Assembly: GCA_946478865.1 (NCBI GenBank)
Contig: CAMLDO010000009.1
Span: 17,714-81,713, forward strand
Direction: 5' to 3'
DNA length: 64,000 nucleotides
From: an uncultured Methylobacillus sp.
Lineage (GTDB): Bacteria > Pseudomonadota > Gammaproteobacteria > Burkholderiales > Methylophilaceae
Made by a program: the position numbers and the translations under genes. The notes beneath the pieces are model-generated. The model saw nothing but the letters and a program-made list of their open reading frames with translations. It did not search any database and was not told where the DNA came from. Shown here piece after piece: positions 1 to 64,000 of this stretch. Numbering within the stretch: position 1 is the first letter of the stretch; each line of letters starts with the position of its first letter.

Positions 1-14
1 AAATTCGCGCTACT

Positions 15-2390
15 TTATCCTGCGGGGCTGTTTTCATCAACCCCGACCGGGCTTTCATGCCAGTAGCGCGGCGCAATCCGGCGCCAGCGTGCCGCCTCGA
101 TCCCCTCCTCGCTGCGGAAGTCGAACATCACCGCCCCATCGCGATCGCTCCGGTACAAGCCGCTGCCTACGGCCCGATACCTGTCGACCACCTCCTGCTT
201 GGGATGGCCGAACCGGTTGCGATAGCCGACGGTAAACACGGCGGCGGCCGGGTGGACCTTTTCCACAAATTCCACCGTCGACGAGGTCTTGCTGCCGTGA
301 TGCGGCACCAGCAGTACATCCGCCTTGAGGCTCTCCCCGTCGCGCTCCGCGAGCTCCGCTTCCGACAGTCGCTCGATATCGCCAGCCATGAGCACACTGC
401 CATAGGGGCTGGTCGCTTTCAGCACACAGCTGAGGTCGTTATCCTTCACCTCCGTCGTGTAGCTCTCCGGAGCGGGATGCAACACCTCGAAATGCACGCC
501 ATCCCACGTCCAGCTCTGCCCGGCAAAACAGTGAATATCCCGCCGTGCATGACCATGCAGCGCGTGCCCTTCCGGCAGTGGCGACGCCATCCATCCGACC
601 GGCATGCTTTTCAATATCGACAAGGCGCCACCGGCATGATCCAGATCATCGTGCGACACCATCATTCCGTCCAGCCGCCGTATTCCCTCGCCGCGCAAAA
701 AAGGGACGATGATGCGGTTGCCGCTATCGGCCTCCGCGGAATATTTCGGCCCGGTATCGTACAGCAGCGCATGATGCGCGGTACGCAACAGCACGGCTGT
801 GCCTTGTCCGACATCCAGTGCCGTTAGCTGCAATTCGCCCGGAGCCGGTGGCGCCGGCAGCAACAGGAACATCGGGGCTAGCGCGGCTGCACCTGCCCAG
901 CGCAAGGGAAATCCGCGCGGCAGCAGTAGCCAGATCACTCCCAAAATAGCTGCGCAGATGGTCCATGCAGGCGGCGCATGCTGCTGCCAGACGGCTTGCG
1001 GCCAATCGGCGGCAAGCTGCAGCATTCGCATGCATCCGTCCATGACGGCATGCGCGAGATGCAGGATCGCATCCACCGGAGTCACCGCGCCCAGCAGCGC
1101 CAACGGCGTCACCACCAGACTGACAAGCGGAATCGCAATCGCGTTCGCCAGCGGAGAAATAACGGATACCTGCTGGAACAGTGCAAGCAACAACGGCGTC
1201 AACCCGAGCGCAATGACCCATTGCGCCCGAAGCGAGGCTTTGAACCAGCCTTCCTGCCGCAAGTGATGACTGCCCGCATACACCAGCAGAGCTACCGCTC
1301 CGAACGACAGCCAGAAACCCGGGGCAATGACGGCCCATGGATCCAGCAGGACGACCACGAGCAAAGCCCAGCTGAGAGCCAGCGACATCGAGGCTGCCCG
1401 CCCCCACCACAATGCGGCAGCCAATACAGCCAACATGTAGACCGTGCGCTGGGTCGGCACCGAGAACCCGGCCAGCAAGGCATACGCCAGCGCCACGCTC
1501 AAGCCGGCTACTGTCGCCGCTTTTCGTGCAGGGAGCCGCAGCACCAACCTTTCGTTCCGGCGCCATAGTCCTTGAACCACAAGGAAAGCCAGCCCGGCCA
1601 CCATGGTGATATGCAGGCCCGAAATCGATACCAGATGAATGACACCGGTCTTGCGGAACGTCTCCCAGTCGGCATCGGAGATCGCATCGTCATCCCCGAT
1701 CGCTAGAGCCAGCAATATTCCGGCATACGGCGCATCGCCCAACACCGACCGGAAGCGTTCGCGTATCGACTCGCGCACCCGCTCGATCAGATAAGCCGGA
1801 TGCCAGACCAATGGCGAGAGCCGCGCATTATCCGGATGTTTGCGGATATATCCGGTCGCCCGGATATCGCGCTCCAGCGCCCACACTTCGAAATCGAACC
1901 CATGCGGGTTGTAGGTTCCGTGCGGCCGTTTAAGACGGACAGTAAGGCGCCAGCGCTCGCCGGGGCGAAATTCGTTTTTGACCTGCTGCGACAGCGGATC
2001 GCGGAAGCCTGCGGAATAGCGGGCGATGGATATCCGCGACGGGATGCTTGCCCCTTCGGTTTCAACCTTCTCGACATCGAACAGGAAGCGCTCGCCCCGC
2101 TCTTGCGACTGCGGCAGCGAAGCCACCACGCCCATCACGCGAACGTCCCGTCCTTCCCATATTGGAGGCAAGGTATCGGCGAGCCGCAGTTGCGCGAAAG
2201 CTGCCGCCCACAGGAAACCCGCGAGTATGCATCCCAGCAGCATGGAGAACCGGAACAGCAGCGCATGCCGACGCAGCAGCCACGGCAAGAGGAACGGAAG
2301 AGGCGCGGCGAACCAGCCCGTTCCGGGCAACGCCGCCTGTTGTTGCAGCAGCCATACCCCGAACACGAACGCGAGTATGCCGCTCCGCAT
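15..2390 (-). CDS. comEC: DNA internalization competence protein ComEC/Rec2
   Basis: Inner-membrane channel that carries single-stranded DNA into the cytoplasm during natural transformation. About 790 residues, normal for the proteobacterial three-domain form: an N-terminal DUF4131 region, a multi-span ComEC core with the family motif SISGLHITMVAG near residue 247, and a C-terminal metallo-beta-lactamase domain starting near DVGQGTAV (about 525) with the metal motif SHDDLDHAGG (about 580) and VPHHGSKTSS (about 697). It is last in lolC-lolD-comEC. The ATG at 2390 is used here; a TTG at 2399 would overlap the lolD stop by 4 bases and is an equally possible start, and neither has a clear Shine-Dalgarno. 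The pilus motor genes in the window fit a transformation role. Confidence 0.95.
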   Translation of the reverse strand: MRSGILAFVFGVWLLQQQAALPGTGWFAAPLPFLLPWLLRRHALLFRFSMLLGCILAGFLWAAAFAQLRLADTLPPIWEGRDVRVMGVVASLPQSQERGERFLFDVEKVETEGASIPSRISIARYSAGFRDPLSQQVKNEFRPGERWRLTVRLKRPHGTYNPHGFDFEVWALERDIRATGYIRKHPDNARLSPLVWHPAYLIERVRESIRERFRSVLGDAPYAGILLALAIGDDDAISDADWETFRKTGVIHLVSISGLHITMVAGLAFLVVQGLWRRNERLVLRLPARKAATVAGLSVALAYALLAGFSVPTQRTVYMLAVLAAALWWGRAASMSLALSWALLVVVLLDPWAVIAPGFWLSFGAVALLVYAGSHHLRQEGWFKASLRAQWVIALGLTPLLLALFQQVSVISPLANAIAIPLVSLVVTPLALLGAVTPVDAILHLAHAVMDGCMRMLQLAADWPQAVWQQHAPPAWTICAAILGVIWLLLPRGFPLRWAGAAALAPMFLLLPAPPAPGELQLTALDVGQGTAVLLRTAHHALLYDTGPKYSAEADSGNRIIVPFLRGEGIRRLDGMMVSHDDLDHAGGALSILKSMPVGWMASPLPEGHALHGHARRDIHCFAGQSWTWDGVHFEVLHPAPESYTTEVKDNDLSCVLKATSPYGSVLMAGDIERLSEAELAERDGESLKADVLLVPHHGSKTSSTVEFVEKVHPAAAVFTVGYRNRFGHPKQEVVDRYRAVGSGLYRSDRDGAVMFDFRSEEGIEAARWRRIAPRYWHESPVGVDENSPAG

Positions 2391-2395
2391 GGAGA

Positions 2396-3070
2396 TCAAT
2401 CGTTAAGCAGACGGCCGTCCTGCAGGCGCAGCACGCGACCCATGCGATGCGCGAGTTCCAGGTCGTGCGTCACCACGACGAGACTGGTGCCAAAATCACG
2501 ATTGAGCTCCAGCATGAGGTCGAAAACGCTGTCTGCGGTATGGCGATCCAGGTTGCCGGTGGGCTCATCGGCAAGTACGCATTGCGGACCCGTAACAAGC
2601 GCTCGTGCCACTGCGGCGCGCTGGCGCTCGCCACCCGAAAGCTCGCCCGGCATGTGCTGCATGCGCTTGCTCAAGCCCACGCGCTCAAGCACGGCCGCCG
2701 CCTTTTCCAGCGCCTCTGCGCGCGCAATGCGGCGAATCAGCAGCGGCATCGCCACGTTTTCCAGCGCGGTGAATTCTGGCAACAGGTGATGGAACTGGTA
2801 GATGAAGCCGAGCGAGTGGTTGCGCAACTCTCCGCGCCTGGCTTCGCTGAGACCTGCCAGGTCTTGGCCTAGAAGATCGACTTCGCCTTGCGACGGCGTA
2901 TCGAGTCCGCCCAGGAGATGCAGCAACGTGCTCTTGCCGGAACCAGACGCGCCGACGATGGCGACCTGCTCTCCCTTGCCGATCGCGAGATCGATGCCGT
3001 TGAGCACGGCCACATCGAGACCGGTATAGATTTTGTGCAGGCTGCGGCAGGCAATCACGATGTCACTCAT
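2396..3070 (-). CDS. lolD: Lipoprotein-releasing system ATP-binding protein LolD
   Basis: ATPase of the LolCDE ABC transporter that extracts outer-membrane lipoproteins from the inner membrane and passes them to LolA. 224 residues, the usual length. Visible motifs are Walker [10 protein letters not shown] near residue 40, the ABC signature [15 protein letters not shown] near 145, and Walker [13 protein letters not shown] near 163, followed by the switch histidine in VVTHD. Its start overlaps the end of the permease gene by 8 bases and its stop abuts comEC, so the three are translationally coupled. Confidence 0.97.
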
Positions 3071-4316
3071 AGCGCAGCGCCTCCGCCGGATTGGTTCTGG
3101 CCGCGCGCCAGCTTGGGTAGAGCGTCGCGAGCAGGCTGAGTACGAGCGACACCGAGGTGATCACGGTTACGTCCGCCCATTGCAGTTCGGAGGGCAAATC
3201 GCTGATGTAGTACACGTCCTTGGCGAGGAACTGGATGCCGAACACGTGCTCGATAAACGGCACCACTGTTTCGATGTTCAACGCCAGCAGCACACCCCCG
3301 ACCACGCCCATCAAGGTACCGATCACGCCGATCAGCGCGCCCTGCACAATAAAAATCTGCATGATGCTGCGCGGGCTCGCACCCAGCGTACGCAAAATCG
3401 CGATATCGGCGCGCTTGTCTGTCACCGCCATCACCAGCGTGGACACGATATTGAACGCCGCGACGGCCACGATCAGCGTGAGAATTACGAACATCACGCG
3501 CTTCTCCATCTGCACTGCACGGAAAAAGTTGGCGTGCTGCTGCGTCCAGTCAGTGATGTAGTAGCCATTTTCCTGGCCGAGTTGCTGCGTCAACTGCTGC
3601 GCCACCAGCGGTGCGCGGTCCAGATCAGCGAGTTTGAGACGCAGGCCGGACACCTTGTCGCCCATGCGGTAAAGCGTTGCGGCATCGGCAAGGTGGATCA
3701 GCGCAAGCGCGGAGTCGTATTCGTACATCCCCACCTGGAAAATGCCGACTACTTTGAACTGCTTGAGGCGCGGCACCATGCCGGTGGGCGTGAGTTGCCC
3801 CTGCGGCGCCATGACCACGACCTTGTCGCCGACTCCCACCCCGAGTGCCAACGCGAGATCCGCACCGAGCACGATGCCGAAGCCGCCCGGCTTCAATGCG
3901 TCGAAGCTGCCTGCGCGTATGTGCTGGCCGATCTCTGCAACCTTGTCTTCTTCCGCGGGGATCACGCCGCGCACGATGGTACCCTGCACCGCTTGCCCAA
4001 AAGACAGCATGCCCTGCGCCATGATGTAGGGCGCGCTGGCCTGCACCTCCTTGTGATTGCGCACCGCTCCCGCGACGCTTTGCCAGTCGCCCAACTGGTT
4101 GTTGGGCCCGGTAATCTGCAGATGCGATGCCACGCCCAGGATGCGCGAGCGCAGTTCGTGCTGGAAACCGTTCATCACCGACAACACGACAATGAGCGCC
4201 GCCACACCGAGCGCGATGCCGACCATGCTGGTCATGGAGATGAACGAAATGAAATGATTGCGGCGTTTGGCGCGGGTATAGCGCAGGCCGACAAAGAGTT
4301 CGAAGGGTAACGACAT
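3063..4316 (-). CDS. lolC: Lipoprotein-releasing system transmembrane protein LolC/LolE
   Basis: Permease partner of LolD. 417 residues with the FtsX/MacB layout: one N-terminal membrane segment (about 25-45, in the stretch ending VLSVMNGF), a large periplasmic domain, then three C-terminal segments (about 275-300, 320-345 and 375-400). Only one permease gene is present, so this may be a single LolC/E-type (LolF-like) subunit working as a homodimer, or a second permease may lie elsewhere. First gene of the minus-strand operon, divergent from ribE with a 50-base gap. Confidence 0.93.
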
Positions 4317-4366
4317 GGGGTGGAATTCTAGCAGGGTTGACCGCGCGATCTGTTAAAATCGCGGCC

Positions 4367-4972
4367 ATGTTTACCGGAATCATACAGGCCGTCGGCCAAA
4401 TCGAACGCGTCACGCCCGTGGGCGAGGATGCACGTCTTCACATCCAGGTCGGCGGACTCGACATGAGCGACGTCGCGCAAGGCGACAGCATTGCCGTCAA
4501 CGGCGTATGCCTCACCGTCGTGGAGTTCGACCACGAGTCCTTCAATGTGCATGTCTCCAGGGAAACCCTGTCCTGCACCATCGGGCTCGATACGCCGAGG
4601 GCGGCCAATCTCGAGAAAGCGCTGCGACTCGCGGACCGTCTCGGCGGCCACCTCGTCAGCGGGCACGTGGACGGCGTGGGCCAAGTAGTCAAGTTCGAGG
4701 CCGTCGGCGACTGTATGCAGCTTGTGATCCGCGCACCGCATGCGATCTCGCGCTATATCGCGGTCAAGGGGTCTATCGCGGTAGACGGGGTCAGCCTCAC
4801 CGTGAATAGCGTGGAAGGCGACGTTTTCAGCATCAACCTGATTCCGCACACACTGGAGATGACCACGCTCAAGTTCCTGGGCGTGGGCAGCCGTGTCAAT
4901 CTGGAAATCGACCCGATCGCCCGCTACGTCGAACGCATGGCGCAGTGGAACAACGAGCCCGAATCCGCATGA
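4367..4972 (+). CDS. ribE: Riboflavin synthase, alpha subunit
   Basis: Dismutates two 6,7-dimethyl-8-ribityllumazines to riboflavin. 201 residues beginning [12 protein letters not shown], the hallmark N-terminus, with two lumazine-binding repeats (about 1-96 and 97-195) that each carry a VNGVCLTV or VDGVSLTV segment. The ATG at 4367 is preferred over the upstream TTG at 4337 because every family member starts with MFTGI. A 6-bp inverted repeat CGCGAT/ATCGCG (4344-4363) lies just before the start; the 50-base gap is too short for an FMN riboswitch. The stop overlaps the next start as ATGA. Confidence 0.97.
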
Positions 4973-6054
4973 TCAGCCCAATCGAGGACATCATCGAGGA
5001 CATCCGCCTCGGCCGCATGGTCGTGCTCGTGGATGAGGAAGATCGCGAAAACGAGGGCGATCTGGTGCTGGCCGCGCAATTCGTCACGGCCGAGCACATC
5101 AATTTCATGGCCAAACATGGGCGCGGACTCATCTGCCTCACGCTGACCGAAGACCGCTGCCACCAGCTCAACCTGCCGCTCATGGTGCGCCAGAACGGCT
5201 CGGGGCTCGGCACCAACTTCACCGTCTCGATTGAAGCAGCCATCGGCGTCACTACCGGCATTTCCGCCGCCGACCGTGCGCGCACCATCCAGGCAGCCGT
5301 CGCGAAAAACGCCACTCCGGAAGACATCGTCAGCCCTGGTCACATCTTCCCGCTCATGGCGCAGAACGGTGGCGTGCTTTCCCGCGCGGGCCACACCGAA
5401 GCCGGCTGTGACCTCGCCGCTCTGGCCGGCTTGATGCCCGCAGGCGTGATCTGCGAAATCCTCAAGGACGACGGCACCATGGCGCGCCTGCCGGATCTCA
5501 TGGAATTCGCCGACGAGCACGGTCTCAAGATCGGCACGATCGCCGACCTGATCCACTACCGCAGCCAGAACGAGCGCCTCATCGAGCGCGCCGCGGAACG
5601 CACGATAGAAACGCCATACGGCCCGATGCGCCTCGTCGCCTACTCGGACAAAACCGCGAACGAAACGCATCTAGCCCTGCTCAAAGGGGAACCGGATGCA
5701 GACAAGGAAGTGCTGGTGCGCGTGCACGAGCCGCTCTCCATCTTCGACCTGCTGGACAGCAACAGCCATAGCCACTCGTGGAACCTGCTGGATGCGATGC
5801 AGGAAATTCAGAAATCCGAATGCGGCGTCATGGTGCTGTTGCGCCGCAACGAAAACGGGCAGCAGCTGATAGACCGCATCCGGCTGGCCGACGAACCGGT
5901 ACGCTTCCGCCAGGATCTACGCGATTACGGCATCGGTTCGCAAATCCTGCGCGATCTGGGTGTACGCAAGATGCGGCTCATGGCCGTGCCGCGCAAGATG
6001 CCGAGCATGGCCGGCTTCGAGCTCGAAGTCGTCGGCTACCTGGAACCCAATTGA
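4969..6054 (+). CDS. ribB: 3,4-dihydroxy-2-butanone-4-phosphate synthase with degenerate GTP cyclohydrolase II domain (RibBX type)
   Basis: The N-terminal half (about 1-200) is a normal RibB that makes DHBP from ribulose 5-phosphate, with the active-site segment [10 protein letters not shown] and the pattern [14 protein letters not shown]. The C-terminal half is homologous to GTP cyclohydrolase II over ETPYGPMRL and [20 protein letters not shown], but the three zinc cysteines (normally in HSECLTGDVFGSLRCDCG) are replaced by residues such as [16 protein letters not shown], and the catalytic RQEGRGIGL segment is RRNENGQQL. It should therefore lack cyclohydrolase II activity, as in the described RibBX variants, and an active RibA should exist elsewhere. 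Start chosen by the 4-base overlap with ribE; an in-frame ATG at 4945 is less likely. 361 residues. Confidence 0.93.
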
Positions 6055-6078
6055 GCGCTATTGTGCGATAATCGACTC

Positions 6079-6639
6079 GTGGAAAACGTCAATCTCACCG
6101 GCCACTTCCTCATCGCCATGCCCGCCATGGCCGATCCCTATTTTGCTAAATCCGTTACTTTCGTCTGCGAGCACAACGACCAAGGCGCGATGGGGATCGT
6201 CATCAACCGCCCCATCGAAATGAACCTGCACGAGCTCTTTCAGCAGATCGAACTCGACGTGCAGGACGAGCAGCGCGCACAGGAAACCGTCTATTTCGGC
6301 GGTCCCGTGCATGTGGACCGTGGTTTCGTGCTACACCAGCCGGTCGGCCACTGGCAATCTTCGCTCGTGATCAACGGCGATACCGCGCTGACTACCTCCA
6401 AGGACATCCTGGAAGCGACCGCCACCGGCAACGGACCGCAGAAATTGCTGGTCACGCTTGGTTATGCCGGCTGGGCCGCAGGCCAGCTGGAGCAGGAAAT
6501 TGCCCAAAACGCCTGGCTCACCGTGCCGGCTGAAAATTCGGTGATTTTCGACCTCCCCAGCGAGCAGAAGCTCAATGCCGCGATGAACCTGCTGGGGCTC
6601 GATTTCGCGCGTCTTTCCGACGACGCGGGGCACGCCTGA
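6079..6639 (+). CDS. yqgE: YqgE/AlgH family protein (UPF0301)
   Basis: Conserved proteobacterial protein of unresolved function, consistently next to ruvX/yqgF. 186 residues starting from GTG at 6079 ([20 protein letters not shown], the usual start); the longer TTG start at 6061 adds residues not typical of the family. Typical motifs are [18 protein letters not shown] and YFGGPV. A TGCGATAAT sequence at 6064-6072 resembles an extended -10 element, so the gene may have its own promoter after ribB. The stop overlaps the ruvX start by one base. Confidence 0.93.
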
Positions 6640-7106
6640 TGCACGCGGCCGTGTCTGCCGAAATCCCATCCAAGACACCTCAGGCAATCGGCACACTACT
6701 CGGTTTTGATTTCGGCGAACGACGCATCGGCGTCGCTGTTGGCGATACCCTAGTCGGTATCGCGCACCCATTGCAGACCATAGACGCTGAAAGCAATGAC
6801 ATCCGCTTCGCCGCTATCGGTCAACTCATCGCGGAATGGAAACCGGTCCGCCTGGTCGTCGGTTTGCCCAGCCATCTGGACGGCACCGAACACGAACTGA
6901 CGCATCTGGCCCGCAAGTTCGCGCGCCGGCTGGAAGGCCGCTTTAATCTGCCGGTTACGCTCGTGGACGAACGCCTGAGCTCGGCCGAGGCGAGCCAGAA
7001 CCTCAGGCAGGCCGGCATCGGCGGACGCAAGCAGAAACCCATGCTGGATCAGGTGGCGGCCCAGCTCATTCTTCAACACTATCTGGATCATCATGCAACT
7101 GCCTGA
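6639..7106 (+). CDS. ruvX: Putative pre-16S rRNA nuclease / Holliday junction resolvase-like YqgF
   Basis: RNase H-fold nuclease implicated in maturation of the 16S rRNA 5' end. 155 residues. The acidic residues of the fold are visible: D in [17 protein letters not shown] near the N-terminus, the conserved [12 protein letters not shown] in the middle and [10 protein letters not shown] in the last third. It starts one base inside the yqgE stop and overlaps pyrR by 14 bases, so it belongs to the same transcript. Confidence 0.94.
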
Positions 7107-7593
7107 CGCAGAACAACTGGTCTCCGCACTTGCGGACAAGGTTCGGCAACTCGCCGCGCAGGAAGCCATCGCATTGGTCGGCATTCACAGCGGCGGCGCC
7201 TGGCTTGCGGAACGCCTGCATGCCGTACTTGGCGACGAAATTCCTTTCGGCACGCTGGATATCTCCTTCTACCGCGATGACTTCGAGCAGCGCGGCCTGC
7301 ACCCGCAAGTGAAACCCTCGCACATTCCGTTCGACGTGGAAGGCCAGCATATCGTCCTTATCGACGATGTGCTCTACACCGGCCGCACCATACGAGGTGC
7401 GATGAACGAATTGTTCGACTACGGCCGCCCGGCCAAGATCACGCTGGCGGTACTGGTCGACCGCGGCGGACGCGAGATGCCGGTCGAAGCGCAGATCGTG
7501 GGTACCCGCATCGAGCTGTCACCACAGCAAAGTCTGGAACTGCTGCGCGACACAGCCGGAAAGTTCTCCTTCAAGCTGCACGAGAATCCATAA
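7093..7593 (+). CDS. pyrR: Bifunctional pyr operon regulator / uracil phosphoribosyltransferase PyrR
   Basis: PRTase-fold protein. The PRPP loop is [17 protein letters not shown] (about residues 92-108). 166 residues. In Bacillus PyrR is an RNA-binding attenuation regulator; in proteobacteria its regulatory role is less clear. I see no obvious PyrR-type anti-antiterminator leader before pyrB: the gap is only two bases and pyrR itself overlaps ruvX. A UPRTase or other regulatory role is therefore more likely here. Confidence 0.93.
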
Positions 7594-7595
7594 AT

Positions 7596-8552
7596 ATGCC
7601 CCAGAACCCGCAACTCAATAAAAACGGCGAACTGCAGCACCTGTTATCCATAGAAGGCTTGTCCAAGGACATCCTCCGGCACATTCTAGACACTGCCGAA
7701 TCCTTTACCGGCGTGTCCGAGCGCGAGGTCAAGAAAGTCCCGCTGCTGCGCGGCAAGACCGTGTGCAACATCTTCTTCGAGAACAGCACGCGCACCCGTA
7801 CCACCTTCGAGATCGCCGCCAAGCGGCTTTCGGCGGACGTGGTCAGCCTCAACGTAAGCAGTTCCTCGCAGTCCAAGGGCGAAACCATCCTCGACACAGT
7901 GGACAACCTCACCGCGATGCACGCGGACATGTTCGTCGTGCGCCACTCGCAGTCCGGCGCGGCGCACTTCATCGCACGCCATGTCGCACCGCATATCCAT
8001 GTGATCAATGCCGGCGACGGCCGCCACTCGCACCCGACACAGGGCTTGCTGGACGTGTTCACGATCCGCCGCTACAAACCCGACATGCACAACCTGCGCG
8101 TCGCCATCGTCGGCGACCTGCTGCATTCGCGCGTCGCCCGCTCCGAAATCCATGCGCTCACCACGCTGGGCGTGCCGGAAGTGCGCGTGATCGCGCCCAA
8201 GACTCTGCTGCCCGAGAACGTGGATCGCCTGGGCGTACAGGTCTACCACGACATGAAGCAGGGGCTCAAGGATGTGGACGTAGTGATGATGCTGCGCCTG
8301 CAGAACGAGCGCATGAACGGTGCCCTGCTCTCCTCCGCCCAGGAATACTTCAAGTGCTACGGCCTTACGCCGGAAAAGCTCGCGCTGGCGAAACCGGACG
8401 CGATCGTGATGCACCCCGGCCCCATGAACCGCGGCGTGGAAATCGATTCCGCGGTCGCCGACGGCGCGCAATCCGTGATTCTTCCCCAGGTCACCTACGG
8501 CATCGCCGTACGCATGGCAGTGATGAGCATATTGGCGGGAAACACCGAATGA
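7596..8552 (+). CDS. pyrB: Aspartate carbamoyltransferase catalytic subunit
   Basis: Forms N-carbamoyl-L-aspartate in de novo pyrimidine synthesis. 318 residues with the carbamoyl phosphate site [19 protein letters not shown], the HPTQGLLD segment and the aspartate-domain HPGPMNRG. No pyrI lies beside it; instead it overlaps by 4 bases a dihydroorotase-like gene that lacks metal ligands. This is the Pseudomonas-type arrangement in which PyrB assembles with an inactive PyrC' into a large holoenzyme. Confidence 0.97.
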
Positions 8553-9823
8553 AAATCCAGATCAAGAACGGTCGCCTGATCGACCCCAAGAATAACATCG
8601 ACGCGGTCCAGGATGTCTTCATCGCCGCCGGCAAGATAGTCGCCATCGGCAACGCGCCCGCCGACTTCCACGCCAACCAGGTGCTGGACGCGAGCGGACA
8701 GATTGTCTGTCCTGGCCTGGTCGATCTGTCCGCGCGCCTGCGCGAGCCCGGCTTCGAATACAAGGCCACGCTGGAGAGCGAACTCCGGGCCGCTGCAGCC
8801 GGTGGCATCACCAGCCTCGCCTGCCCGCCAGATACCGACCCGGTACTGGATGAGCCGGGACTGGTCGAGATGCTCAAGCACCGCGCCAAGCTGCTCAACA
8901 TGGCGCACGTCTATCCGTTGGGCGCGCTCACGCGCCAGCTTGAGGGCAAGCACCTGACCGAGATGTACGAGCTCACCGAAGCCGGTTGCGTCGGCTTCTC
9001 GCACGCCACCGCACCGCTCACCGACACACAAGTCATGCGCCGCGCGATGCAGTATGCGAGCACCTTCGGCTACACCGTCTGGCTGCATCCGGAAGACTTT
9101 TATCTCGCAAGAAACGGCGTCGCGCATGACGGCGAGGTCGCGGGCCGCCTCGGCCTGGTCGGCATTCCTGCCAGCGCCGAAACCATCGCGCTGGCGACCA
9201 TACTCACGCTGGTGCAGGACACCGGCGCCCGCGTCCACGTCTGCCGCATCTCGACGCGCGAAGGCGTAGAGATGCTGCGCAATGCGCGCCGGCAAGGATT
9301 GCCCGTCAGCTGCGATATCGCGATTAATCATGTGCACCTCACCGAGCACGACATCGGTTTCTTCGATCCGCAATGCCACCTCAAGCCGCCACTGCGCACG
9401 CAGCGCGACCGTGACGCGCTGCGTGCGGGGCTGGCGGACGGCACGGTAACCGCCATCTGCTCCGACCATACCCCCGTGGACGACGACGAAAAGCTCGCGC
9501 CTTTTGCGGAAAGCACACCGGGTGCGGCCGGCCTGGAACTGCTGCTGCCCCTCACGCTGAAATGGGCGGAGGAAACGGGGACTCCGCTGCTCTCCGCACT
9601 ATCGCGCATCACCAGCGAACCCGCGGCCTTGCTCGGGATTGAAGCCGGACACCTGAGCATCGGTGCCGCCGCCGATGTGTGCGTGTTCGATCCGGAGCAA
9701 TACTGGAAGGTGGAGCGTCAGTCGCTGCGCAGCCAAGGCAAGAACACTCCGTTCCTCGGCCTGGAACTCGCTGGCAAGGTGCGCGCCACCATCGTGGCCG
9801 GCCATCTCGTGCATCAGGCCTGA
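8549..9823 (+). CDS. pyrC': Dihydroorotase-like subunit PyrC' (probably non-catalytic partner of aspartate carbamoyltransferase)
   Basis: 424 residues of the type I dihydroorotase family, starting [15 protein letters not shown]. The start is the ATG that overlaps the pyrB stop (ATGA), not the much longer in-frame upstream reading. The amidohydrolase metal motif, normally D-x-H-x-H-L-R-E-P-G, reads [10 protein letters not shown], so both zinc histidines are absent. The later segment [10 protein letters not shown] is kept in part. In Pseudomonas such PyrC' proteins have no dihydroorotase activity but are required to stabilise PyrB. A genuine pyrC should lie elsewhere. Last gene of the operon. 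Confidence 0.93.
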
Positions 9824-9835
9824 TCCGTATCGGCG

Positions 9836-10753
9836 CTACGCTTCCCACCCGGGAGGCGGCCGAAGCGGCGTCAAGCCTTCCTCCAGCCCCAATCGGCCCA
9901 GCAGCCTGCGTGCGTCGAACGGGGCTTTCACCTTGATATCGTTGTCGAAATAACAGTACACATCACGCGTTTTCTGCTGTGCCGGCGCGCGATCCACGAT
10001 CAAGTGCGCGTCTTGCGGCTGATGGCCCCGGCTCCATGCCTCGATACGCGCCGCCCAACGATCGAGCGCCTCATCCGTATAACCGCTTGCATAAAGCTCC
10101 TCGGCACCATGCAGCCGCATGTAGATGAAATCCGCCGTCACATCCTCGCGGTACGGCCATTTGCCTGCGGTATCCGCAATCACCAGCGCCGCCTTGTGGC
10201 GCGTCAGCATCTCCACAAACTCAGGCGTCTCGAAACTCTTGTGGCGAATCTCGACCGCATGCCGCAAGGGCCGCTTCCGGTCAGTTTTCAGATAAATACG
10301 GTCCTCACTCCCTTGGCGATGGCGGGTGGAAAACTCCACCGCGGCTTCGGTATCGTGCGGCAGCAGCTGAAGAAAATGCTCGAAGCGCTCCGGCTCGAAG
10401 CGCAGGCTGGGCGGGAATTGCCACAGGATAGGACCCAGCTTTTCCTTGAGATGGAACAATCCGGAGGCGAAAAAGTTGGCCATCGCGCTTTCGACGTTTT
10501 CGAGCCGCAGCACGTGCGTCACATAGCGATTCGCCTTGACGCTGAATACGAAATTTTCCGGCGTCTGGTCATACCAGGCGAGATAGCTGGAAGGCCGTTG
10601 CAGGCCGTAAAAGGAACCGTTGATTTCGATGGTAGGCAAGACGCGCGAAGCAAATTCGAGTTCGCGCTTCTGCGTAAGGTCGGGCGGGTAGAACACTTTG
10701 CGCCAGGGCGCGTAACGCCAGCCGGAAATGCCGATACGAATATGGCCGCGCAT
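9836..10753 (-). CDS. DUF72 (YecE-like) family protein
   Basis: TIM-barrel-like DUF72 protein of unknown function, about 305 residues. Typical motifs are IGISGWRYAPWRKVFYP at the N-terminus, SFYGLQRPSSY, VFSVKANRYVTH, a mid-protein EIRHKSF, and YCYFDNDIKVKAPFDA near the end. The ATG at 10753 is chosen because an excellent AAGGAGG site lies just upstream and the family starts here; the open frame extends about 68 codons further back without family similarity. It converges on pyrC' with a 12-base gap. Confidence 0.9.
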   Translation of the reverse strand: MRGHIRIGISGWRYAPWRKVFYPPDLTQKRELEFASRVLPTIEINGSFYGLQRPSSYLAWYDQTPENFVFSVKANRYVTHVLRLENVESAMANFFASGLFHLKEKLGPILWQFPPSLRFEPERFEHFLQLLPHDTEAAVEFSTRHRQGSEDRIYLKTDRKRPLRHAVEIRHKSFETPEFVEMLTRHKAALVIADTAGKWPYREDVTADFIYMRLHGAEELYASGYTDEALDRWAARIEAWSRGHQPQDAHLIVDRAPAQQKTRDVYCYFDNDIKVKAPFDARRLLGRLGLEEGLTPLRPPPGWEA

Positions 10754-10838
10754 AAACCTCCTTCTGCCGAATGGCGAACGAACGATTCGCCCTCCCCGGT
10801 ACGACCGGAAGGAAGAAAGAGGAGTTCTTGAGGGGAAA

Positions 10839-10864
10839 TTCCGGCGATGCAGGCAACGCCGGAA
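10839..10864 (-). terminator. Probable terminator after pilU
   Basis: An 8-bp stem TTCCGGCG/CGCCGGAA with a 10-base loop, followed on the minus strand by TTTCCCC. It sits 5 bases beyond the pilU stop. The T-run is short, so efficiency is uncertain. Confidence 0.45.
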
Positions 10865-10868
10865 TGCG

Positions 10869-12005
10869 TCAGACGATGCCGAGGTGATCGAGCCCGGCGG
10901 ACAGATCCTTGTCCTTGGACTCCTTGCCTTCCAGCTTGATCTTGAGGCGCAGGTCATTCACCGAGTCGGCATTGCGCAAGGCATCCTCGTAGGTAACGAG
11001 ATCGGCCTCGTGCAGATCGAACAGCGCCTGGTCGAAGGTCTGCATGCCGAGTTCGCGCGACTTCGCCATGATTTCCTTGATCTCGTGCACTTCGCCCTTG
11101 AAGATGAGGTCAGAGATCAATGGAGAATTAAGCATGACTTCCACTGCAGGAACACGGCCCTTGCCTTCCTTCTTGGGGATCAGGCGCTGGGAAACGAATG
11201 CCTTGGCGTTGAGGGAAAGATCCATCAGCAGTTGCGCGCGGCGCTCTTCCGGGAAGAAGTTGATGATGCGGTCCAGCGCCTGGTTGGTACTGTTGGCGTG
11301 CAGCGTCGCGAGACACAAGTGGCCGGTTTCAGCGAAAGCAATCGCGTAATCCATGGTTTCCCGGTCGCGGATTTCGCCGATGAGGATCACATCCGGCGCC
11401 TGCCGCAGCGTATTTTTAAGGGCCGCGAACCAGTTCTCGGTATCCACGCCCACCTCGCGCTGCGTGACGATGCAGTTCTTGTGGTCATGCACGAACTCGA
11501 TCGGATCCTCGATGGTGATGATGTGACCGTAGCTGTTTTCATTGCGATAGCCCACCATCGCCGCGAGGGAAGTCGATTTACCGGAACCGGTCGCGCCGAC
11601 GAAAATCACCAGCCCGCGCTTGGTCATCGCGATTTCCTTGAGCACGTCCGGCAAGCCGAGCTCTTCGAACTTGGGAATCTTGGTGGTAATGGTACGGAAC
11701 ACCAGTCCGACGGAGCCGCGCTGAATGAAGGCATTGACGCGGAAACGGGCGACATTGGGCAAGCCGATCGCGAAGTTGCACTCCTTGCTCGCATCGAATT
11801 CTGCCGCCTGCTTATCGTTCATGATGGAACGCGCAATTTCCTTGCACTGCTGGTTGGTCAGGCTCTGATTGGTCACCGGTGTGACCTTGCCATCGACCTT
11901 GAGCGCAGGCGGAAAGCCGGACGTGATGAACAAGTCGGAGGCGTTCTTGGCCATCATCATGCGCAATAAATCGAATACGAATTTTTCTGCCTGTCCTTGA
12001 TCCAT
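10869..12005 (-). CDS. pilU: Type IV pilus retraction ATPase PilU
   Basis: Accessory hexameric ATPase for pilus retraction, a PilT paralogue. 378 residues. It has Walker A VGATGSGKSTSLAAMVG, the Asp-box region TIEDPIEFVHDHK, and LIGEIRDRETMDYAIAFAETGHLCLATLHAN around Walker B and the His box. The C-terminus LISDLIFKGEVHEIKEIMAKS takes the place of the PilT AIRNLIRE motif, which identifies it as PilU. It lies 42 bases downstream of pilT on the same strand. Confidence 0.95.
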   Translation of the reverse strand: MDQGQAEKFVFDLLRMMMAKNASDLFITSGFPPALKVDGKVTPVTNQSLTNQQCKEIARSIMNDKQAAEFDASKECNFAIGLPNVARFRVNAFIQRGSVGLVFRTITTKIPKFEELGLPDVLKEIAMTKRGLVIFVGATGSGKSTSLAAMVGYRNENSYGHIITIEDPIEFVHDHKNCIVTQREVGVDTENWFAALKNTLRQAPDVILIGEIRDRETMDYAIAFAETGHLCLATLHANSTNQALDRIINFFPEERRAQLLMDLSLNAKAFVSQRLIPKKEGKGRVPAVEVMLNSPLISDLIFKGEVHEIKEIMAKSRELGMQTFDQALFDLHEADLVTYEDALRNADSVNDLRLKIKLEGKESKDKDLSAGLDHLGIV

Positions 12006-12047
12006 GGTGTTCCCCTGTTACATTGCGTTTCCGGCTCGGCAGAAACT

Positions 12048-13088
12048 TTAGAGTATGGCGTCCTTGTTGGTGGCCTTGGTGCGCGCCTCGTCGCTGGCAA
12101 CGATGTTGCGCCGCACCAGCTCCATGAGATTCTGGTCCAGTGTCTGCATACCGACATTCTGGCCCGTCTGGATCGCGGAATACATCTGCGCGATCTTGTT
12201 CTCGCGAATCAGGTTGCGGATCGCCGGTGTGCCGATCATGATTTCATGCGCCGCGACGCGGCCGTTGCCGTCCTTGGTCTTGAGCAGCGTCTGCGAAATA
12301 ACCGCGCGCAGCGATTCGGAAAGCATCGAACGCACCATTTCCTTTTCTGCTGCCGGGAACACGTCCACGATACGGTCGATGGTCTTGGCGGCGGAGCTGG
12401 TGTGCAGGGTGCCGAACACCAGGTGGCCGGTTTCCGCAGCGGTCAGCGCCAGACGGATGGTTTCAAGGTCGCGCATTTCGCCCACGAGAATCACATCCGG
12501 GTCCTCGCGCAGTGCAGAACGCAGCGCGTTAGCGAAAGACAGCGTGTGCGGGCCGACCTCGCGCTGGTTGATGAGGCAACGCTTGGATTGGTGCACGAAT
12601 TCGATCGGATCTTCCACCGTGAGCACGTGGCCGTATTCGTTTTCATTGATGAAGTCGATCATCGCCGCAAGCGTGGTCGACTTGCCGGAACCGGTCGGAC
12701 CGGTGACGAGCACGATACCGCGCGGATTCTGCGCGATGTCCTTGAAGATCGGCGGCGCGGCAAGCTGCTCCAGCGTCAGCACCTTGGACGGAATGGTCCG
12801 GAATACGGCACCCGCGCCGCGCTGGTGATTGAAGGCGTTGACCCGGAAGCGTGCGAGATTGGGGATTTCGAACGAGAAGTCGACTTCGAGATTTTCCTCG
12901 TAGAACTTGCGCTGGCCGTCGTTCATGATGTCGTACACCATGTCGTGGACCTGGCTGTGGTCCATGGCCGGCATGTTGATCTTCCTGACATCGCCGTGGA
13001 CGCGAATCATCGGCGGCAATCCGGCGGAGAGGTGCAAGTCGGAGGCCTTGTTCTTGACCGAAAACGCCAGCAGATCGGAAACGTCCAT
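12048..13088 (-). CDS. pilT: Type IV pilus twitching motility ATPase PilT
   Basis: Main retraction motor of type IV pili, needed for twitching and DNA uptake. 346 residues from the ATG at 13088 (MDVSDLLAFSVKNKASDLHLS); the open frame upstream is not family sequence. It has Walker A VTGPTGSGKSTTLAAMI, Walker B ILVGEMRDLETIRLAL, and the PilT-specific C-terminal motif AIRNLIREN. A purine-rich AGGGGA precedes the start. The divergent 46-base gap to yggS contains TATAAT at 13103-13108 and must hold promoters for both directions. Confidence 0.97.
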   Translation of the reverse strand: MDVSDLLAFSVKNKASDLHLSAGLPPMIRVHGDVRKINMPAMDHSQVHDMVYDIMNDGQRKFYEENLEVDFSFEIPNLARFRVNAFNHQRGAGAVFRTIPSKVLTLEQLAAPPIFKDIAQNPRGIVLVTGPTGSGKSTTLAAMIDFINENEYGHVLTVEDPIEFVHQSKRCLINQREVGPHTLSFANALRSALREDPDVILVGEMRDLETIRLALTAAETGHLVFGTLHTSSAAKTIDRIVDVFPAAEKEMVRSMLSESLRAVISQTLLKTKDGNGRVAAHEIMIGTPAIRNLIRENKIAQMYSAIQTGQNVGMQTLDQNLMELVRRNIVASDEARTKATNKDAIL

Positions 13089-13134
13089 CGAGAATCCCCT
13101 GATATAATTTTTGGATAATAGGTTTGGACGGATT

Positions 13135-13827
13135 ATGACCTCAATATCGGAACGCTTGCAAGCTGTAACCGAGCGCCTGCGCGCGGCGGAAAACGCGGCT
13201 GGACGGGCCTCCGGCAGTGTCTCGCTGGTAGCGGTAAGCAAAACCCAGCCAGCCGAGGCGATACGTGAAGCCCATGCCGCGGGACAGCGCGCATTCGGCG
13301 AAAACTATCTGCAGGAATCGCTGGAAAAAATGGCCGCACTGGCCGACCTGCCTCTGGAATGGCATTTTATCGGCCCCATCCAGAGCAACAAGACGAGGCC
13401 CATTGCGGAACACTTTGCCTGGGTACATGGCGTGGACCGTCTGAAAATTGCTCAACGCCTCTCCGACGCCCGTCCGGAAAACATGCCGCCGCTCGATATC
13501 TGCATCGAGGTAAACGTAAGCGGCGAAGAAAGCAAAGGCGGCGTCTCGCCGGAAGAGGTCAAGGCGCTTGCGGATGCGATTGTGAAGTTGCCGCGCATCA
13601 GGCTGCGCGGGCTCATGAGTATCCCGGAGCCGACGGATGACATTGCACTGCAGCATCGGCAGTTTAGAATGCTGCGGGAGCACTTCGAGGCCCTGAATGC
13701 TTTGGGGCATACGCTGGACACGCTTTCGATGGGCATGTCGGAGGATTTTCCGGTGGCGATCGCGGAAGGCGCCACCATAGTTCGCATAGGTACGGCCATT
13801 TTCGGGCCGCGGGCAAAACGCTCCTGA
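13135..13827 (+). CDS. yggS: PLP homeostasis protein YggS (COG0325)
   Basis: Pyridoxal 5'-phosphate-binding protein of the alanine-racemase fold type, involved in PLP and amino-acid homeostasis rather than catalysis. 230 residues. The PLP lysine lies in LVAVSKTQP near residue 40; GENYLQE, WHFIGPIQSNK and LSMGMSEDFPVAIAEGAT are all family signatures. Start taken at ATG 13135 (MTSISERLQ). The pilT / yggS-proC-yggT order is conserved in many proteobacteria. Confidence 0.95.
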   Translation: MTSISERLQAVTERLRAAENAAGRASGSVSLVAVSKTQPAEAIREAHAAGQRAFGENYLQESLEKMAALADLPLEWHFIGPIQSNKTRPIAEHFAWVHGVDRLKIAQRLSDARPENMPPLDICIEVNVSGEESKGGVSPEEVKALADAIVKLPRIRLRGLMSIPEPTDDIALQHRQFRMLREHFEALNALGHTLDTLSMGMSEDFPVAIAEGATIVRIGTAIFGPRAKRS

Positions 13828-13899
13828 CATCCTGCGGTCACGGCCGTCCCGAAACCGCACAATTCAAGTTTTAGAATTTATCAAAATCAAGGCAGATAC

Positions 13900-14709
13900 A
13901 TGAAAATCAGTTTCATCGGCGGCGGCAACATGGCACGCGCTCTGATCGGCGGCCTCATCGCCCAAGGCTGGCAGCCGGGCGACATCGGCGTGGTCGAGCT
14001 CGACTCCGACAAGCGCAAGCAACTACAAGCAGAATACGGCATTACAGTCAGCGACCAGTTGCCGAGCGTAGCAATGGCGGACATCGTGGTGCTCGCGGTC
14101 AAGCCGCAGCAGTTGCGCGATATCGCAATCTTTCTCGGCAGCCTGCTGCGCCATCAACTGGTGATCTCCATTGCGGCCGGTATCCGCAGCGCCGATCTGA
14201 TCCGCTGGCTGGGCGGCTACGATGCCGTCATCCGCGTCATGCCCAACACCCCTGCCCAAATCCGCTCCGGCGTCTCCGCGCTATTTGCAGCGCCTGGGGT
14301 TAGTGAGGAGCAACGTACACAAGCCGGGAATATTCTCTCCGCAGTCGGGACCACGGTCTGGCTGGACGAGGAAGCGCAAATGGATGCCGTGACGGCGGTT
14401 TCCGGCAGCGGCCCGGCTTATGTGTTCTATTTCATCGAGGCGATGCAGCAGGCGGCGCAAGAATTGGGACTTTCTCCGGAACAGGCACGCGACCTCAGCC
14501 TGCAGACCTTCCTCGGCGCGAGCCAGCTCGCCCTGCAAAGCACCGAGACGCCGGACGTGCTGCGCGCGCAAGTCACCTCCAAGGGCGGCACCACCGAACG
14601 CGCGTTGCTCAGCATGGAAAACTCCGGCATAAAAGCTGCTATCGTTCAGGCATTGCGCGCCGCTGCGGATCGCTCGCGCGAAATGGGCGACTTGCTCGGA
14701 AAGGACTAA
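13900..14709 (+). CDS. proC: Pyrroline-5-carboxylate reductase
   Basis: Last step of proline synthesis: NAD(P)H reduction of pyrroline-5-carboxylate. 269 residues, with the Rossmann motif FIGGGNMARALIGGL at the N-terminus, VIRVMPNTPAQI mid-protein, and the C-terminal substrate and dimer region SGSGPAYVFYFIEAM followed by TSKGGTTERAL. It lies 72 bases after yggS and 9 bases before yggT. Confidence 0.97.
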   Translation: MKISFIGGGNMARALIGGLIAQGWQPGDIGVVELDSDKRKQLQAEYGITVSDQLPSVAMADIVVLAVKPQQLRDIAIFLGSLLRHQLVISIAAGIRSADLIRWLGGYDAVIRVMPNTPAQIRSGVSALFAAPGVSEEQRTQAGNILSAVGTTVWLDEEAQMDAVTAVSGSGPAYVFYFIEAMQQAAQELGLSPEQARDLSLQTFLGASQLALQSTETPDVLRAQVTSKGGTTERALLSMENSGIKAAIVQALRAAADRSREMGDLLGKD

Positions 14710-14718
14710 AGCTCAATC

Positions 14719-15294
14719 ATGTTTGCGAATGCCATGGAGTTCGTGCTCGGCACGATACTCGGCCTGTTGACCATCGCGTTTCTGCTGCGCTGCTACCTGC
14801 AGCTCACCGGCGCACCGTTCCATAACCCGGTTTCGCAGTTCGTCGTAGCCGTGACCAACTTTGCGGTGCGGCCCGTGCGCCGTCTGATTCCCGCGATCGG
14901 CTGGCTGGATACCGCCTCGCTGCTGCTCGCGCTGCTGACCCAGCTACTGCTGCAACTGGCGGTGCTATGGCTGCGCGACTTCCCGCTCATGGTGGCCGAT
15001 CCTCAAGTGTATGGCGCCGTGCTCGGCCTCGCGGCGCTGGGCATCGTCAAGCTCACGCTCTATATCCTGCTCTACGCTGTCATCCTGCAAGCACTGATGA
15101 GCTGGATCAACCCGCACACGCCGATGGCCCCGGTGCTGGACAGCCTGACGCAACCGCTTCTGCGCCCCTTGCGCCGTCGCATGCCGCTCATGGGTGGCGT
15201 GGACTTGTCACCGCTGGTGGTATTCATCTTCATTGAGCTTCTGCTGATGCTTCTGGTCGCCCCGATAGAACAGCAACTGATGCTCCTGTTCTGA
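14719..15294 (+). CDS. yggT: YggT family integral membrane protein
   Basis: Small inner-membrane protein with two YGGT repeats: about residues 5-75 (FLLRCYLQLTGAPFHNPVSQ) and about 110-180 (ILQALMSWINPHTPMAPVLD). 191 residues and roughly four or five hydrophobic spans. Function is not established; in some bacteria it is linked to osmotic shock or to membrane and division functions. It overlaps yggU by one base. Confidence 0.92.
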   Translation: MFANAMEFVLGTILGLLTIAFLLRCYLQLTGAPFHNPVSQFVVAVTNFAVRPVRRLIPAIGWLDTASLLLALLTQLLLQLAVLWLRDFPLMVADPQVYGAVLGLAALGIVKLTLYILLYAVILQALMSWINPHTPMAPVLDSLTQPLLRPLRRRMPLMGGVDLSPLVVFIFIELLLMLLVAPIEQQLMLLF

Positions 15295-15593
15295 TGACTC
15301 ATCCCTGGTTCCGCTACAAGGAAGATGGGCAACTGCTGACCCTGGAACTGTATATCCAGCCCAATGCCAGCCGCACCGAGGTGGTCGGCCTGCATGGCAC
15401 AGCCCTGAAAATCAAGGTGGCAGCACCTCCCGCGGATCATCAGGCCAACGATAAGTTATTGGAATTCCTACGTAAATCATTTAAAGTCAGCAAACAACAA
15501 GTGCTTCTCAAGCATGGCGAGCATGCGCGTCACAAAATCGTCGAAATCGCCGGCTCCGAAATAGCACCCGAATCACTCTGGACACCGCAATGA
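15294..15593 (+). CDS. yggU: DUF167 / YggU family protein
   Basis: 99-residue conserved protein of unknown function with the DUF167 pattern LYIQPNASRTEVVGLHG, KIKVAAPPADHQANDKL and LLKHGEHARHKIVEI. Start and stop both overlap neighbours (1 base with yggT, 4 bases with the dynamin gene), so it is translationally coupled on both sides. Confidence 0.93.
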   Translation: MTHPWFRYKEDGQLLTLELYIQPNASRTEVVGLHGTALKIKVAAPPADHQANDKLLEFLRKSFKVSKQQVLLKHGEHARHKIVEIAGSEIAPESLWTPQ

Positions 15594-17578
15594 GCAATAC
15601 GCTCGAACAACAGATCAGCGACTACAAGCAATGGCGCGAGCAATTGGCCGGCGCCATTCATGCCTATCGAGACTGGCTGGAACAGATGGGCATAGCCGAC
15701 GGGATGCAGGACTTGCGTCTCTATGACCTGGCGCAGGCTGTAGTGAATGATCGTCTGGTGCTCGCCTTCGTCGCCGAGTTCGCCCGCGGCAAGACCGAAA
15801 CCATCAATGCGCTGTTCTTTTCCGATTTCAAGTCCCGCCTGCTGCCGGTCGACCCTGGCCGTACCACGATGTGCCCCACGGAGATGTTCTGGGACGAAAA
15901 GGAAGAGCCCTACATCAAGCTGCTGCCGATCGAGACGCGCAAGCGCGATGAGGGGTTGGCCTACCTCAAGACCAATCCGGCCGAATGGACGCGCCTGCGC
16001 CTGGATATCTCCTCTGCGGAAACAATGAAGGAAGCCCTCAAGGTCCTGGTTGCGCAGAAGGAAGTAACGCTGGATGAAGCGCGCGCGCTGGGCCTGTGGG
16101 ACGATCAGGACGTGGGCATGGTCAATGCGCTCAAGACCAAAGGCTATGTCGACGTGCCGGTGTGGCGCCATGCGCTTATCAACTACCCTCACCCGCTCCT
16201 GAAGAACGGGCTGGTCGTCCTCGACACGCCGGGGCTGAATACGCTGGGCACCGAGCCGGAACTGACCATCAGCATCATCCCGAATGCCCATGCCGTGATT
16301 TTCCTGCTGGCAACGGATACCGGCGTGACCAAGTCCGACATGGACATCTGGTCTCGTTTCATTCGCGAACGCAGCAGCCGCAAGCTGGCCGTCCTCAACA
16401 AGATCGACATCCTGTGGGATCCGCTCAAGAGCGAGGCCGAGATCAACGCGATGATCCAGTCGCAGGTAGTTTCCACCGCGCGCCAGCTCGCAATTCCGCC
16501 TGCCGACGTGCTCGCGATTTCGGCGCAGAAGGCGCTGGTCGCCCGGGTCAAGGACGATGCCGAGTTGCTGAAGCGCAGCGGCATCCAGCGCGTCGAGGAG
16601 ATGCTGGCCCGCAGCGTCATTGGCACCAAGCACGAAATTCTGCGCAAGAACGTCATCGCCGAGGTAGGCAACCTGGTCAAGGCTTCGCGCAAGACCATGC
16701 AGCAGCGCATCACTGCTCTGCGCGCTCAACTGGCGGAGCTGGAAGCCCTGCGCGGCCAGAACAGCGAAGTCGTGCAATCCATGCTCACCAAGGTCTCGGC
16801 CGACCGCAAGCTCTATGAGGAATCGGTACGCACCTTCAACGACGGCAACCAGCGCATCATGGAGCAGGGTGAAGTCATCATGCAGCAGCTCAGCCTGACC
16901 CAACTCGACAAGATGCTCGACAAGAGCCAGAAGAAGATCGGTGACAGCTGGACCACGCACGGTTTGAACCAGGGCATGAAGAGCCTGATCAAGGAAACCG
17001 GCGAAATGGGAGAAAGGATCAGCCGTCAGGCGCAGGAACTATCGGACATGGGTGAAAAACTGTATCTGCTGTTCCATACCCAGCATGGTTTCGAGCAATT
17101 GCGCCCGCATACGTTGAACATGGCCGAGTTCCATCAGTCCCTGCGGACCCTGGAGGCCAAGGCGGACGAATTCTGTGCCGATCCAGTCAACGTGATGACC
17201 GAAAAGCATTTCCTGGTACGCAAGTTCTTCTACACGCTGGTCAGCGAAGTACGCAAGGAGTTCGAAAAGGCCAAGCATGACGCCGGCAGCTGGCTGAAGA
17301 ACCTGCTCGCACCGCTCAAGGTACAGATCGGCGAGCACAAGGCGCAGCTCGACAAGCGCACCGAGTCCCTCATGAAAATCCATGAGAACCAGTCGTCGCT
17401 GCAAAAAAATCTGGAAGAGATCGAGGCCCAGCTGACCAAGGCACAAAGCCAGAGCGCTACCCTCGACCAGATTCTGCTAGTGCTCATGAAGGGAGCGCAG
17501 AAGGTCCCGTCTGCAGAGGCAGCGCCGGTGAGACAAGAAGAAGAGACGGCCGGCGGTCCCACACTGACGCTCTCCTGA
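15590..17578 (+). CDS. Bacterial dynamin-like GTPase
   Basis: Large GTPase of the dynamin superfamily, 662 residues. An N-terminal helical stretch (about 1-60) is followed by the G1 loop EFARGKTETINAL (about 64-76), a threonine-containing G2 region PGRTTMCPTEMFW (about 90-102), G3 DTPGLNTLG (about 211) and G4 LNKID (about 268). The rest is predicted mostly alpha-helical and coiled coil (about 360-640), as expected for a stalk. Members act in membrane remodelling or in surveying damaged membrane; the specific role here is unknown. It starts inside the yggU stop, so it is expressed with yggT-yggU. G1 ends GKTE rather than GKS/T-S, which is worth noting but seen in related proteins. Confidence 0.82.
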   Translation: MSNTLEQQISDYKQWREQLAGAIHAYRDWLEQMGIADGMQDLRLYDLAQAVVNDRLVLAFVAEFARGKTETINALFFSDFKSRLLPVDPGRTTMCPTEMFWDEKEEPYIKLLPIETRKRDEGLAYLKTNPAEWTRLRLDISSAETMKEALKVLVAQKEVTLDEARALGLWDDQDVGMVNALKTKGYVDVPVWRHALINYPHPLLKNGLVVLDTPGLNTLGTEPELTISIIPNAHAVIFLLATDTGVTKSDMDIWSRFIRERSSRKLAVLNKIDILWDPLKSEAEINAMIQSQVVSTARQLAIPPADVLAISAQKALVARVKDDAELLKRSGIQRVEEMLARSVIGTKHEILRKNVIAEVGNLVKASRKTMQQRITALRAQLAELEALRGQNSEVVQSMLTKVSADRKLYEESVRTFNDGNQRIMEQGEVIMQQLSLTQLDKMLDKSQKKIGDSWTTHGLNQGMKSLIKETGEMGERISRQAQELSDMGEKLYLLFHTQHGFEQLRPHTLNMAEFHQSLRTLEAKADEFCADPVNVMTEKHFLVRKFFYTLVSEVRKEFEKAKHDAGSWLKNLLAPLKVQIGEHKAQLDKRTESLMKIHENQSSLQKNLEEIEAQLTKAQSQSATLDQILLVLMKGAQKVPSAEAAPVRQEEETAGGPTLTLS

Positions 17579-17597
17579 ACCGTCAGCGCCAAACCAA

Positions 17598-19046
17598 TTA
17601 CATCAGTACGATATCGAAGGCTTCCTGCGCGTACTGGCTTTCCACCTGCAGCGAGATCGGCTTGCCGATGAAATCCGACAGTTGCGCCAGACTTTGCGAC
17701 TCCTCGTCGAGGAACAGGTCGATCACGCTCTCCGCCGCAAGCACGCGGAATTCGCGCGCATTGAACTGCCGTGCTTCGCGCACCAGCTCCCGCAGGATTT
17801 CGTAACACACGGTCTGCGCCGTCTTCACCTCGCCGCGCCCCTGGCAGGCCGGGCATGGTTCGCACAGGATATGCGCAAGGCTTTCGCGCGTACGCTTGCG
17901 CGTCATCTCCACCAGCCCGAGGCCGGAGAAGCCGTGGATCGTCGAACGCACGCGGTCCTTGGCGACGGCCTTGCGCAGTTCGTCCAGCACCGCCTCGCGG
18001 TGAGTTTCCTCTTCCATGTCGATGAAGTCGATGATGATGATGCCACCAAGGTTACGTAGCCGCAGCTGACGTGCGATAGCCTGCGCCGCTTCGAGGTTGG
18101 TCTTGAAAATGGTATCCGCCAGCGTACGCCCGCCGACGAAACCGCCGGTGTTCACATCGACCGTAGTAAGCGCTTCGGTCTGGTCGAAGATCAGGTAGCC
18201 GCCGGATTTGAGTTCGACCTTGCGCGACAACGCCTTCTCGATCTCCTGCTCCACGCTGTTCATGTCGAACAGAGGCCGGTCGCCCGAATAGCGCTGGATG
18301 CGGCTCTGCACGCCGCTTGCATAGTGCTCGGCAAATTCCAGCATCTTCTGGTAGGTCTCGCCCGAGTCCACGAGGATGCGGCCGGTATTTTCGTTGACCA
18401 CGTCGCGCAGCACGCGCAATGGCAGTGTCAGGTCTTGGTAGACCAGCGAGCCGCGCGAGGCTTCGCCGTTGGATGCCTGGATATTGGCCCACACCTTGTG
18501 CAAATACTCCAAATCCGCGAGCAATTCCTCGTCGGTTGCAGTTTCCGCAAGCGTACGAATGATGTAGCCGCCTTCACGCTTTTCCTGCAGCAGGCGCACC
18601 AGACGATCGCGCAAGGCCTCGCGCTCGGCTTCGTCCTCGATGCGCTGCGAGACGCCGATATGCTCCTGCTGCGGCAGGTAGACCAGGAAACGTCCCGCAA
18701 TGCTGATCTGCGTAGTTAAGCGCGCGCCCTTGCTGCCGATGGGTTCCTTGATCACCTGCACCATGACCGTCTGGCCTTCGTGCAGCAACTCCTGGATCGG
18801 CTTCTCCGCGTTGGTCTCGTATTCGAGGATATCTGCGATATGCAGAAACGCGGCGCGTGACAGGCCGATCTCGATAAAGGCCGACTGCATGCCGGGCAGC
18901 ACGCGGCAGACGCGCCCCTTGTAGACATTGCCCACCAGCCCGAGCGAGCTGGTGCGTTCGAGGTGCAACTCTTGCACCACGCCTTGTTCCATGATGGCAA
19001 CACGCGTTTCCTGAGGGGTGACGTTAATCAGTATTTCTTCGCTCAC
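17598..19046 (-). CDS. rng: Ribonuclease G
   Basis: Endoribonuclease of the RNase E/G family that matures the 16S rRNA 5' end and degrades mRNA. 482 residues, the usual RNase G length with no C-terminal scaffold extension. An S1-like domain (about 35-125, GNVYKGRVCRVLPGMQSAF) is followed by the catalytic segment IIIDFIDMEEE with metal-binding aspartates and the zinc-link CEPCPACQGRG. Its start overlaps maf by 4 bases, the same pairing as yhdE-rng in E. coli. It converges on the dynamin gene 19 bases apart with no obvious terminator between. Confidence 0.97.
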   Translation of the reverse strand: MSEEILINVTPQETRVAIMEQGVVQELHLERTSSLGLVGNVYKGRVCRVLPGMQSAFIEIGLSRAAFLHIADILEYETNAEKPIQELLHEGQTVMVQVIKEPIGSKGARLTTQISIAGRFLVYLPQQEHIGVSQRIEDEAEREALRDRLVRLLQEKREGGYIIRTLAETATDEELLADLEYLHKVWANIQASNGEASRGSLVYQDLTLPLRVLRDVVNENTGRILVDSGETYQKMLEFAEHYASGVQSRIQRYSGDRPLFDMNSVEQEIEKALSRKVELKSGGYLIFDQTEALTTVDVNTGGFVGGRTLADTIFKTNLEAAQAIARQLRLRNLGGIIIIDFIDMEEETHREAVLDELRKAVAKDRVRSTIHGFSGLGLVEMTRKRTRESLAHILCEPCPACQGRGEVKTAQTVCYEILRELVREARQFNAREFRVLAAESVIDLFLDEESQSLAQLSDFIGKPISLQVESQYAQEAFDIVLM

Positions 19047-19630
19047 GGCAGGATGGCTCCAAATTGTTTGAGCAGTTGCGCTGTTTCGTAGATCGGCAGT
19101 CCCATGACCCCGGAATAACTGCCTTCGATGCGGCGTATGAAAGTCCCGGCAAGGCCCTGGATGCCGTAACTGCCGGCCTTGTCGAATGGCTCACCGGAAG
19201 CGATGTAGGCCGCGACCTCGGCCTCGCTCAAGGGCGCCAGTTCAACTTGCGTACTCGACAGCGCGACCTCCACCCGGTCGCCTTGCGCCACGGCCACCGC
19301 GGTATGCACCGCGTGCCAACGGTCGGACATGCGGCGCAGCATCGCGGCGGCATCCTCATCGTTCTCCGGCTTGCCGAGTATCATGCCGTCGATGCATACC
19401 GTGGTATCTGCGGCAAGCACAGGCAAATCAGCTAGTCCATCTCGTGCGATACGTTGCACGCACACGAGCGCCTTTTCCCGAGCCAGCCGCAGCACATAAT
19501 GTTCGGGCGCTTCGCCGGAAAGGACAGACTCGTCCACATCCGAAGGCAAAACCTGGTAATCGATTCCGATCTGGCTGAGCAGTTCGCCGCGACGGGGCGA
19601 GCGTGAAGCGAGGTAAATCTTGAAAGTCAT
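19043..19630 (-). CDS. maf: Maf family nucleotide pyrophosphatase (YhdE-type, dTTP/UTP)
   Basis: House-cleaning nucleoside triphosphate pyrophosphatase. 195 residues with the Maf signature LASRSPRRGELLSQIG at the N-terminus, VLAADTTVCIDG, and DKAGSYGIQGLAGTFI near the C-terminus. The pairing with rng and the motif spacing fit the YhdE/MafA type (dTTP, UTP) rather than YceF. First gene of maf-rng; a DJ-1 family gene lies 15 bases upstream on the same strand. Confidence 0.94.
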   Translation of the reverse strand: MTFKIYLASRSPRRGELLSQIGIDYQVLPSDVDESVLSGEAPEHYVLRLAREKALVCVQRIARDGLADLPVLAADTTVCIDGMILGKPENDEDAAAMLRRMSDRWHAVHTAVAVAQGDRVEVALSSTQVELAPLSEAEVAAYIASGEPFDKAGSYGIQGLAGTFIRRIEGSYSGVMGLPIYETAQLLKQFGAILP

Positions 19631-19645
19631 GCAGAACGCCTGAAG

Positions 19646-20191
19646 TTATCGTTGCAGATCGGCTTCCACCGCATCACGCTGAGGTTTATCGGCGAGCAGT
19701 TCAACCAGCGTCAGCGCAAAATCCATCGCGGTTCCCGGCCCTTTCGAGGTGACGACTTTCCCGTCCGTCACCACCTTGTCGTTCAGATAGACATGCGTGC
19801 CGGGCAAGCGGTCGAGCACACCGGGGAAGCTGGTCGCGCGCTTGCCTTCCAGCAGGCCCGCCGCATGCAGCGCCATCGGAGCGGCGCAGATAGCGGCAGT
19901 GTATCTACCCGCAGCCGCCATGCTCTTCAGCATCGCGATAATGCGCGTATCGTTCTTGAGATGCTCCGAGCCCGGCATGCCGCCAGGGAGAACGATCATG
20001 TCGAATTCAGTTCCAACGGCTTCGTCGAGGGTCGCATCAGGCAGGAGCACCATGCCGCGGCTGGCCCGTACCGGGCCTGCTTCCAAACCGGCCGTAATGA
20101 CGGTGATACCGGCACGGCGTAGAATGTCCGCGACCGTTACCGCTTCCAGCTCTTCGCATCCTTGCGCAAGCGGGATCAATACCTTTGCCAT
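19646..20191 (-). CDS. DJ-1/PfpI (YajL-like) family protein
   Basis: 181 residues of the DJ-1/ThiJ superfamily, most like YajL. The N-terminus MAKVLIPLAQGCEELEAVT carries the conserved acidic residue of the active site, and the nucleophile-elbow cysteine is in AAICAAPMALHAAG near residue 100. Functions proposed for the family include stress chaperone and glyoxalase/deglycase; not decided here. Start at ATG 20191 because of a good AGGAGG 7-8 bases upstream. The foldback element begins 50 bases upstream. Confidence 0.9.
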   Translation of the reverse strand: MAKVLIPLAQGCEELEAVTVADILRRAGITVITAGLEAGPVRASRGMVLLPDATLDEAVGTEFDMIVLPGGMPGSEHLKNDTRIIAMLKSMAAAGRYTAAICAAPMALHAAGLLEGKRATSFPGVLDRLPGTHVYLNDKVVTDGKVVTSKGPGTAMDFALTLVELLADKPQRDAVEADLQR

Positions 20192-20240
20192 GGCTTGCCT
20201 CCTCGTTGTGGCATGAGCCGAGGATACTAACCTAATCAAT

Positions 20241-20432
20241 AAGGGCATGTTAACAACAATTTCACGCCTTCGACGCGGCAATTCGGAACGTCCGCCACGA
20301 AGCATGTCGCGCCGTTGTGCCGCCCACAACAAGCGACTTGCGACATCGGAGGGCGTTCCGAATTGCCCCGTCCCGGAGAGTTGCAGCCTTCTCGCTGCAA
20401 CACAGGTGCGAAATTGTTATTAACATGCCCTT
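20241..20432. repeat. 192-bp foldback (MITE-like) element with 23-bp terminal inverted repeats
   Basis: Left end 20241-20263 and right end 20410-20432 are inverted copies matching at 22 of 23 positions (left end AAGGGCATGTTAACAACAAT, then TTC). Inside, 20277-20290 and 20354-20367 form a perfect 14-bp inverted repeat (GGCAATTCGGAACG); ATGTCGC 20304-20310 pairs with 20340-20346; the centre GTTGTG/CACAAC (20314-20330) is a hairpin with a 5-base loop. The right arm also carries a private 7-bp hairpin GTTGCAG/CTGCAAC (20380-20401). No open reading frame worth calling and no clear target duplication. It fills the divergent gap between the DJ-1 gene and marC and ends 11 bases before the marC start. 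Confidence 0.75.
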
Positions 20433-20443
20433 GAGGGCACCAA

Positions 20444-21073
20444 ATGGACGAATGGAGCCATCTGTTCAAAGTCGGCATCGCCTTGTTCGCTATCGTCAAT
20501 CCGATCGGCACCGTACCGATTTTCGTCACTGCGACGGAAGGCTGGCCGGATAGCGACCGTACCCGCACCGTGCGCATCATCGCCCTCACGGTGTTTTCCG
20601 TGCTGACCGTGGCAATCTTCATCGGCGACAAGATCCTGACGTTTTTCGGCATCAGCATTCCCTCGTTCCAGGTCGGCGGCGGCATATTGCTGCTGCTCAT
20701 GGCCATCTCGATGATGCACGGACACTCGAACCGGCAGACGGAGCAGGAGGCCGAGGCCGCCGTCACGCGTGACGCGGTGGCCATCGTGCCGCTCAGCATT
20801 CCTCTGCTGGCCGGACCTGGCGCGATCAGCAGCATCATCATTACCGCCGAACAGAGTGGCGGTTTCTGGGGGCACCTGCTATTGGTGATTCCGGTGCTCG
20901 TCGTGGCCCTGCTGGTCTGGGCCATACTCAACCTTTCCATGGGCATTGCACGACAACTGGGCGCGGTAGGCATCATCATCGTCACCCGGCTCATGGGCCT
21001 GATCCTGGCTGCGATGGCGATCGAATTCATGACGCAAGGACTGGGCAGTCTGTTCCCGGGATGGCGAACCTAG
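20444..21073 (+). CDS. MarC family integral membrane protein
   Basis: 209-residue MarC/NAAT-type membrane protein with about six hydrophobic spans. Family signatures are FAIVNPIGTVPIFVTATEG at the N-terminus and VPLSIPLLAGPGAIS mid-protein, and the C-terminal stretch TRLMGLILAAMAIEFMTQGL. Physiological substrate is not known; older links to antibiotic resistance were not upheld. The right end of the foldback element lies directly upstream, and the GAGGG likely serving as ribosome site (20433-20437) follows it immediately. Confidence 0.92.
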   Translation: MDEWSHLFKVGIALFAIVNPIGTVPIFVTATEGWPDSDRTRTVRIIALTVFSVLTVAIFIGDKILTFFGISIPSFQVGGGILLLLMAISMMHGHSNRQTEQEAEAAVTRDAVAIVPLSIPLLAGPGAISSIIITAEQSGGFWGHLLLVIPVLVVALLVWAILNLSMGIARQLGAVGIIIVTRLMGLILAAMAIEFMTQGLGSLFPGWRT

Positions 21074-21106
21074 TAAAATAGCGCGTTTTTTCAGCCGCTT
21101 CCGCTC

Positions 21107-21550
21107 ATGATCTGGAAACCCAACGTCACCGTCGCCGCCGTCATCGAACAGGATGGCAAGTTTCTGCTCGTCGAGGAGGAAACTGCCGACGGCATCATGT
21201 TCAACCAGCCCGCCGGCCATCTGGAAGATGGCGAGACGCTGCTGGAGGGCGTAGTGCGCGAGGTGCAGGAGGAAACGGCCTACCGTTTCAAACCGACAGG
21301 CCTGCTCGGCGTTTATCACTGGAAGCATCCCCGGAAGGACATCACCTACCTGCGCTTCGCCTTCACCGGCGAAATCGAAGGGCACAACCCGGAGCAAAAG
21401 CTGGATGATGGCATTATCCGCGCCTGCTGGCTCACGCTGGACGAAGTACGCGCCACGCAAGCCCAGCATCGCAGCCCGCAGGTACTGACCTGCATCGAAC
21501 ATTATCTTGCCGGCCAACGCTTTCCCTTATCGGTACTGACGCACCTATGA
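21107..21550 (+). CDS. nudJ: NUDIX hydrolase, NudJ-like phosphatase
   Basis: 147 residues with a full Nudix box: G in [17 protein letters not shown] followed by QEETAY (about residues 36-60). Immediately upstream of mnmA and overlapping it by 4 bases, the same neighbourhood as nudJ (ymfB) in E. coli, which hydrolyses HMP-PP and nucleoside di- and triphosphates. A TAAAAT at 21074-21079 could be a -10 element. Confidence 0.88.
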
Positions 21551-22635
21551 AGAAAAAAGTCATCGTCGGCATGTCCGGCGGCGTGGATTCCTCCGTCACC
21601 GCCCTGCTGCTCAAGGAGCAAGGCTACGAGGTCGTCGGCCTGTTCATGAAGAACTGGGAAGACGACGACACCGACGAATACTGTCCGGCCAAGCAGGATC
21701 TGATCGACGCCGTGTCGGTCGCTGACCGACTGGGCATCGAGATCGAAGCGGTCAACTTCTCCAAGGAATACAAGGAAAAGGTATTCAACAACTTCCTGGA
21801 AGAATACCGCGCCGGCCGCACACCCAATCCGGACATTTTCTGCAATTCCGAGATCAAGTTCCGCGCCTTCCTGGATCATGCCATGGGCATGGGCGCCGAT
21901 TTGATCGCAACCGGCCACTACGCGCAGGTGCGCGAGGTCGATGGCCTGTTCCAGCTCCTGAAAGCCGAGGACGGCAGCAAGGATCAGAGCTACTTCCTTT
22001 ATCGCCTCAATCAGGAGCAGCTCTCCAAGACGATGTTCCCGCTAGGCGGCCTGTACAAGCGCGAAGTGCGCGAAATCGCTCGTAAGGCAGGCCTCGCCAC
22101 CAGCGAGAAGAAGGATTCCACCGGCATCTGCTTCATCGGCGAGCGCCCGTTCCGCGAATTCCTGCAGCGTTACCTGCCCAACAATCCGGGCGAGATGCGC
22201 ACGCCGGAAGGCAAGGTCGTCGGCCGCCACAGCGGGCTGATGTACTACACGTTGGGCCAGCGCCAAGGGCTGGGCATCGGCGGATCGAAAGAGGGCGACG
22301 GCACCCCTTGGTTCGTGGCCGGCAAGGATATGGAAAACAATGTGCTGACGGTAGTGCAGGGCCACGATCACGCGCTGCTTTATGCCGATGGCCTGCAAGC
22401 GCAGCAGATGCACTGGATCGCCGGACACAATCCGCGTGAACATTGGGTCTACGCTGCCAAGGCGCGCTATCGCCAGCCGGATGCGCCATGTGAAATTGAC
22501 TCGATCGACGGAGATCGCTGCGAGATTCGCTTCGGGGAAGCACAGTGGGCCGTGACTCCCGGCCAGTCGGTGGTGGTGTACGAAAGCCGCGTCTGCCTGG
22601 GTGGAGGCATCATCACGGCACCTATCGGTATTTAA
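21547..22635 (+). CDS. mnmA: tRNA-specific 2-thiouridylase MnmA
   Basis: Adds sulfur to U34 of tRNA-Lys, -Glu and -Gln. 362 residues with the PP-loop [15 protein letters not shown] at the N-terminus, one catalytic cysteine in [12 protein letters not shown] near residue 98 and the other in [10 protein letters not shown] near 193. Its start overlaps the stop of the Nudix gene. A strong terminator follows 30 bases after the stop. Confidence 0.97.
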
Positions 22636-22665
22636 CGTCTTTCCGGATTCCGGCCGCAGAAACAG

Positions 22666-22698
22666 AATCGGGACCTTGCAGGTCCCGATTTCTTTTTT
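22666..22698 (+). terminator. Intrinsic terminator after mnmA
   Basis: Perfect 11-bp stem AATCGGGACCT/AGGTCCCGATT with a 3-base loop, followed by TCTTTTTT. It may also serve the converging GST gene, though the T-run on the minus strand is poor. Confidence 0.88.
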
Positions 22699-22713
22699 GC
22701 ATTATCCGATGGA

Positions 22714-23328
22714 TCAGGCCGCAGGCGGCATCGTATCCTTGAAGGAAGGACGCGACATCAGTTGCGCATACAGCGCCGCCAGGTTGGGATACTGCTCGCG
22801 CCAGCCGATCTCCGGCATGCGCAGATCGATGTAGCCCAATACGCATCCCACGGCGATATCCGCGAGCGTAAAGCGGTCGCCGGCCGCCCACTTCTCCTCC
22901 CCCATATCTTCCGACATGCGCTTCAAACCGCGCGTGACCTTGAGCATCTGGCGTTCGATCGTGGTTTCGTCCTGTTTTTCCGGCGCGCGGCGTTTTTCCA
23001 TGACTGCGGCTACGGCCGCATCGCAAATTCCATCCGCCAGCGCCTCCCAGCGGCGCACCAGCGCACGATGGCTGTTGTCTTGCGGAATCAAACGCGAAAC
23101 CGGCGTCTTGTGATCCAGATAATCAACGATCACGACCGAGTCGTAATAACTGGTGCCATCATCCAGTACCAGCGTAGGCACCTTGCCCAGAGGGTTGAAT
23201 TCAGGAACAGGAGAGTCAGGCGCTGCCAGAGAGGGCACCGTCACCAATTCGCATTCGATATGTTTCTCGGCAAGTACTACGCGCACTTTACGTGCATAAG
23301 GGCTGGTCTGAGTGATAAAAAGCTTCAT
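22714..23328 (-). CDS. Glutathione S-transferase family protein
   Basis: 204 residues, a standard cytosolic GST fold: N-terminal thioredoxin-like domain (MKLFITQTSPYARKVRVVLA, then the VPTLVLDDG segment holding the conserved cis-proline) and an all-helical C-terminal domain with FTLADIAVGCVLGYIDLR, the N-capping box motif. Substrate unknown. Start at ATG 23328; 20 further codons are open upstream but do not look like the family. No good Shine-Dalgarno precedes it. Divergent from nadC. Confidence 0.9.
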   Translation of the reverse strand: MKLFITQTSPYARKVRVVLAEKHIECELVTVPSLAAPDSPVPEFNPLGKVPTLVLDDGTSYYDSVVIVDYLDHKTPVSRLIPQDNSHRALVRRWEALADGICDAAVAAVMEKRRAPEKQDETTIERQMLKVTRGLKRMSEDMGEEKWAAGDRFTLADIAVGCVLGYIDLRMPEIGWREQYPNLAALYAQLMSRPSFKDTMPPAA

Positions 23329-23356
23329 GGAGGATACGGAAACAAGAAGTTGAAAG

Positions 23357-23395
23357 GCATTATAATGCAAGAACATGCGTGCCAGCATGCATGCT
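23357..23395. promoter_or_regulatory. Candidate divergent promoter/operator between GST and nadC genes
   Basis: GCATTATAATGC (23357-23368) is a perfect 12-bp palindrome that presents TATAAT on both strands, so it can serve as -10 for either gene. A second perfect 12-bp palindrome, AGCATGCATGCT, follows at 23384-23395. Good -35 boxes are not evident. Promoter function is inferred. Confidence 0.4.
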
Positions 23396-23443
23396 CCAGA
23401 TCAAACGCAATAAAGCCAGCCACCTCTCCCCACGGAATTTTCC

Positions 23444-24280
23444 ATGCTTCCTACTCTTACCGATATTGAACGTCATGTTCGCACCGCTCTCGAAGAAGAC
23501 ATCGGATCGGGCGACGTCACGGCCCGGTTGGTACCCGAGCACCAGATAGCCGTAGCGCGCGTGATCAGCCGCGAGGAAGCCGTGTTGTGCGGCTCGGCGT
23601 GGTTCGAAGCCTGCTTCCGCCTTGTCGACGCGAAATTGCATGTGCAATGGCACGCCCAGGAAGGCGAACTTGTCCGGCCGAATCAATTGCTCTGCGAAAT
23701 CCATGGCAATGCTCGTGCGCTGCTCACGGCGGAGCGCTGCGCCCTGAACTTCCTGCAAATGCTGTCGGCAGTGGCTACCCTTACCCGCCAATACGTGACG
23801 ATCGTTGCCGGAACACAAGCGGCCATCATGGATACCCGCAAGACCTTGCCGGGTTTGCGTCTGGCGCAGAAATACGCGGTGACGGTCGGCGGCGGCAAGA
23901 ACCAGCGCATCGGTCTGTTCGATGGCATTCTGATCAAGGAAAATCATATTGCGGCGGCCGGCGGCATCGTCCCCGCACTCAAGGCGGCACAGGCTGTGGC
24001 CAGCGTGCCTATCCAGATCGAAGTCGAATCCCTGGAAGAGCTGCAAACCGCGCTCGATGCCGGCGCCAAGCTCATCCTGCTCGACAATTTCACGCTCGAC
24101 CAGATGCGTGCAGCCGTTACCCTCAATGCCGGACGCGCAGAACTCGAAGCCTCCGGCAATGTCACTCTCGATACCGTACGCGCGATTGCCGAAACCGGAG
24201 TCCAGCGGATTTCCATCGGCAGCCTGACCAAGAATGTACGCGCCGTGGACCTCTCAATGCGTATCGAGGATATCTCATGA
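23444..24280 (+). CDS. nadC: Nicotinate-nucleotide pyrophosphorylase (carboxylating), quinolinate phosphoribosyltransferase
   Basis: Converts quinolinate and PRPP to nicotinate mononucleotide in de novo NAD synthesis. 278 residues with the core MDTRKTLPGLR (about 128-138), KYAVTVGGGKNQR, LFDGILIKENHI, the acidic EVESLEEL and the phosphate-binding end RISIGSLTKN. Stop overlaps the following ATPase gene by 4 bases (ATGA). Confidence 0.97.
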   Translation: MLPTLTDIERHVRTALEEDIGSGDVTARLVPEHQIAVARVISREEAVLCGSAWFEACFRLVDAKLHVQWHAQEGELVRPNQLLCEIHGNARALLTAERCALNFLQMLSAVATLTRQYVTIVAGTQAAIMDTRKTLPGLRLAQKYAVTVGGGKNQRIGLFDGILIKENHIAAAGGIVPALKAAQAVASVPIQIEVESLEELQTALDAGAKLILLDNFTLDQMRAAVTLNAGRAELEASGNVTLDTVRAIAETGVQRISIGSLTKNVRAVDLSMRIEDIS

Positions 24281-26064
24281 CAGCAAGCAATATCGTGCCG
24301 CACCCAAGGGCCCAGAACCATAAGCTGACATTGGGCGACTTGCTGCGCTTTCTGGTGCAGGACGGCATGATAAGCAAGGACGACGCGGAAAAACTGTTCC
24401 GCGACCGCAAGATGGAACAGTCGGGTCTGCATCCGCTGGTCGTGATAGCGGAGCAGCGATGGAAGGACTCCTCGACGGGGCGACCGCTGTCAGCCGAATA
24501 TCTCACCGAATGGCTGGCCGGCCATACCAACCTCCCCTACTTTCATATCGATCCACTGCAACTCAATTTCGGCAACATTTCCACCATCGTCTCCAAGGCC
24601 TACGCCGAGCGCCTCAAGATACTTCCGGTCAAGGCCACCAAAAAAGAAGTCACTATCGCCACCGCCGAACCTTTTCTCGTCGAATGGGTGGCCGATCTCG
24701 AACGCGTGCTCAATCTCAAGGTCAACCGCGTCCTGGCCAATCCGCTTGAAATCAACCGTTACCTGCCCGAGGTCTACAACCTGGCCAAATCGGTACAACT
24801 CGCCAACGAGGCCAAGGCCGGTCAGATTATCGGCGTACAGAATCTCGAGCAACTGGTGGAACTAGGCAAAAACAAGACGCTGGACGCCAATGAGCAACAC
24901 GTGGTCAACATCGTGGACTGGCTGTTCAAGTATGCCTTCGAGCAGCGCGCGAGCGACATCCATCTCGAGCCGCGGCGCGGGATAGGCGTGGTACGTTTTC
25001 GCATCGACGGCGTGCTGCACGAGGTCTATCAACTGCCCGGCAATATCAGCAATGCGATTACCAGCCGCATCAAACTGCTCGGACGCATGGACATGGTGGA
25101 AAAGCGCCGTCCCCAGGATGGCCGCATCAAGACGCGCACAACAGAAGGCAAGGAAATCGAGCTGCGGCTTTCCACGATGCCGACCGCCTTCGGGGAAAAG
25201 CTGGTCATGCGGATTTTCGACCCGGAAATCCTCGTCAAGGATTTCGCGGCTCTCGGTTTCGCACGCGAGCAGACGCTGATGTGGAACGACTGGACTGGTC
25301 AGCCCAATGGCATCATCCTGGTGACTGGCCCCACGGGTTCCGGCAAGACCACGACGCTTTACTCCACACTCAAGCATCTCGCCACTCCTGAGGTCAATGT
25401 TTGCACCGTCGAGGATCCGATCGAAATGATCGAGCCTTCCTTCAACCAGATGCAGGTACAGCAGAATATCGACCTCAGTTTTGCCGACGGCGTCCGCACC
25501 CTGCTGCGGCAGGATCCCGACATCATCATGATCGGTGAAATCCGCGATATCGAAACCGCAGAAATGGCAATCCAGGCCGCGCTGACCGGGCACCTTGTCC
25601 TCTCCACCCTGCACACCAATGATGCCCCTTCCACGATCACCCGCCTGCTGGAACTCGGTGTGCCGCCTTATCTCATCAACTCCACCCTTCTCGGCGTAAT
25701 GGCGCAACGCCTGGTTCGCACGCTTTGTCCTGCTTGCAAGCAGCCAGGCGAGATCGGGGGCGACGTCTGGGAAGAAATGACTCTGCCGTGGAAAACTCCG
25801 AAACCTCGGCAGGTGCAGACCGCAAAAGGCTGCCTGGAATGCCGGATGACCGGTTTTCGCGGCCGCACAGGCATCTATGAGATGTTGCCAGTCAGTACCG
25901 AAATGAAAAAACTGATCACCACCAGTCCTGATCCTGTACAGCTCAAATCGCTGGCCTACAAGGAAGGCATGCACTCCCTGCGCAGCAATGGCGCGGCCAA
26001 GGTTGCAGAGGGCGTGACCACGCCCGCCGAAATTCTGCGCGTGGCTCCGCCCGCCCTCGAATAA
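24277..26064 (+). CDS. Type II secretion / type IV pilus assembly ATPase (GspE/PilB family)
   Basis: 595 residues from the ATG at 24277, coupled to nadC; the open frame extends upstream through nadC but not as family sequence. An N-terminal GspE_N-like domain (about 10-180) precedes the ATPase: Walker A GPTGSGKTTTLYS (about 350), Asp box CTVEDPIEMIE, Walker B IMIGEIRDIETAEMAIQAAL and a His box LSTLHTNDAPSTI. The tetracysteine zinc site is CPAC (about 485) and CLEC (about 519). Pilin-assembly PilB and secretion GspE share these features. No inner-membrane partner (PilC/GspF) is adjacent, so the system it drives cannot be read from context. Confidence 0.88.
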   Translation: MTASNIVPHPRAQNHKLTLGDLLRFLVQDGMISKDDAEKLFRDRKMEQSGLHPLVVIAEQRWKDSSTGRPLSAEYLTEWLAGHTNLPYFHIDPLQLNFGNISTIVSKAYAERLKILPVKATKKEVTIATAEPFLVEWVADLERVLNLKVNRVLANPLEINRYLPEVYNLAKSVQLANEAKAGQIIGVQNLEQLVELGKNKTLDANEQHVVNIVDWLFKYAFEQRASDIHLEPRRGIGVVRFRIDGVLHEVYQLPGNISNAITSRIKLLGRMDMVEKRRPQDGRIKTRTTEGKEIELRLSTMPTAFGEKLVMRIFDPEILVKDFAALGFAREQTLMWNDWTGQPNGIILVTGPTGSGKTTTLYSTLKHLATPEVNVCTVEDPIEMIEPSFNQMQVQQNIDLSFADGVRTLLRQDPDIIMIGEIRDIETAEMAIQAALTGHLVLSTLHTNDAPSTITRLLELGVPPYLINSTLLGVMAQRLVRTLCPACKQPGEIGGDVWEEMTLPWKTPKPRQVQTAKGCLECRMTGFRGRTGIYEMLPVSTEMKKLITTSPDPVQLKSLAYKEGMHSLRSNGAAKVAEGVTTPAEILRVAPPALE

Positions 26065-26182
26065 CCCCATCAGATCAAAGCCTAATCGAATCAGAGTCAT
26101 CGAACACGATGGCCCTTGACCAAACTATCCCGAAACGTTACTGTTCAAGGTTTCGCAACGATTCCTACAACTGATTGAATTT

Positions 26183-27895
26183 ATGCAATTGACCGGCGCA
26201 GAAATCGTCATCCGGTGCCTGCAGGAGGAGAACGTCCAGTTCGTCTTCGGCTATCCCGGCGGGGCGGTTCTAAACATATACGACGAGATTTTCAAACAGG
26301 ACAAGTTCAAGCACGTCCTGGTGCGCCATGAGCAGGCAGCCGTGCATGCGGCCGACGCCTACGCTCGCGCCACCGGAAAGGTCGGCGTTGCGCTGGTCAC
26401 TTCCGGCCCGGGTGCGACGAATGCCGTGACGGGCATCGCGACCGCCTACATGGACTCGATCCCGATGGTGGTGCTGTCCGGTCAGGTGCCGACTCCCGCG
26501 ATCGGCATGGATGCCTTCCAGGAAGTGGACATGGTGGGCATCACACGCCCCTGTGTGAAGCACAACTTCCTGGTCAAGGACATCAACGAACTCGCCAGCA
26601 CGATCAAGAAGGCCTTCTACATCGCTGCAAGCGGCCGCCCCGGCCCGGTGGTAGTGGATATTCCCAAGGACGTGACAGCACACCTTGGTGAATATGCCTA
26701 CCCGGAATCGGTGCAACTGCGCTCCTACAATCCGGTCCTGAAGGGTCATTCCGGCCAGATCAAGAAAGCCCTGAAGCTGCTGCAGGAAGCCAAGCGCCCC
26801 ATGATCTACAGCGGCGGCGGCGTGGTATTGGGCGATGCCGCCGACCTGCTGACTCAGCTTACCCGCAAGCTGGGCTTCCCGATCACCAACACTCTCATGG
26901 GTCTCGGCGGCTATCCTGCTTCCGATCGTCAGTTCGTCGGCATGCTGGGCATGCACGGCACGCTGGAAGCCAACATGGCGATGCAGGAATGCGATGTGCT
27001 GCTGGCCGTGGGCGCACGTTTCGACGACCGCGTGATCGGCAACCCGGCACACTTCTTCCAGAACCCGCGCACCATCATTCACATCGATGTGGATCCATCC
27101 TCCATCTCCAAGCGCGTGAAGGTGGATGTACCTATCGTGGGCGAAGTGAAGTCCGTGCTCGCCGACATGCTGCAACTGCTCGACGAGGGCGAAAAACCGA
27201 ACAATGCCGAGCCGCTCAAGGCCTGGTGGCAGAAGATCGAGGAGTGGCGCGGCAGGTCTTGCCTGAAGTACGCCAATTCCAGCGAGATCATCAAGCCGCA
27301 ATACGTGGTTGAGAAGCTGTGGGAAGTGACCAAGGGCGACGCATTCGTCACCTCCGACGTGGGCCAGCACCAGATGTGGGCCGCGCAGTACTACAAGTTC
27401 GACAAGCCGCGCCGCTGGCTGAACTCCGGCGGCTTGGGCACGATGGGTGTAGGCCTGCCATATGCCATGGGCGCGCAGTTCGCGTTCCCGGACGCGCAGG
27501 TCGCCTGTATTACCGGCGAAGGCAGTATCCAGATGAACATCCAGGAACTGTCTACCTGTAAGCAGTTCCACCTGCCGATCAAGGTGATTTTGCTCAATAA
27601 CCGTTATCTTGGCATGGTGCGCCAGTGGCAGGAGTTCTTCTACGAGAACCGCTATTCCGAGTCGTACATGGACAGCCTGCCCGACTTCGTGAAGCTGGCC
27701 GAGTCGTATGGCCACGTCGGCATGCGCATCGAGAAGCCGGGCGACGTGGAAGGCGCACTCAAGGAAGCCTTCAGCGCCGAGAACAAGAACCGCCTGGTGT
27801 TCATGGATTTCCTCACCGACCCGAAGGAAAACGTGTTCCCGATGGTACCGAACGGCAAGGGCCTGTCTGAAATCATCCTGGCGGAGGATCTGTAA
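26183..27895 (+). CDS. ilvI: Acetolactate synthase large subunit
   Basis: ThDP- and FAD-dependent first common enzyme of valine, leucine and isoleucine synthesis. 570 residues starting MQLTGAEIVIRCLQEENV. It has the FGYPGGAVLNIYDE motif, the catalytic glutamate in RHEQAAVHAADAYARA, and the ThDP/Mg motif ITGEGSIQMNIQELSTC with NNRYLGMVRQWQ. It overlaps the small-subunit gene by one base. The 118-base leader before it contains nothing I can call. Confidence 0.96.
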   Translation: MQLTGAEIVIRCLQEENVQFVFGYPGGAVLNIYDEIFKQDKFKHVLVRHEQAAVHAADAYARATGKVGVALVTSGPGATNAVTGIATAYMDSIPMVVLSGQVPTPAIGMDAFQEVDMVGITRPCVKHNFLVKDINELASTIKKAFYIAASGRPGPVVVDIPKDVTAHLGEYAYPESVQLRSYNPVLKGHSGQIKKALKLLQEAKRPMIYSGGGVVLGDAADLLTQLTRKLGFPITNTLMGLGGYPASDRQFVGMLGMHGTLEANMAMQECDVLLAVGARFDDRVIGNPAHFFQNPRTIIHIDVDPSSISKRVKVDVPIVGEVKSVLADMLQLLDEGEKPNNAEPLKAWWQKIEEWRGRSCLKYANSSEIIKPQYVVEKLWEVTKGDAFVTSDVGQHQMWAAQYYKFDKPRRWLNSGGLGTMGVGLPYAMGAQFAFPDAQVACITGEGSIQMNIQELSTCKQFHLPIKVILLNNRYLGMVRQWQEFFYENRYSESYMDSLPDFVKLAESYGHVGMRIEKPGDVEGALKEAFSAENKNRLVFMDFLTDPKENVFPMVPNGKGLSEIILAEDL

Positions 27896-28386
27896 TGCGT
27901 CACATTGTTTCTCTGCTCATGGAAAACGAAGCCGGCGCGCTGTCACGCGTAGCTGGCCTGTTCTCGGCCCGCGCCTACAACATCGAGTCGCTGACCGTGG
28001 CGCCGACCGAGGACGAAACGCTGTCGCGCATGACCATCGTCACCTCCGGCTCGGACGAAGTGATCGAGCAGATCATCAAGCAGCTCAACAAGCTGGTGGA
28101 CGTGGTCAAGGTGCTGGATCTTTCTGATGGCCGCCACATCGAGCGCGAGCTGATGCTGGTCAAGGTCAAGGCTACCGGCGCCTACCGCGAGGAAATGAAG
28201 CGTATGAGCGACATTTTCCGCGGCCGCATCATCGATGTCGCCGACGGCAGCTACACCATCGAGCTGACCGGCTCCGGCTCCAAGCTCGACGCCTTCCTCG
28301 AAGCGATCGACAAGACCGCGATCCTGGAAACGGTACGTACCGGGGCTTCTGGCATCGGCCGTGGCGACCGCATCCTCAAAGTTTGA
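27895..28386 (+). CDS. ilvH: Acetolactate synthase small (regulatory) subunit
   Basis: 163 residues: an N-terminal ACT domain (HIVSLLMENEAGALSRVAGL, with NIESLTVAPTED) that binds valine for feedback inhibition, and a C-terminal domain (about 80-163). It is coupled to the large subunit gene through overlapping stop and start codons (TAATG). Confidence 0.96.
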   Translation: MRHIVSLLMENEAGALSRVAGLFSARAYNIESLTVAPTEDETLSRMTIVTSGSDEVIEQIIKQLNKLVDVVKVLDLSDGRHIERELMLVKVKATGAYREEMKRMSDIFRGRIIDVADGSYTIELTGSGSKLDAFLEAIDKTAILETVRTGASGIGRGDRILKV

Positions 28387-28387
28387 T

Positions 28388-29457
<1,070 letters not shown>

Positions 29458-29476
29458 AATTCAGGTGTCATAATGA

Positions 29477-29513
29477 ACGGGGCTGGCAAAATCACTGCCT
29501 GCCCCGTTTTTTA
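29477..29513 (+). terminator. Intrinsic terminator after ilvC
   Basis: Stem ACGGGGC/GCCCCGT, extended inwards by GGCA/TGCC after a 1-2 base bulge, followed by six T residues. Confidence 0.85.
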
Positions 29514-29537
29514 TTAAGCTGACGACGAGAAATCATT

Positions 29538-30179
29538 TTGAACAACTATCCTCACCCCATTATTGCCCGCGAAGGCTGGCCTTTCCTCGTCATTTCGCTG
29601 GCCGTTTCCATCGCCGCTACCTTCTGGTGCGCATGGTGGTCGATTCCCTTCTGGATCATCACGCTGTTCATCCTGCAGTTTTTCCGCGACCCTCCCCGCC
29701 AGTTACCCGAGCAGGCCAATGCTGTCATCGCTCCGGCTGACGGTCGTATCGTGGTGGTCGGAAAGGCTTATGACGACTACCTGAAACGCGACGCGCTCAA
29801 GATCAGCGTTTTCATGAATGTTTTCAATGTGCATTCCAACCGCAGCCCAGTGAATGGCACGGTAGAAAAACGCTGGTACCACGAAGGCAAGTTCTTCAAC
29901 GCCGCACTGGACAAGGCCTCGCTGGAAAACGAACGTAATGCGCTCTGGATCAAGACTACGGACGGCCAGGACGTGACCTGTGTGCAGATCGCCGGCCTCA
30001 TTGCTCGCCGCATCCTCTGCTACGTGGACGCCGGCAGCACACTGAACAAGGGACAGCGTTACGGCTTCATCCGCTTCGGATCCCGCGTGGACGTCTACTT
30101 GCCGCTCACCGCCACACCCAAGGTTACGCTGGGCGAAAAGGTTAGCGCTGGCTCCACAATCCTCGCCGAACTCAATTGA
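29538..30179 (+). CDS. psd: Phosphatidylserine decarboxylase proenzyme
   Basis: Makes phosphatidylethanolamine from phosphatidylserine. 213 residues, the short archaeal/betaproteobacterial type. A hydrophobic N-terminal span (about 10-45) is followed by [16 protein letters not shown] and the self-cleaving site [11 protein letters not shown] near residue 185, where cleavage before the serine generates the pyruvoyl group. The start is a TTG (29538) giving [17 protein letters not shown], as in relatives; no better start is in frame. The usual partner pssA is not adjacent. Confidence 0.95.
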
Positions 30180-30196
30180 CAAGTTTCGGGCAATAA

Positions 30197-30229
30197 AAAA
30201 CCGGGTACATTTCGTACCCGGTTTTTTTA
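30197..30229. terminator. Bidirectional terminator between psd and rppH
   Basis: Perfect 12-bp stem AAAACCGGGTAC/GTACCCGGTTTT with a 5-base loop, A-run before and T-run after, serving both converging genes. Confidence 0.9.
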
Positions 30230-30245
30230 TTTCTATTTGGCCTAA

Positions 30246-30770
30246 TCAGGAGGCGCGCAACAACTCTTCCTGAGACTTGCCACCCGACAGATGTTTGTCC
30301 GCCCCCAAGTGGCTGACCAACTCATTCAGTGCCTGCTTGTAGACTTCGCGCTTGAACTCGATCACACCATCAAGCGGTACCCAGTAATCGCTCCAGCGCC
30401 AAGCATCAAACTCGGGGTGAGAACTCGCACGCAACGATACATCCGTATCCTTGCCGATCAGGCGCAACAAGAACCAGATCTGCTTCTGTCCCTTGTAGCT
30501 GCCTCGCCACTCACGCTTGACCCAGTGAGTCGGCACGTCATAGCGTAACCAGTCCCGGGTACGACCAAGAATGCGCACATGCTGCGGCAACAAACCGACC
30601 TCTTCAGTCAGTTCACGATACATTGCCTGCTCCGGCGTCTCCCCGTGCTTGATCCCGCCCTGCGGGAACTGCCAGGAATGCTCACGGATGCGCTTGCCCC
30701 AGAAAACCTTGTTGTGAGCATTACAAATGATGATGCCCACGTTAGGCCGATATCCGTCACGGTCTATCAT
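30246..30770 (-). CDS. rppH: RNA pyrophosphohydrolase RppH
   Basis: Removes pyrophosphate from mRNA 5' ends and so triggers RNase E decay. 174 residues: [17 protein letters not shown] start, the Nudix box [22 protein letters not shown] (about 38-60), with WQFPQGGI just before it. Standard size. It lies 67 bases downstream of the pilin-like gene on the same strand. Confidence 0.95.
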
Positions 30771-30837
30771 GGCATTAAAACCTCAATTTAATGCCTCTAT
30801 TCTTTCATACTTCAGCGAACCAGAAAAGAAAGAACAA

Positions 30838-31236
30838 TTACTTGCGCCAACATTCCGCAGGAGTTTTATCGTTGCTTTGATTAATTGTCATAGGATTGCA
30901 CGAAACACCATATTGTTTATCCAGAGCTTGTTTACCTTGAGGCGTAGCGGTAAGAGTATAAACATTGGGATTAGAAATACTACCGGCGATGACAAAGGTG
31001 TAATAGCTAGTATTAACAGCACCGACAGAAGCACTCGTAACCGCATATTTCGAGTTGTTAGCTCGCCACTTTTCTTCTTGCAATTGAATATCAAGCATTT
31101 CTGAAATTGCTTCCGATCGCCTGCTTTTACGCACGAAATCTTGATATCCAGGCAAAGCAATCATAGCCAAAATAGCTACGATCACAACCACTATCATTAA
31201 TTCGATCAGGGTAAACCCAAATTGATTTTTTTTCAT
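30838..31236 (-). CDS. pilE: Type IV pilin-like minor pilin (PilE-like)
   Basis: 132 residues with a short class III leader: MKKNQFG then the mature start [19 protein letters not shown], with the conserved Glu5. The C-terminus holds two cysteines (VSC...AEC) spaced as a D-region disulfide loop. It is transcribed away from the fimT-pilW-pilX-pilV operon, across a 137-base divergent gap. Size and position fit the PilE-type minor pilin of fimT-pil clusters; the major pilin is more likely the separate gene at 39405. AAGGAGG sits at a good distance. Confidence 0.85.
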   Translation of the reverse strand: MKKNQFGFTLIELMIVVVIVAILAMIALPGYQDFVRKSRRSEAISEMLDIQLQEEKWRANNSKYAVTSASVGAVNTSYYTFVIAGSISNPNVYTLTATPQGKQALDKQYGVSCNPMTINQSNDKTPAECWRK

Positions 31237-31254
31237 ATAGCCTCCTTCATATCA

Positions 31255-31282
31255 GTTATAACTATAAATATTCTGGTTTCAA
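31255..31282 (-). promoter_or_regulatory. Sigma-70-type promoter for the PilE-like gene
   Basis: On the minus strand, TTGAAA (31277-31282) is followed by a 16-base spacer and TATAAC (31255-31260), about 19 bases upstream of the start codon at 31236, with AAGGAGG between. Confidence 0.5.
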
Positions 31283-31346
31283 TCTGAATTTCGACAAACG
31301 GTTTTACCTCAGCGATAAGCGGTAAATTGATATAAAAGATAGAAAC

Positions 31347-31352
31347 TATAAT
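31347..31352 (+). promoter_or_regulatory. Possible -10 element for the fimT-pilW-pilX-pilV operon
   Basis: TATAAT 22 bases before the fimT start. The nearest -35-like box, TTGATA at 31327-31332, gives a 14-base spacer, shorter than ideal. Confidence 0.35.
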
Positions 31353-31373
31353 GCAACCAAGGGAAAAGCAATC

Positions 31374-31916
31374 ATGAATTTGGGACGCTATCACACTGGG
31401 GTTACGCTAATTGAACTAATGATAGTGATCGTTATTACAGCGATCTTGCTAGCATTAGCCGTACCTTCATTTCAAGATAGCCTGGACAAAAACCGTCTCA
31501 AGGCTGCTGCGGAAACTTTGAAAGGGGATCTGCAATTTGCCAAGTCCGAGGCTATCAAACGCAACCAAAACATCAGAGTTGATTTCAGTGTCAGCGGCAA
31601 TAGTTGGTGTTATGGAATAAAAGAAAATGCTGCTTGTGACTGTAATAACACAAATTCTGCAGCAGCTACCTTCTGTGAAATTGATGGCATCAAGAAAGTA
31701 GTCTTGGGAACAGAATACAGCGGTGTCACCATAGTTAATGCAACGCCACCAGACTTCTACTCCTTCGATCGTGTGCGCGGAACTACAAATGCCGGCAATG
31801 TTACTCTTCGCTCTGCCAGACAAAAGGAATTACAAATAGTCATCAGCAATTTGGGGCGAATTCGCACCTGCTCCCCGGTCAATGAAAAAAATGTTCCCGG
31901 ATACCCATCATGCTGA
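31374..31916 (+). CDS. fimT: FimT/GspH family pseudopilin
   Basis: Minor pilin of the GspH/FimT class, 180 residues. The leader MNLGRYHTG ends in the prepilin-peptidase glycine, followed by [21 protein letters not shown], so residue +1 is V rather than the usual F; Glu5 is present. The FimT-type signature SFQDSLDKNRLKAAAETL and LKGDLQFAKSEAIKRNQ follow. FimT has been tied to DNA binding in natural transformation in some species. First gene of the minor-pilin operon; its stop overlaps pilW by 7 bases. Confidence 0.87.
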   Translation: MNLGRYHTGVTLIELMIVIVITAILLALAVPSFQDSLDKNRLKAAAETLKGDLQFAKSEAIKRNQNIRVDFSVSGNSWCYGIKENAACDCNNTNSAAATFCEIDGIKKVVLGTEYSGVTIVNATPPDFYSFDRVRGTTNAGNVTLRSARQKELQIVISNLGRIRTCSPVNEKNVPGYPSC

Positions 31917-32818
31917 AACCAACCATCAAATCTCAATCCGGCCTAACGTTGATTGAACTGATGATTTCAATCGCGCTTGGATTATTAGTGCTTACAGCAC
32001 TGGTATACATGCTTTCGGCCACGTTGCGTACCAATACCTCCACGATTCGAACCACGCATCTCAACCAAGAATTGCGGGCCATCATGGACTTGATGACGCG
32101 CGACCTGAAACGCTCAGGAAGCATGGGGCATGCCGAAGAAGGCATAGGTTTCGCGCATTCTCACTGCTTAACCGTAACAGGAACTACAGTAACGGCACAA
32201 CCTTTGCCATGCGGTTCAGGAGCACCTAATGCAGCTTTTGATAGTTGGGTCAGTGCTGGCAGCGTCATTCGCTATCAGCGAAAAGCTCTGCAGGCTAATG
32301 GCTCCATTCTGGTCACAACCTATGACGCTACCGTGTCTGCCAACAATACCTCCTCGCTTACCTTGACCGCCAATCCGTTTCCCAGCGAATCGTTAGGGGC
32401 GGGGGGGTGGGCCTGGGCCAACCCGTTCTCGTCCTCGACTATTCAGACCACAACAAATCCCACATCCATCACTTATTCTTACGACACAATTCAAAGTGGG
32501 GACACAGAACCTAATGGCATACTGAATTGTAACGAGTTGTTCGGATTCCGCTACGATGCAACTAACAAAGCGATAGAAAGTGTTATCGGTGAGTCTGTAG
32601 GTGGTGCTTGCACCCGCTCCTCTTGGCAAGACCTTTCCGATCCTGACAGCATCCAAATTGACGCCTTCACTGTTACCGCTGGTCCTCTGATCGGTGGCGT
32701 GCTATCTACTGCCATCCGGGAATACACAATCACTCTCACTGGGCACCTCAAAAGCGATTCAACTGTACAGCGCAGCATTCAAGAAGTCGTTCGGGTTCGT
32801 AACGACCCGGTTTTATGA
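31910..32818 (+). CDS. pilW: Minor pilin PilW-like protein
   Basis: 302 residues with prepilin leader ending SQSG and mature start LTLIELMISIALGLLVLTALVY. The N-terminal helix continues into the PilW pattern LNQELRAIMDLMTRDLKRSG. The middle contains a Gly/Trp segment (GAGGWAWAN, about 163-171) encoded over an unusual run of seven G residues at 32401-32407. Expected to sit in the tip or priming complex with the neighbouring minor pilins. It overlaps fimT and pilX. Confidence 0.88.
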   Translation: MLKPTIKSQSGLTLIELMISIALGLLVLTALVYMLSATLRTNTSTIRTTHLNQELRAIMDLMTRDLKRSGSMGHAEEGIGFAHSHCLTVTGTTVTAQPLPCGSGAPNAAFDSWVSAGSVIRYQRKALQANGSILVTTYDATVSANNTSSLTLTANPFPSESLGAGGWAWANPFSSSTIQTTTNPTSITYSYDTIQSGDTEPNGILNCNELFGFRYDATNKAIESVIGESVGGACTRSSWQDLSDPDSIQIDAFTVTAGPLIGGVLSTAIREYTITLTGHLKSDSTVQRSIQEVVRVRNDPVL

Positions 32819-34551
32819 TTCACACGCCGGAGAAGAACATGCAATTACTCAAACCTGCCCTTCATCGTCTGGCGTCTCAGCGCGGGGTAGCCACGCTGCC
32901 TATCTCCCTGATCATCCTCGTACTGATGACCATCGTCACTTTATATGCCGCGCGAGTAGGCATACTTGAAACGCGCACCTCTGCCAACAAGCAGCGCGCC
33001 GAGCAAGCTTTTTCCGCAGCCGAACTTGCTGCTGAACAGGGTGTAGCCTTCATTCAGTTTAATGAAGAAAGGATTTTTTCGACTGCTGCAGCCACGGGAG
33101 GCTGGTCCAGTGTGAATATGACGCCCAGCACTAGTGCAGTGAAGTGGGTTACCTGTCCTGCAAGCTCAAACAGCGTCTTTAATGGTTTCGATACAGAGTA
33201 CATCCCTCCATGCGCGTTCATTTCAACTGCCGCTGAACGTGAGCGCTGGATAGTAGTGCTTAATGCGCCGACCCTCTCCTTGAGCGAAACTTGTGCAGAT
33301 ATCAGAGTTAACGGCACCGCCGATGATGCCCATAAGTATCCCGACGGACGTTGCGACGATGGATCCGGCTTCTCGCAAGCCGCGGGCAAGGATGCCAAGA
33401 TGCACTTTATGACCAAGTGTCGCGACCTTAACGCGGACGGGAACTGCGACAATCTGCAACCCTACGACTATCCGGTTATTACCATAATTGCTGCAGCAAA
33501 GTCTGCAGACGGCACCGGCGTTTCACGTATTGAGCAATCGGTACAGTTTTATGATGCCTTCCCCGGCGATACTAACACTCCGGCGCCACTCATGGCCGCT
33601 GGCTTGGCTAGCACGGGCGGTAATTTCAATATTGTGGTCAATCCTGATGCAGATACAAAAAGTGCTTATGAACAGCCCTTAGCCTTATGGACAGGCGGCA
33701 ACGTAACCATTTCCAGCAATGCGCCTGCCACCTGTTACCTCGGCGATGTGGGTATCAACGGTTTCTTGGGTGATGCAAATCCTACAAGTGGAAAATCTAC
33801 TGAAACTGGCAGCTACTACGCCATTGACGATTCGACTCATTTGCCGACCTCGACTCAGAAAACGGTAATCGTATGCCGGTCGTGCAACTGCCCCACCGCT
33901 TCTACAGCTGCCCACGACTCCACTAGTGGCGCGATTACTATTCAAGAATCATGGCCTACAGAAGCAGACATTCTCGATGTGGACCATCAAGGAGCCGATA
34001 ATGGGCATGTCAATAAGTGGAAAGACACTGCCTTTCCTACAGACTTATTCTTATTCATCTTTGGCGTCCCAGCATCCAACTATCAACTTGTAAAGGAGAA
34101 TTCGCAAATTCTTACCTGTGCCGAATTGGTAGCCCTTGGCACACATGCCAGCACTCGGGCAAGTACTGGCCTCAACGGCGTGTATTGGGTAGAGGGTAAC
34201 TGCACCATTAATGGCGGAACAGACATTGGATGGTTCGGTCCGACCAGCAACACTGCAGGGACTGCTGGTTACACAGACGGCCCTGCCATTGTGGTCATTG
34301 AAGGTAATCTCAAGGTTACCGGCACATCCCAACTCATTGGAATTTTCTACGCTTTCAGTGCAACCAACGCGCAACTGGAGGTGGATTTGACTGGCGGCCC
34401 AACATTCTATGGGGCGCTCCTTTCCAATACTACGCTCGACTTAAAAGGCACTTATAGAGCACGCTATGAAAAGGTGGTCTTTGACAACCTGAGCGCCGGG
34501 GGAACTGCTCGTGGCTATGCAAGAGTGCCAGGCACTTGGAAAGACTATTGA
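32815..34551 (+). CDS. pilX: Large PilX-like minor pilin
   Basis: 578 residues, far larger than a standard PilX of about 150-200. The N-terminus carries QRGVATLPISLIILVLMTI (about 22-40), a PilX_N-type hydrophobic helix, then TRTSANKQRAEQAFSAAELA. There is no Glu5-type glutamate, as is common for GspK/PilX. The C-terminal part (about 480-578, with IVVIEGNLKVTGTSQLIGIF and GGPTFYGALLSNTTL) is seen in large PilX proteins. Several cysteine pairs (CRSCNCP, CRDLNADGNC) suggest disulfides. Start overlaps pilW (ATGA); an internal ATG at 32839 is an alternative. Confidence 0.78.
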   Translation: MIHTPEKNMQLLKPALHRLASQRGVATLPISLIILVLMTIVTLYAARVGILETRTSANKQRAEQAFSAAELAAEQGVAFIQFNEERIFSTAAATGGWSSVNMTPSTSAVKWVTCPASSNSVFNGFDTEYIPPCAFISTAAERERWIVVLNAPTLSLSETCADIRVNGTADDAHKYPDGRCDDGSGFSQAAGKDAKMHFMTKCRDLNADGNCDNLQPYDYPVITIIAAAKSADGTGVSRIEQSVQFYDAFPGDTNTPAPLMAAGLASTGGNFNIVVNPDADTKSAYEQPLALWTGGNVTISSNAPATCYLGDVGINGFLGDANPTSGKSTETGSYYAIDDSTHLPTSTQKTVIVCRSCNCPTASTAAHDSTSGAITIQESWPTEADILDVDHQGADNGHVNKWKDTAFPTDLFLFIFGVPASNYQLVKENSQILTCAELVALGTHASTRASTGLNGVYWVEGNCTINGGTDIGWFGPTSNTAGTAGYTDGPAIVVIEGNLKVTGTSQLIGIFYAFSATNAQLEVDLTGGPTFYGALLSNTTLDLKGTYRARYEKVVFDNLSAGGTARGYARVPGTWKDY

Positions 34552-34565
34552 TACGGGGTATAGCC

Positions 34566-36965
34566 ATGCATAAATTTACCGCTCCCATACGCCAACGAGG
34601 TTTAGGCATCCTCGAGGTACTGATCGCAGTGGCAGTACTATCGATCGCTTTGCTCTCTCTGGGCGGGCTACATACCTTGATTATCAAGAGCAGTAGCCAA
34701 GCCAAATCCCGTGGAATTGCAACAACACTGGCCCAGCAGAAACTAGATCAACTGCGAGCCTATGGCCTTTCTACTGACAGTGCCTTTGCTTTCCGAAGCA
34801 TTTGCAATGCAGACACCATGACTGCAAATGCTACTAACTATAACGGGACCAACTTCGACAACAGCATTCCCGCAAGTGTCAGTGGCAATATGTCCTTTAA
34901 TCGCTCCTGGAATGTATATGGTTTCAACTTCACCGGGAACAATGCAGCCCCCACATATGATAGTGGAGCAACATGCCCCCCTGCCGCTGCCAGCACCCAA
35001 CCGCCGGATCTGAAACTGGTGGCCATGAGCGTCAACTGGACTGACGAGAATGGTGAACCACAAAGCATGCTGCTGCAATCGGCCATTTCCAACATGATGG
35101 CCAGTGCGGGGCTATCTACTATCAATGCCGCTTGTGACGATTGTGCGCCAAAGTTTGAGTTAAACCCCGCTTACACAAGCCTGGACGACGATATCAAGCA
35201 CAACCTGGGATCTGAACTTAAACGAACAAGTCAGCCCGACCCGGACACCAATCGCGGCAACAATGATACGACATCCAATACTGTAACCAGCTTCAGAGAA
35301 GAGGTTTATAACCAGCAGAACCAGCTGGTCGGCCAGACAACTTTCGTCACGGTCAACTGCTACTGCAAACAGGCTGCGGCCTCAACTACTGATCCGGGTT
35401 TGGAACCGTCCATTCTCGACAGCGATATTCGCCACTTTGTTGTCGGTGAAGCCAATACCAGCAAGCGCAGAGGTACTCTCGACACCACTTCTTCTGATGG
35501 CCTGCAGGATCAGCCCAAGATATGCAACATCTGCTGCCGCGATCATCATGATGACACGGATGCTACAGAGAAATACGACCCGTTCAAGCCAGCATCTGAC
35601 TATGGAAACAGCTCAATCAGGGACGACCATAACCATTACAACTGGGAAATCGCGCCTCCATCGGATGTCAATAATGCAACGAATGACCGTTATGCCGAGG
35701 CTTGCCGCATGTCATGGATCGGAGGGCAGTTACGGGTCTTGCAGGACTGGAGACTGGAAAATCTGATCATCCTGGAACCAAATTATTTCAGCATTAACAC
35801 CAATATCACCAAATATACGGACTTTGTAGCAGCCTTTGTAACCGAATTCGTCAAAGCAATCGATTCCAACTACCCTGGTACCATGCCGCGCCGCGACGCC
35901 ATCCTGGCTACTACGAGCGTAGCAGACAAAAAAGCTCTACTGCCAAGTTCCTATACGACAGCCACGACTTCGACTGCGACAACTAACCAACTCATGGCGC
36001 GTGGTATTTATATCGATTATATGAGCATTGACCTGATCAATACCTTGAAGTGCAAGATCAGCCTGTCAAGTACGCTGCTTCCAGGCGGCGTAACTGGCGG
36101 AGCTAATCCGCAATGCAGCACCTATGGAATTACCCAAACAGGCAGTTATCTGCATCTCATTCCGTTCCACGATGTTAATCTAACGAAGCTAGCAAAATGG
36201 ACCAGCAGTAATGGTTCAAATATTACCGTAACTAGTGACTCCCTACTCAACAACACTGAAGATACCTTCTCGCGCGGCAAGCTGAGCGGAGTAGCGTTGA
36301 ATACGCGCGCCTGTATCACCGCCAAGATCAACACGAGCAATACTGGATTAACAGTAACCGATGCCATTGATCCTGAGGATTATTCCTCCTCACTTACAAG
36401 CCCAACCCTACAAGTAAATCCAGCAGAATATAAGTTCCCTGTAACCTACGGCAGTTCTGCGGCAACTGATCCTTGCATCACACCGCCGAGCACCCGCATT
36501 AGTGGCACGATTACGGCCGGAGCAGGAACAGGTCTGTCTTCTGGCGATGTTTACATTACGGTAGAAAACGTAAGCTCTGGTCAGAAATGCACGCTAACTG
36601 GACAGGGTGGCAGCTATGACACCGCCACAGCGTGTTCAACCGAACTACAAGATGCTACCGACATTAAACTGCATATCTGGCATTACACTCACAGAACTAC
36701 GGGCGGAAGCGGCGCCACTTATCTAAATTGCGTGCTTAGTAATTCGGTTGTTGCGGATCCGACTACGGTCACGCCCAACTTCACTTACGGGCTTGACGAT
36801 GACTACTCTTGTAGTGGAGGTAGTTGTGGTAGTGCCGATTACATCAACTTCACATCGGAGTACACTACCGTAAGATTCTCGGGACTTACGCCCGGAGGTA
36901 TGACAACATTCAACTTCACTATTAATACAGATGATTCGAATGCTTGTACAACAAGTGATCCGTAA
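34566..36965 (+). CDS. pilV: Very large PilV-like minor pilin / candidate tip adhesin
   Basis: 799 residues from the ATG at 34566 (MHKFTAPIRQRGLGILEV), four to five times a normal PilV. The class III leader ends RQRG, then LGILEVLIAVAVLSIALL with Glu5. A PilV-like stretch lies at about 30-190. The rest is unlike ordinary pilins: a Cys/His/Asp cluster CNICCRDHHDDTD near residue 320, a long mixed region, and a C-terminal beta-rich module (about 645-799) starting RISGTITAGAGTGLSSGDVY with paired cysteines. This layout suggests an extended tip or adhesion protein. The cluster has no PilY1. A perfect-stem terminator follows. Confidence 0.75.
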   Translation: MHKFTAPIRQRGLGILEVLIAVAVLSIALLSLGGLHTLIIKSSSQAKSRGIATTLAQQKLDQLRAYGLSTDSAFAFRSICNADTMTANATNYNGTNFDNSIPASVSGNMSFNRSWNVYGFNFTGNNAAPTYDSGATCPPAAASTQPPDLKLVAMSVNWTDENGEPQSMLLQSAISNMMASAGLSTINAACDDCAPKFELNPAYTSLDDDIKHNLGSELKRTSQPDPDTNRGNNDTTSNTVTSFREEVYNQQNQLVGQTTFVTVNCYCKQAAASTTDPGLEPSILDSDIRHFVVGEANTSKRRGTLDTTSSDGLQDQPKICNICCRDHHDDTDATEKYDPFKPASDYGNSSIRDDHNHYNWEIAPPSDVNNATNDRYAEACRMSWIGGQLRVLQDWRLENLIILEPNYFSINTNITKYTDFVAAFVTEFVKAIDSNYPGTMPRRDAILATTSVADKKALLPSSYTTATTSTATTNQLMARGIYIDYMSIDLINTLKCKISLSSTLLPGGVTGGANPQCSTYGITQTGSYLHLIPFHDVNLTKLAKWTSSNGSNITVTSDSLLNNTEDTFSRGKLSGVALNTRACITAKINTSNTGLTVTDAIDPEDYSSSLTSPTLQVNPAEYKFPVTYGSSAATDPCITPPSTRISGTITAGAGTGLSSGDVYITVENVSSGQKCTLTGQGGSYDTATACSTELQDATDIKLHIWHYTHRTTGGSGATYLNCVLSNSVVADPTTVTPNFTYGLDDDYSCSGGSCGSADYINFTSEYTTVRFSGLTPGGMTTFNFTINTDDSNACTTSDP

Positions 36966-36982
36966 CAATTTGAAAGATCAAT

Positions 36983-37014
36983 AAATAAACACCCGCCTCG
37001 GCGGGTGTTTATTT
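36983..37014 (+). terminator. Intrinsic terminator after the minor-pilin operon
   Basis: A 15-bp perfect inverted repeat AAATAAACACCCGCC/GGCGGGTGTTTATTT around TC, ending in a T-run. It closes fimT-pilW-pilX-pilV. Confidence 0.88.
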
Positions 37015-37124
37015 TTGAACTTCGGATTGATCAGCCACCTTATTAAGTATGTAAGTTCACGGTCAACTCTTCTCTACATCTCTGCGTTGAATAAATTACT
37101 TATCTATTTACATTTAATTTATTA

Positions 37125-38081
37125 GTGAAATTTCGAATCTATCTGATAGTTTTTTTGTGCACATTGGCCGCTCCCGTTTTAGGAGCGCCGACTTTCGCCT
37201 ATATCACCAATCAAGGTAGCAATACAGTCTCAGTACTTGATTTGGCATCCAATAAGGTCATTGCCCAAATTCCGGCAGGTACAAAACCTGTTGGAGTCAG
37301 TACTTCGCCAACAGCTAAACGCGCATTCATCACAAATGTGGACAGCGGAAGTATCAGCGTTATCGACACTGAAGCAAACAAGGTACTCAAGCAAATTCCC
37401 GCTGGCGCTAGCCCAGTTGGCATCATCACCAAAGCCGATGGATCAACGCTCTTTGTCGCAGACTGGTTCAGCAACCGCATTCTGGTGCTCGATGTGACTT
37501 CCGGACGGCAACTGCGAGAAATCGAAATCAGCAAAGCACCAGCCGGCCTGATGCTCTCTAAAGATGAAAAAATTCTTTATGTCGCAAATCGCGATAGCAA
37601 CGATGTAGCGTTTATCAATGTATCCACAGGCATGACACTTGGTCGCACCCCGGTTGGCACTCATCCGTTTGGTCTGGCCCTCTCCCCGGATGGCGCCCGA
37701 CTCTATTCGGTCAATGTTTGGTCAAATAATGTTTCTGTCATCGACACGAAAAGCCAAAAAGTGATCGCATCAATACCGGTAGGCGATCACCCTTACTGCG
37801 CCACACTAAATCCGGCTGGCAATCGGTTATATGTGAGCAACACACAAGGGGATAGCCTGTCCGTGATCGACACACAGTCATTTAAAACCATTGCCACAGT
37901 TGACGTAGGAGCCACGCCTGAAGGCGTTGGATTTTCTGCGACCATGAACCGCATATACGTGGCTAGCTGGATGGAAAATGAAGTAACCGTCATCGACGCG
38001 GCCACAAACAAGGTTATCGCTCACATCCCCACCGGCAAGGAAAGCCGAGCCTTCGGCCAATTTATTCTCGAAAATCGGTAA
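37125..38081 (+). CDS. Secreted YVTN-family beta-propeller protein
   Basis: 318 residues: a signal peptide (MKFRIYLIVFLCTLAAPVLG, cleavage before APTF) and about seven repeats of roughly 42 residues with the pattern A-Y-I-T-N-x-x-S-x-T-V-S-V-L-D-x-x-x-x-K-V-x-x-x-I-P-x-G, giving a seven-bladed propeller. Likely periplasmic or surface exposed; ligand unknown. Start is a GTG at 37125 without a clear ribosome site. It is followed at 59 bases by two secreted SRPBCC genes and may form a unit with them. Confidence 0.85.
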   Translation: MKFRIYLIVFLCTLAAPVLGAPTFAYITNQGSNTVSVLDLASNKVIAQIPAGTKPVGVSTSPTAKRAFITNVDSGSISVIDTEANKVLKQIPAGASPVGIITKADGSTLFVADWFSNRILVLDVTSGRQLREIEISKAPAGLMLSKDEKILYVANRDSNDVAFINVSTGMTLGRTPVGTHPFGLALSPDGARLYSVNVWSNNVSVIDTKSQKVIASIPVGDHPYCATLNPAGNRLYVSNTQGDSLSVIDTQSFKTIATVDVGATPEGVGFSATMNRIYVASWMENEVTVIDAATNKVIAHIPTGKESRAFGQFILENR

Positions 38082-38140
38082 GCCAAAGTCAGACATAAAA
38101 CGTTACAATTTTAGATTCACTCGAAAGAAGGAGCTTTTGC

Positions 38141-38665
38141 ATGAAAAAGTTGTTTGCTGTTCTCCTCGCGTCTCTTCTGCCTTTCGCTGCCTCTGCGCAC
38201 GGACCGAGCCCGCAGAAGGTGGTTGAAACCGTAACGATCAAAGCACCGCCGGCCAAAGTTTGGGCACTGGTAGGCGATTTCAATGGCATGACCAAGTGGC
38301 ATCCTGCTATCAAGGCTAGCAAGGTCGAAAAAAAAGGCGCCGACACTTTCCGCACGTTGACTCTCAAGGATGGGGGCACGATCTACGAACGTCTTAAGGA
38401 CAAAAACGACACCGACATGCGTCTCAAGTATGAAATCGTCGAGGGGGTGCTGCCGGTCAGCGACTATTACGCGACTATCACCGTCAAGCCCGGCGCTAAT
38501 GCCAATGAATCGACAGTGGAATGGATGGCCCGCTTTTACCGCAAGTACAAGCTGAACCCGCCCATTCCCGCCGGTCAGGATGACGAGTCCGCTATCAAGG
38601 CGGTCAATGGGGTATTCAAACCCGGTCTCGCCAATCTGAAAAAAGTCGCAGAAAGCGGCAAGTAA
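38141..38665 (+). CDS. Secreted SRPBCC (MxaD-like) protein, copy 1
   Basis: 174 residues with a signal peptide (MKKLFAVLLASLLPFAASA, cleavage before HGPSP) and one START/Bet v 1-like SRPBCC domain: VETVTIKAPPAKVWALVGDF, KWHPAI and the C-terminal helix AVNGVFKPGLANLKKVAES. MxaD of methanol-oxidising bacteria is the best known secreted relative; the function here is not known. About two-thirds identical by eye to the next gene, so a tandem duplication. An A8 run at 38338-38345 is inside the gene. Confidence 0.87.
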   Translation: MKKLFAVLLASLLPFAASAHGPSPQKVVETVTIKAPPAKVWALVGDFNGMTKWHPAIKASKVEKKGADTFRTLTLKDGGTIYERLKDKNDTDMRLKYEIVEGVLPVSDYYATITVKPGANANESTVEWMARFYRKYKLNPPIPAGQDDESAIKAVNGVFKPGLANLKKVAESGK

Positions 38666-38690
38666 TTTTGTTTAAACCAGGAGAAACTGC

Positions 38691-39209
38691 ATGAAAAAAA
38701 CCCTCGTACTTCTTGCCGCCCTGCTGCTGCCTTTCGCTGCCGCCGCTCACGGCCCCTCCCCGCTCAAGTCCGTCGAAACCGTGACCATCAAGGCTCCGGC
38801 TGCAAAGGTGTGGGCACTGGTCAGCGATTTCGGCGCAATGGAAAAGTGGCACCCGGCCGTTAAATCCACCAAGACGGAAGAAAAAGATGGCTCCACTTTC
38901 CGCACCCTGACTCTGCAAGATGGCGGCACGATTCTGGAGCGCCTGAAGGACAAGAACGATGCCGACATGCAGCTCAAGTATGAAATTGTCGAAGGCGTGA
39001 TTCCTGTCAGCAGCTATAACTCCAAGATCACCGTCAAGGACAACGGCAACGGCGAGACGACAGTGGAATGGTTCGGCCGCTACTATCGCAAGTATGTTCT
39101 GAACCCGCCGATCCCCGCAGGCGAGGATGACGAGTCCGCTGCTAAGGCTGTGAATGGTATTTATCAGTCCGGCTTGGCAAATCTGAAGAAAGTTGCCGAA
39201 GGCAATTAA
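38691..39209 (+). CDS. Secreted SRPBCC (MxaD-like) protein, copy 2
   Basis: 172 residues, paralogue of the gene immediately upstream: signal peptide MKKTLVLLAALLLPFAAAA before HGPSP, then VETVTIKAPAAKVWALVSDF, EKWHPAVK and NPPIPAGEDDESAAKAVNG. The pair starts 25 bases after copy 1 behind a CAGGAGA ribosome site. G+C is closer to the core genome than in the pilin genes. A long hairpin follows its stop. Confidence 0.87.
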   Translation: MKKTLVLLAALLLPFAAAAHGPSPLKSVETVTIKAPAAKVWALVSDFGAMEKWHPAVKSTKTEEKDGSTFRTLTLQDGGTILERLKDKNDADMQLKYEIVEGVIPVSSYNSKITVKDNGNGETTVEWFGRYYRKYVLNPPIPAGEDDESAAKAVNGIYQSGLANLKKVAEGN

Positions 39210-39217
39210 TGGCACTC

Positions 39218-39260
39218 TTGCAGCTCTCGTGTGACAAAGATTGTCACTCGAGAGCTGCAA
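39218..39260 (+). terminator. Long hairpin after the SRPBCC pair (no U-tract)
   Basis: A 12-bp stem TTGCAGCTCTCG/CGAGAGCTGCAA, one T-T mismatch, then GTGACA/TGTCAC, with a 5-base loop: 19 positions. It lies 9 bases after the second SRPBCC stop. The sequence after it is A-rich on the plus strand, so it is not a classic intrinsic terminator; it may stabilise the 3' end of the mRNA or act with Rho. Confidence 0.5.
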
Positions 39261-39318
39261 TGAAAAAATACATCAATAATAACTATAATTATCAATATGT
39301 TATAATAAAACAATAATG

Positions 39319-39334
39319 TGGCATCCATATTGCT
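39319..39334 (+). promoter_or_regulatory. Sigma-54 (RpoN) promoter for pilA
   Basis: TGGCAT-N5-TTGCT with the GG and GC dinucleotides exactly 12 bases apart, matching the -24/-12 consensus. It lies 71 bases before the pilA start, in an A+T-rich tract (39270-39318) suited to IHF or activator binding. PilR-dependent sigma-54 promoters for pilA are known in Pseudomonas and others; a pilSR pair is not in this window. Confidence 0.75.
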
Positions 39335-39349
39335 ACTACGTATTTGTTC

Positions 39350-39367
39350 GCAGGAAGGCCTTCCTGC
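39350..39367 (+). repeat. 18-bp perfect palindrome in the pilA leader
   Basis: GCAGGAAGGCCTTCCTGC lies about 16 bases downstream of the -12 box, hence at or near the 5' end of the pilA transcript. It can form a hairpin in the untranslated leader or a dyad binding site in DNA. Confidence 0.6.
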
Positions 39368-39404
39368 GCACGACTAACCTAAACTTTTGCAAAAGGGGCA
39401 TATT

Positions 39405-39857
39405 ATGATGAAGAAAGCTCAACAGGGTTTTACCCTGATCGAACTGATGATCGTCGTCGCGATCGTCGGTATCCTGGCCGCTCTGGCACTGCCGGCTTAT
39501 CAAGACTACACTGTCCGTGCCAAGATTTCTGAAGTAGCTGCACGCGGCGCTGAAGCAAAAACTTCCGTGGCTGAGTACTATTCCTCTCAATCTACGCTTC
39601 CGCCCAACTCTTCAGCAGCAGGTTTTAACACCGCTGCGGCAGGGTGGACAAGGTCGGTTACTTGGAGTCAAGCCAATCGCACTGTGACTATGGCTGTTGC
39701 TCCAAGCGCAGCACCTGCAGGCAAAATCACAGCAACTACCAATCAATTCGTCCTGTATATCACCCAAATCACCAACAGCCAGCTTGTATGGAAGTGCAAG
39801 GTACTTAGTGGTAGCAATCCTCTTCCGACTAAGTATTTGCCGGGTAGCTGCCGTTAA
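39405..39857 (+). CDS. pilA: Major type IV pilin PilA
   Basis: 150 residues (149 if the second ATG at 39408 is used). Leader MMKKAQQG, then the mature [21 protein letters not shown] with Glu5, followed by [14 protein letters not shown]. Two C-terminal cysteines (WKC...GSC) form the D-loop. The sigma-54 promoter, strong ribosome site (AAGGGG), strong terminator and size mark it as the major subunit rather than the PilE-like gene at 30838. A likely glycosylation gene follows. Confidence 0.92.
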
Positions 39858-39868
39858 CATCTAGCCGT

Positions 39869-39906
39869 AAAAAAGGCCCCGCACATTGCCGTCGGGGCCT
39901 TTTTAT
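39869..39906 (+). terminator. Intrinsic terminator after pilA
   Basis: Stem AAAAAAGGCCCCG/CGGGGCCTTTTT with a loop of about 11 bases and T-run. The next gene starts at 39912, within 6 bases of the T-run, so its expression probably depends on read-through. Confidence 0.88.
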
Positions 39907-39911
39907 TGCCT

Positions 39912-41819
39912 ATGACTACTTCCCAACGATCTTTTGGTCTGCTACTAGTTTTTTTACTAGCTATTACTTATGGTATTTACTCTCAAGGATTCAGTGCAAA
40001 TTTCAAATTAGATGATGCCCCTAATTTATCGCTACTGGCATATGTCAATGATAAAGACTCACTATTTCATTTCATCTTAAGCGGTAGCGCGGGGCCGAGT
40101 GGACGACCACTAGCACTTTTAAGTTTTGTGATTAACCAACCCGCATGGCCCGTCGATGCAGAGCCATTTCTTTATACCAACACTCTTATCCATTTAATAA
40201 ATGGCCTATTGGTTGCTTGGCTTACATATCGGTTAGCTCAAACCAAAATAGATGAGATTTCTGCTAGAAGAGCAGCTTTGATAGGTGCGAGCATTTGGAT
40301 GTTGCATCCAATGTTCGTGTCGACAAACCTTTATGTCATTCAACGCATGACTTCGCTTTCAGCGACTTTCATGCTTCTGGGCTTAGTAGGCTATGTCGCA
40401 TCCAGGCAAAACAGCTACACAAAACCCGGGCTGGCAAGCGCGGGGATTCTTTTATCCTTAGGATTTGGGTCCATTCTGGCTGTGCTGTGCAAAGAGAATG
40501 CGGCTATTCTTCCTCTTCTGGCTTGGATTATTGATAGATGCTTTTTGGACAAAGTTACAGATAGTGGCTGGACAAAAAGAATTCGAATATTAGCGACAAT
40601 CGTTGCCACAACTATTGTCGGGCTGTATATCCTTACTAAACTCCCAATACTGCCACAACAATACGGGGCTCGAAATTTTAGTTTCTCCGAACGACTTATG
40701 ACCGAAACGAGAGTCCTGTTTGACTATCTGAAGCTGTTAATCATCCCAGTAAGATCAGAGTTTGGAATTTTTCATGACAATTATCCTATTTCCCGAGGCT
40801 TATTATCTCCAGCAAGTACGCTTTTCTCCATAGCTTCACTAATCACTTTAGTCGTTGCTGCAGTTAAATTCCGTCATAAATTTCCTCTCTTTTTCTTCGC
40901 CACAGCCTGGTTTTTGGCAGCTCATACTATTGAGTCCAGTATTTTTCCTCTAGAAATATACTTTGAACATAGAAACTATGTGCCTGCTATCGGAATTGCC
41001 ATAGCATTCGGTATAGCCTCGACTCGAATTTCGATAAAGTATGTACGCACCGCGATTATTGCAGGCTGCACTTACATTGCCCTCCTGATTTTTGTTCTAT
41101 TTGAAACAGTAATGCAGTGGGGAGAACCTGACGTTACTGCAGATTTATGGTACCGGGAGAACCCAGGCTCTCAGCGAGCTCTTCAATACTATGCGCAATC
41201 GTTGTTGGCTCGCGACCAATTGGATGAGCTTGAATCACTCTTCAACCAAGCAGTGAAAGAGCATCCTGAAAACCCGGCATATCAAGTGCAGAATCTAATC
41301 ACACACTGCCTTATGCAACGCCCGCTGAGCACTGCTGAATGGGCTCACTTATATGAGACTCTGGGGAATGGGCGACGAGATTATTCAGTTCATCCTTCAA
41401 TTGAAAAACTGACGGATTTAGCGTTAGATAAAAAGTGTCCTTCCGTTCTTACCGTGCAGGCCGTCGCTTCATCAATTCACAGGCTAGTCGTGAATCCAAA
41501 TTATATAAGTGATGGGGTTGTAGCGCACAGTCTTTATATCAGTCTTGCCCAAATATATGATTCTCAGAAAAAATTCAAAGAAACCTTGTCTGCTCTAAAA
41601 GCAGCAAGAAAACATCGAGACTATCCAGAAACAACCCTAATGATTGCTTCAGTACTTGCTGTACACGGCTTCCCCAGTGAAGCAATTAAGGAGCTGAACG
41701 CTCGATTGGATTCATTATCTGCAACTAATCCTAAAGATCAAATTTGGCAAAAAGAGCTTAAGGGCTTGCGTGATAACATTCAGCAATCACTACCGCAAGC
41801 ATCCAGCTTGCATGAATAA
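39912..41819 (+). CDS. GT-C type integral membrane glycosyltransferase with C-terminal TPR-like region; candidate pilin glycosyltransferase
   Basis: 635 residues with about nine to ten membrane spans in the first 400 residues and a helical, TPR-like tail (about 405-620). The first external loop carries a double aspartate (KLDDAPNL, about 32-39) and the protein keeps GT-C landmarks GRPLALLSFVINQ, TNTLIHLINGLLVAWLTY and WMLHPMFVSTNLYVIQRMTS. These enzymes use lipid-linked sugars on the outer face of the membrane. Its position behind pilA resembles Pseudomonas pilin-glycosylation genes (tfpO/tfpW), so PilA is the likely target; this is inference. It has no clear ribosome site and the DNA is A+T-rich. 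Confidence 0.65.
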   Translation: MTTSQRSFGLLLVFLLAITYGIYSQGFSANFKLDDAPNLSLLAYVNDKDSLFHFILSGSAGPSGRPLALLSFVINQPAWPVDAEPFLYTNTLIHLINGLLVAWLTYRLAQTKIDEISARRAALIGASIWMLHPMFVSTNLYVIQRMTSLSATFMLLGLVGYVASRQNSYTKPGLASAGILLSLGFGSILAVLCKENAAILPLLAWIIDRCFLDKVTDSGWTKRIRILATIVATTIVGLYILTKLPILPQQYGARNFSFSERLMTETRVLFDYLKLLIIPVRSEFGIFHDNYPISRGLLSPASTLFSIASLITLVVAAVKFRHKFPLFFFATAWFLAAHTIESSIFPLEIYFEHRNYVPAIGIAIAFGIASTRISIKYVRTAIIAGCTYIALLIFVLFETVMQWGEPDVTADLWYRENPGSQRALQYYAQSLLARDQLDELESLFNQAVKEHPENPAYQVQNLITHCLMQRPLSTAEWAHLYETLGNGRRDYSVHPSIEKLTDLALDKKCPSVLTVQAVASSIHRLVVNPNYISDGVVAHSLYISLAQIYDSQKKFKETLSALKAARKHRDYPETTLMIASVLAVHGFPSEAIKELNARLDSLSATNPKDQIWQKELKGLRDNIQQSLPQASSLHE

Positions 41820-41829
41820 CCGATAAATT

Positions 41830-42681
41830 ATGGCCCTCAGCATAATCATTCCCGCAAAAAACGAAGAACAAGGTCTTCAGCAGATTATCCCGGATCTCAT
41901 TGCAAACTTTCCCGAGGCAGAGCTAATCATTGTCAATGACGGTTCAAGCGACACAACTGCGGCCGTTACACATCAAACAAATGCAATTGTCGTGCCTCAA
42001 CCCTATTCAAAGGGAAATGGTGCTGCTATCAAAAGAGGAGCTCGTGTAGCGAAAGGGGACATCTTTGTATTCATGGATGCAGATGGTCAACATAAGCCTG
42101 AAGATATCCATCGCTTATTGACCAAATTGGATGAAGGCTATGACATGGTAGTGGGCGCGCGTAGCAGAAGCGACCAAGCTGGAATACATCGAGCAACTGC
42201 CAATGGTTTCTACAATCGCCTGGCCTCATGGATGGTCGGTCATAAAGTCGCCGACTTAACATCAGGTTTCAGAGCAGTGCGTGCAGACAAGTTCAAACAA
42301 TTTCTATATCTGCTCCCCAATGGCTTTTCCTATCCAACTACGATTACAATGAGTTTCTTCCGGGCTGGGTACTCAGTCGCCTACGTGCCTATTCATGCCC
42401 CTAAACGCATCGGCAAAAGCCATATACGTCTGTTCAAGGATGGCGCACGCTTTTTGCTAATAATTTTCAAAATCGGCAGTCTGTATTCACCGCTTAAACT
42501 GTTTGCTCCGATTAGCCTTACCTTTTTCATGACTGGACTAGGGTATTACGTTTACACCTATCTGACAATCCATCGCTTTACTAATATGTCAGCCTTGCTA
42601 TTCATCAGTGCAGTCATGGTGTTTTTAATTGGCCTGATTTCGGAGCAGATCACCGCGCTGATGTACAAGGATAGCGAGTGA
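41830..42681 (+). CDS. Glycosyltransferase family 2 (polyprenyl-phosphate sugar synthase-like)
   Basis: 283 residues: a DPM1-like GT2 domain with SIIIPAKNEEQG at the N-terminus, IVNDGSSD, the FVFMDADGQHKPEDI motif that includes the DxD metal site, and two C-terminal membrane spans (about 220-245 and 253-275), as in ArnC/GtrB-type polyprenyl-phosphate glycosyltransferases. It would supply the lipid-linked sugar donor for the adjacent GT-C protein. Spacing 10 bases from the gene before and after suggests co-transcription. Confidence 0.85.
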   Translation: MALSIIIPAKNEEQGLQQIIPDLIANFPEAELIIVNDGSSDTTAAVTHQTNAIVVPQPYSKGNGAAIKRGARVAKGDIFVFMDADGQHKPEDIHRLLTKLDEGYDMVVGARSRSDQAGIHRATANGFYNRLASWMVGHKVADLTSGFRAVRADKFKQFLYLLPNGFSYPTTITMSFFRAGYSVAYVPIHAPKRIGKSHIRLFKDGARFLLIIFKIGSLYSPLKLFAPISLTFFMTGLGYYVYTYLTIHRFTNMSALLFISAVMVFLIGLISEQITALMYKDSE

Positions 42682-42691
42682 TTACTGCAGC

Positions 42692-43771
42692 ATGATCCAT
42701 CTCGTCATCGGGACCAAAGCCCAATTGATCAAGATGGCGCCCGTGATGTGCGCCTTGCGCGACGCCGACATACCCTATCGGTATATCTCTACGGGTCAGC
42801 ATCACGATACGATGGAGGACATCCTCGGTAATTTCGGACTCAAAGGACCGGACATTACGCTCTACTCTGGACCGGATATCACCTCAATACCCAAAATACT
42901 GGTATGGGCGCTTCGCATTCTGTGGTGCACCCTCACTGATCGCAAGCGTATCTTTGCCAACGACAGCAATGGCATTGTCCTTGTACACGGTGACACGTTC
43001 TCCACACTGCTTGGGGCATTGATGGCTAAAGTAGCTGGCTTAAAAGTCGGACATGTCGAGTCTGGCTTAAGATCCCACAATCTGCTGCATCCCTTTCCTG
43101 AAGAGATTAGTCGCCTCATCACCTTCAAACTCTCTGACTATTATTTCTGCCCAGGCTCTTGGGCAGTAGAGAATTTAAAGAACTACACAGGTAAGAAAAT
43201 TAATCTAGGCTCCAATACCTTAATAGATGCCTTATCGCTTGCTACCGCAAAAGTCTCATTCATAGACGTGGATATTCCGATACAGCCTTATGCAATCGTT
43301 ACGCTGCATAGATTCGAGAATATATTTTCACGGGATGTCTTAACAAGACTGGTACAGATAGTTAGTGATATTGCCGATAGCAAAAAAATTCTATTTATTC
43401 TTCACAAACCTACGCTAAAGAATCTTAAGCAATATGGCTTATACGATACCTTGGCACGCCATCCTAATATCGAGTTACGCAATAGATATGATTATTTTCG
43501 TTTTATTAAGCTGATTGATTCATCAGACTTTGTGATTAGTGACGGAGGAAGTAATCAAGAGGAGTGTTACTATCTTGGCAAACCCATTCTCCTTTTGCGT
43601 CAAGCAACGGAGCGACAGGAAGGGCTAGGGGAAAACTGTGTTCTCAGTCAATACAATGAAGCTATTATCAATTACTTTATAAATAACTTTCATAAGTATC
43701 AGCGTAAGCGCGTCCGCGTATCGATTACACCATCTCAAAAAATAGTCAAGATTTGCCAATCATTTCAATGA
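42692..43771 (+). CDS. UDP-N-acetylglucosamine 2-epimerase family protein
   Basis: 359 residues of the WecB/NeuC superfamily. The N-terminus MIHLVIGTKAQLIKMAPV, VHGDTFSTLLGALMAK, HVESGLRS followed by PFPEEISR, and the C-terminal UDP-binding segment SDGGSNQEECYYLGKPILLL plus RQATERQEG follow the family signature closely, with TERQE for TERPE. Expected to make UDP-ManNAc or a related sugar nucleotide. It is the last plus-strand gene of the glycan set and ends 18 bases before a converging GT4. Confidence 0.85.
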   Translation: MIHLVIGTKAQLIKMAPVMCALRDADIPYRYISTGQHHDTMEDILGNFGLKGPDITLYSGPDITSIPKILVWALRILWCTLTDRKRIFANDSNGIVLVHGDTFSTLLGALMAKVAGLKVGHVESGLRSHNLLHPFPEEISRLITFKLSDYYFCPGSWAVENLKNYTGKKINLGSNTLIDALSLATAKVSFIDVDIPIQPYAIVTLHRFENIFSRDVLTRLVQIVSDIADSKKILFILHKPTLKNLKQYGLYDTLARHPNIELRNRYDYFRFIKLIDSSDFVISDGGSNQEECYYLGKPILLLRQATERQEGLGENCVLSQYNEAIINYFINNFHKYQRKRVRVSITPSQKIVKICQSFQ

Positions 43772-43789
43772 CATAGAAAAGTAATATGA

Positions 43790-44857
43790 CTATCTGCTAT
43801 TTAATATCGTTTCGATTAGATTAGCAGAGTAATCCCATCCTTTTACATCAGAGTATTCGAAACGCTCCAATGTAAGATTCAGGAGTGCCTTACTGACAAA
43901 ATCATCGATATCTCCTGAGCGCGCTAGCATCTCAGGGTATTCACGTAATACCCACCGCGTACCATCCACATCGGAGGCAACCACAGGAATGCTACATGCC
44001 ATGGCCTCATACAATTTGGCCGGATAACTATAGTCGCCAAAGTCCCCATGCTTGTTAACAACGAATTGGAGATCTAGGCTGTTAAGGATAAGTGGCACCT
44101 CCTCCGCAGGACGATATCCTAACCAGTGCACTCCATTTGGCAGATTGACCCCCTTAGCAAGGCGGCCAGATAAAACCAAAGCAATATCCGGGTCGATTTC
44201 GCGCAGCCGTGCGAACACATCGAAGAGGAATCCGATACCACGATTGGGATGCAGTGAGCCGGCATACCCAACCAGCCGCTGATTCAGTGATAATCCGAGT
44301 TGCTGCCTACATTCATTCTTGTTGATGGGTATGAACAAGGAGTCGGCCGCCATTGGCACAATATACGTATCCGCTCGTTGGGCAGTTTGCCTCATCCAGT
44401 CTGCTAATTGTGGACCTGCAGCTGTTACCGCATCAGCCCTGTGCAGAGCTCGCCTCCATAAAGCATGCAAAGGAGATGCCCAGGGAATATAGCTCTCATA
44501 ATTGTCATAGGCATCAATCAGACAATGAGCTTTCTGCTTCTTAGAAAGATGCGCAGCCAAGATACCGTACCAAGTATCGGAAAAGCCGACGATCCAGTCC
44601 GGCTGGAGGCTTTGGGAGAGTTGAGAGGCATAATACCAATAAGAAGAAGGCCCCCATGGTCGTGCCGAAATCGAATGAACATGTAGGTTGCCTTCACACT
44701 TGTAGGCAATTGGGTCATGCTTGTAACTCAATAAAAGCAGATGAACCTCATGCCCACGTTCAGCCAATAAACGAGGAATATAATAAAAGCGACCGTAGGG
44801 CGACTCATAAAGGTCACGCCCTTGAGGGTGGCGCTTACTTAAGCAAATGATTTTCAA
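43790..44857 (-). CDS. Glycosyltransferase family 4 protein
   Basis: 355 residues of GT-B fold: an N-terminal domain with YIPRLLAERGHEVHLLLLSY and a C-terminal donor-binding domain with VGYAGSLHPNRGIGFLFD (about 195-212) and the end motif YPAKLYEAMACSIPVVASDV, containing the EX7E-type acidic residue. Sugar unknown. It is the distal gene of an FkbM-GT4-GT4 set on the minus strand, converging on the epimerase gene. Low G+C. Confidence 0.82.
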   Translation of the reverse strand: MKIICLSKRHPQGRDLYESPYGRFYYIPRLLAERGHEVHLLLLSYKHDPIAYKCEGNLHVHSISARPWGPSSYWYYASQLSQSLQPDWIVGFSDTWYGILAAHLSKKQKAHCLIDAYDNYESYIPWASPLHALWRRALHRADAVTAAGPQLADWMRQTAQRADTYIVPMAADSLFIPINKNECRQQLGLSLNQRLVGYAGSLHPNRGIGFLFDVFARLREIDPDIALVLSGRLAKGVNLPNGVHWLGYRPAEEVPLILNSLDLQFVVNKHGDFGDYSYPAKLYEAMACSIPVVASDVDGTRWVLREYPEMLARSGDIDDFVSKALLNLTLERFEYSDVKGWDYSANLIETILNSR

Positions 44858-44938
44858 AGGGTAACAAGTTCAATGGTCGCTCAGCCACAGTAAATCATTA
44901 ATCCCGGATCGCTTATGGAGATAAGCAACACTGTGCCT

Positions 44939-46042
44939 TCAAATAACATTTCTATATACCTCTAATGTCTGTTCTGCACATTTTCTCCAAGAAAAATGAT
45001 TCAGCCGCTCGCGACCTTTCTTAACCATATTGATGCGACTTTCATGGCTTGCGAATAAGACTTTCTCAATTGCTACCCGTATAGAATCGATATCCTGAGG
45101 GTCAAAATACTCTCCTGCATCAGCAACCACCTCGGGAATGGAACTAGTATTGCTACAAACGACGATGCAATCGTGCGCCATAGCCTCGAGCGGGGGCAAA
45201 CCAAATCCCTCATAAAGAGATGGGTAGACAAAGGCCGATGCTCGACTATACAAAGCGCCCAACAAAGCATCTCGACCGGATACCTGCCTAACTTTCCCTC
45301 TAATGCCAAGTGTTTCAAACCACGCTAGTTCTTGTGGTCTAAAGTTGCCCCCCCCAAAACAAATCACATTGAAAGAGGCTCGTATATGCACGGATGTGGC
45401 ATAGGCCTTCATCATGGCACTAAAATTTTTATATCCATCTCGATGACCAACAAAAAGAATAAATGGTGTAACAGGGATATCTGCTAGCTCTTCTTCGCAT
45501 GGTGGATCAAATCGTTGATAGGCATGATGAACGACACTGATTTTGGATGTATCCACATCAAAAAATTGAATCAAGTCTTTGCGAGTAGATTCTGAAATAC
45601 AAATTACATGGTCCGCTCGCTGAACGGCGATGCACTTATTCCGACTGGTTTTGTCCCAGGACCAAAAATTATCGGGATATATTTCGTGAATCATGTCGTG
45701 AATCGTAACTACTCTGGGAACAGCCAAATTTGTCGTGGGAAATGGGGTGAAATACGTTTCATGTAGCACATCAGGTTTCCACTCCGCCAGCCTTCGGTGC
45801 GTCATTCCATTATTAAGGGCTTTTAAGAATGGCTTGGTTATTGAGGGATAATTTGGCAAATAATGCCCGGAAACAATGTATGGCGCCACTTCATGCAAAT
45901 GTCGATTAATGTGAAAAGGAGCAATGATATTAATCTTATGGTCTGAGTATGCAGCAATAGTCTGTGCCAATTGAGAGAAATAACGCGATACACCACCGAA
46001 AGCTTGGCGGGTGAAAGCTGAATGATCATATGCTATTCGCAT
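44939..46042 (-). CDS. Glycosyltransferase family 4 protein (mannosyltransferase-like)
   Basis: 367 residues, similar to WbaZ/MtfB-like GT4 enzymes. N-terminal start MRIAYDHSAFTRQAFGGVSR, then RVVTIHDMIHEIYPDNFW, VICISESTRKDLIQFF, a FVGHRDGYKNF nucleotide-binding region, FGGGNF (about 229), and YPSLYEGFGLPPLEAMAHD, which holds the conserved Glu pair. The FGGGNF codons give a run of eight G (C on the plus strand, 45348-45355), a potential slippage site. Sugar inferred only by family. Confidence 0.85.
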   Translation of the reverse strand: MRIAYDHSAFTRQAFGGVSRYFSQLAQTIAAYSDHKINIIAPFHINRHLHEVAPYIVSGHYLPNYPSITKPFLKALNNGMTHRRLAEWKPDVLHETYFTPFPTTNLAVPRVVTIHDMIHEIYPDNFWSWDKTSRNKCIAVQRADHVICISESTRKDLIQFFDVDTSKISVVHHAYQRFDPPCEEELADIPVTPFILFVGHRDGYKNFSAMMKAYATSVHIRASFNVICFGGGNFRPQELAWFETLGIRGKVRQVSGRDALLGALYSRASAFVYPSLYEGFGLPPLEAMAHDCIVVCSNTSSIPEVVADAGEYFDPQDIDSIRVAIEKVLFASHESRINMVKKGRERLNHFSWRKCAEQTLEVYRNVI

Positions 46043-46091
46043 AATCTATTCTGGCCTTGATGTTATGCCTCATCTATACAAACGCCAGCAG

Positions 46092-46877
46092 TTATTTGAG
46101 CAAAGCTACAATATTCTGATATGCAAACAATTCCGTATACCTAGGATCGTATTTGTCTATCTTTATCATTCCACGAGGCAACAATCGATAAAGATCATAG
46201 ATTGGCAGAAGCTCCCAGAAATCCCTGAAGAATGTTCTGCTATACACGTTCATTTCATTAAATTCAAAATGAATAGCCTTCACTTTCCCGTTCCGTATAT
46301 TCTCTCCTAAGCCAATTAAAACTTTTAGTTCATTTCCCTCGACATCAATCTTCAATAAATCAATTTGCTGAATATTTTTATCTTTAATAAAAGAGTCTAG
46401 CGTAATAGCATTTACAGTATGCGTAGCTACCGCAGAGCTGCGTAGAGTTGCGATCACCTCAGGATAGAGGGAAGCATGAGCAGATCCATCATTCTCCGCA
46501 TAATCATACAAAATAGTTTGCCCATTTTTGTCCCCAACGGCAGAATTAACGGGATAAAAGCTAGGACTTTGAATTGTTTTTATTAATTGTGAAAAGGTTT
46601 TTGGATGGGGTTCAAATGCATAAATTTTGATATTGGGATTTATTTGGATTATTCCTTTAGAATAGTCGCCTTGGTTTGCTCCTACATCCAGTACGAGACC
46701 ATGAGGTCTATTCTTAAGGTATGAACGAAGGAACCAATCCTCGCCGCTAACTCTAGCATTTTCATAATTAAAAATACCGAGGGCACTCAAGCTGCATCGA
46801 TAAAGCAGTTTGTTAAAACAATAAAAAGCCTGTCTCGCAAAAACTGCTCTGTATACCTCTACTAAAAAATGAGCCAT
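46092..46877 (-). CDS. FkbM family SAM-dependent methyltransferase
   Basis: 261 residues with Rossmann SAM motif GLVLDVGANQGDYSKGI (about 60-75), IYAFEPHPKTFSQL and the FkbM signature IDLLKIDVEGNELKVLIGL (about 180-198). Such enzymes often O-methylate sugars of surface glycans, consistent with the GT genes downstream. Start at ATG 46877; a TTG at 46910 extends the frame by 11 codons. Strongly A+T-rich relative to the flanking core genes. Confidence 0.82.
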   Translation of the reverse strand: MAHFLVEVYRAVFARQAFYCFNKLLYRCSLSALGIFNYENARVSGEDWFLRSYLKNRPHGLVLDVGANQGDYSKGIIQINPNIKIYAFEPHPKTFSQLIKTIQSPSFYPVNSAVGDKNGQTILYDYAENDGSAHASLYPEVIATLRSSAVATHTVNAITLDSFIKDKNIQQIDLLKIDVEGNELKVLIGLGENIRNGKVKAIHFEFNEMNVYSRTFFRDFWELLPIYDLYRLLPRGMIKIDKYDPRYTELFAYQNIVALLK

Positions 46878-46971
46878 GCTATTTTCTCTGCTCCCCACAA
46901 TACAATCCAAACTGGCTTACAGCTAATACGAAAGCCACTGACTGCATAAACTATCAATCGTATTAACGTGC

Positions 46972-48003
46972 TTATTCAGCGAGGGTAGCGACCTTGAAGC
47001 CATGCTGAGCAAGAATGAATGAAGCAGCAGCGGCACGACGGCCGCTCTGACAGTACACCACATACTCGCCGTCCTTACTCAAGGATTTCATCGCCTCTCG
47101 AATATCATACAAAGGCAGATTGATTGCACCGGGTAAATGCTTGAAGCGATATTCTGCAGCCGTTCTTACATCCACAAGTTTTGCCCCTGAACGCACCCAA
47201 TTTCCGGCCTCGTCCTTTTTAATTTGTTTAAGCAGAGGTGCTTTAAGCAGCTCCTCAAAATCCTGCTTACCCAATCGCAATAACGTCCCCGAAGTGCGCA
47301 TAGTAACCGTAGCATTGCGACGATTACCTGAAGCAAGGGCCTCTTCGCCGAAAGCCTGGCCTGAAGAAAGCATGGCAAGCGACACTGTACCTCCATCAGC
47401 TTCTATGCGCGTCACCTCTGCGTCCCCAGACTCTATCAGGTAGTAATAGTCGCCAGGCTGCCCTTGCTGGATGATGACCTGATCTGCTTCAGCAGGCAAT
47501 TTTTCCATTTTCCGAAACAGTTCATCAACATTTGCAGGCGGCAAGGCTTTAAAAATGCCATTTTTCAGTGACTCCGCGCTGAAAACTTCCGTGGCTTGCA
47601 TCCATTTTCCTGCACGGCTTTGAGAGGCTTGGCGAGACTTTTCGTAGCCGGCCAACTGATCCCAAGTCAGCATGATGTCAAGCAGGTCAGCATCAATCCG
47701 CAGAATCTGGATATCGGTTAGCGTGAGGGCTTCTTGCGGTCCCGTCCGATCTGCTGCAAGCGCATGGCGTGAAGCATCGCTGCCACCCTCGATAATTTCG
47801 ATTGTGCCGTCCGCATAAGTGAGTCTGAGTTGGCCCGAAATCAGGTACAGCAGTTGCTCACTTTGCACAACATTCATTCTGAACGGATTGAGACCCTGGC
47901 TGACTCGCTCAATGCTGCACATCTCGCTCAGTTCCTGCAGACGGCCGGAAGAAAGAGCTGAAATCGGTTCCAGGCGGGTCAGAAGATCGGTAGTAACTGG
48001 CAT
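46972..48003 (-). CDS. Cyclic-nucleotide-binding domain protein fused to a rhodanese domain
   Basis: 343 residues with three parts: an N-terminal cNMP-fold domain (about 10-110) without a phosphate-binding cassette; a second cNMP domain (about 150-270) with a near-consensus cassette FGEEALASGNRRNATVTM, including the ribose Glu and phosphate Arg; and a C-terminal rhodanese domain (about 275-343) with the active-site loop YCQSGRRAAA (Cys near 317) and LVDVRTAAEYRFKHLPGA. No DNA-binding or membrane segment is evident. It is the third gene of an adenylate cyclase/phosphodiesterase operon, 18 bases after the phosphodiesterase, so it is the likely cAMP effector. Confidence 0.88.
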   Translation of the reverse strand: MPVTTDLLTRLEPISALSSGRLQELSEMCSIERVSQGLNPFRMNVVQSEQLLYLISGQLRLTYADGTIEIIEGGSDASRHALAADRTGPQEALTLTDIQILRIDADLLDIMLTWDQLAGYEKSRQASQSRAGKWMQATEVFSAESLKNGIFKALPPANVDELFRKMEKLPAEADQVIIQQGQPGDYYYLIESGDAEVTRIEADGGTVSLAMLSSGQAFGEEALASGNRRNATVTMRTSGTLLRLGKQDFEELLKAPLLKQIKKDEAGNWVRSGAKLVDVRTAAEYRFKHLPGAINLPLYDIREAMKSLSKDGEYVVYCQSGRRAAAASFILAQHGFKVATLAE

Positions 48004-48021
48004 CGATGGCTCTTTAAAGAA

Positions 48022-48804
48022 TTACAGAAGAAAAATCTGCTGTGGGACCACAGGCCGCAGGGAATGTGTTGTTTGCTTCTCGCTGACCTGACGCATGATC
48101 TCGACCTCTTCTCCCGGCTTGAGATGGGTAAAAAATATTTCCGCCTCCCGCTCCAGTTTGTCGAGTTCCTCAAAGAGCATGGATGGGCACAAATGGCGCG
48201 AGAGCTTCGCTAATACCATTTCGCTGTCGCTGAATGCAGTTTCGATGATGAGGTATTTGAGATTTTCGATCCGATTGACGGCATGCCACAATCCGTCGCA
48301 GCTAGTGGTGTCACCCGTAAAAACCAGGCTGGCCTCGCCGCTGTCGAGCTGATAGCCGATTGCAGGAACCGTATGCTGCGCCGGCAAAGCCGTGAATTTG
48401 CGTCCATTCAAATCGACGGTCTGGCCGACTGCGATTTCCTCATGACGCAGAAACGGATCGGACTCGTCGGGAATTACGCTGAAGTCCGGCCAGATTTTCC
48501 AGTTGAAAATGTGATCCTTGAGGATTTGCCAGGTCTCTCGCGTCGCATGCACGGTAATGTACTTCTCGCGCATGCCGATGACAGTGTCCACCAGCAAAGG
48601 AATGCAGGCGATATGGTCGAGATGCGAATGGGTCACGAAGATGTGATCGATCTTCATCATGGCTTCGATGGAAAGATCGGCGACCCCGGTACCCGCATCG
48701 ATCAGGATATCGTCGTCCACCAGTAGCGAAGTCGTGCGGAGATGCCCACCGATTCCGCCGCTGCAGCCCAGGACGCGTACTTGTACAAAGTTGTTATTAT
48801 TCAT
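48022..48804 (-). CDS. Class II 3',5'-cyclic nucleotide phosphodiesterase (metallo-beta-lactamase fold)
   Basis: 260 residues with the MBL metal motif THSHLDHIAC (about residues 58-67), DAGTG near 40 and a later metal Asp in VFTGDTTSCDG. The layout follows the CpdB/PDE1-type class II cAMP phosphodiesterases of eukaryotes and bacteria. It overlaps the cyclase gene by 4 bases, which supports cAMP as substrate. It should limit the signal made by its neighbour. Confidence 0.85.
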   Translation of the reverse strand: MNNNNFVQVRVLGCSGGIGGHLRTTSLLVDDDILIDAGTGVADLSIEAMMKIDHIFVTHSHLDHIACIPLLVDTVIGMREKYITVHATRETWQILKDHIFNWKIWPDFSVIPDESDPFLRHEEIAVGQTVDLNGRKFTALPAQHTVPAIGYQLDSGEASLVFTGDTTSCDGLWHAVNRIENLKYLIIETAFSDSEMVLAKLSRHLCPSMLFEELDKLEREAEIFFTHLKPGEEVEIMRQVSEKQTTHSLRPVVPQQIFLL

Positions 48805-51026
48805 TTTGTGGTGAAGGTAAAGGCGCCATCCCAGCCAGAGCCTGGGGGATGATCACGGAAATAAGCAATACGCTTCTTGTACAGAGCATACAAATATCGT
48901 TCGGGATAATCACGCTGCAACGCAGTGAATTTCTCCTCGGCCGAACTCCAGTTTTGCGCACGATATACCGTCAGGGCATCGCAGTAAAGCGCGAGCTCCT
49001 CCATCATCGCTTCGTCGTCTTCTCCTACCGGACACACCGGCTCGTAAATCGCTACCGGCTTGTCCTTGCCCTTGACCCGCACCACGTCCAGTTCACGGAA
49101 CACGAAATCCGGAATCGCAGCACGCGTCGCTTCGCCCACGATGATCTGCACGCCGTACTCCTTGGTCAGCCCTTCCAGGCGCGAACCGAGGTTCACGGCA
49201 TCACCCATCACGGTATAGGCCATGCGGAATTCTGACCCCATGTTGCCCACGGTCATCACGCCGGTATTGAGGCCGATGCCGATATTGATCTCGGGCCAGC
49301 CTTTGGCCTTGAACTCGGCCTGCACCTGCTTGAGTTTTTCCAGCATCTCCATGGCGGCATACAGAGCATGGCGCGCATGCTGCTCATCGCGGATCGGTGC
49401 GCCCCAGAACGCCATGATCGCATCGCCCATGTATTTGTCGATTGTCCCGCGATGATGATGGATCGCATGCGTCATCGGGGTAAGGTATTCGTTCATGAGG
49501 TGCGTGAGTTGCTTGGGATCCAATCCCTCCGAGATCGAGGTAAAACCTCGTACATCCGAAAACAATACGGTCAGCTCGCGGCTCTCGCCCTCCAGCGTAA
49601 ACGCTTCGGGATCCTGTGCCATTTCGTCCACCAACTCGCGCGGCACGTATTGGCCAAACAGCCCGGCCAGTTGGCGCTTGCCGCGTGACTCGATGAAGAA
49701 GCCATAGGACATGTTGAAGATGAACAAAACCGCTACCAGCAGCACCAGGGAAGCAATTGGCAACACATGGTTGAATTCCTGCCACATATACAGATTTAGA
49801 GCCACGAGCGCCGCCCCGACGACCAGCGTTGCGAATGTCGCCTTGATCGGGCTCAAGGCAGGCAGCAGAAACGCAAGCAACAGGCCTGATGCCAGAAGCA
49901 GGATAAATTCCACTCCCAGGGTGTACGGAGGGCGCTCCTTGATATTGCCATCGAGGATTCCGGCAATCATGTTGGCATGGACTTCTACCCCTGGATAAAC
50001 GCTTTGGACCGGCGTCACGCGCAGGTCCTTCAATCCGGCCGCCGTCGTCCCCACCAGGACGATAGCGCCCTTGAGAGTTTCCGATGGCACCGCTCCCTTC
50101 AACACATCCGTTGCGGAAACGTAGGGAAAGCTGCCTTCCTTGCCTCGGTAGGGGATCAAGGCAGCCACATGCGCATCCACAGGGATGCGACGACCAGCCA
50201 GCCCTATCCATTCCAGTTCGGCGTACCCAGCGCTTTCTTCGAAACCGAGATGGATCTGAGGCTCATTCAGCACCAGGCGCGCCATGGCCAGCGAAAGCGG
50301 TTCGTATATCGCTCCGCCATGTGTCTCCAGTAAGGGCAAACTGCGAAATACCCCATCCTCATCCAGCCGCGATACGCTGAAGTAGCCGCCGCCAGCCGCG
50401 CTTTCCTGCAACTCGGTCAAGTTGGCGGTATAGGCTTCGGCATTGGCTACGCCTAAAGAGCCAACATCCACACGTTCTTTTTCGATTAACGGCTTGGGCA
50501 ACAGGCCCACGCTGCCGGTCTTGGAAACCTCATGTCGGAAATAGTAGCCGAGCACTACCCGGCGGTTCTTCAGGCTTTCGGCAAACAGGCGGTCGTAATC
50601 GAGGCGAGGCCGAGCCTTGTTGAGGGCCGAGAGAAAACCGGCATCATGGCCCAAATCGCTCTTGGCCAGACGCTCCAGGCTGTTCAGGCCGGAACTGTCG
50701 TCGCGCTCTGCGAATACCACATCGAAACCCAGCGAATCGATGCCATAACGGTCGAACAACTGATCCACCAGCTGCGCCAGCTTGTTGCGACTCCATGGCC
50801 AATGGCCTTCCTCCTTGAGGCTCTTCTCGTCGATATCGACAATGACGATGCGCGGATCAACCGTATTCGGCATCGTCAGCTTGAGCCGCAGGTCATAGGC
50901 AAAGTTTTCCAGGCGAGCAGTGAAGTCGATGGGCAAGGAGCCCACTGCATTGGCAAGAAACAGCAGCATGATCGCGAGACTGAACGCGATACGCAGACGG
51001 TGTCGCCGGAAATAGCTCTTATTCAC
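48801..51026 (-). CDS. CHASE2-domain membrane adenylate cyclase (class III)
   Basis: 741 residues. An N-terminal membrane span (about 12-30) leads to a periplasmic CHASE2 sensor (about 35-370), three further spans (about 372-450), and a class III cyclase domain (about 485-690). Metal aspartates lie in LFSDVRGFTS (about 487) and YMGDAIMAFWGAP (about 532); the lysine in IDKYMGD and aspartate in YTVMGDAVNLGSRLEG fit ATP rather than GTP, and the transition-state Asn and Arg are in that same segment. The signal sensed by CHASE2 is unknown. First gene of a three-gene signalling operon. Confidence 0.9.
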   Translation of the reverse strand: MNKSYFRRHRLRIAFSLAIMLLFLANAVGSLPIDFTARLENFAYDLRLKLTMPNTVDPRIVIVDIDEKSLKEEGHWPWSRNKLAQLVDQLFDRYGIDSLGFDVVFAERDDSSGLNSLERLAKSDLGHDAGFLSALNKARPRLDYDRLFAESLKNRRVVLGYYFRHEVSKTGSVGLLPKPLIEKERVDVGSLGVANAEAYTANLTELQESAAGGGYFSVSRLDEDGVFRSLPLLETHGGAIYEPLSLAMARLVLNEPQIHLGFEESAGYAELEWIGLAGRRIPVDAHVAALIPYRGKEGSFPYVSATDVLKGAVPSETLKGAIVLVGTTAAGLKDLRVTPVQSVYPGVEVHANMIAGILDGNIKERPPYTLGVEFILLLASGLLLAFLLPALSPIKATFATLVVGAALVALNLYMWQEFNHVLPIASLVLLVAVLFIFNMSYGFFIESRGKRQLAGLFGQYVPRELVDEMAQDPEAFTLEGESRELTVLFSDVRGFTSISEGLDPKQLTHLMNEYLTPMTHAIHHHRGTIDKYMGDAIMAFWGAPIRDEQHARHALYAAMEMLEKLKQVQAEFKAKGWPEINIGIGLNTGVMTVGNMGSEFRMAYTVMGDAVNLGSRLEGLTKEYGVQIIVGEATRAAIPDFVFRELDVVRVKGKDKPVAIYEPVCPVGEDDEAMMEELALYCDALTVYRAQNWSSAEEKFTALQRDYPERYLYALYKKRIAYFRDHPPGSGWDGAFTFTTK

Positions 51027-51129
51027 TCCTGCCCCTGCTTTTTCAATGGGTTAGTCCTGTTTTCTCTAAGGATAGCCGATGCGGCGAGGATTTGGCAGCA
51101 CCTATCGCCATGGCACAATAAGGTTTTCG

Positions 51130-51840
51130 ATGACGGCGTACGCTATGGAAACTCTGCAATATCTCGAACTTTCTCCGGGCCAATCTCCCGATGCGGCCGT
51201 TATCTGGTTGCATGGCCTCGGGGCGGATGGTTACGATTTCGCTCCCGTGGTCGAAGCCATGCAGCCCTTGCCCAATATCCGCTTCATTCTGCCGCACGCA
51301 CCGACGATGCCGGTAACCATCAATGGCGGCTATATCATGCCGGCGTGGTACGACATTCTGGGCGGGGACATCGCCAGCCGTCAGGATGAGCAAGGCATCC
51401 GTGCCTCTCAAGCACATATCGAAAACCTGATTGCGCGAGAAAAGCAGCGCGGGATCGACACCAGCCGCATTCTGCTTGCCGGCTTTTCGCAAGGTGGTGC
51501 CATCGCATTGCATACGGGGTTGCGGCATAAGGAGAAACTTGCGGGAATCCTGGCGCTCTCCACTTATCTTCCACTGCACGACAAACTGGAAACGGAAAGC
51601 AGCCAAGCGAATCGAACCACGTCGATTTTCATGGCTCACGGCCGTTTCGACGACATCATTCCACTGCGAACGGCGATCGACTCGAAAAACGGACTGGAAA
51701 GAGCCGGCTATATCGTCGAATGGCATGAGTACCCAATGCCGCACTCAGTCTGCAATGATGAAATCGCAGACATCCGCGATTTCATTCTGCGCACCCTGCC
51801 TCCCCTTCAACCCAAGGGAGTTTCGCTCTCCGGCAATTGA
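51130..51840 (+). CDS. Alpha/beta-hydrolase carboxylesterase (YpfH/EstB-like)
   Basis: 236 residues of the phospholipase/carboxylesterase family: oxyanion region VIWLHGLGADGYDF, nucleophile serine in LAGFSQGGAIAL (near 119), the acidic residue in MAHGRFDDIIP and the histidine in PMPHSVC. Likely cytosolic acyl-ester hydrolase; substrate not known. Start at ATG 51130, which has AAGG at a good distance; 51145 is an alternative. It converges on and overlaps the PilZ-like gene by 34 bases. Confidence 0.9.
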   Translation: MTAYAMETLQYLELSPGQSPDAAVIWLHGLGADGYDFAPVVEAMQPLPNIRFILPHAPTMPVTINGGYIMPAWYDILGGDIASRQDEQGIRASQAHIENLIAREKQRGIDTSRILLAGFSQGGAIALHTGLRHKEKLAGILALSTYLPLHDKLETESSQANRTTSIFMAHGRFDDIIPLRTAIDSKNGLERAGYIVEWHEYPMPHSVCNDEIADIRDFILRTLPPLQPKGVSLSGN

Positions 51841-53492
51841 ATCTCGACGCGCACCCAGTCGTCCTTTTGCTCAACTACGCGACCGAGACGCACCTGGCTG
51901 TGATGATGCTCGGTTCGCAGCTCAAAAATGCCGCCAGCGATAAACTCGACTCGAGGAAGAAGAAGCGTGGAAGGAACATCCTTTTCTTCATCCTTGGGCA
52001 GATAAAGGGCGGGGAAAGGCGGCTGACCTTGCGTCGTGACGCAAGCCGCCAGAAATACATCGGTAGGCAGGAAATCCTGCGGGTGAACACTATTGGCCAG
52101 GCTGCGCAAACGCACGTAAGCCGGAGTGTGGCTTAATACTTCGATCCCGACATGCCGCTTGCTGCCAGGGAGTTGCTTGACGCTACGAACAACGCCCACA
52201 ACCGGCATTTCCGGATTAAGCTCGTAATCGATGGCAATAATTCGGCCGGGGCGCAGCCAGAGATTGAGGTCAGTGCTCACTACCGCGCCGAAACCGTATT
52301 TGCTTTCGTTATTGATGGTCCATTTCTCGCCCTGCACACCAGGCAGCGTAATCGCGCCCTCAGCATTCTCCGGCTTGCTCTCCGATTCAGGCAAAGGCCG
52401 CGCCTTCACCTCTTCCGGCTGGAGGGGCTGCCCCGCGCTGTACAGCACATTCTTCACATGCTGGCAGACGTTGACGATGCCATTGACCACCTGAGCGACC
52501 TTGGCCACTTCATCCCGCTCGTCGGTACGACGCTGCCGGCGATAAACGTGCCGCGACCACTCCACCAGCATGTGTTCGCTCAGTAGCAGACAATCGGAAA
52601 AACTCATGCTCGTCGGCAACCGGAGCTCGGCCGGCATCCGGTCCTGCCGCGCATATTGCGCCAGGCGCTCGACCTGCAGCACCACTTTGTCGGTATCCCA
52701 GTAACGATAGCTCGGCTGTGGCTCGAAATGCCGCATGCGGCGCCCACCGCGATCCTCTTCCTGAGAAACGAAAAAGAGATGACGTTCCTCGGAATATTCC
52801 GCATCCAGCGAGAGCACGTCGCACCAGCGCGACAGCCAGTCCGCCAGTGTTTCGATTTCCACCTTGAGCATGCTGGTATGGTTCAGGGTATCCAGCATCA
52901 ACGCCTGCAGATAGCAGGACATCAATGTAGTATCGGAGCTGTCCGAGTAGCGTTTAAGAACAGTACGCTCATAGCCAAGACGTTCGCTCATCTGGTACAA
53001 CCGATGCAGACGCAGCCAGCCACCTTCCGTCATGGACTGATAGCGCAGGTAGCGCCACTTGGCCGCGGAGCGCAGCGTATCCACCAGATTGAGCAGCAGT
53101 TGCGGCAGTTGTGCCGCGAGGGGAGAGTGTTCAGGATCGGCTTGATGGCGGTCGAGAAAGGCCTGATAGGCACGCTCGAGCACATGGTAGTAGTTGTAGA
53201 TCGATTGCCACAGCCGCTCGTCCACTTCGTATTGCAAGACGGGTGCAGCCACATACTGGCGACTGAGCGATGCGACATTCTGTCGGGCGGATTCGTCTAT
53301 CCGGACCAGGGTTTTGAAGGATTCGGCATCCAGAGGGTTGTCGTCGGAGACAAACTCCCTCAACCGTTTCAGTACTATGTCCTGCGCAGCCAGATAATTA
53401 TCCCGGGGAAGGTCGTCCAGCCACCTTGCATCCCAGAATGTCTCCCCTTTTGGCGGCTTGACGAATGCATGCAGTTTATCGATCAGGTCCAC
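51807..53492 (-). CDS. Large conserved protein with a possible degenerate PilZ domain
   Basis: 561 residues, not recognised as a named family. The first 330 residues are predicted mostly helical. After a proline/acidic linker (about 355-380) there is a beta-rich region with WTINNESKYGFGAVVS, which resembles the [DN]xSxxG half of PilZ domains, and LWLRPGRIIAIDY; the preceding RxxxR motif of true c-di-GMP binders is not seen. A sensory or c-di-GMP-linked role is therefore only a guess. Start is a GTG at 53492. The 3' end overlaps the esterase gene. Confidence 0.7.
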   Translation of the reverse strand: MDLIDKLHAFVKPPKGETFWDARWLDDLPRDNYLAAQDIVLKRLREFVSDDNPLDAESFKTLVRIDESARQNVASLSRQYVAAPVLQYEVDERLWQSIYNYYHVLERAYQAFLDRHQADPEHSPLAAQLPQLLLNLVDTLRSAAKWRYLRYQSMTEGGWLRLHRLYQMSERLGYERTVLKRYSDSSDTTLMSCYLQALMLDTLNHTSMLKVEIETLADWLSRWCDVLSLDAEYSEERHLFFVSQEEDRGGRRMRHFEPQPSYRYWDTDKVVLQVERLAQYARQDRMPAELRLPTSMSFSDCLLLSEHMLVEWSRHVYRRQRRTDERDEVAKVAQVVNGIVNVCQHVKNVLYSAGQPLQPEEVKARPLPESESKPENAEGAITLPGVQGEKWTINNESKYGFGAVVSTDLNLWLRPGRIIAIDYELNPEMPVVGVVRSVKQLPGSKRHVGIEVLSHTPAYVRLRSLANSVHPQDFLPTDVFLAACVTTQGQPPFPALYLPKDEEKDVPSTLLLPRVEFIAGGIFELRTEHHHSQVRLGRVVEQKDDWVRVEIQLPESETPLG

Positions 53493-53634
53493 GTTCGCAA
53501 CGAGCCTCTAGTTATTTAGTACTGCCGAATGCTAGAGCGACTATGACAGATTTCCAATAAAATTGCATCATTCGGACAATTGACCGTAAGCCGCTATTTT
53601 GTTACGGTTCATCCCCTCCACAGGCCATCCTTCC

Positions 53635-53865
53635 ATGAGTAAAAATACCCAGCCGGCCAGCTTCGAACAGGCACTCGCAGAACTTGAGGCACTCGTCTCC
53701 CAGATGGAATCCGGGCAACTGCCGCTTGAGCAATCGCTAGCCGCCTACAAGCGCGGAGCGGAGCTGCTGCAGTACTGCCAGAAATCGCTGGCGGACGTGG
53801 AACAGCAGGTCCGTATCCTGAACGAGGCCAGCAGCCTGCAACCTTTTATCCAGAACGATGATTGA
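53635..53865 (+). CDS. xseB: Exodeoxyribonuclease VII small subunit
   Basis: 76 residues, with the family segment SFEQALAELEALVSQMESG then LPLEQSLAAYKRGAELLQYC. Helical partner of XseA, which is not in the window. Start at ATG 53635; an upstream in-frame start at 53599 would add 12 residues not typical of the family. Overlaps ispA by 8 bases, the common xseB-ispA-dxs arrangement. Confidence 0.94.
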   Translation: MSKNTQPASFEQALAELEALVSQMESGQLPLEQSLAAYKRGAELLQYCQKSLADVEQQVRILNEASSLQPFIQNDD

Positions 53866-54748
53866 TTTTTCTTCCTGGGCATCGCAGATCCAGGCCCGTA
53901 CCGAATCCACGCTCGGCGCATTGCTTCCGACTGGCGAAGTCGCTCCCGAACGCCTTCATACAGCCATGCGCTATTCCATACTGGGCGGCGGCAAACGCGT
54001 CCGGCCGTTGCTGGCTCATGCTGCAGGCGAATTGTTTGGCGCTTCTCCCGACAAGGTGGATCTCGCCGCGGCCGCGGTGGAGATGATTCACGCCTATTCA
54101 CTGGTGCATGACGACATGCCCTGCATGGATGATGACGACCTGCGCCGCGGCAAACCCTCCTGTCACAAGCAATTCGACGATGCCACGGCCTTGCTGGTCG
54201 GCGACGCACTGCAAAGCCTTGCGTTCCAGACCCTCGCACAACCCGGACTATGCAACAGCGCGGAACAGCAGGTACGCATGATCCATCTGCTGGCTGTTGC
54301 CAGCGGCTCTCGCGGCATGGCGGGCGGCCAAGCCATCGATCTTGCCAGCGTAGGCCTGAGCCTGACCCAGCAAGAGCTGGAGTTCATGCACATCCACAAA
54401 ACCGGCGCGCTGATTCGTGCCGCCATACTGTTAGGCGCCTATTGCGCCGATGCACCGGATGCGGAAAAGCTTAAAGCGGTCGATCGCTATGCCAAGAGTA
54501 TCGGACTCGCCTTTCAGGTCGTGGATGACATTCTCGATACGCAAGCCGATACGGCCACGCTAGGCAAAACTGCCGGCAAGGACGCGGAAAACAACAAGCC
54601 GACTTACGTCACCATACTCGGCCTCGCCCGCGCCAAGGAGTTCGCCGCCGAATTGCATGCCGACGCGCTTGCCAGCATTGCTCCTTTCGGGGTCGCTGGG
54701 CAGCGCCTGCGACAACTCGCCGATTTCATTACTGAGCGATCTTTCTGA
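53858..54748 (+). CDS. ispA: Farnesyl diphosphate synthase / (2E,6E)-farnesyl transferase
   Basis: Makes C15 farnesyl diphosphate from IPP and DMAPP. 296 residues. First aspartate-rich motif in VHDDMPCMDDDDLRRGKPS (about 83-101), GGKRVRPLL upstream, and the second motif in QVVDDILDTQAD. Standard short-chain prenyl transferase length. dxs starts immediately at the next base after its stop. Confidence 0.96.
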   Translation: MIDFSSWASQIQARTESTLGALLPTGEVAPERLHTAMRYSILGGGKRVRPLLAHAAGELFGASPDKVDLAAAAVEMIHAYSLVHDDMPCMDDDDLRRGKPSCHKQFDDATALLVGDALQSLAFQTLAQPGLCNSAEQQVRMIHLLAVASGSRGMAGGQAIDLASVGLSLTQQELEFMHIHKTGALIRAAILLGAYCADAPDAEKLKAVDRYAKSIGLAFQVVDDILDTQADTATLGKTAGKDAENNKPTYVTILGLARAKEFAAELHADALASIAPFGVAGQRLRQLADFITERSF

Positions 54749-56593
54749 ATGTACCCATTGCTCGAAACCATCGATTCACCCGCGCAACTGCGCCAACTGG
54801 ACAAGAAACGTCTGCCGCAACTCGCGGATGAGTTGCGCAACTTCCTCATCAACAGCGTCTCGCAGACCGGCGGCCACTTGTCGTCCAACCTGGGCGTGGT
54901 GGAACTCACCATTGCGCTGCATTACGTCTTCAACACCCCGGAAGATCGCGTGGTGTGGGACGTGGGCCACCAGACTTATCCGCACAAGATTCTCACTGGA
55001 CGCCGCGAAGGAATGTCGGGTTTGCGCAAGGCAGGCGGCATTGCCGGTTTTCCGCGTCGTGCCGAGAGCGAGTACGATGCGTTCGGAGCAGGTCACTCCA
55101 GCACCTCGATCTCGGCCGCACTGGGTATGGCTGTTGCCGCCCAGCAAACGGGCTCAGACCGGCGTGCGGTTGCCATTATCGGCGATGGGGCGATGACGGC
55201 TGGCATGGCGTTCGAGGCACTCAACAATGCTGGCGCCATGGATGCCAACCTGCTGGTGATCCTCAACGACAACGACATGTCGATTTCGCCGAATGTCGGC
55301 GCGCTCAACAACTACCTGGCTCGACTGCTCTCCGGCAGGCTTTATGACCGTATGCGCCGCAGCACGGAAAAAGTACTGGGCGTCGCACCGCCGATACTGG
55401 AACTGGCAAAGCGCGCGGAAGAACACGTCAAAGGCATGATGACCCCCGGTACGCTGTTCGAGGAGTTCGGCTTCAATTACATCGGTCCTATCGATGGCCA
55501 CGACCTGGATGTCCTGGTCGCCACGCTTTCCAATATCCGCAAGCTCAAGGGACCGCAATTCCTGCATGTGGTCACGCAAAAAGGACATGGCTTCAAGCCG
55601 GCCGAAGACAACCCGGGCAAGTTCCACGGCGTCGGCAAGTTCGACCCGGAAAGCGGCGAATCGCTCGCGAGTGCTGGTCGCAAGACCTACACCCAGATAT
55701 TCGGCGAGTGGCTGGTGGATATGGCCGAACACGACAAGCGGCTGATCGGCATCACCCCGGCCATGTGCGACGGCTCCGGGCTCAACCAGTTCCAGGAAAA
55801 ATTCCCGGATCGCTATTTCGACGTCGGCATCGCCGAGCAGCATGCACTCACTTTCGCCGCGGGCCTCGCTTGCGATGGCAGCAAACCGGTGGTCGCGATC
55901 TATTCGACCTTCCTGCAGCGCGCCTATGATCAGTTGATCCATGACATCGCGCTGCAGAACCTGCCCGTGCTGCTCGCCATAGACCGCGCCGGGCTGGTTG
56001 GTGCAGATGGACCGACGCACGCCGGCAGCTTCGATATTTCCTATCTGCGCTGCATCCCCAACATGGTGGTGATGTGCCCCTCGGACGAAAATGAATGTCG
56101 TCAGATGCTCTACACCGGCTATATGCTGGATGTACCGGCAGCGGTCCGTTATCCGCGCGGCTGCGGTCCCGGAACTGCAATCATGCGCGAAATGAAAGCG
56201 TTACCGCTGGGTAAAGGGGAAATCCGCCGGCAAGGCTCCCGAATTGCCATCCTCGCTTTCGGCAGCATGTTGCAGCCAGCGCTGGTCGCAGCGGAAAAAC
56301 TGGATGCTACCGTCGCCAATATGCGCTTCGTGAAACCCTTGGATACGGAGCTGGTCTATCAGCTAGCGGCCAGTCATGACCTGCTGGTCACCGTCGAGGA
56401 AAACGCGGTGATGGGCGGCGCGGGCGCGGCCGTAATGGAGGCCTTGCAATCCGCCAATGTGACCATATCTACATTGGTACTGGGCTTGCCGGACACCTTC
56501 ATCGAGCACGGCACACCAGAGAAGATGCTTGCTGATTGCGGGCTGGATGCTAATGGCATCCAATCGGCGATTGAGAAAGTATTATCCGAGTAG
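54749..56593 (+). CDS. dxs: 1-deoxy-D-xylulose-5-phosphate synthase
   Basis: ThDP-dependent first enzyme of the MEP isoprenoid pathway (pyruvate + glyceraldehyde 3-phosphate to DXP). 614 residues, the usual length. The ThDP motif is in [20 protein letters not shown] (about 147-166), with [25 protein letters not shown] and the [15 protein letters not shown] segment. It starts directly after ispA, so isoprenoid synthesis is one transcript. folE2 follows after 25 bases. Confidence 0.97.
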
Positions 56594-56618
56594 TATACTC
56601 AAGTATTAAGCGACTCAA

Positions 56619-57434
56619 ATGGAACAAACCATGAATCACCCTGCGACACTCCCGATTGAGGACGTGCAAAACACGCCTGACGTTCGTCACCTTGCCATCG
56701 ACAAGGTTGGGATCAAGTCCATTCGCCATCCGGTCAAGGTCAAGGACAAGACCGGCGGCGTGCAGCACACGGTTGCAGTATTCAACATGTACGTGCATCT
56801 GCCCCATAATTTCAAGGGCACGCACATGTCGCGTTTCGTCGAAATTCTCAACATGAACGAGCGTGAGATCTCGGTGGAAAACTTCGAGTCCATCCTGCGC
56901 GAGATGGTAAAGCGCCTGGAAGCCGAATCCGGCCATATCGAGATGACTTTCCCGTACTTCGTCAACAAGGCGGCGCCGGTATCCGGCGTACAGAGTCTGC
57001 TGGACTATGAAGTAAGCTTCATTGGAGAGATCAAGGACGGCAAGTACAACATCACCGTGAAGGTGCTGGTGCCGGTCACCAGCCTGTGCCCGTGCTCGAA
57101 GAAGATTTCTGACTACGGCGCGCACAACCAGCGCTCGCATGTCACGATCACGGCCCTGATCAACGACTTCATTTGGGTGGAAGACATCATCAGCCTGGTC
57201 GAAGAACAGGCTTCTTGCCAGTTGTACGGTCTGCTCAAGCGTCCGGATGAAAAGTTCGTCACCGAACGTGCTTACGACAACCCGAAATTCGTCGAAGACA
57301 TGGTGCGCGACGTCGCAGCTCAATTGAATGCCGAACCTCGCATTGACGCTTATGTCGTCGAGTCGGAGAACTTCGAGTCCATTCATAACCATTCGGCTTA
57401 CGCATTGATTGAGCGCGACAAGCGCGTCAGCTAA
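56619..57434 (+). CDS. folE2: GTP cyclohydrolase FolE2 (type IB)
   Basis: Makes dihydroneopterin triphosphate for folate synthesis without needing zinc. 271 residues of the COG1469/FolE2 family with the conserved cysteine in [20 protein letters not shown] (about 150-169) and the C-terminal [14 protein letters not shown]. Common next to dxs in betaproteobacteria. It is unrelated to RibA, so does not replace the missing cyclohydrolase II activity of the RibBX protein. An internal ATG at 56631 is an alternative start. Confidence 0.92.
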
Positions 57435-57447
57435 AAGCCGTGCCATG

Positions 57448-57487
57448 GCAATAAAAAAGCGCGGAATTCCGCGCTTTTTTATTGCCG
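57448..57487. terminator. Bidirectional terminator: 40-bp perfect palindrome
   Basis: Twenty bases on each side of 57467/57468 are exact reverse complements, with core GCGCGGAATTCCGCGC flanked by A6 and T6. It ends folE2 on the plus strand and the protease gene on the minus strand. Confidence 0.92.
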
Positions 57488-57497
57488 CAAGCTAACT

Positions 57498-58139
57498 TCA
57501 GTATTTCTTGGTAAGCGTCATCACCAGGCCGTCGCGCTCCATCTGCACCCGGTTCAGCACTGTCATGCCCAACAGTACGATGGGCGGAGAATTGCCCTCG
57601 ACCACCATGGCATCGACCTGATGCAGCACGATGTTACCGATCTTCACGGTGTTCAGACTCACGCGATATGCCTTGACCACTCCTGCGGCCGTGCTCGCGG
57701 CTCCCACCTGCCCATTGACGTAATTCAAGCCCAGTCGTCGCGCCTCGACGCTGCTCATCGCAACAGCCGTCGCGCCGGTATCTACCAGGAACTTGAACGG
57801 CGAGCCATTGATATAGCCTTCGCCAAGAAAGTGACCATCGTTATTGCCGTAGAGCGTGGCGGTCTGCGCGCCCGAACCAGCACCGCCGCTGATCGAAATT
57901 CCCTGCCCCATGCCCAGTTCCCTGCGCTTGCCATCGACCTCCAGCACCACTTTACTACTGTCAGCGGAAAGGATGCGCACGCCTTCTGGAGTAGTTTGAC
58001 CGGCTGCATAGGTTTTAGGCTTGCCACCGTTGATCGCAAGGATGGCCTTGCCGCTGAACAGGCCGACCACATTGATTTGCGTCTCGGCAGCCGCAGAAAA
58101 AGACAGAGCAAGACAGAAAAGCAAAGCCAGAAGACGCAC
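57498..58139 (-). CDS. Retropepsin-like aspartic protease (TIGR02281 family)
   Basis: 213 residues from a GTG at 58139, which has a GGGAG ribosome site and gives a signal peptide (RLLALLFCLALSFSAAAE). After a region with VVLEVDGKRRELGMG comes a single-copy retropepsin domain (about 100-213) with the active-site motif FLVDTGATAVAMS and PIVLLGMTVLNRV; these enzymes act as dimers. Likely periplasmic. The open frame runs further upstream but overlaps the neighbouring MFS gene and looks unlike protein. Confidence 0.85.
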   Translation of the reverse strand: MRLLALLFCLALSFSAAAETQINVVGLFSGKAILAINGGKPKTYAAGQTTPEGVRILSADSSKVVLEVDGKRRELGMGQGISISGGAGSGAQTATLYGNNDGHFLGEGYINGSPFKFLVDTGATAVAMSSVEARRLGLNYVNGQVGAASTAAGVVKAYRVSLNTVKIGNIVLHQVDAMVVEGNSPPIVLLGMTVLNRVQMERDGLVMTLTKKY

Positions 58140-58167
58140 GACGCACTCCCATCCGGAAAATTGCAGT

Positions 58168-59328
58168 TTACATCGCATTCCCGGCAATGGAAGCATGCCG
58201 AGCCCGCAGCAACAGTACGAGGCCACCTGCTGCCGCGCATGCTGCCGAAATGGTGAACGACCAGCCCGCTCCAAGCGCATCCCAGGTATAACCGCTGAAG
58301 AGACCACCCAAGGTGCCGCCCAAGCCGAAAGAAACCGAGGTGTAGAGCCCCTGCCCCTTGGCTTGGTGTCTGCCCCGGAAAATCTGATGAATCAGGGCCA
58401 CTGCCGCCGCATGATAGGAACCGAAACTGGCCGCATGCAGCATCTGTGCAAAAATCATGAGCCCGATCACTTCTACTCCCCAGCCGATGGTGAAGAATCG
58501 TAGAGCCGCCAACACAAAACTGGCCATGAGGATGCGCCACAGGCCGAAGCGTGCCGCGAGCCGGGGCATCCAGAGGAATACCAGCACTTCACAGATGACT
58601 CCCAGCGCCCATAGCCATCCGATAGCACTCTTGCTGTAGCCGTTCTCCACCAGATAGATGGAATAGAAGGTGTAATAAACCCCGTGCGCGGCCGCCATTA
58701 AAAAGCAGGCGAGCAGGAACATGGACACATCAGGACGGCGCAAGATGCGCCAGACGGAGTGATCGTCGGTCGAATGAGGCATCAGCCGGCACTCGGGAAT
58801 CTTGCGGGAGAGCAGAAAGATGCCGACCTTCAGTCCCAGCACGATCCATAAAAGTATCCGCACTGGCGCATAGTCCAGCACATAGCCGAGAATAATGACC
58901 GCGATAATGAAACCAACGGAGCCCCATAAGCGAATGCGGCCGTAGCCTTCGCCGCTGCTGCCCAGATGTCCGAGCGTAATCGCCTCCACCAGCGGCAGAG
59001 ACGCGCTCCAGAACAGGCTCATGAGCGCCATGACGGCAAACATCCAGCCGAAGCTTTCTCCGGCAAATACCCCCAGATAGAACACGAGACTGAGCAACGC
59101 CGCGAGTTGAACCACCGCGACTCGCTTGCCGGTATGGTCCGCCAGCCATCCCCATAAATTCGGGGCAAAAATCCGGGACACCTGCAACAGCGACATCAGG
59201 ACGCCGATTTGGAATGCATTGAACTCCAGTGATTGCAGGTAAAGGCTCCAGAAAGGCGTGAATGCGCCTACGAACGCGAAGTAGAAAAAGTAGAAACCGG
59301 ACAGGCGCCAGTAGGGAAGACTCAGCAT
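58168..59328 (-). CDS. MFS transporter (MFS_1-like, HcaT/nucleoside-symporter type)
   Basis: 386 residues with about twelve membrane spans. N-terminal YFFYFAFVGAFTPFWSLYLQ and the loop GWLADHTGKRV between helices 2 and 3 match the PF12832 subfamily (HcaT/PPP-like). Substrate unknown. It lies between aroC and the retropepsin gene, an arrangement seen in other betaproteobacteria. Confidence 0.85.
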   Translation of the reverse strand: MLSLPYWRLSGFYFFYFAFVGAFTPFWSLYLQSLEFNAFQIGVLMSLLQVSRIFAPNLWGWLADHTGKRVAVVQLAALLSLVFYLGVFAGESFGWMFAVMALMSLFWSASLPLVEAITLGHLGSSGEGYGRIRLWGSVGFIIAVIILGYVLDYAPVRILLWIVLGLKVGIFLLSRKIPECRLMPHSTDDHSVWRILRRPDVSMFLLACFLMAAAHGVYYTFYSIYLVENGYSKSAIGWLWALGVICEVLVFLWMPRLAARFGLWRILMASFVLAALRFFTIGWGVEVIGLMIFAQMLHAASFGSYHAAAVALIHQIFRGRHQAKGQGLYTSVSFGLGGTLGGLFSGYTWDALGAGWSFTISAACAAAGGLVLLLRARHASIAGNAM

Positions 59329-59354
59329 CGCTTGATTTTACCGCTGACGAAATG

Positions 59355-59377
59355 AAAACAGCCGGCTAAGCCGGCTG
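59355..59377 (-). terminator. Intrinsic terminator after aroC
   Basis: On the minus strand, stem CAGCCGGC/GCCGGCTG with a 3-base loop followed by TTTT, 9 bases past the aroC stop. Confidence 0.7.
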
Positions 59378-59386
59378 CAAGTTTGC

Positions 59387-60484
59387 TTATATCCTTCCGG
59401 GAATCCGGGGGGTCGCTGTCGTGACATCAGCGCATTGCGCCCGGTGCCGCAGGGCATGATCCATGAGCACCAGCGCCATCATGGCCTCGACGATCGGTGT
59501 CGCGCGTATGCCTACACACGGATCGTGACGACCCGTCGTCTGCATCATGACGGGATTGCCATCCTTGTCGATGGAGCGACGCTCTTGCGGGATACTCGAA
59601 GTCGGTTTGAAGGCGACATGCGCAACAATATCCTGCCCGGTGGAAATGCCGCCGAGGATGCCGCCCGCATGATTGCTGGCAAAGCCTTTGGGCGTCAGTT
59701 CGTCGCAATGCTCAGAGCCCTTCTGCGCCACGCTCGTGAAGCCTGCACCGATTTCCACACCCTTTGCGGCATTGATGCCCATCATTGCATAAGCAATTTC
59801 GGCATCCAGGCGGTCATATACCGGCTCGCCCCAGCCGACCGGGACATTTTCCGCCACAACGGAAATTCTGGCTCCAATAGAGTCTCGCTCCGCCCGGATC
59901 TCGTCCATGTACGCTTCCAATCGGGGAACCAGGCTCTCGTCCGCGGCGAAAAAGGCATTTTTGCCGACATCGTCCCATGATCGGAACGGAATCTCGATAT
60001 TGCCGATCTTACTCATATAACCACGGATCAGGACGCCGTAACGCTCCCTGAGCCACTTCTTTGCAATGGCAGCTGCGGCAACGCGCACGGCGGTTTCTCG
60101 CGCGGAAGAACGACCACCACCGCGATAGTCGCGAATACCGTATTTTTGCCAATAGGTGTAATCGGCATGCCCGGGGCGGAATGTTTCGGCGATCTTGCCG
60201 TAATCCTGGCTACGCTGGTCGCGATTGCGGATCAGCAATGCGATGGGAGTACCAGTAGTTTTACCCTCGAATACGCCGGAAAGAATTTCGACTGTATCGG
60301 GCTCTTGGCGCTGGGTAACGTGCTTGGAAGTTCCCGGTTTGCGGCGGTCGAGTTCGATCTGGATATCGGCTTCGGAAAGCTCGAGTCCAGGCGGGCAGCC
60401 GTCCACTACGCAGCCGATAGCCGGACCATGACTTTCACCAAAGGAAGATACGCAAAATAGTGTGCCTAGGGTATTGCCTGACAT
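59387..60484 (-). CDS. aroC: Chorismate synthase
   Basis: Last step of the shikimate pathway, from EPSP to chorismate with reduced FMN. 365 residues from the ATG at 60484 ([19 protein letters not shown]); 23 more upstream codons are open but not family. It has [14 protein letters not shown], the [14 protein letters not shown] segment, [15 protein letters not shown], and the C-terminal [17 protein letters not shown]. Divergent from the diguanylate cyclase with a 195-base gap, in which I see no distinct site. Confidence 0.97.
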
Positions 60485-60679
60485 GACGACGATCACCAGA
60501 AAAATTACCTGGAAGTTTACCACATCCTTTTGCTGCACCTTTTCCAGGCTCAAGGGCAGCCGAGTCTACTCTATGACAAAGAAATGGATATGGACTAGGA
60601 TGTTTGCTTTGCTCAAAAACACCGGCTTGCGGCAAGCAGCCTCTTTCCCGCGTTCATGGCAGATGAAGAGTCTCGACAG

Positions 60680-61855
60680 ATGAAGCAGTGGATCAAAAAA
60701 CTGACCGGCATAGTCACCGAGGACAATCCCATCAAAGGCATCAGTTGGCTATTTTTGCCGCACACCCATGTGCACATTCTCAACACGCGCAGAGCCGCTC
60801 TGATTCTTTCACGCACACGCATCATCGCCGGCCTGTTCGCGCTGCTGACTTCGCTCTGGATAGCCGTCGATGCCGCCCTGTTGCCCTTTGATACCGCCGT
60901 GCACCTGGCTTATGGGAGAACCGCGGCTTCGCTCATCTTCATCTGGCTGGCATTCGCGTTCCGGGGCTCCAACAAGCTGTGGCATGCCTATATCGCCCTC
61001 GTCACCTTGTTTGCAGTGCCCACAGCCTTTTATATCTACTCCCACCAGATACTGAGCGGACTGGAAGGAAATACTTTCGCCACGACCATGCTCGGCATTT
61101 ATTCGGTATTGCCCGTTGTCGTGCTCGCGGGGATCAGCATTTTCCCGTTAACGGCCCTGGAAGCCTTCATTTTCGCGATTCCCGCACTTCTGCTGGTACC
61201 GTTGGCGTCTTTCTATGATGTGCAGCTTATCGATATAGGCACTTACCTGAGCACCTTCTGGCTGCTGGGAATGGTGGCCATCGTCGCGGGTGTCGCCGGC
61301 ATGAGCCAATTAGGATTCATGGTCAGCCTCATGGGGCAGGCCATGCGTGACCCGTTGACCCGATGTTTTTCACGCATGAGCATCGAGGAACTGCTGGAAC
61401 TGCAATTCATCCTGTCCAGCCGGAATCAGGCGCCACTGACGATCGCCTTCATCGATCTCGATAAATTCAAGTCGATCAACGACAACTATGGCCACGAGGC
61501 GGGTGATCAGGTATTGAATACCGCGGCAGCGAGCATGCGGCGGCATCTGCGGAATGGCGACATGCTGGGGCGATGGGGCGGCGAGGAGTTCATTCTGATC
61601 CTGCCCAACACCACCATGGAACAAGGATTCGCCGCGATCCAGCGCATCCGGCAGCAGGGTTTCGGACTGCGCCCGGATGGTACGCCGATGACGGCGAGCA
61701 TCGGCTTGGCAGAGCGCTCGATCGATCACGCCCGTGACTGGCATGCGCTCGTGGAACAAGCCGATCGGCGCATGTATTCAGCCAAAGAGTCAGGGCGGAA
61801 TCGGCTGGCCGATCATCGACAGGTGGTCGAGTCTGTCGAGATTGAAGCGACCTGA
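60680..61855 (+). CDS. Membrane diguanylate cyclase (GGDEF)
   Basis: About 391 residues from ATG 60680; an ATG at 60656 would add eight. Five to six membrane spans form the N-terminal sensor (about 35-215), with VHILNTRRAALILSRTRI before the first span. The C-terminal GGDEF domain (about 220-380) has the active-site GGEEF and an inhibitory RNGD five residues before it, so product inhibition is likely. RDPLTRCFSR and IDLDKFKSIND are conserved. Makes c-di-GMP; its input is unknown. Confidence 0.9.
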   Translation: MKQWIKKLTGIVTEDNPIKGISWLFLPHTHVHILNTRRAALILSRTRIIAGLFALLTSLWIAVDAALLPFDTAVHLAYGRTAASLIFIWLAFAFRGSNKLWHAYIALVTLFAVPTAFYIYSHQILSGLEGNTFATTMLGIYSVLPVVVLAGISIFPLTALEAFIFAIPALLLVPLASFYDVQLIDIGTYLSTFWLLGMVAIVAGVAGMSQLGFMVSLMGQAMRDPLTRCFSRMSIEELLELQFILSSRNQAPLTIAFIDLDKFKSINDNYGHEAGDQVLNTAAASMRRHLRNGDMLGRWGGEEFILILPNTTMEQGFAAIQRIRQQGFGLRPDGTPMTASIGLAERSIDHARDWHALVEQADRRMYSAKESGRNRLADHRQVVESVEIEAT

Positions 61856-61868
61856 GCTTTCGACTCGA

Positions 61869-62591
61869 TCAGGCCCTGAGGCCCTTGAGCCAAACCTCAT
61901 AAATAGTGGCTGCCACCCGATTCAGCGTCTGGATGCGCGTATCAAGATCCTGTGTGATCTCCTCGATAGACTGAACGCCAGGACTGGTGGAAGAAGCTGA
62001 TATTTCGTCCTGCCCCACTTCGCACCATGTGCGCACCATGTCTGCGTTCATTTCCACATGGCACTGAAAACCCAGGTGCTTGCCGTAAGAGAAAGCCTGA
62101 TGTGGGCAATAAGCGCTGGAAAGGATTGCCGTAGCGCCGGGCGGGATAGAAAAGGTTTCACCATGCCAGTGAAACCCCGGAAAACGTTCGAGGGCGCCGA
62201 ACCAACGCCTCGCTTCATCGGTGGATGCGACCTGAAGCTCGCCCCACCCGATTTCCTTGACTGGATTGCGGGTGATCGTTCCCCCCAAAGCCTTGGACAT
62301 CAACTGACCTCCGAGGCAATGGCCGAGTACCGGAATGCCTTTTTCTACGGCCTCCCGAATCAATGCCAGTACTGACGGAATCCATGGCAAATCATCGTTG
62401 ACACTCATCGGGCCGCCCATGAACACGAGTCCGCTGAAGTCCTCGGCGGTCATGGGCAGCGTATCTCCGGCATCGATGCGCACCAGCTTCCAGGGTATTC
62501 CCTTGGAATCCAGAAAGTCCGCGAAGAATCCTGGCCCTTCCGTGGCGGCATGACGAAAAATCGCAATCGGTTTCATTATTTGTTCGCTCAT
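61869..62591 (-). CDS. Class I glutamine amidotransferase family protein
   Basis: 240 residues with the triad of a type 1 GATase: nucleophile in [12 protein letters not shown] (near 92) and the catalytic His-Glu in [12 protein letters not shown] (near 175). It is a stand-alone domain with no attached synthetase, like the GuaA-like and GMP-synthase-related stand-alone proteins; the substrate is unknown. It overlaps rluE by 4 bases. Confidence 0.88.
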
Positions 62592-63151
62592 TTGATTTTA
62601 CGAAAAGAGGTGGAGTGGGCTGCAATCTCGCGCCACTCTCCTGGCGACAGATTATCCAGATCATAGCGGCCGATGCGAGCACGGATCAGGCGCAAGGTGG
62701 GAAACCCGATCTTGGCAGTCATGCGGCGTACCTGACGGTTCTTGCCCTCGCTGATGATCATTTCCAGCCAGGCTGTGGGAATTGACTGGCGTTCGCGAAT
62801 CGGAGGATTTCGCGGCCACAAATTCGCAGGTTCATCGATCAGGCGCACCTTGGCCGGGCGAGTGACAAAATCGCCCAGGTCGATACCTTGGCGCAGAGGC
62901 TCCAGTTGACGATCCTCCGGAATACCCTCAACCTGCACCCAGTAAATCTTGTCTTCCTTGTGGCGAGGATGTGCAATGCGGTGTTGCAGCGCGCCGTCAT
63001 CGGTTAAAATAAGCAATCCCTCGCTGTCGGTATCGAGCCTCCCCGCCGCATACACCCCAGGAATCGGAATGTAATCCTTCAGGGTCGGGTGTTTTTCATG
63101 CTCGCTAAACTGGCAGATAACCCCATAGGGTTTGTTGAACAGGATCAGCAT
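62588..63151 (-). CDS. rluE: 23S rRNA pseudouridine synthase RluE
   Basis: 187 residues of the RsuA/RluE family. It lacks an S4 domain, as RluE does. The catalytic aspartate is in [17 protein letters not shown] (near 40), and the conserved [21 protein letters not shown] follows. It modifies the large-subunit rRNA (U2457 in E. coli). Divergent from icd by only 29 bases. Confidence 0.93.
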
Positions 63152-63180
63152 TCCAAATCTAGAAATCCAGGAGTTTATTG

Positions 63181-64000
63181 ATGTCGCAGAAAATCAGCGT
63201 TCCCGCAGACGGTCAGAAGATTACCGTCAATGCCGACAACAGCCTCAATGTACCAGCCCGACCGATTATCCCATTTATCGAAGGTGATGGCATTGGCGTT
63301 GATATCACACCGCCGATGCGCCGCGTCGTAGATGCTGCGGTAGAGAAAGCCTATGGCGGCAAGCGCTCCATCGCCTGGATGGAAGTATATGCGGGCGAAA
63401 AATCGCTCAAGGTTTACGGCGACAATCAATGGCTGCCGGAAGAAACGCTGCAAGCCGTGCGCGAATACGTCATTTCCATCAAGGGACCGCTGACGACGCC
63501 TGTCGGCGGCGGCATCCGCTCGTTGAACGTCACGTTGCGCCAGGATCTGGATTTGTACGTCTGCTTGCGTCCAGTGCAGTACTTCCAGGGCGTCCCCAGC
63601 CCGGTCAAACATCCGGAAAAAACCGATATGGTGATTTTCCGCGAAAACACCGAGGACATCTACGCCGGCATCGAGTGGGCCGCCGGTACTGACGAAGTCA
63701 AGAAGGTCGTGGATTTTCTGTCCGACATGGGCGTACGCAAGAAAATCCGCTTCCCAGAAAACTCTTCGATTGGCATCAAACCGGTATCCATGGATGGCAG
63801 CAAGCGCCTGGTACGCAAGGCGATCCAGTATGCGATCGACAATGGTCGCAAGTCCGTGACCATTGTGCATAAAGGCAACATCATGAAGTTCACCGAAGGC
63901 GGCTTCAAGACCTGGGGCTACGATGTGGCAAAGGAAGAATTCGGTGCTGTCGAGATCGACGGCGGACCGTGGTGCAAGCTGGAGAATGGTATTGTCATCA
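63181..64000 (+). CDS. icd: NADP-dependent isocitrate dehydrogenase (truncated by window end)
   Basis: 273 residues of the enzyme are present, from ATG 63181 ([16 protein letters not shown]); the stop lies beyond the window. TCA-cycle conversion of isocitrate to 2-oxoglutarate. The E. coli phospho-serine site is kept in [14 protein letters not shown], so AceK-type control is possible. [13 protein letters not shown], and [19 protein letters not shown] are characteristic. CAGGAG lies 9-10 bases upstream. The very short gap to rluE means both promoters overlap coding sequence or each other. Confidence 0.95.

Follow-up and report, generated by a model that had tools for sequence, protein, structure and literature searches.

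A foldback upstream of marC in an uncultured Methylobacillus sp. is probably a shortened copy of a two-hairpin mobile element

The DJ-1/marC locus

The stretch of DNA analysed here, called the window throughout, comprises 64,000 nucleotides from an uncultured Methylobacillus sp. A Pfam scan that took in four proteins neighbouring the element identified a DJ-1/PfpI family gene on the minus strand (19646..20191; PF01965, E 1.1e-48) and a marC family gene on the plus strand (20444..21073; PF01914, E 4.2e-55). Between their starts lies a 192-bp foldback, whose outer ends (20241-20263 and 20410-20432) are identical at 22 of 23 positions and lengthen to 29-nt arms at 90%. Inner arms of 25 nt (20272-20296 and 20348-20372; 88%) contain a perfect 14-bp repeat and enclose a 7-bp inverted repeat (20304-20310/20340-20346) and a central hairpin (20314-20319/20325-20330), while a private hairpin (20380-20387/20394-20401) stands to their right.

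The original prediction had described this nesting of palindromes from the letters alone, and it is borne out: a repeat search confirmed the match of the 23-bp ends, the 14-bp and 7-bp repeats and the central and private hairpins were each located where it had placed them, and the fold exceeds chance. As RNA, the foldback reaches -111.1 kcal/mol, whereas 200 shuffles lie at -58.2 +/- 4.4 and never do as well (z -12.1), and it is very stable on both strands, 12 SD beyond dinucleotide shuffles. It is also the sole cluster of 20-bp inverted repeats (at most one mismatch, 30-260 bp) within the 64-kb window, and 20 trinucleotide-block shuffles of the window gave no such cluster.

Insertion between DJ-1 and marC

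The closest relative found is Methylobacillus sp. MM3, whose MarC (87% identity) is the best of five MarC relatives in the genome collection and whose contig runs collinear with a large part of the window. The starts of DJ-1 and marC are 61 bp apart in MM3 and 62 bp apart in L002, compared with 252 bp in the window. By BLAST the two flanks of the MM3 locus join without a gap, and alignment to MM3 places the extra window sequence between CAATA and AGGGC. If a TA target is assumed, the junctions read CAA-TA-[AGGGC...GCCCT]-TG-AGGGC and the mobile unit would be 20242-20431.

Read in this way, the locus opens with the left TA of the presumed target (20240..20241), the first copy of the duplication, where the empty site of MM3, CAATAAGGGCC, has one TA. 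The left terminal inverted repeat (AGGGCATGTTAAC..., 20242..20269, plus strand) aligns with AGGGCGTGTTMACAC of full-length relatives. It is followed by the retained hairpin II of about 100 nt (20272..20372, minus strand), recognised by repeat search, fold, blastn to MM3 and alignment, and by a tiny junction hairpin that reads CCC-GGA-GAG, and CCC-NNN-GGG in relatives (20372..20380; sequence and 27-copy alignment). According to repeats and alignment, hairpin I, of about 100 nt, is cut down to a GTTGCAGC/GCTGCAAC stem (20379..20402, plus strand). The right terminal inverted repeat, located by repeat search, occupies 20404..20431 on the minus strand. From the empty-site comparison, the TG at 20432..20433 is presumed to be the second target TA with one change, and the alignment to MM3 marks 20434..20443 (AGGGC..., plus strand) as retained marC leader, the ancestral spacer to the right of the insertion.

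No clear target duplication had been noticed in the original prediction; compared with the MM3 empty site, the left TA does fit one, and the right TG would require one change and leaves the duplication unproven. The distance of 11 bases from the element to the marC start had been given correctly. The further claim that the element supplies the entire upstream sequence of both genes does not hold, given that 49 bp separate the DJ-1 start from the element and that MM3 keeps both genes without it. Likewise, the statement that any promoters lie in the element lacks support, because an element-free spacer of 61 bp separates the same gene pair in MM3. We consider it highly probable (roughly 0.9) that the foldback is a mobile-element insertion 11 bp upstream of marC, with the empty site kept in MM3, and that it represents a shortened form of a non-coding element of about 271 bp.

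Plan and distribution of the element family

The full plan spans about 271 bp and consists of a terminal inverted repeat, a 100-nt hairpin, a tiny CCC-NNN-GGG hairpin, a second 100-nt hairpin and a terminal repeat. Lengths across 58 elements range from 175 to 322 bp (median 271 bp), and terminal inverted repeats are present across the copies examined, both in family 1 and in other subfamilies. The element carries no gene, its non-coding status being inferred from size and palindromy. An alignment of 26 full-length copies with the window copy displays a common plan from which the window lacks most of hairpin I; judged from this alignment, the 192-bp copy is internally shortened. Its kinship to the family is indicated by the same alignment and by blastn, in which it shares 79% identity with one MM3 copy over element positions 2-144. 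As a blastn query, the 192 bp found further copies in MM3, with matches at E<=0.001 in 3 of 187 genomes of the bacterial family.

With a full-length copy of 271 bp (L014) as the query and E<=1e-5, matches were obtained in 8 of the 187 family genomes and in 48 of the 399 genomes sampled from the order; judged by eye, they run end to end in five of the eight and about 17 of the 48, the others being hairpin parts. MM3 holds 19 matching stretches (E<=0.01), interpreted as five copies of full length, 11 matches to hairpin cores of other subfamilies and three matches of an end to the opposite end. At 17 loci of other subfamilies the hairpin core is common and the ends differ, yet the ends are inverted at all 17; 16 of these elements measure 262-295 bp and one 183 bp. 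Two copies at different places in genome G184 are 97% identical and have a derived insert in common. A covariance model of hairpin I, termed R1, matched 54 of the 398 genomes sampled across the phylum (E<=1e-5, at most 10 candidates scored per genome). Among its best 20 loci, one of which is an MM3 copy already known, the outer ends are palindromic at 18, and the two-hairpin plan is recognisable by eye at about 16.

Searches of plasmids with the window element gave short, weak matches (best E 0.04), and the element end alone was likewise weak. L014 had no match in plasmids or phages, another copy (L023) had none in 50,697 phage records or 20,395 E. coli-collection records, and other subfamilies were found on 1, 4 and 4 of 72,556 plasmid records. 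With plasmid and phage matches absent, weak or few, an origin from mobile replicons was rejected. Two plasmids carry end-to-end relatives of copy L154 in places without an annotated feature, one from P. aeruginosa (NZ_CP017294.1, 8550-8816; 81% identity) and one from Azotobacter (NZ_CP010421.1, 19134-19400; 85% identity).

The two 100-nt hairpins

Hairpin I is 98-101 nt long in 38 of 41 extractable copies, the other two of the 43 having yielded no match; copies of 84, 105 and 111 nt were excluded from subsequent counts. Across an alignment of 30 copies, the paired fraction of cells is 93.3% compared with 75.1% after shuffling, and 181 two-sided changes stand against 54 in shuffles, with none of 500 shuffles as high, in a test whose structure comes from the same alignment and whose shuffles ignore the relatedness of copies. 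These changes affect 22 of 34 pairs, so that letters vary and pairing is kept; sliding the partners by 1-3 columns reduces pairing to 34-47%. The unpaired core letters are conserved as well.

R1 finds hairpin II as well, at 12 of the 23 element loci, and the strand is invariably the reverse of that of hairpin I, which suggests inverted paralogy. By structure alone R1 matches the reverse strand of hairpin I in 10 loci (18-39 bits), and 5 of the 12 hairpin-II matches exceed these reverse-strand scores. When the two hairpins were aligned pairwise in 20 elements, the opposite strand scored higher in 15, equal in four and lower in one, and none of the 20 beat the best of 200 shuffles. The window copy yielded no R1 match, the best score (15 bits) lying elsewhere in the window. 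Judged on relatives only, hairpins I and II are probably inverted paralogues.

Mobility, target sites and decay

At six loci, a copy present in one genome is missing from another. Besides the window copy, which is absent from the DJ-1/marC locus of MM3, these include MM3 copy L011, absent at window 7587/7588, where the empty site has a single TA. Three further MM3 copies have empty counterparts, L032 in G052 and G002, L098 in G184, and L100 in G002, G178 and G036. A copy of a sister subfamily in G002 (L022, 1365-1622, with ends TAGAGCCTAT) is absent at window 4362-4367. Ten junction regions inspected for three loci gave six readable empty sites, two different spacers (L172 and L174) and two unalignable regions (L175 and L183). 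The genome search that the original prediction of a MITE-like foldback had proposed as its check speaks for that prediction, with several copies, related ends, varied places and empty sites at six loci.

Among family-1 copies, 17 of 26 have TA at both ends, 15 of these 17 reading Y-TA...TA-R by eye, and nine lack TA at one or both ends; these letters were read from the flanks of existing copies, not from fresh insertions. A TA duplication is readable at two empty sites (the window copy and L011), the other four being too diverged or without TA, and, TA being self-complementary, TA...TA may equally be the last bases of the inverted repeat. A target-site duplication of TA at Y-TA-R is therefore best called apparent, and it is extrapolated beyond the two sites.

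At 16 of 52 ends, the TAG of the element itself closes the longest stop-free frame (at least 100 codons), and such frames end at offsets 0, 1 and 2 in 19, 9 and 6 cases. This placement could be explained by selection against broken genes as well as by a target rule. No recurring neighbour gene emerged: the flanking ORFs number 58, some of them picked mechanically and possibly spurious, and no family among the 25 listed (of 74) matched more than two. We propose that a non-coding foldback of about 271 bp would insert for the most part at Y-TA-R, apparently duplicating the TA, and often at the end of a reading frame, where its TAG would act as the stop.

Copies also appear to decay. Twenty chosen regions around unpaired or overlapping end matches contained six exact 20-bp palindromes, two imperfect ones, one longer one, four of a 31-bp kind, one of about 52 bp and six lone ends. 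The perfect 20-bp palindromes, AGGGCGTGTTAACACGCCCT, occur at L082, L086, L087, L088, L090 and L096, and may be what remains after deletion between the pair of GTGTTAACAC stretches found in the arms, as those of 31 bp may be after deletion between CACGC stretches. Decay would then proceed via deletion between short direct repeats of both arms and leave palindromes of 20-31 bp, a route suggested by the junctions.

Regulatory function and the question of a mobiliser

A structured RNA or cis-regulatory element of DJ-1/marC would accord with the stability of the fold on either strand and with a position in the upstream region common to both genes, but we regard this reading as very improbable, given that MM3 and L002 have this gene pair without the element and that copies of the element adjoin varied genes (the 58 flanking ORFs). 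Since the element is missing from that pair in both, a promoter-supplying regulatory region was rejected as its origin; a secondary regulatory effect at DJ-1/marC may exist. One promoter-like match faces DJ-1 (20224-20253, minus strand), with TTAACA of the element's left end 18 bp from TAGTAT of the flank; it is a consensus match alone, one found against 0.4 expected by chance, and insertion of the element may have replaced the -35 box of a DJ-1 promoter with a new one. Single mismatches counted over 58 elements favour G-T over A-C in the outer stem (51 vs 25), as RNA would have it, and in the left hairpin (31 vs 12), but the excess is reversed in the right hairpin (12 vs 23) and missing both from the common pairs of hairpin I (32 vs 36) and from the outer 22 bp, where the counts in 44 elements are 26 vs 24, or 15 vs 13 without L068, L098 and L104, whose ends are mis-set. 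These mixed counts provide no consistent answer; they do not demonstrate a one-strand RNA and would be compatible with one, as with single-stranded DNA. At gathering score, Rfam had no match in the window or in nine element loci, and of 11 sub-threshold matches one (L023, E 1.2) fell within an element. The structured repeat RNA that had been offered as an alternative is accordingly disfavoured.

Given that the mobile element has no gene, a trans-acting enzyme would be needed, which would recognise its ends and perhaps its conserved hairpins. The element behaves like a MITE whose mobiliser can only be inferred, because the end matches listed and the surroundings of single ends revealed no autonomous relative. 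End matches in 20 genomes numbered 111, compared with 6 for a backward control, and inspection by eye of those listed showed no autonomous copy with an open frame between these ends; nor did one turn up around single ends, to a distance of about 1.5 kb, in 17 regions (15 in MM3 and two in G178). Family-2 end counts are near background (115 vs 53 in MM3 and 90 vs 80 in G178), and therefore some single ends are due to chance.

A classical MITE, that is, a deletion derivative of an IS (IS5-like, for example, with target YTAR) moved by the transposase of that IS via common terminal repeats, is a possibility that we hold in some doubt. Terminal repeats, Y-TA-R sites and small size agree with it, the target of IS5 being YTAR, and some ends of other subfamilies (GGAACCTCTGAACAAGTC and GGGAAGCTTTGAACAAGTC) are ones that we take to resemble the IS5 end. 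Against this, a full-length IS with these ends was not seen among the matches listed, which were inspected partly by eye in sampled genomes; DDE_Tnp_1 (PF01609) was found in two of seven element genomes, the other five being without a match at E<=1e-5; and the recurrence of the same hairpin core with different ends across subfamilies is needless for a simple deletion derivative. A REP/REPIN-like element, moved by a host-kept Y1 transposase (RAYT or TIRYT) that reads hairpins in single-stranded DNA, seems unlikely. It would account for a non-coding element with two conserved hairpins, probably mutual inverted copies, and an enzyme that is not self-carried; MM3 has two Y1 matches, and Y1 genes with long terminal repeats are mentioned in the accessible text of Di Nocera et al. 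(2013). However, Y1 matches (E<=1e-5) are missing from 14 of the 48 element genomes, including G424, where a single large contig carries all copies listed, R1 has no match at four Y1 loci, and the units are of about 100 nt, not 20-40. Y1 matches occur in 34 of the 48 element genomes compared with 196 of 351 others (p 0.06), the latter being set by the family-1 search and possibly containing other subfamilies. R1 had no match beside transposases at the four Y1 and three DDE loci examined, and no IS200-like protein is encoded in 182 element loci examined, a search that distant RAYTs could escape. Neither Y1 nor DDE_Tnp_1 is present in all element genomes, and either as the necessary mobiliser is unsupported.

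It can be speculated, as a tentative extension of the mobile-element reading, that the copies form a phylum-wide superfamily of non-autonomous foldback elements. The selected part would be the pair of 100-nt hairpins, terminal repeats would be exchanged between subfamilies, and the mover would be a hairpin-recognising enzyme, host-encoded or shared, outside both tested transposase classes; reading-frame ends would be favoured and insertion would be nearly harmless.

Relation to known repeats

No published description of the two-hairpin plan was found in the literature searched, which lacked most subscription journals, nor was an Rfam family found for it. NEMIS/Correia, ERIC, RUP, Nezha and Chunjie are described as bacterial MITEs in the accessible portions of two sources (PMC3733652, PMC10969869). 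As in the MITEs described there, the element is small and non-coding, has terminal inverted repeats, folds back, and is scattered between genes with presence and absence between relatives. Unlike them, as far as those portions go, it has two large hairpins and cores that recur with different ends, a partner IS was not seen among the matches listed, and hairpin I reaches the 54 sampled phylum genomes noted above.

REP/REPIN sequences share with the element a conserved hairpin pair, an extragenic position and movement in trans, if it moves at all. They differ in having 20-40-bp units tagged GTAG or CGTC, whereas the units here are of about 100 nt, an outer stem encloses them and the ends are TAGGGC, TAGAGCC and others; unlike REP/REPIN with a RAYT, Y1 was not found in every element genome, in a count that pools RAYTs with other Y1. 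Di Nocera et al. (2013), in the part of the paper available, describe Y1 genes that have long terminal repeats on either flank, some of these repeats being double palindromes. The TIRtron/TIRYT terminal repeats of that source (PMC3733652) resemble the element in being long, partly self-complementary and existing as separate repeat families, and TIRtrons, as far as described there, differ from it in the IS200-like protein, missing from the 182 loci (subject to the distant RAYTs), and in the hairpin, missing at the four Y1 loci.

The accessible text on intergenic repeats of P. fluorescens (Silby et al., 2009; PMC2718517) reports R178, of 101 bp with 11-bp inverted repeats inside it, and R200, of 320 bp. 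One hairpin unit is the size of R178, and a whole element falls somewhat short of R200, a likeness by description and not by sequence. Plasmids of Pseudomonas and Azotobacter carry element relatives, and identity of R178/R200 with the element is only a lead.

What had looked like a private regulatory palindrome would thus be a copy of a widespread repeat that keeps strictly to a two-hairpin plan and for which no catalogue entry was found. The covariance model of hairpin I is a means to annotate the element in other genomes, and a dedicated enzyme, if one recognises the hairpins, could be searched for by presence and absence. Such repeats can re-form stop codons and change the leaders of neighbour genes.

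Other repeats in the window

Two pairs of neighbouring direct repeats of about 500 bp, 38174-38666 with 38724-39210 (73% identity) and 11246-11776 with 12350-12880 (67% identity), are probably paralogous genes. A 71-bp inverted match (76%) links 31166-31236 and 39408-39478, 8 kb apart. Strong palindromes at 57447-57486 and 36974-37022, with T/A runs around them, resemble ordinary terminators.
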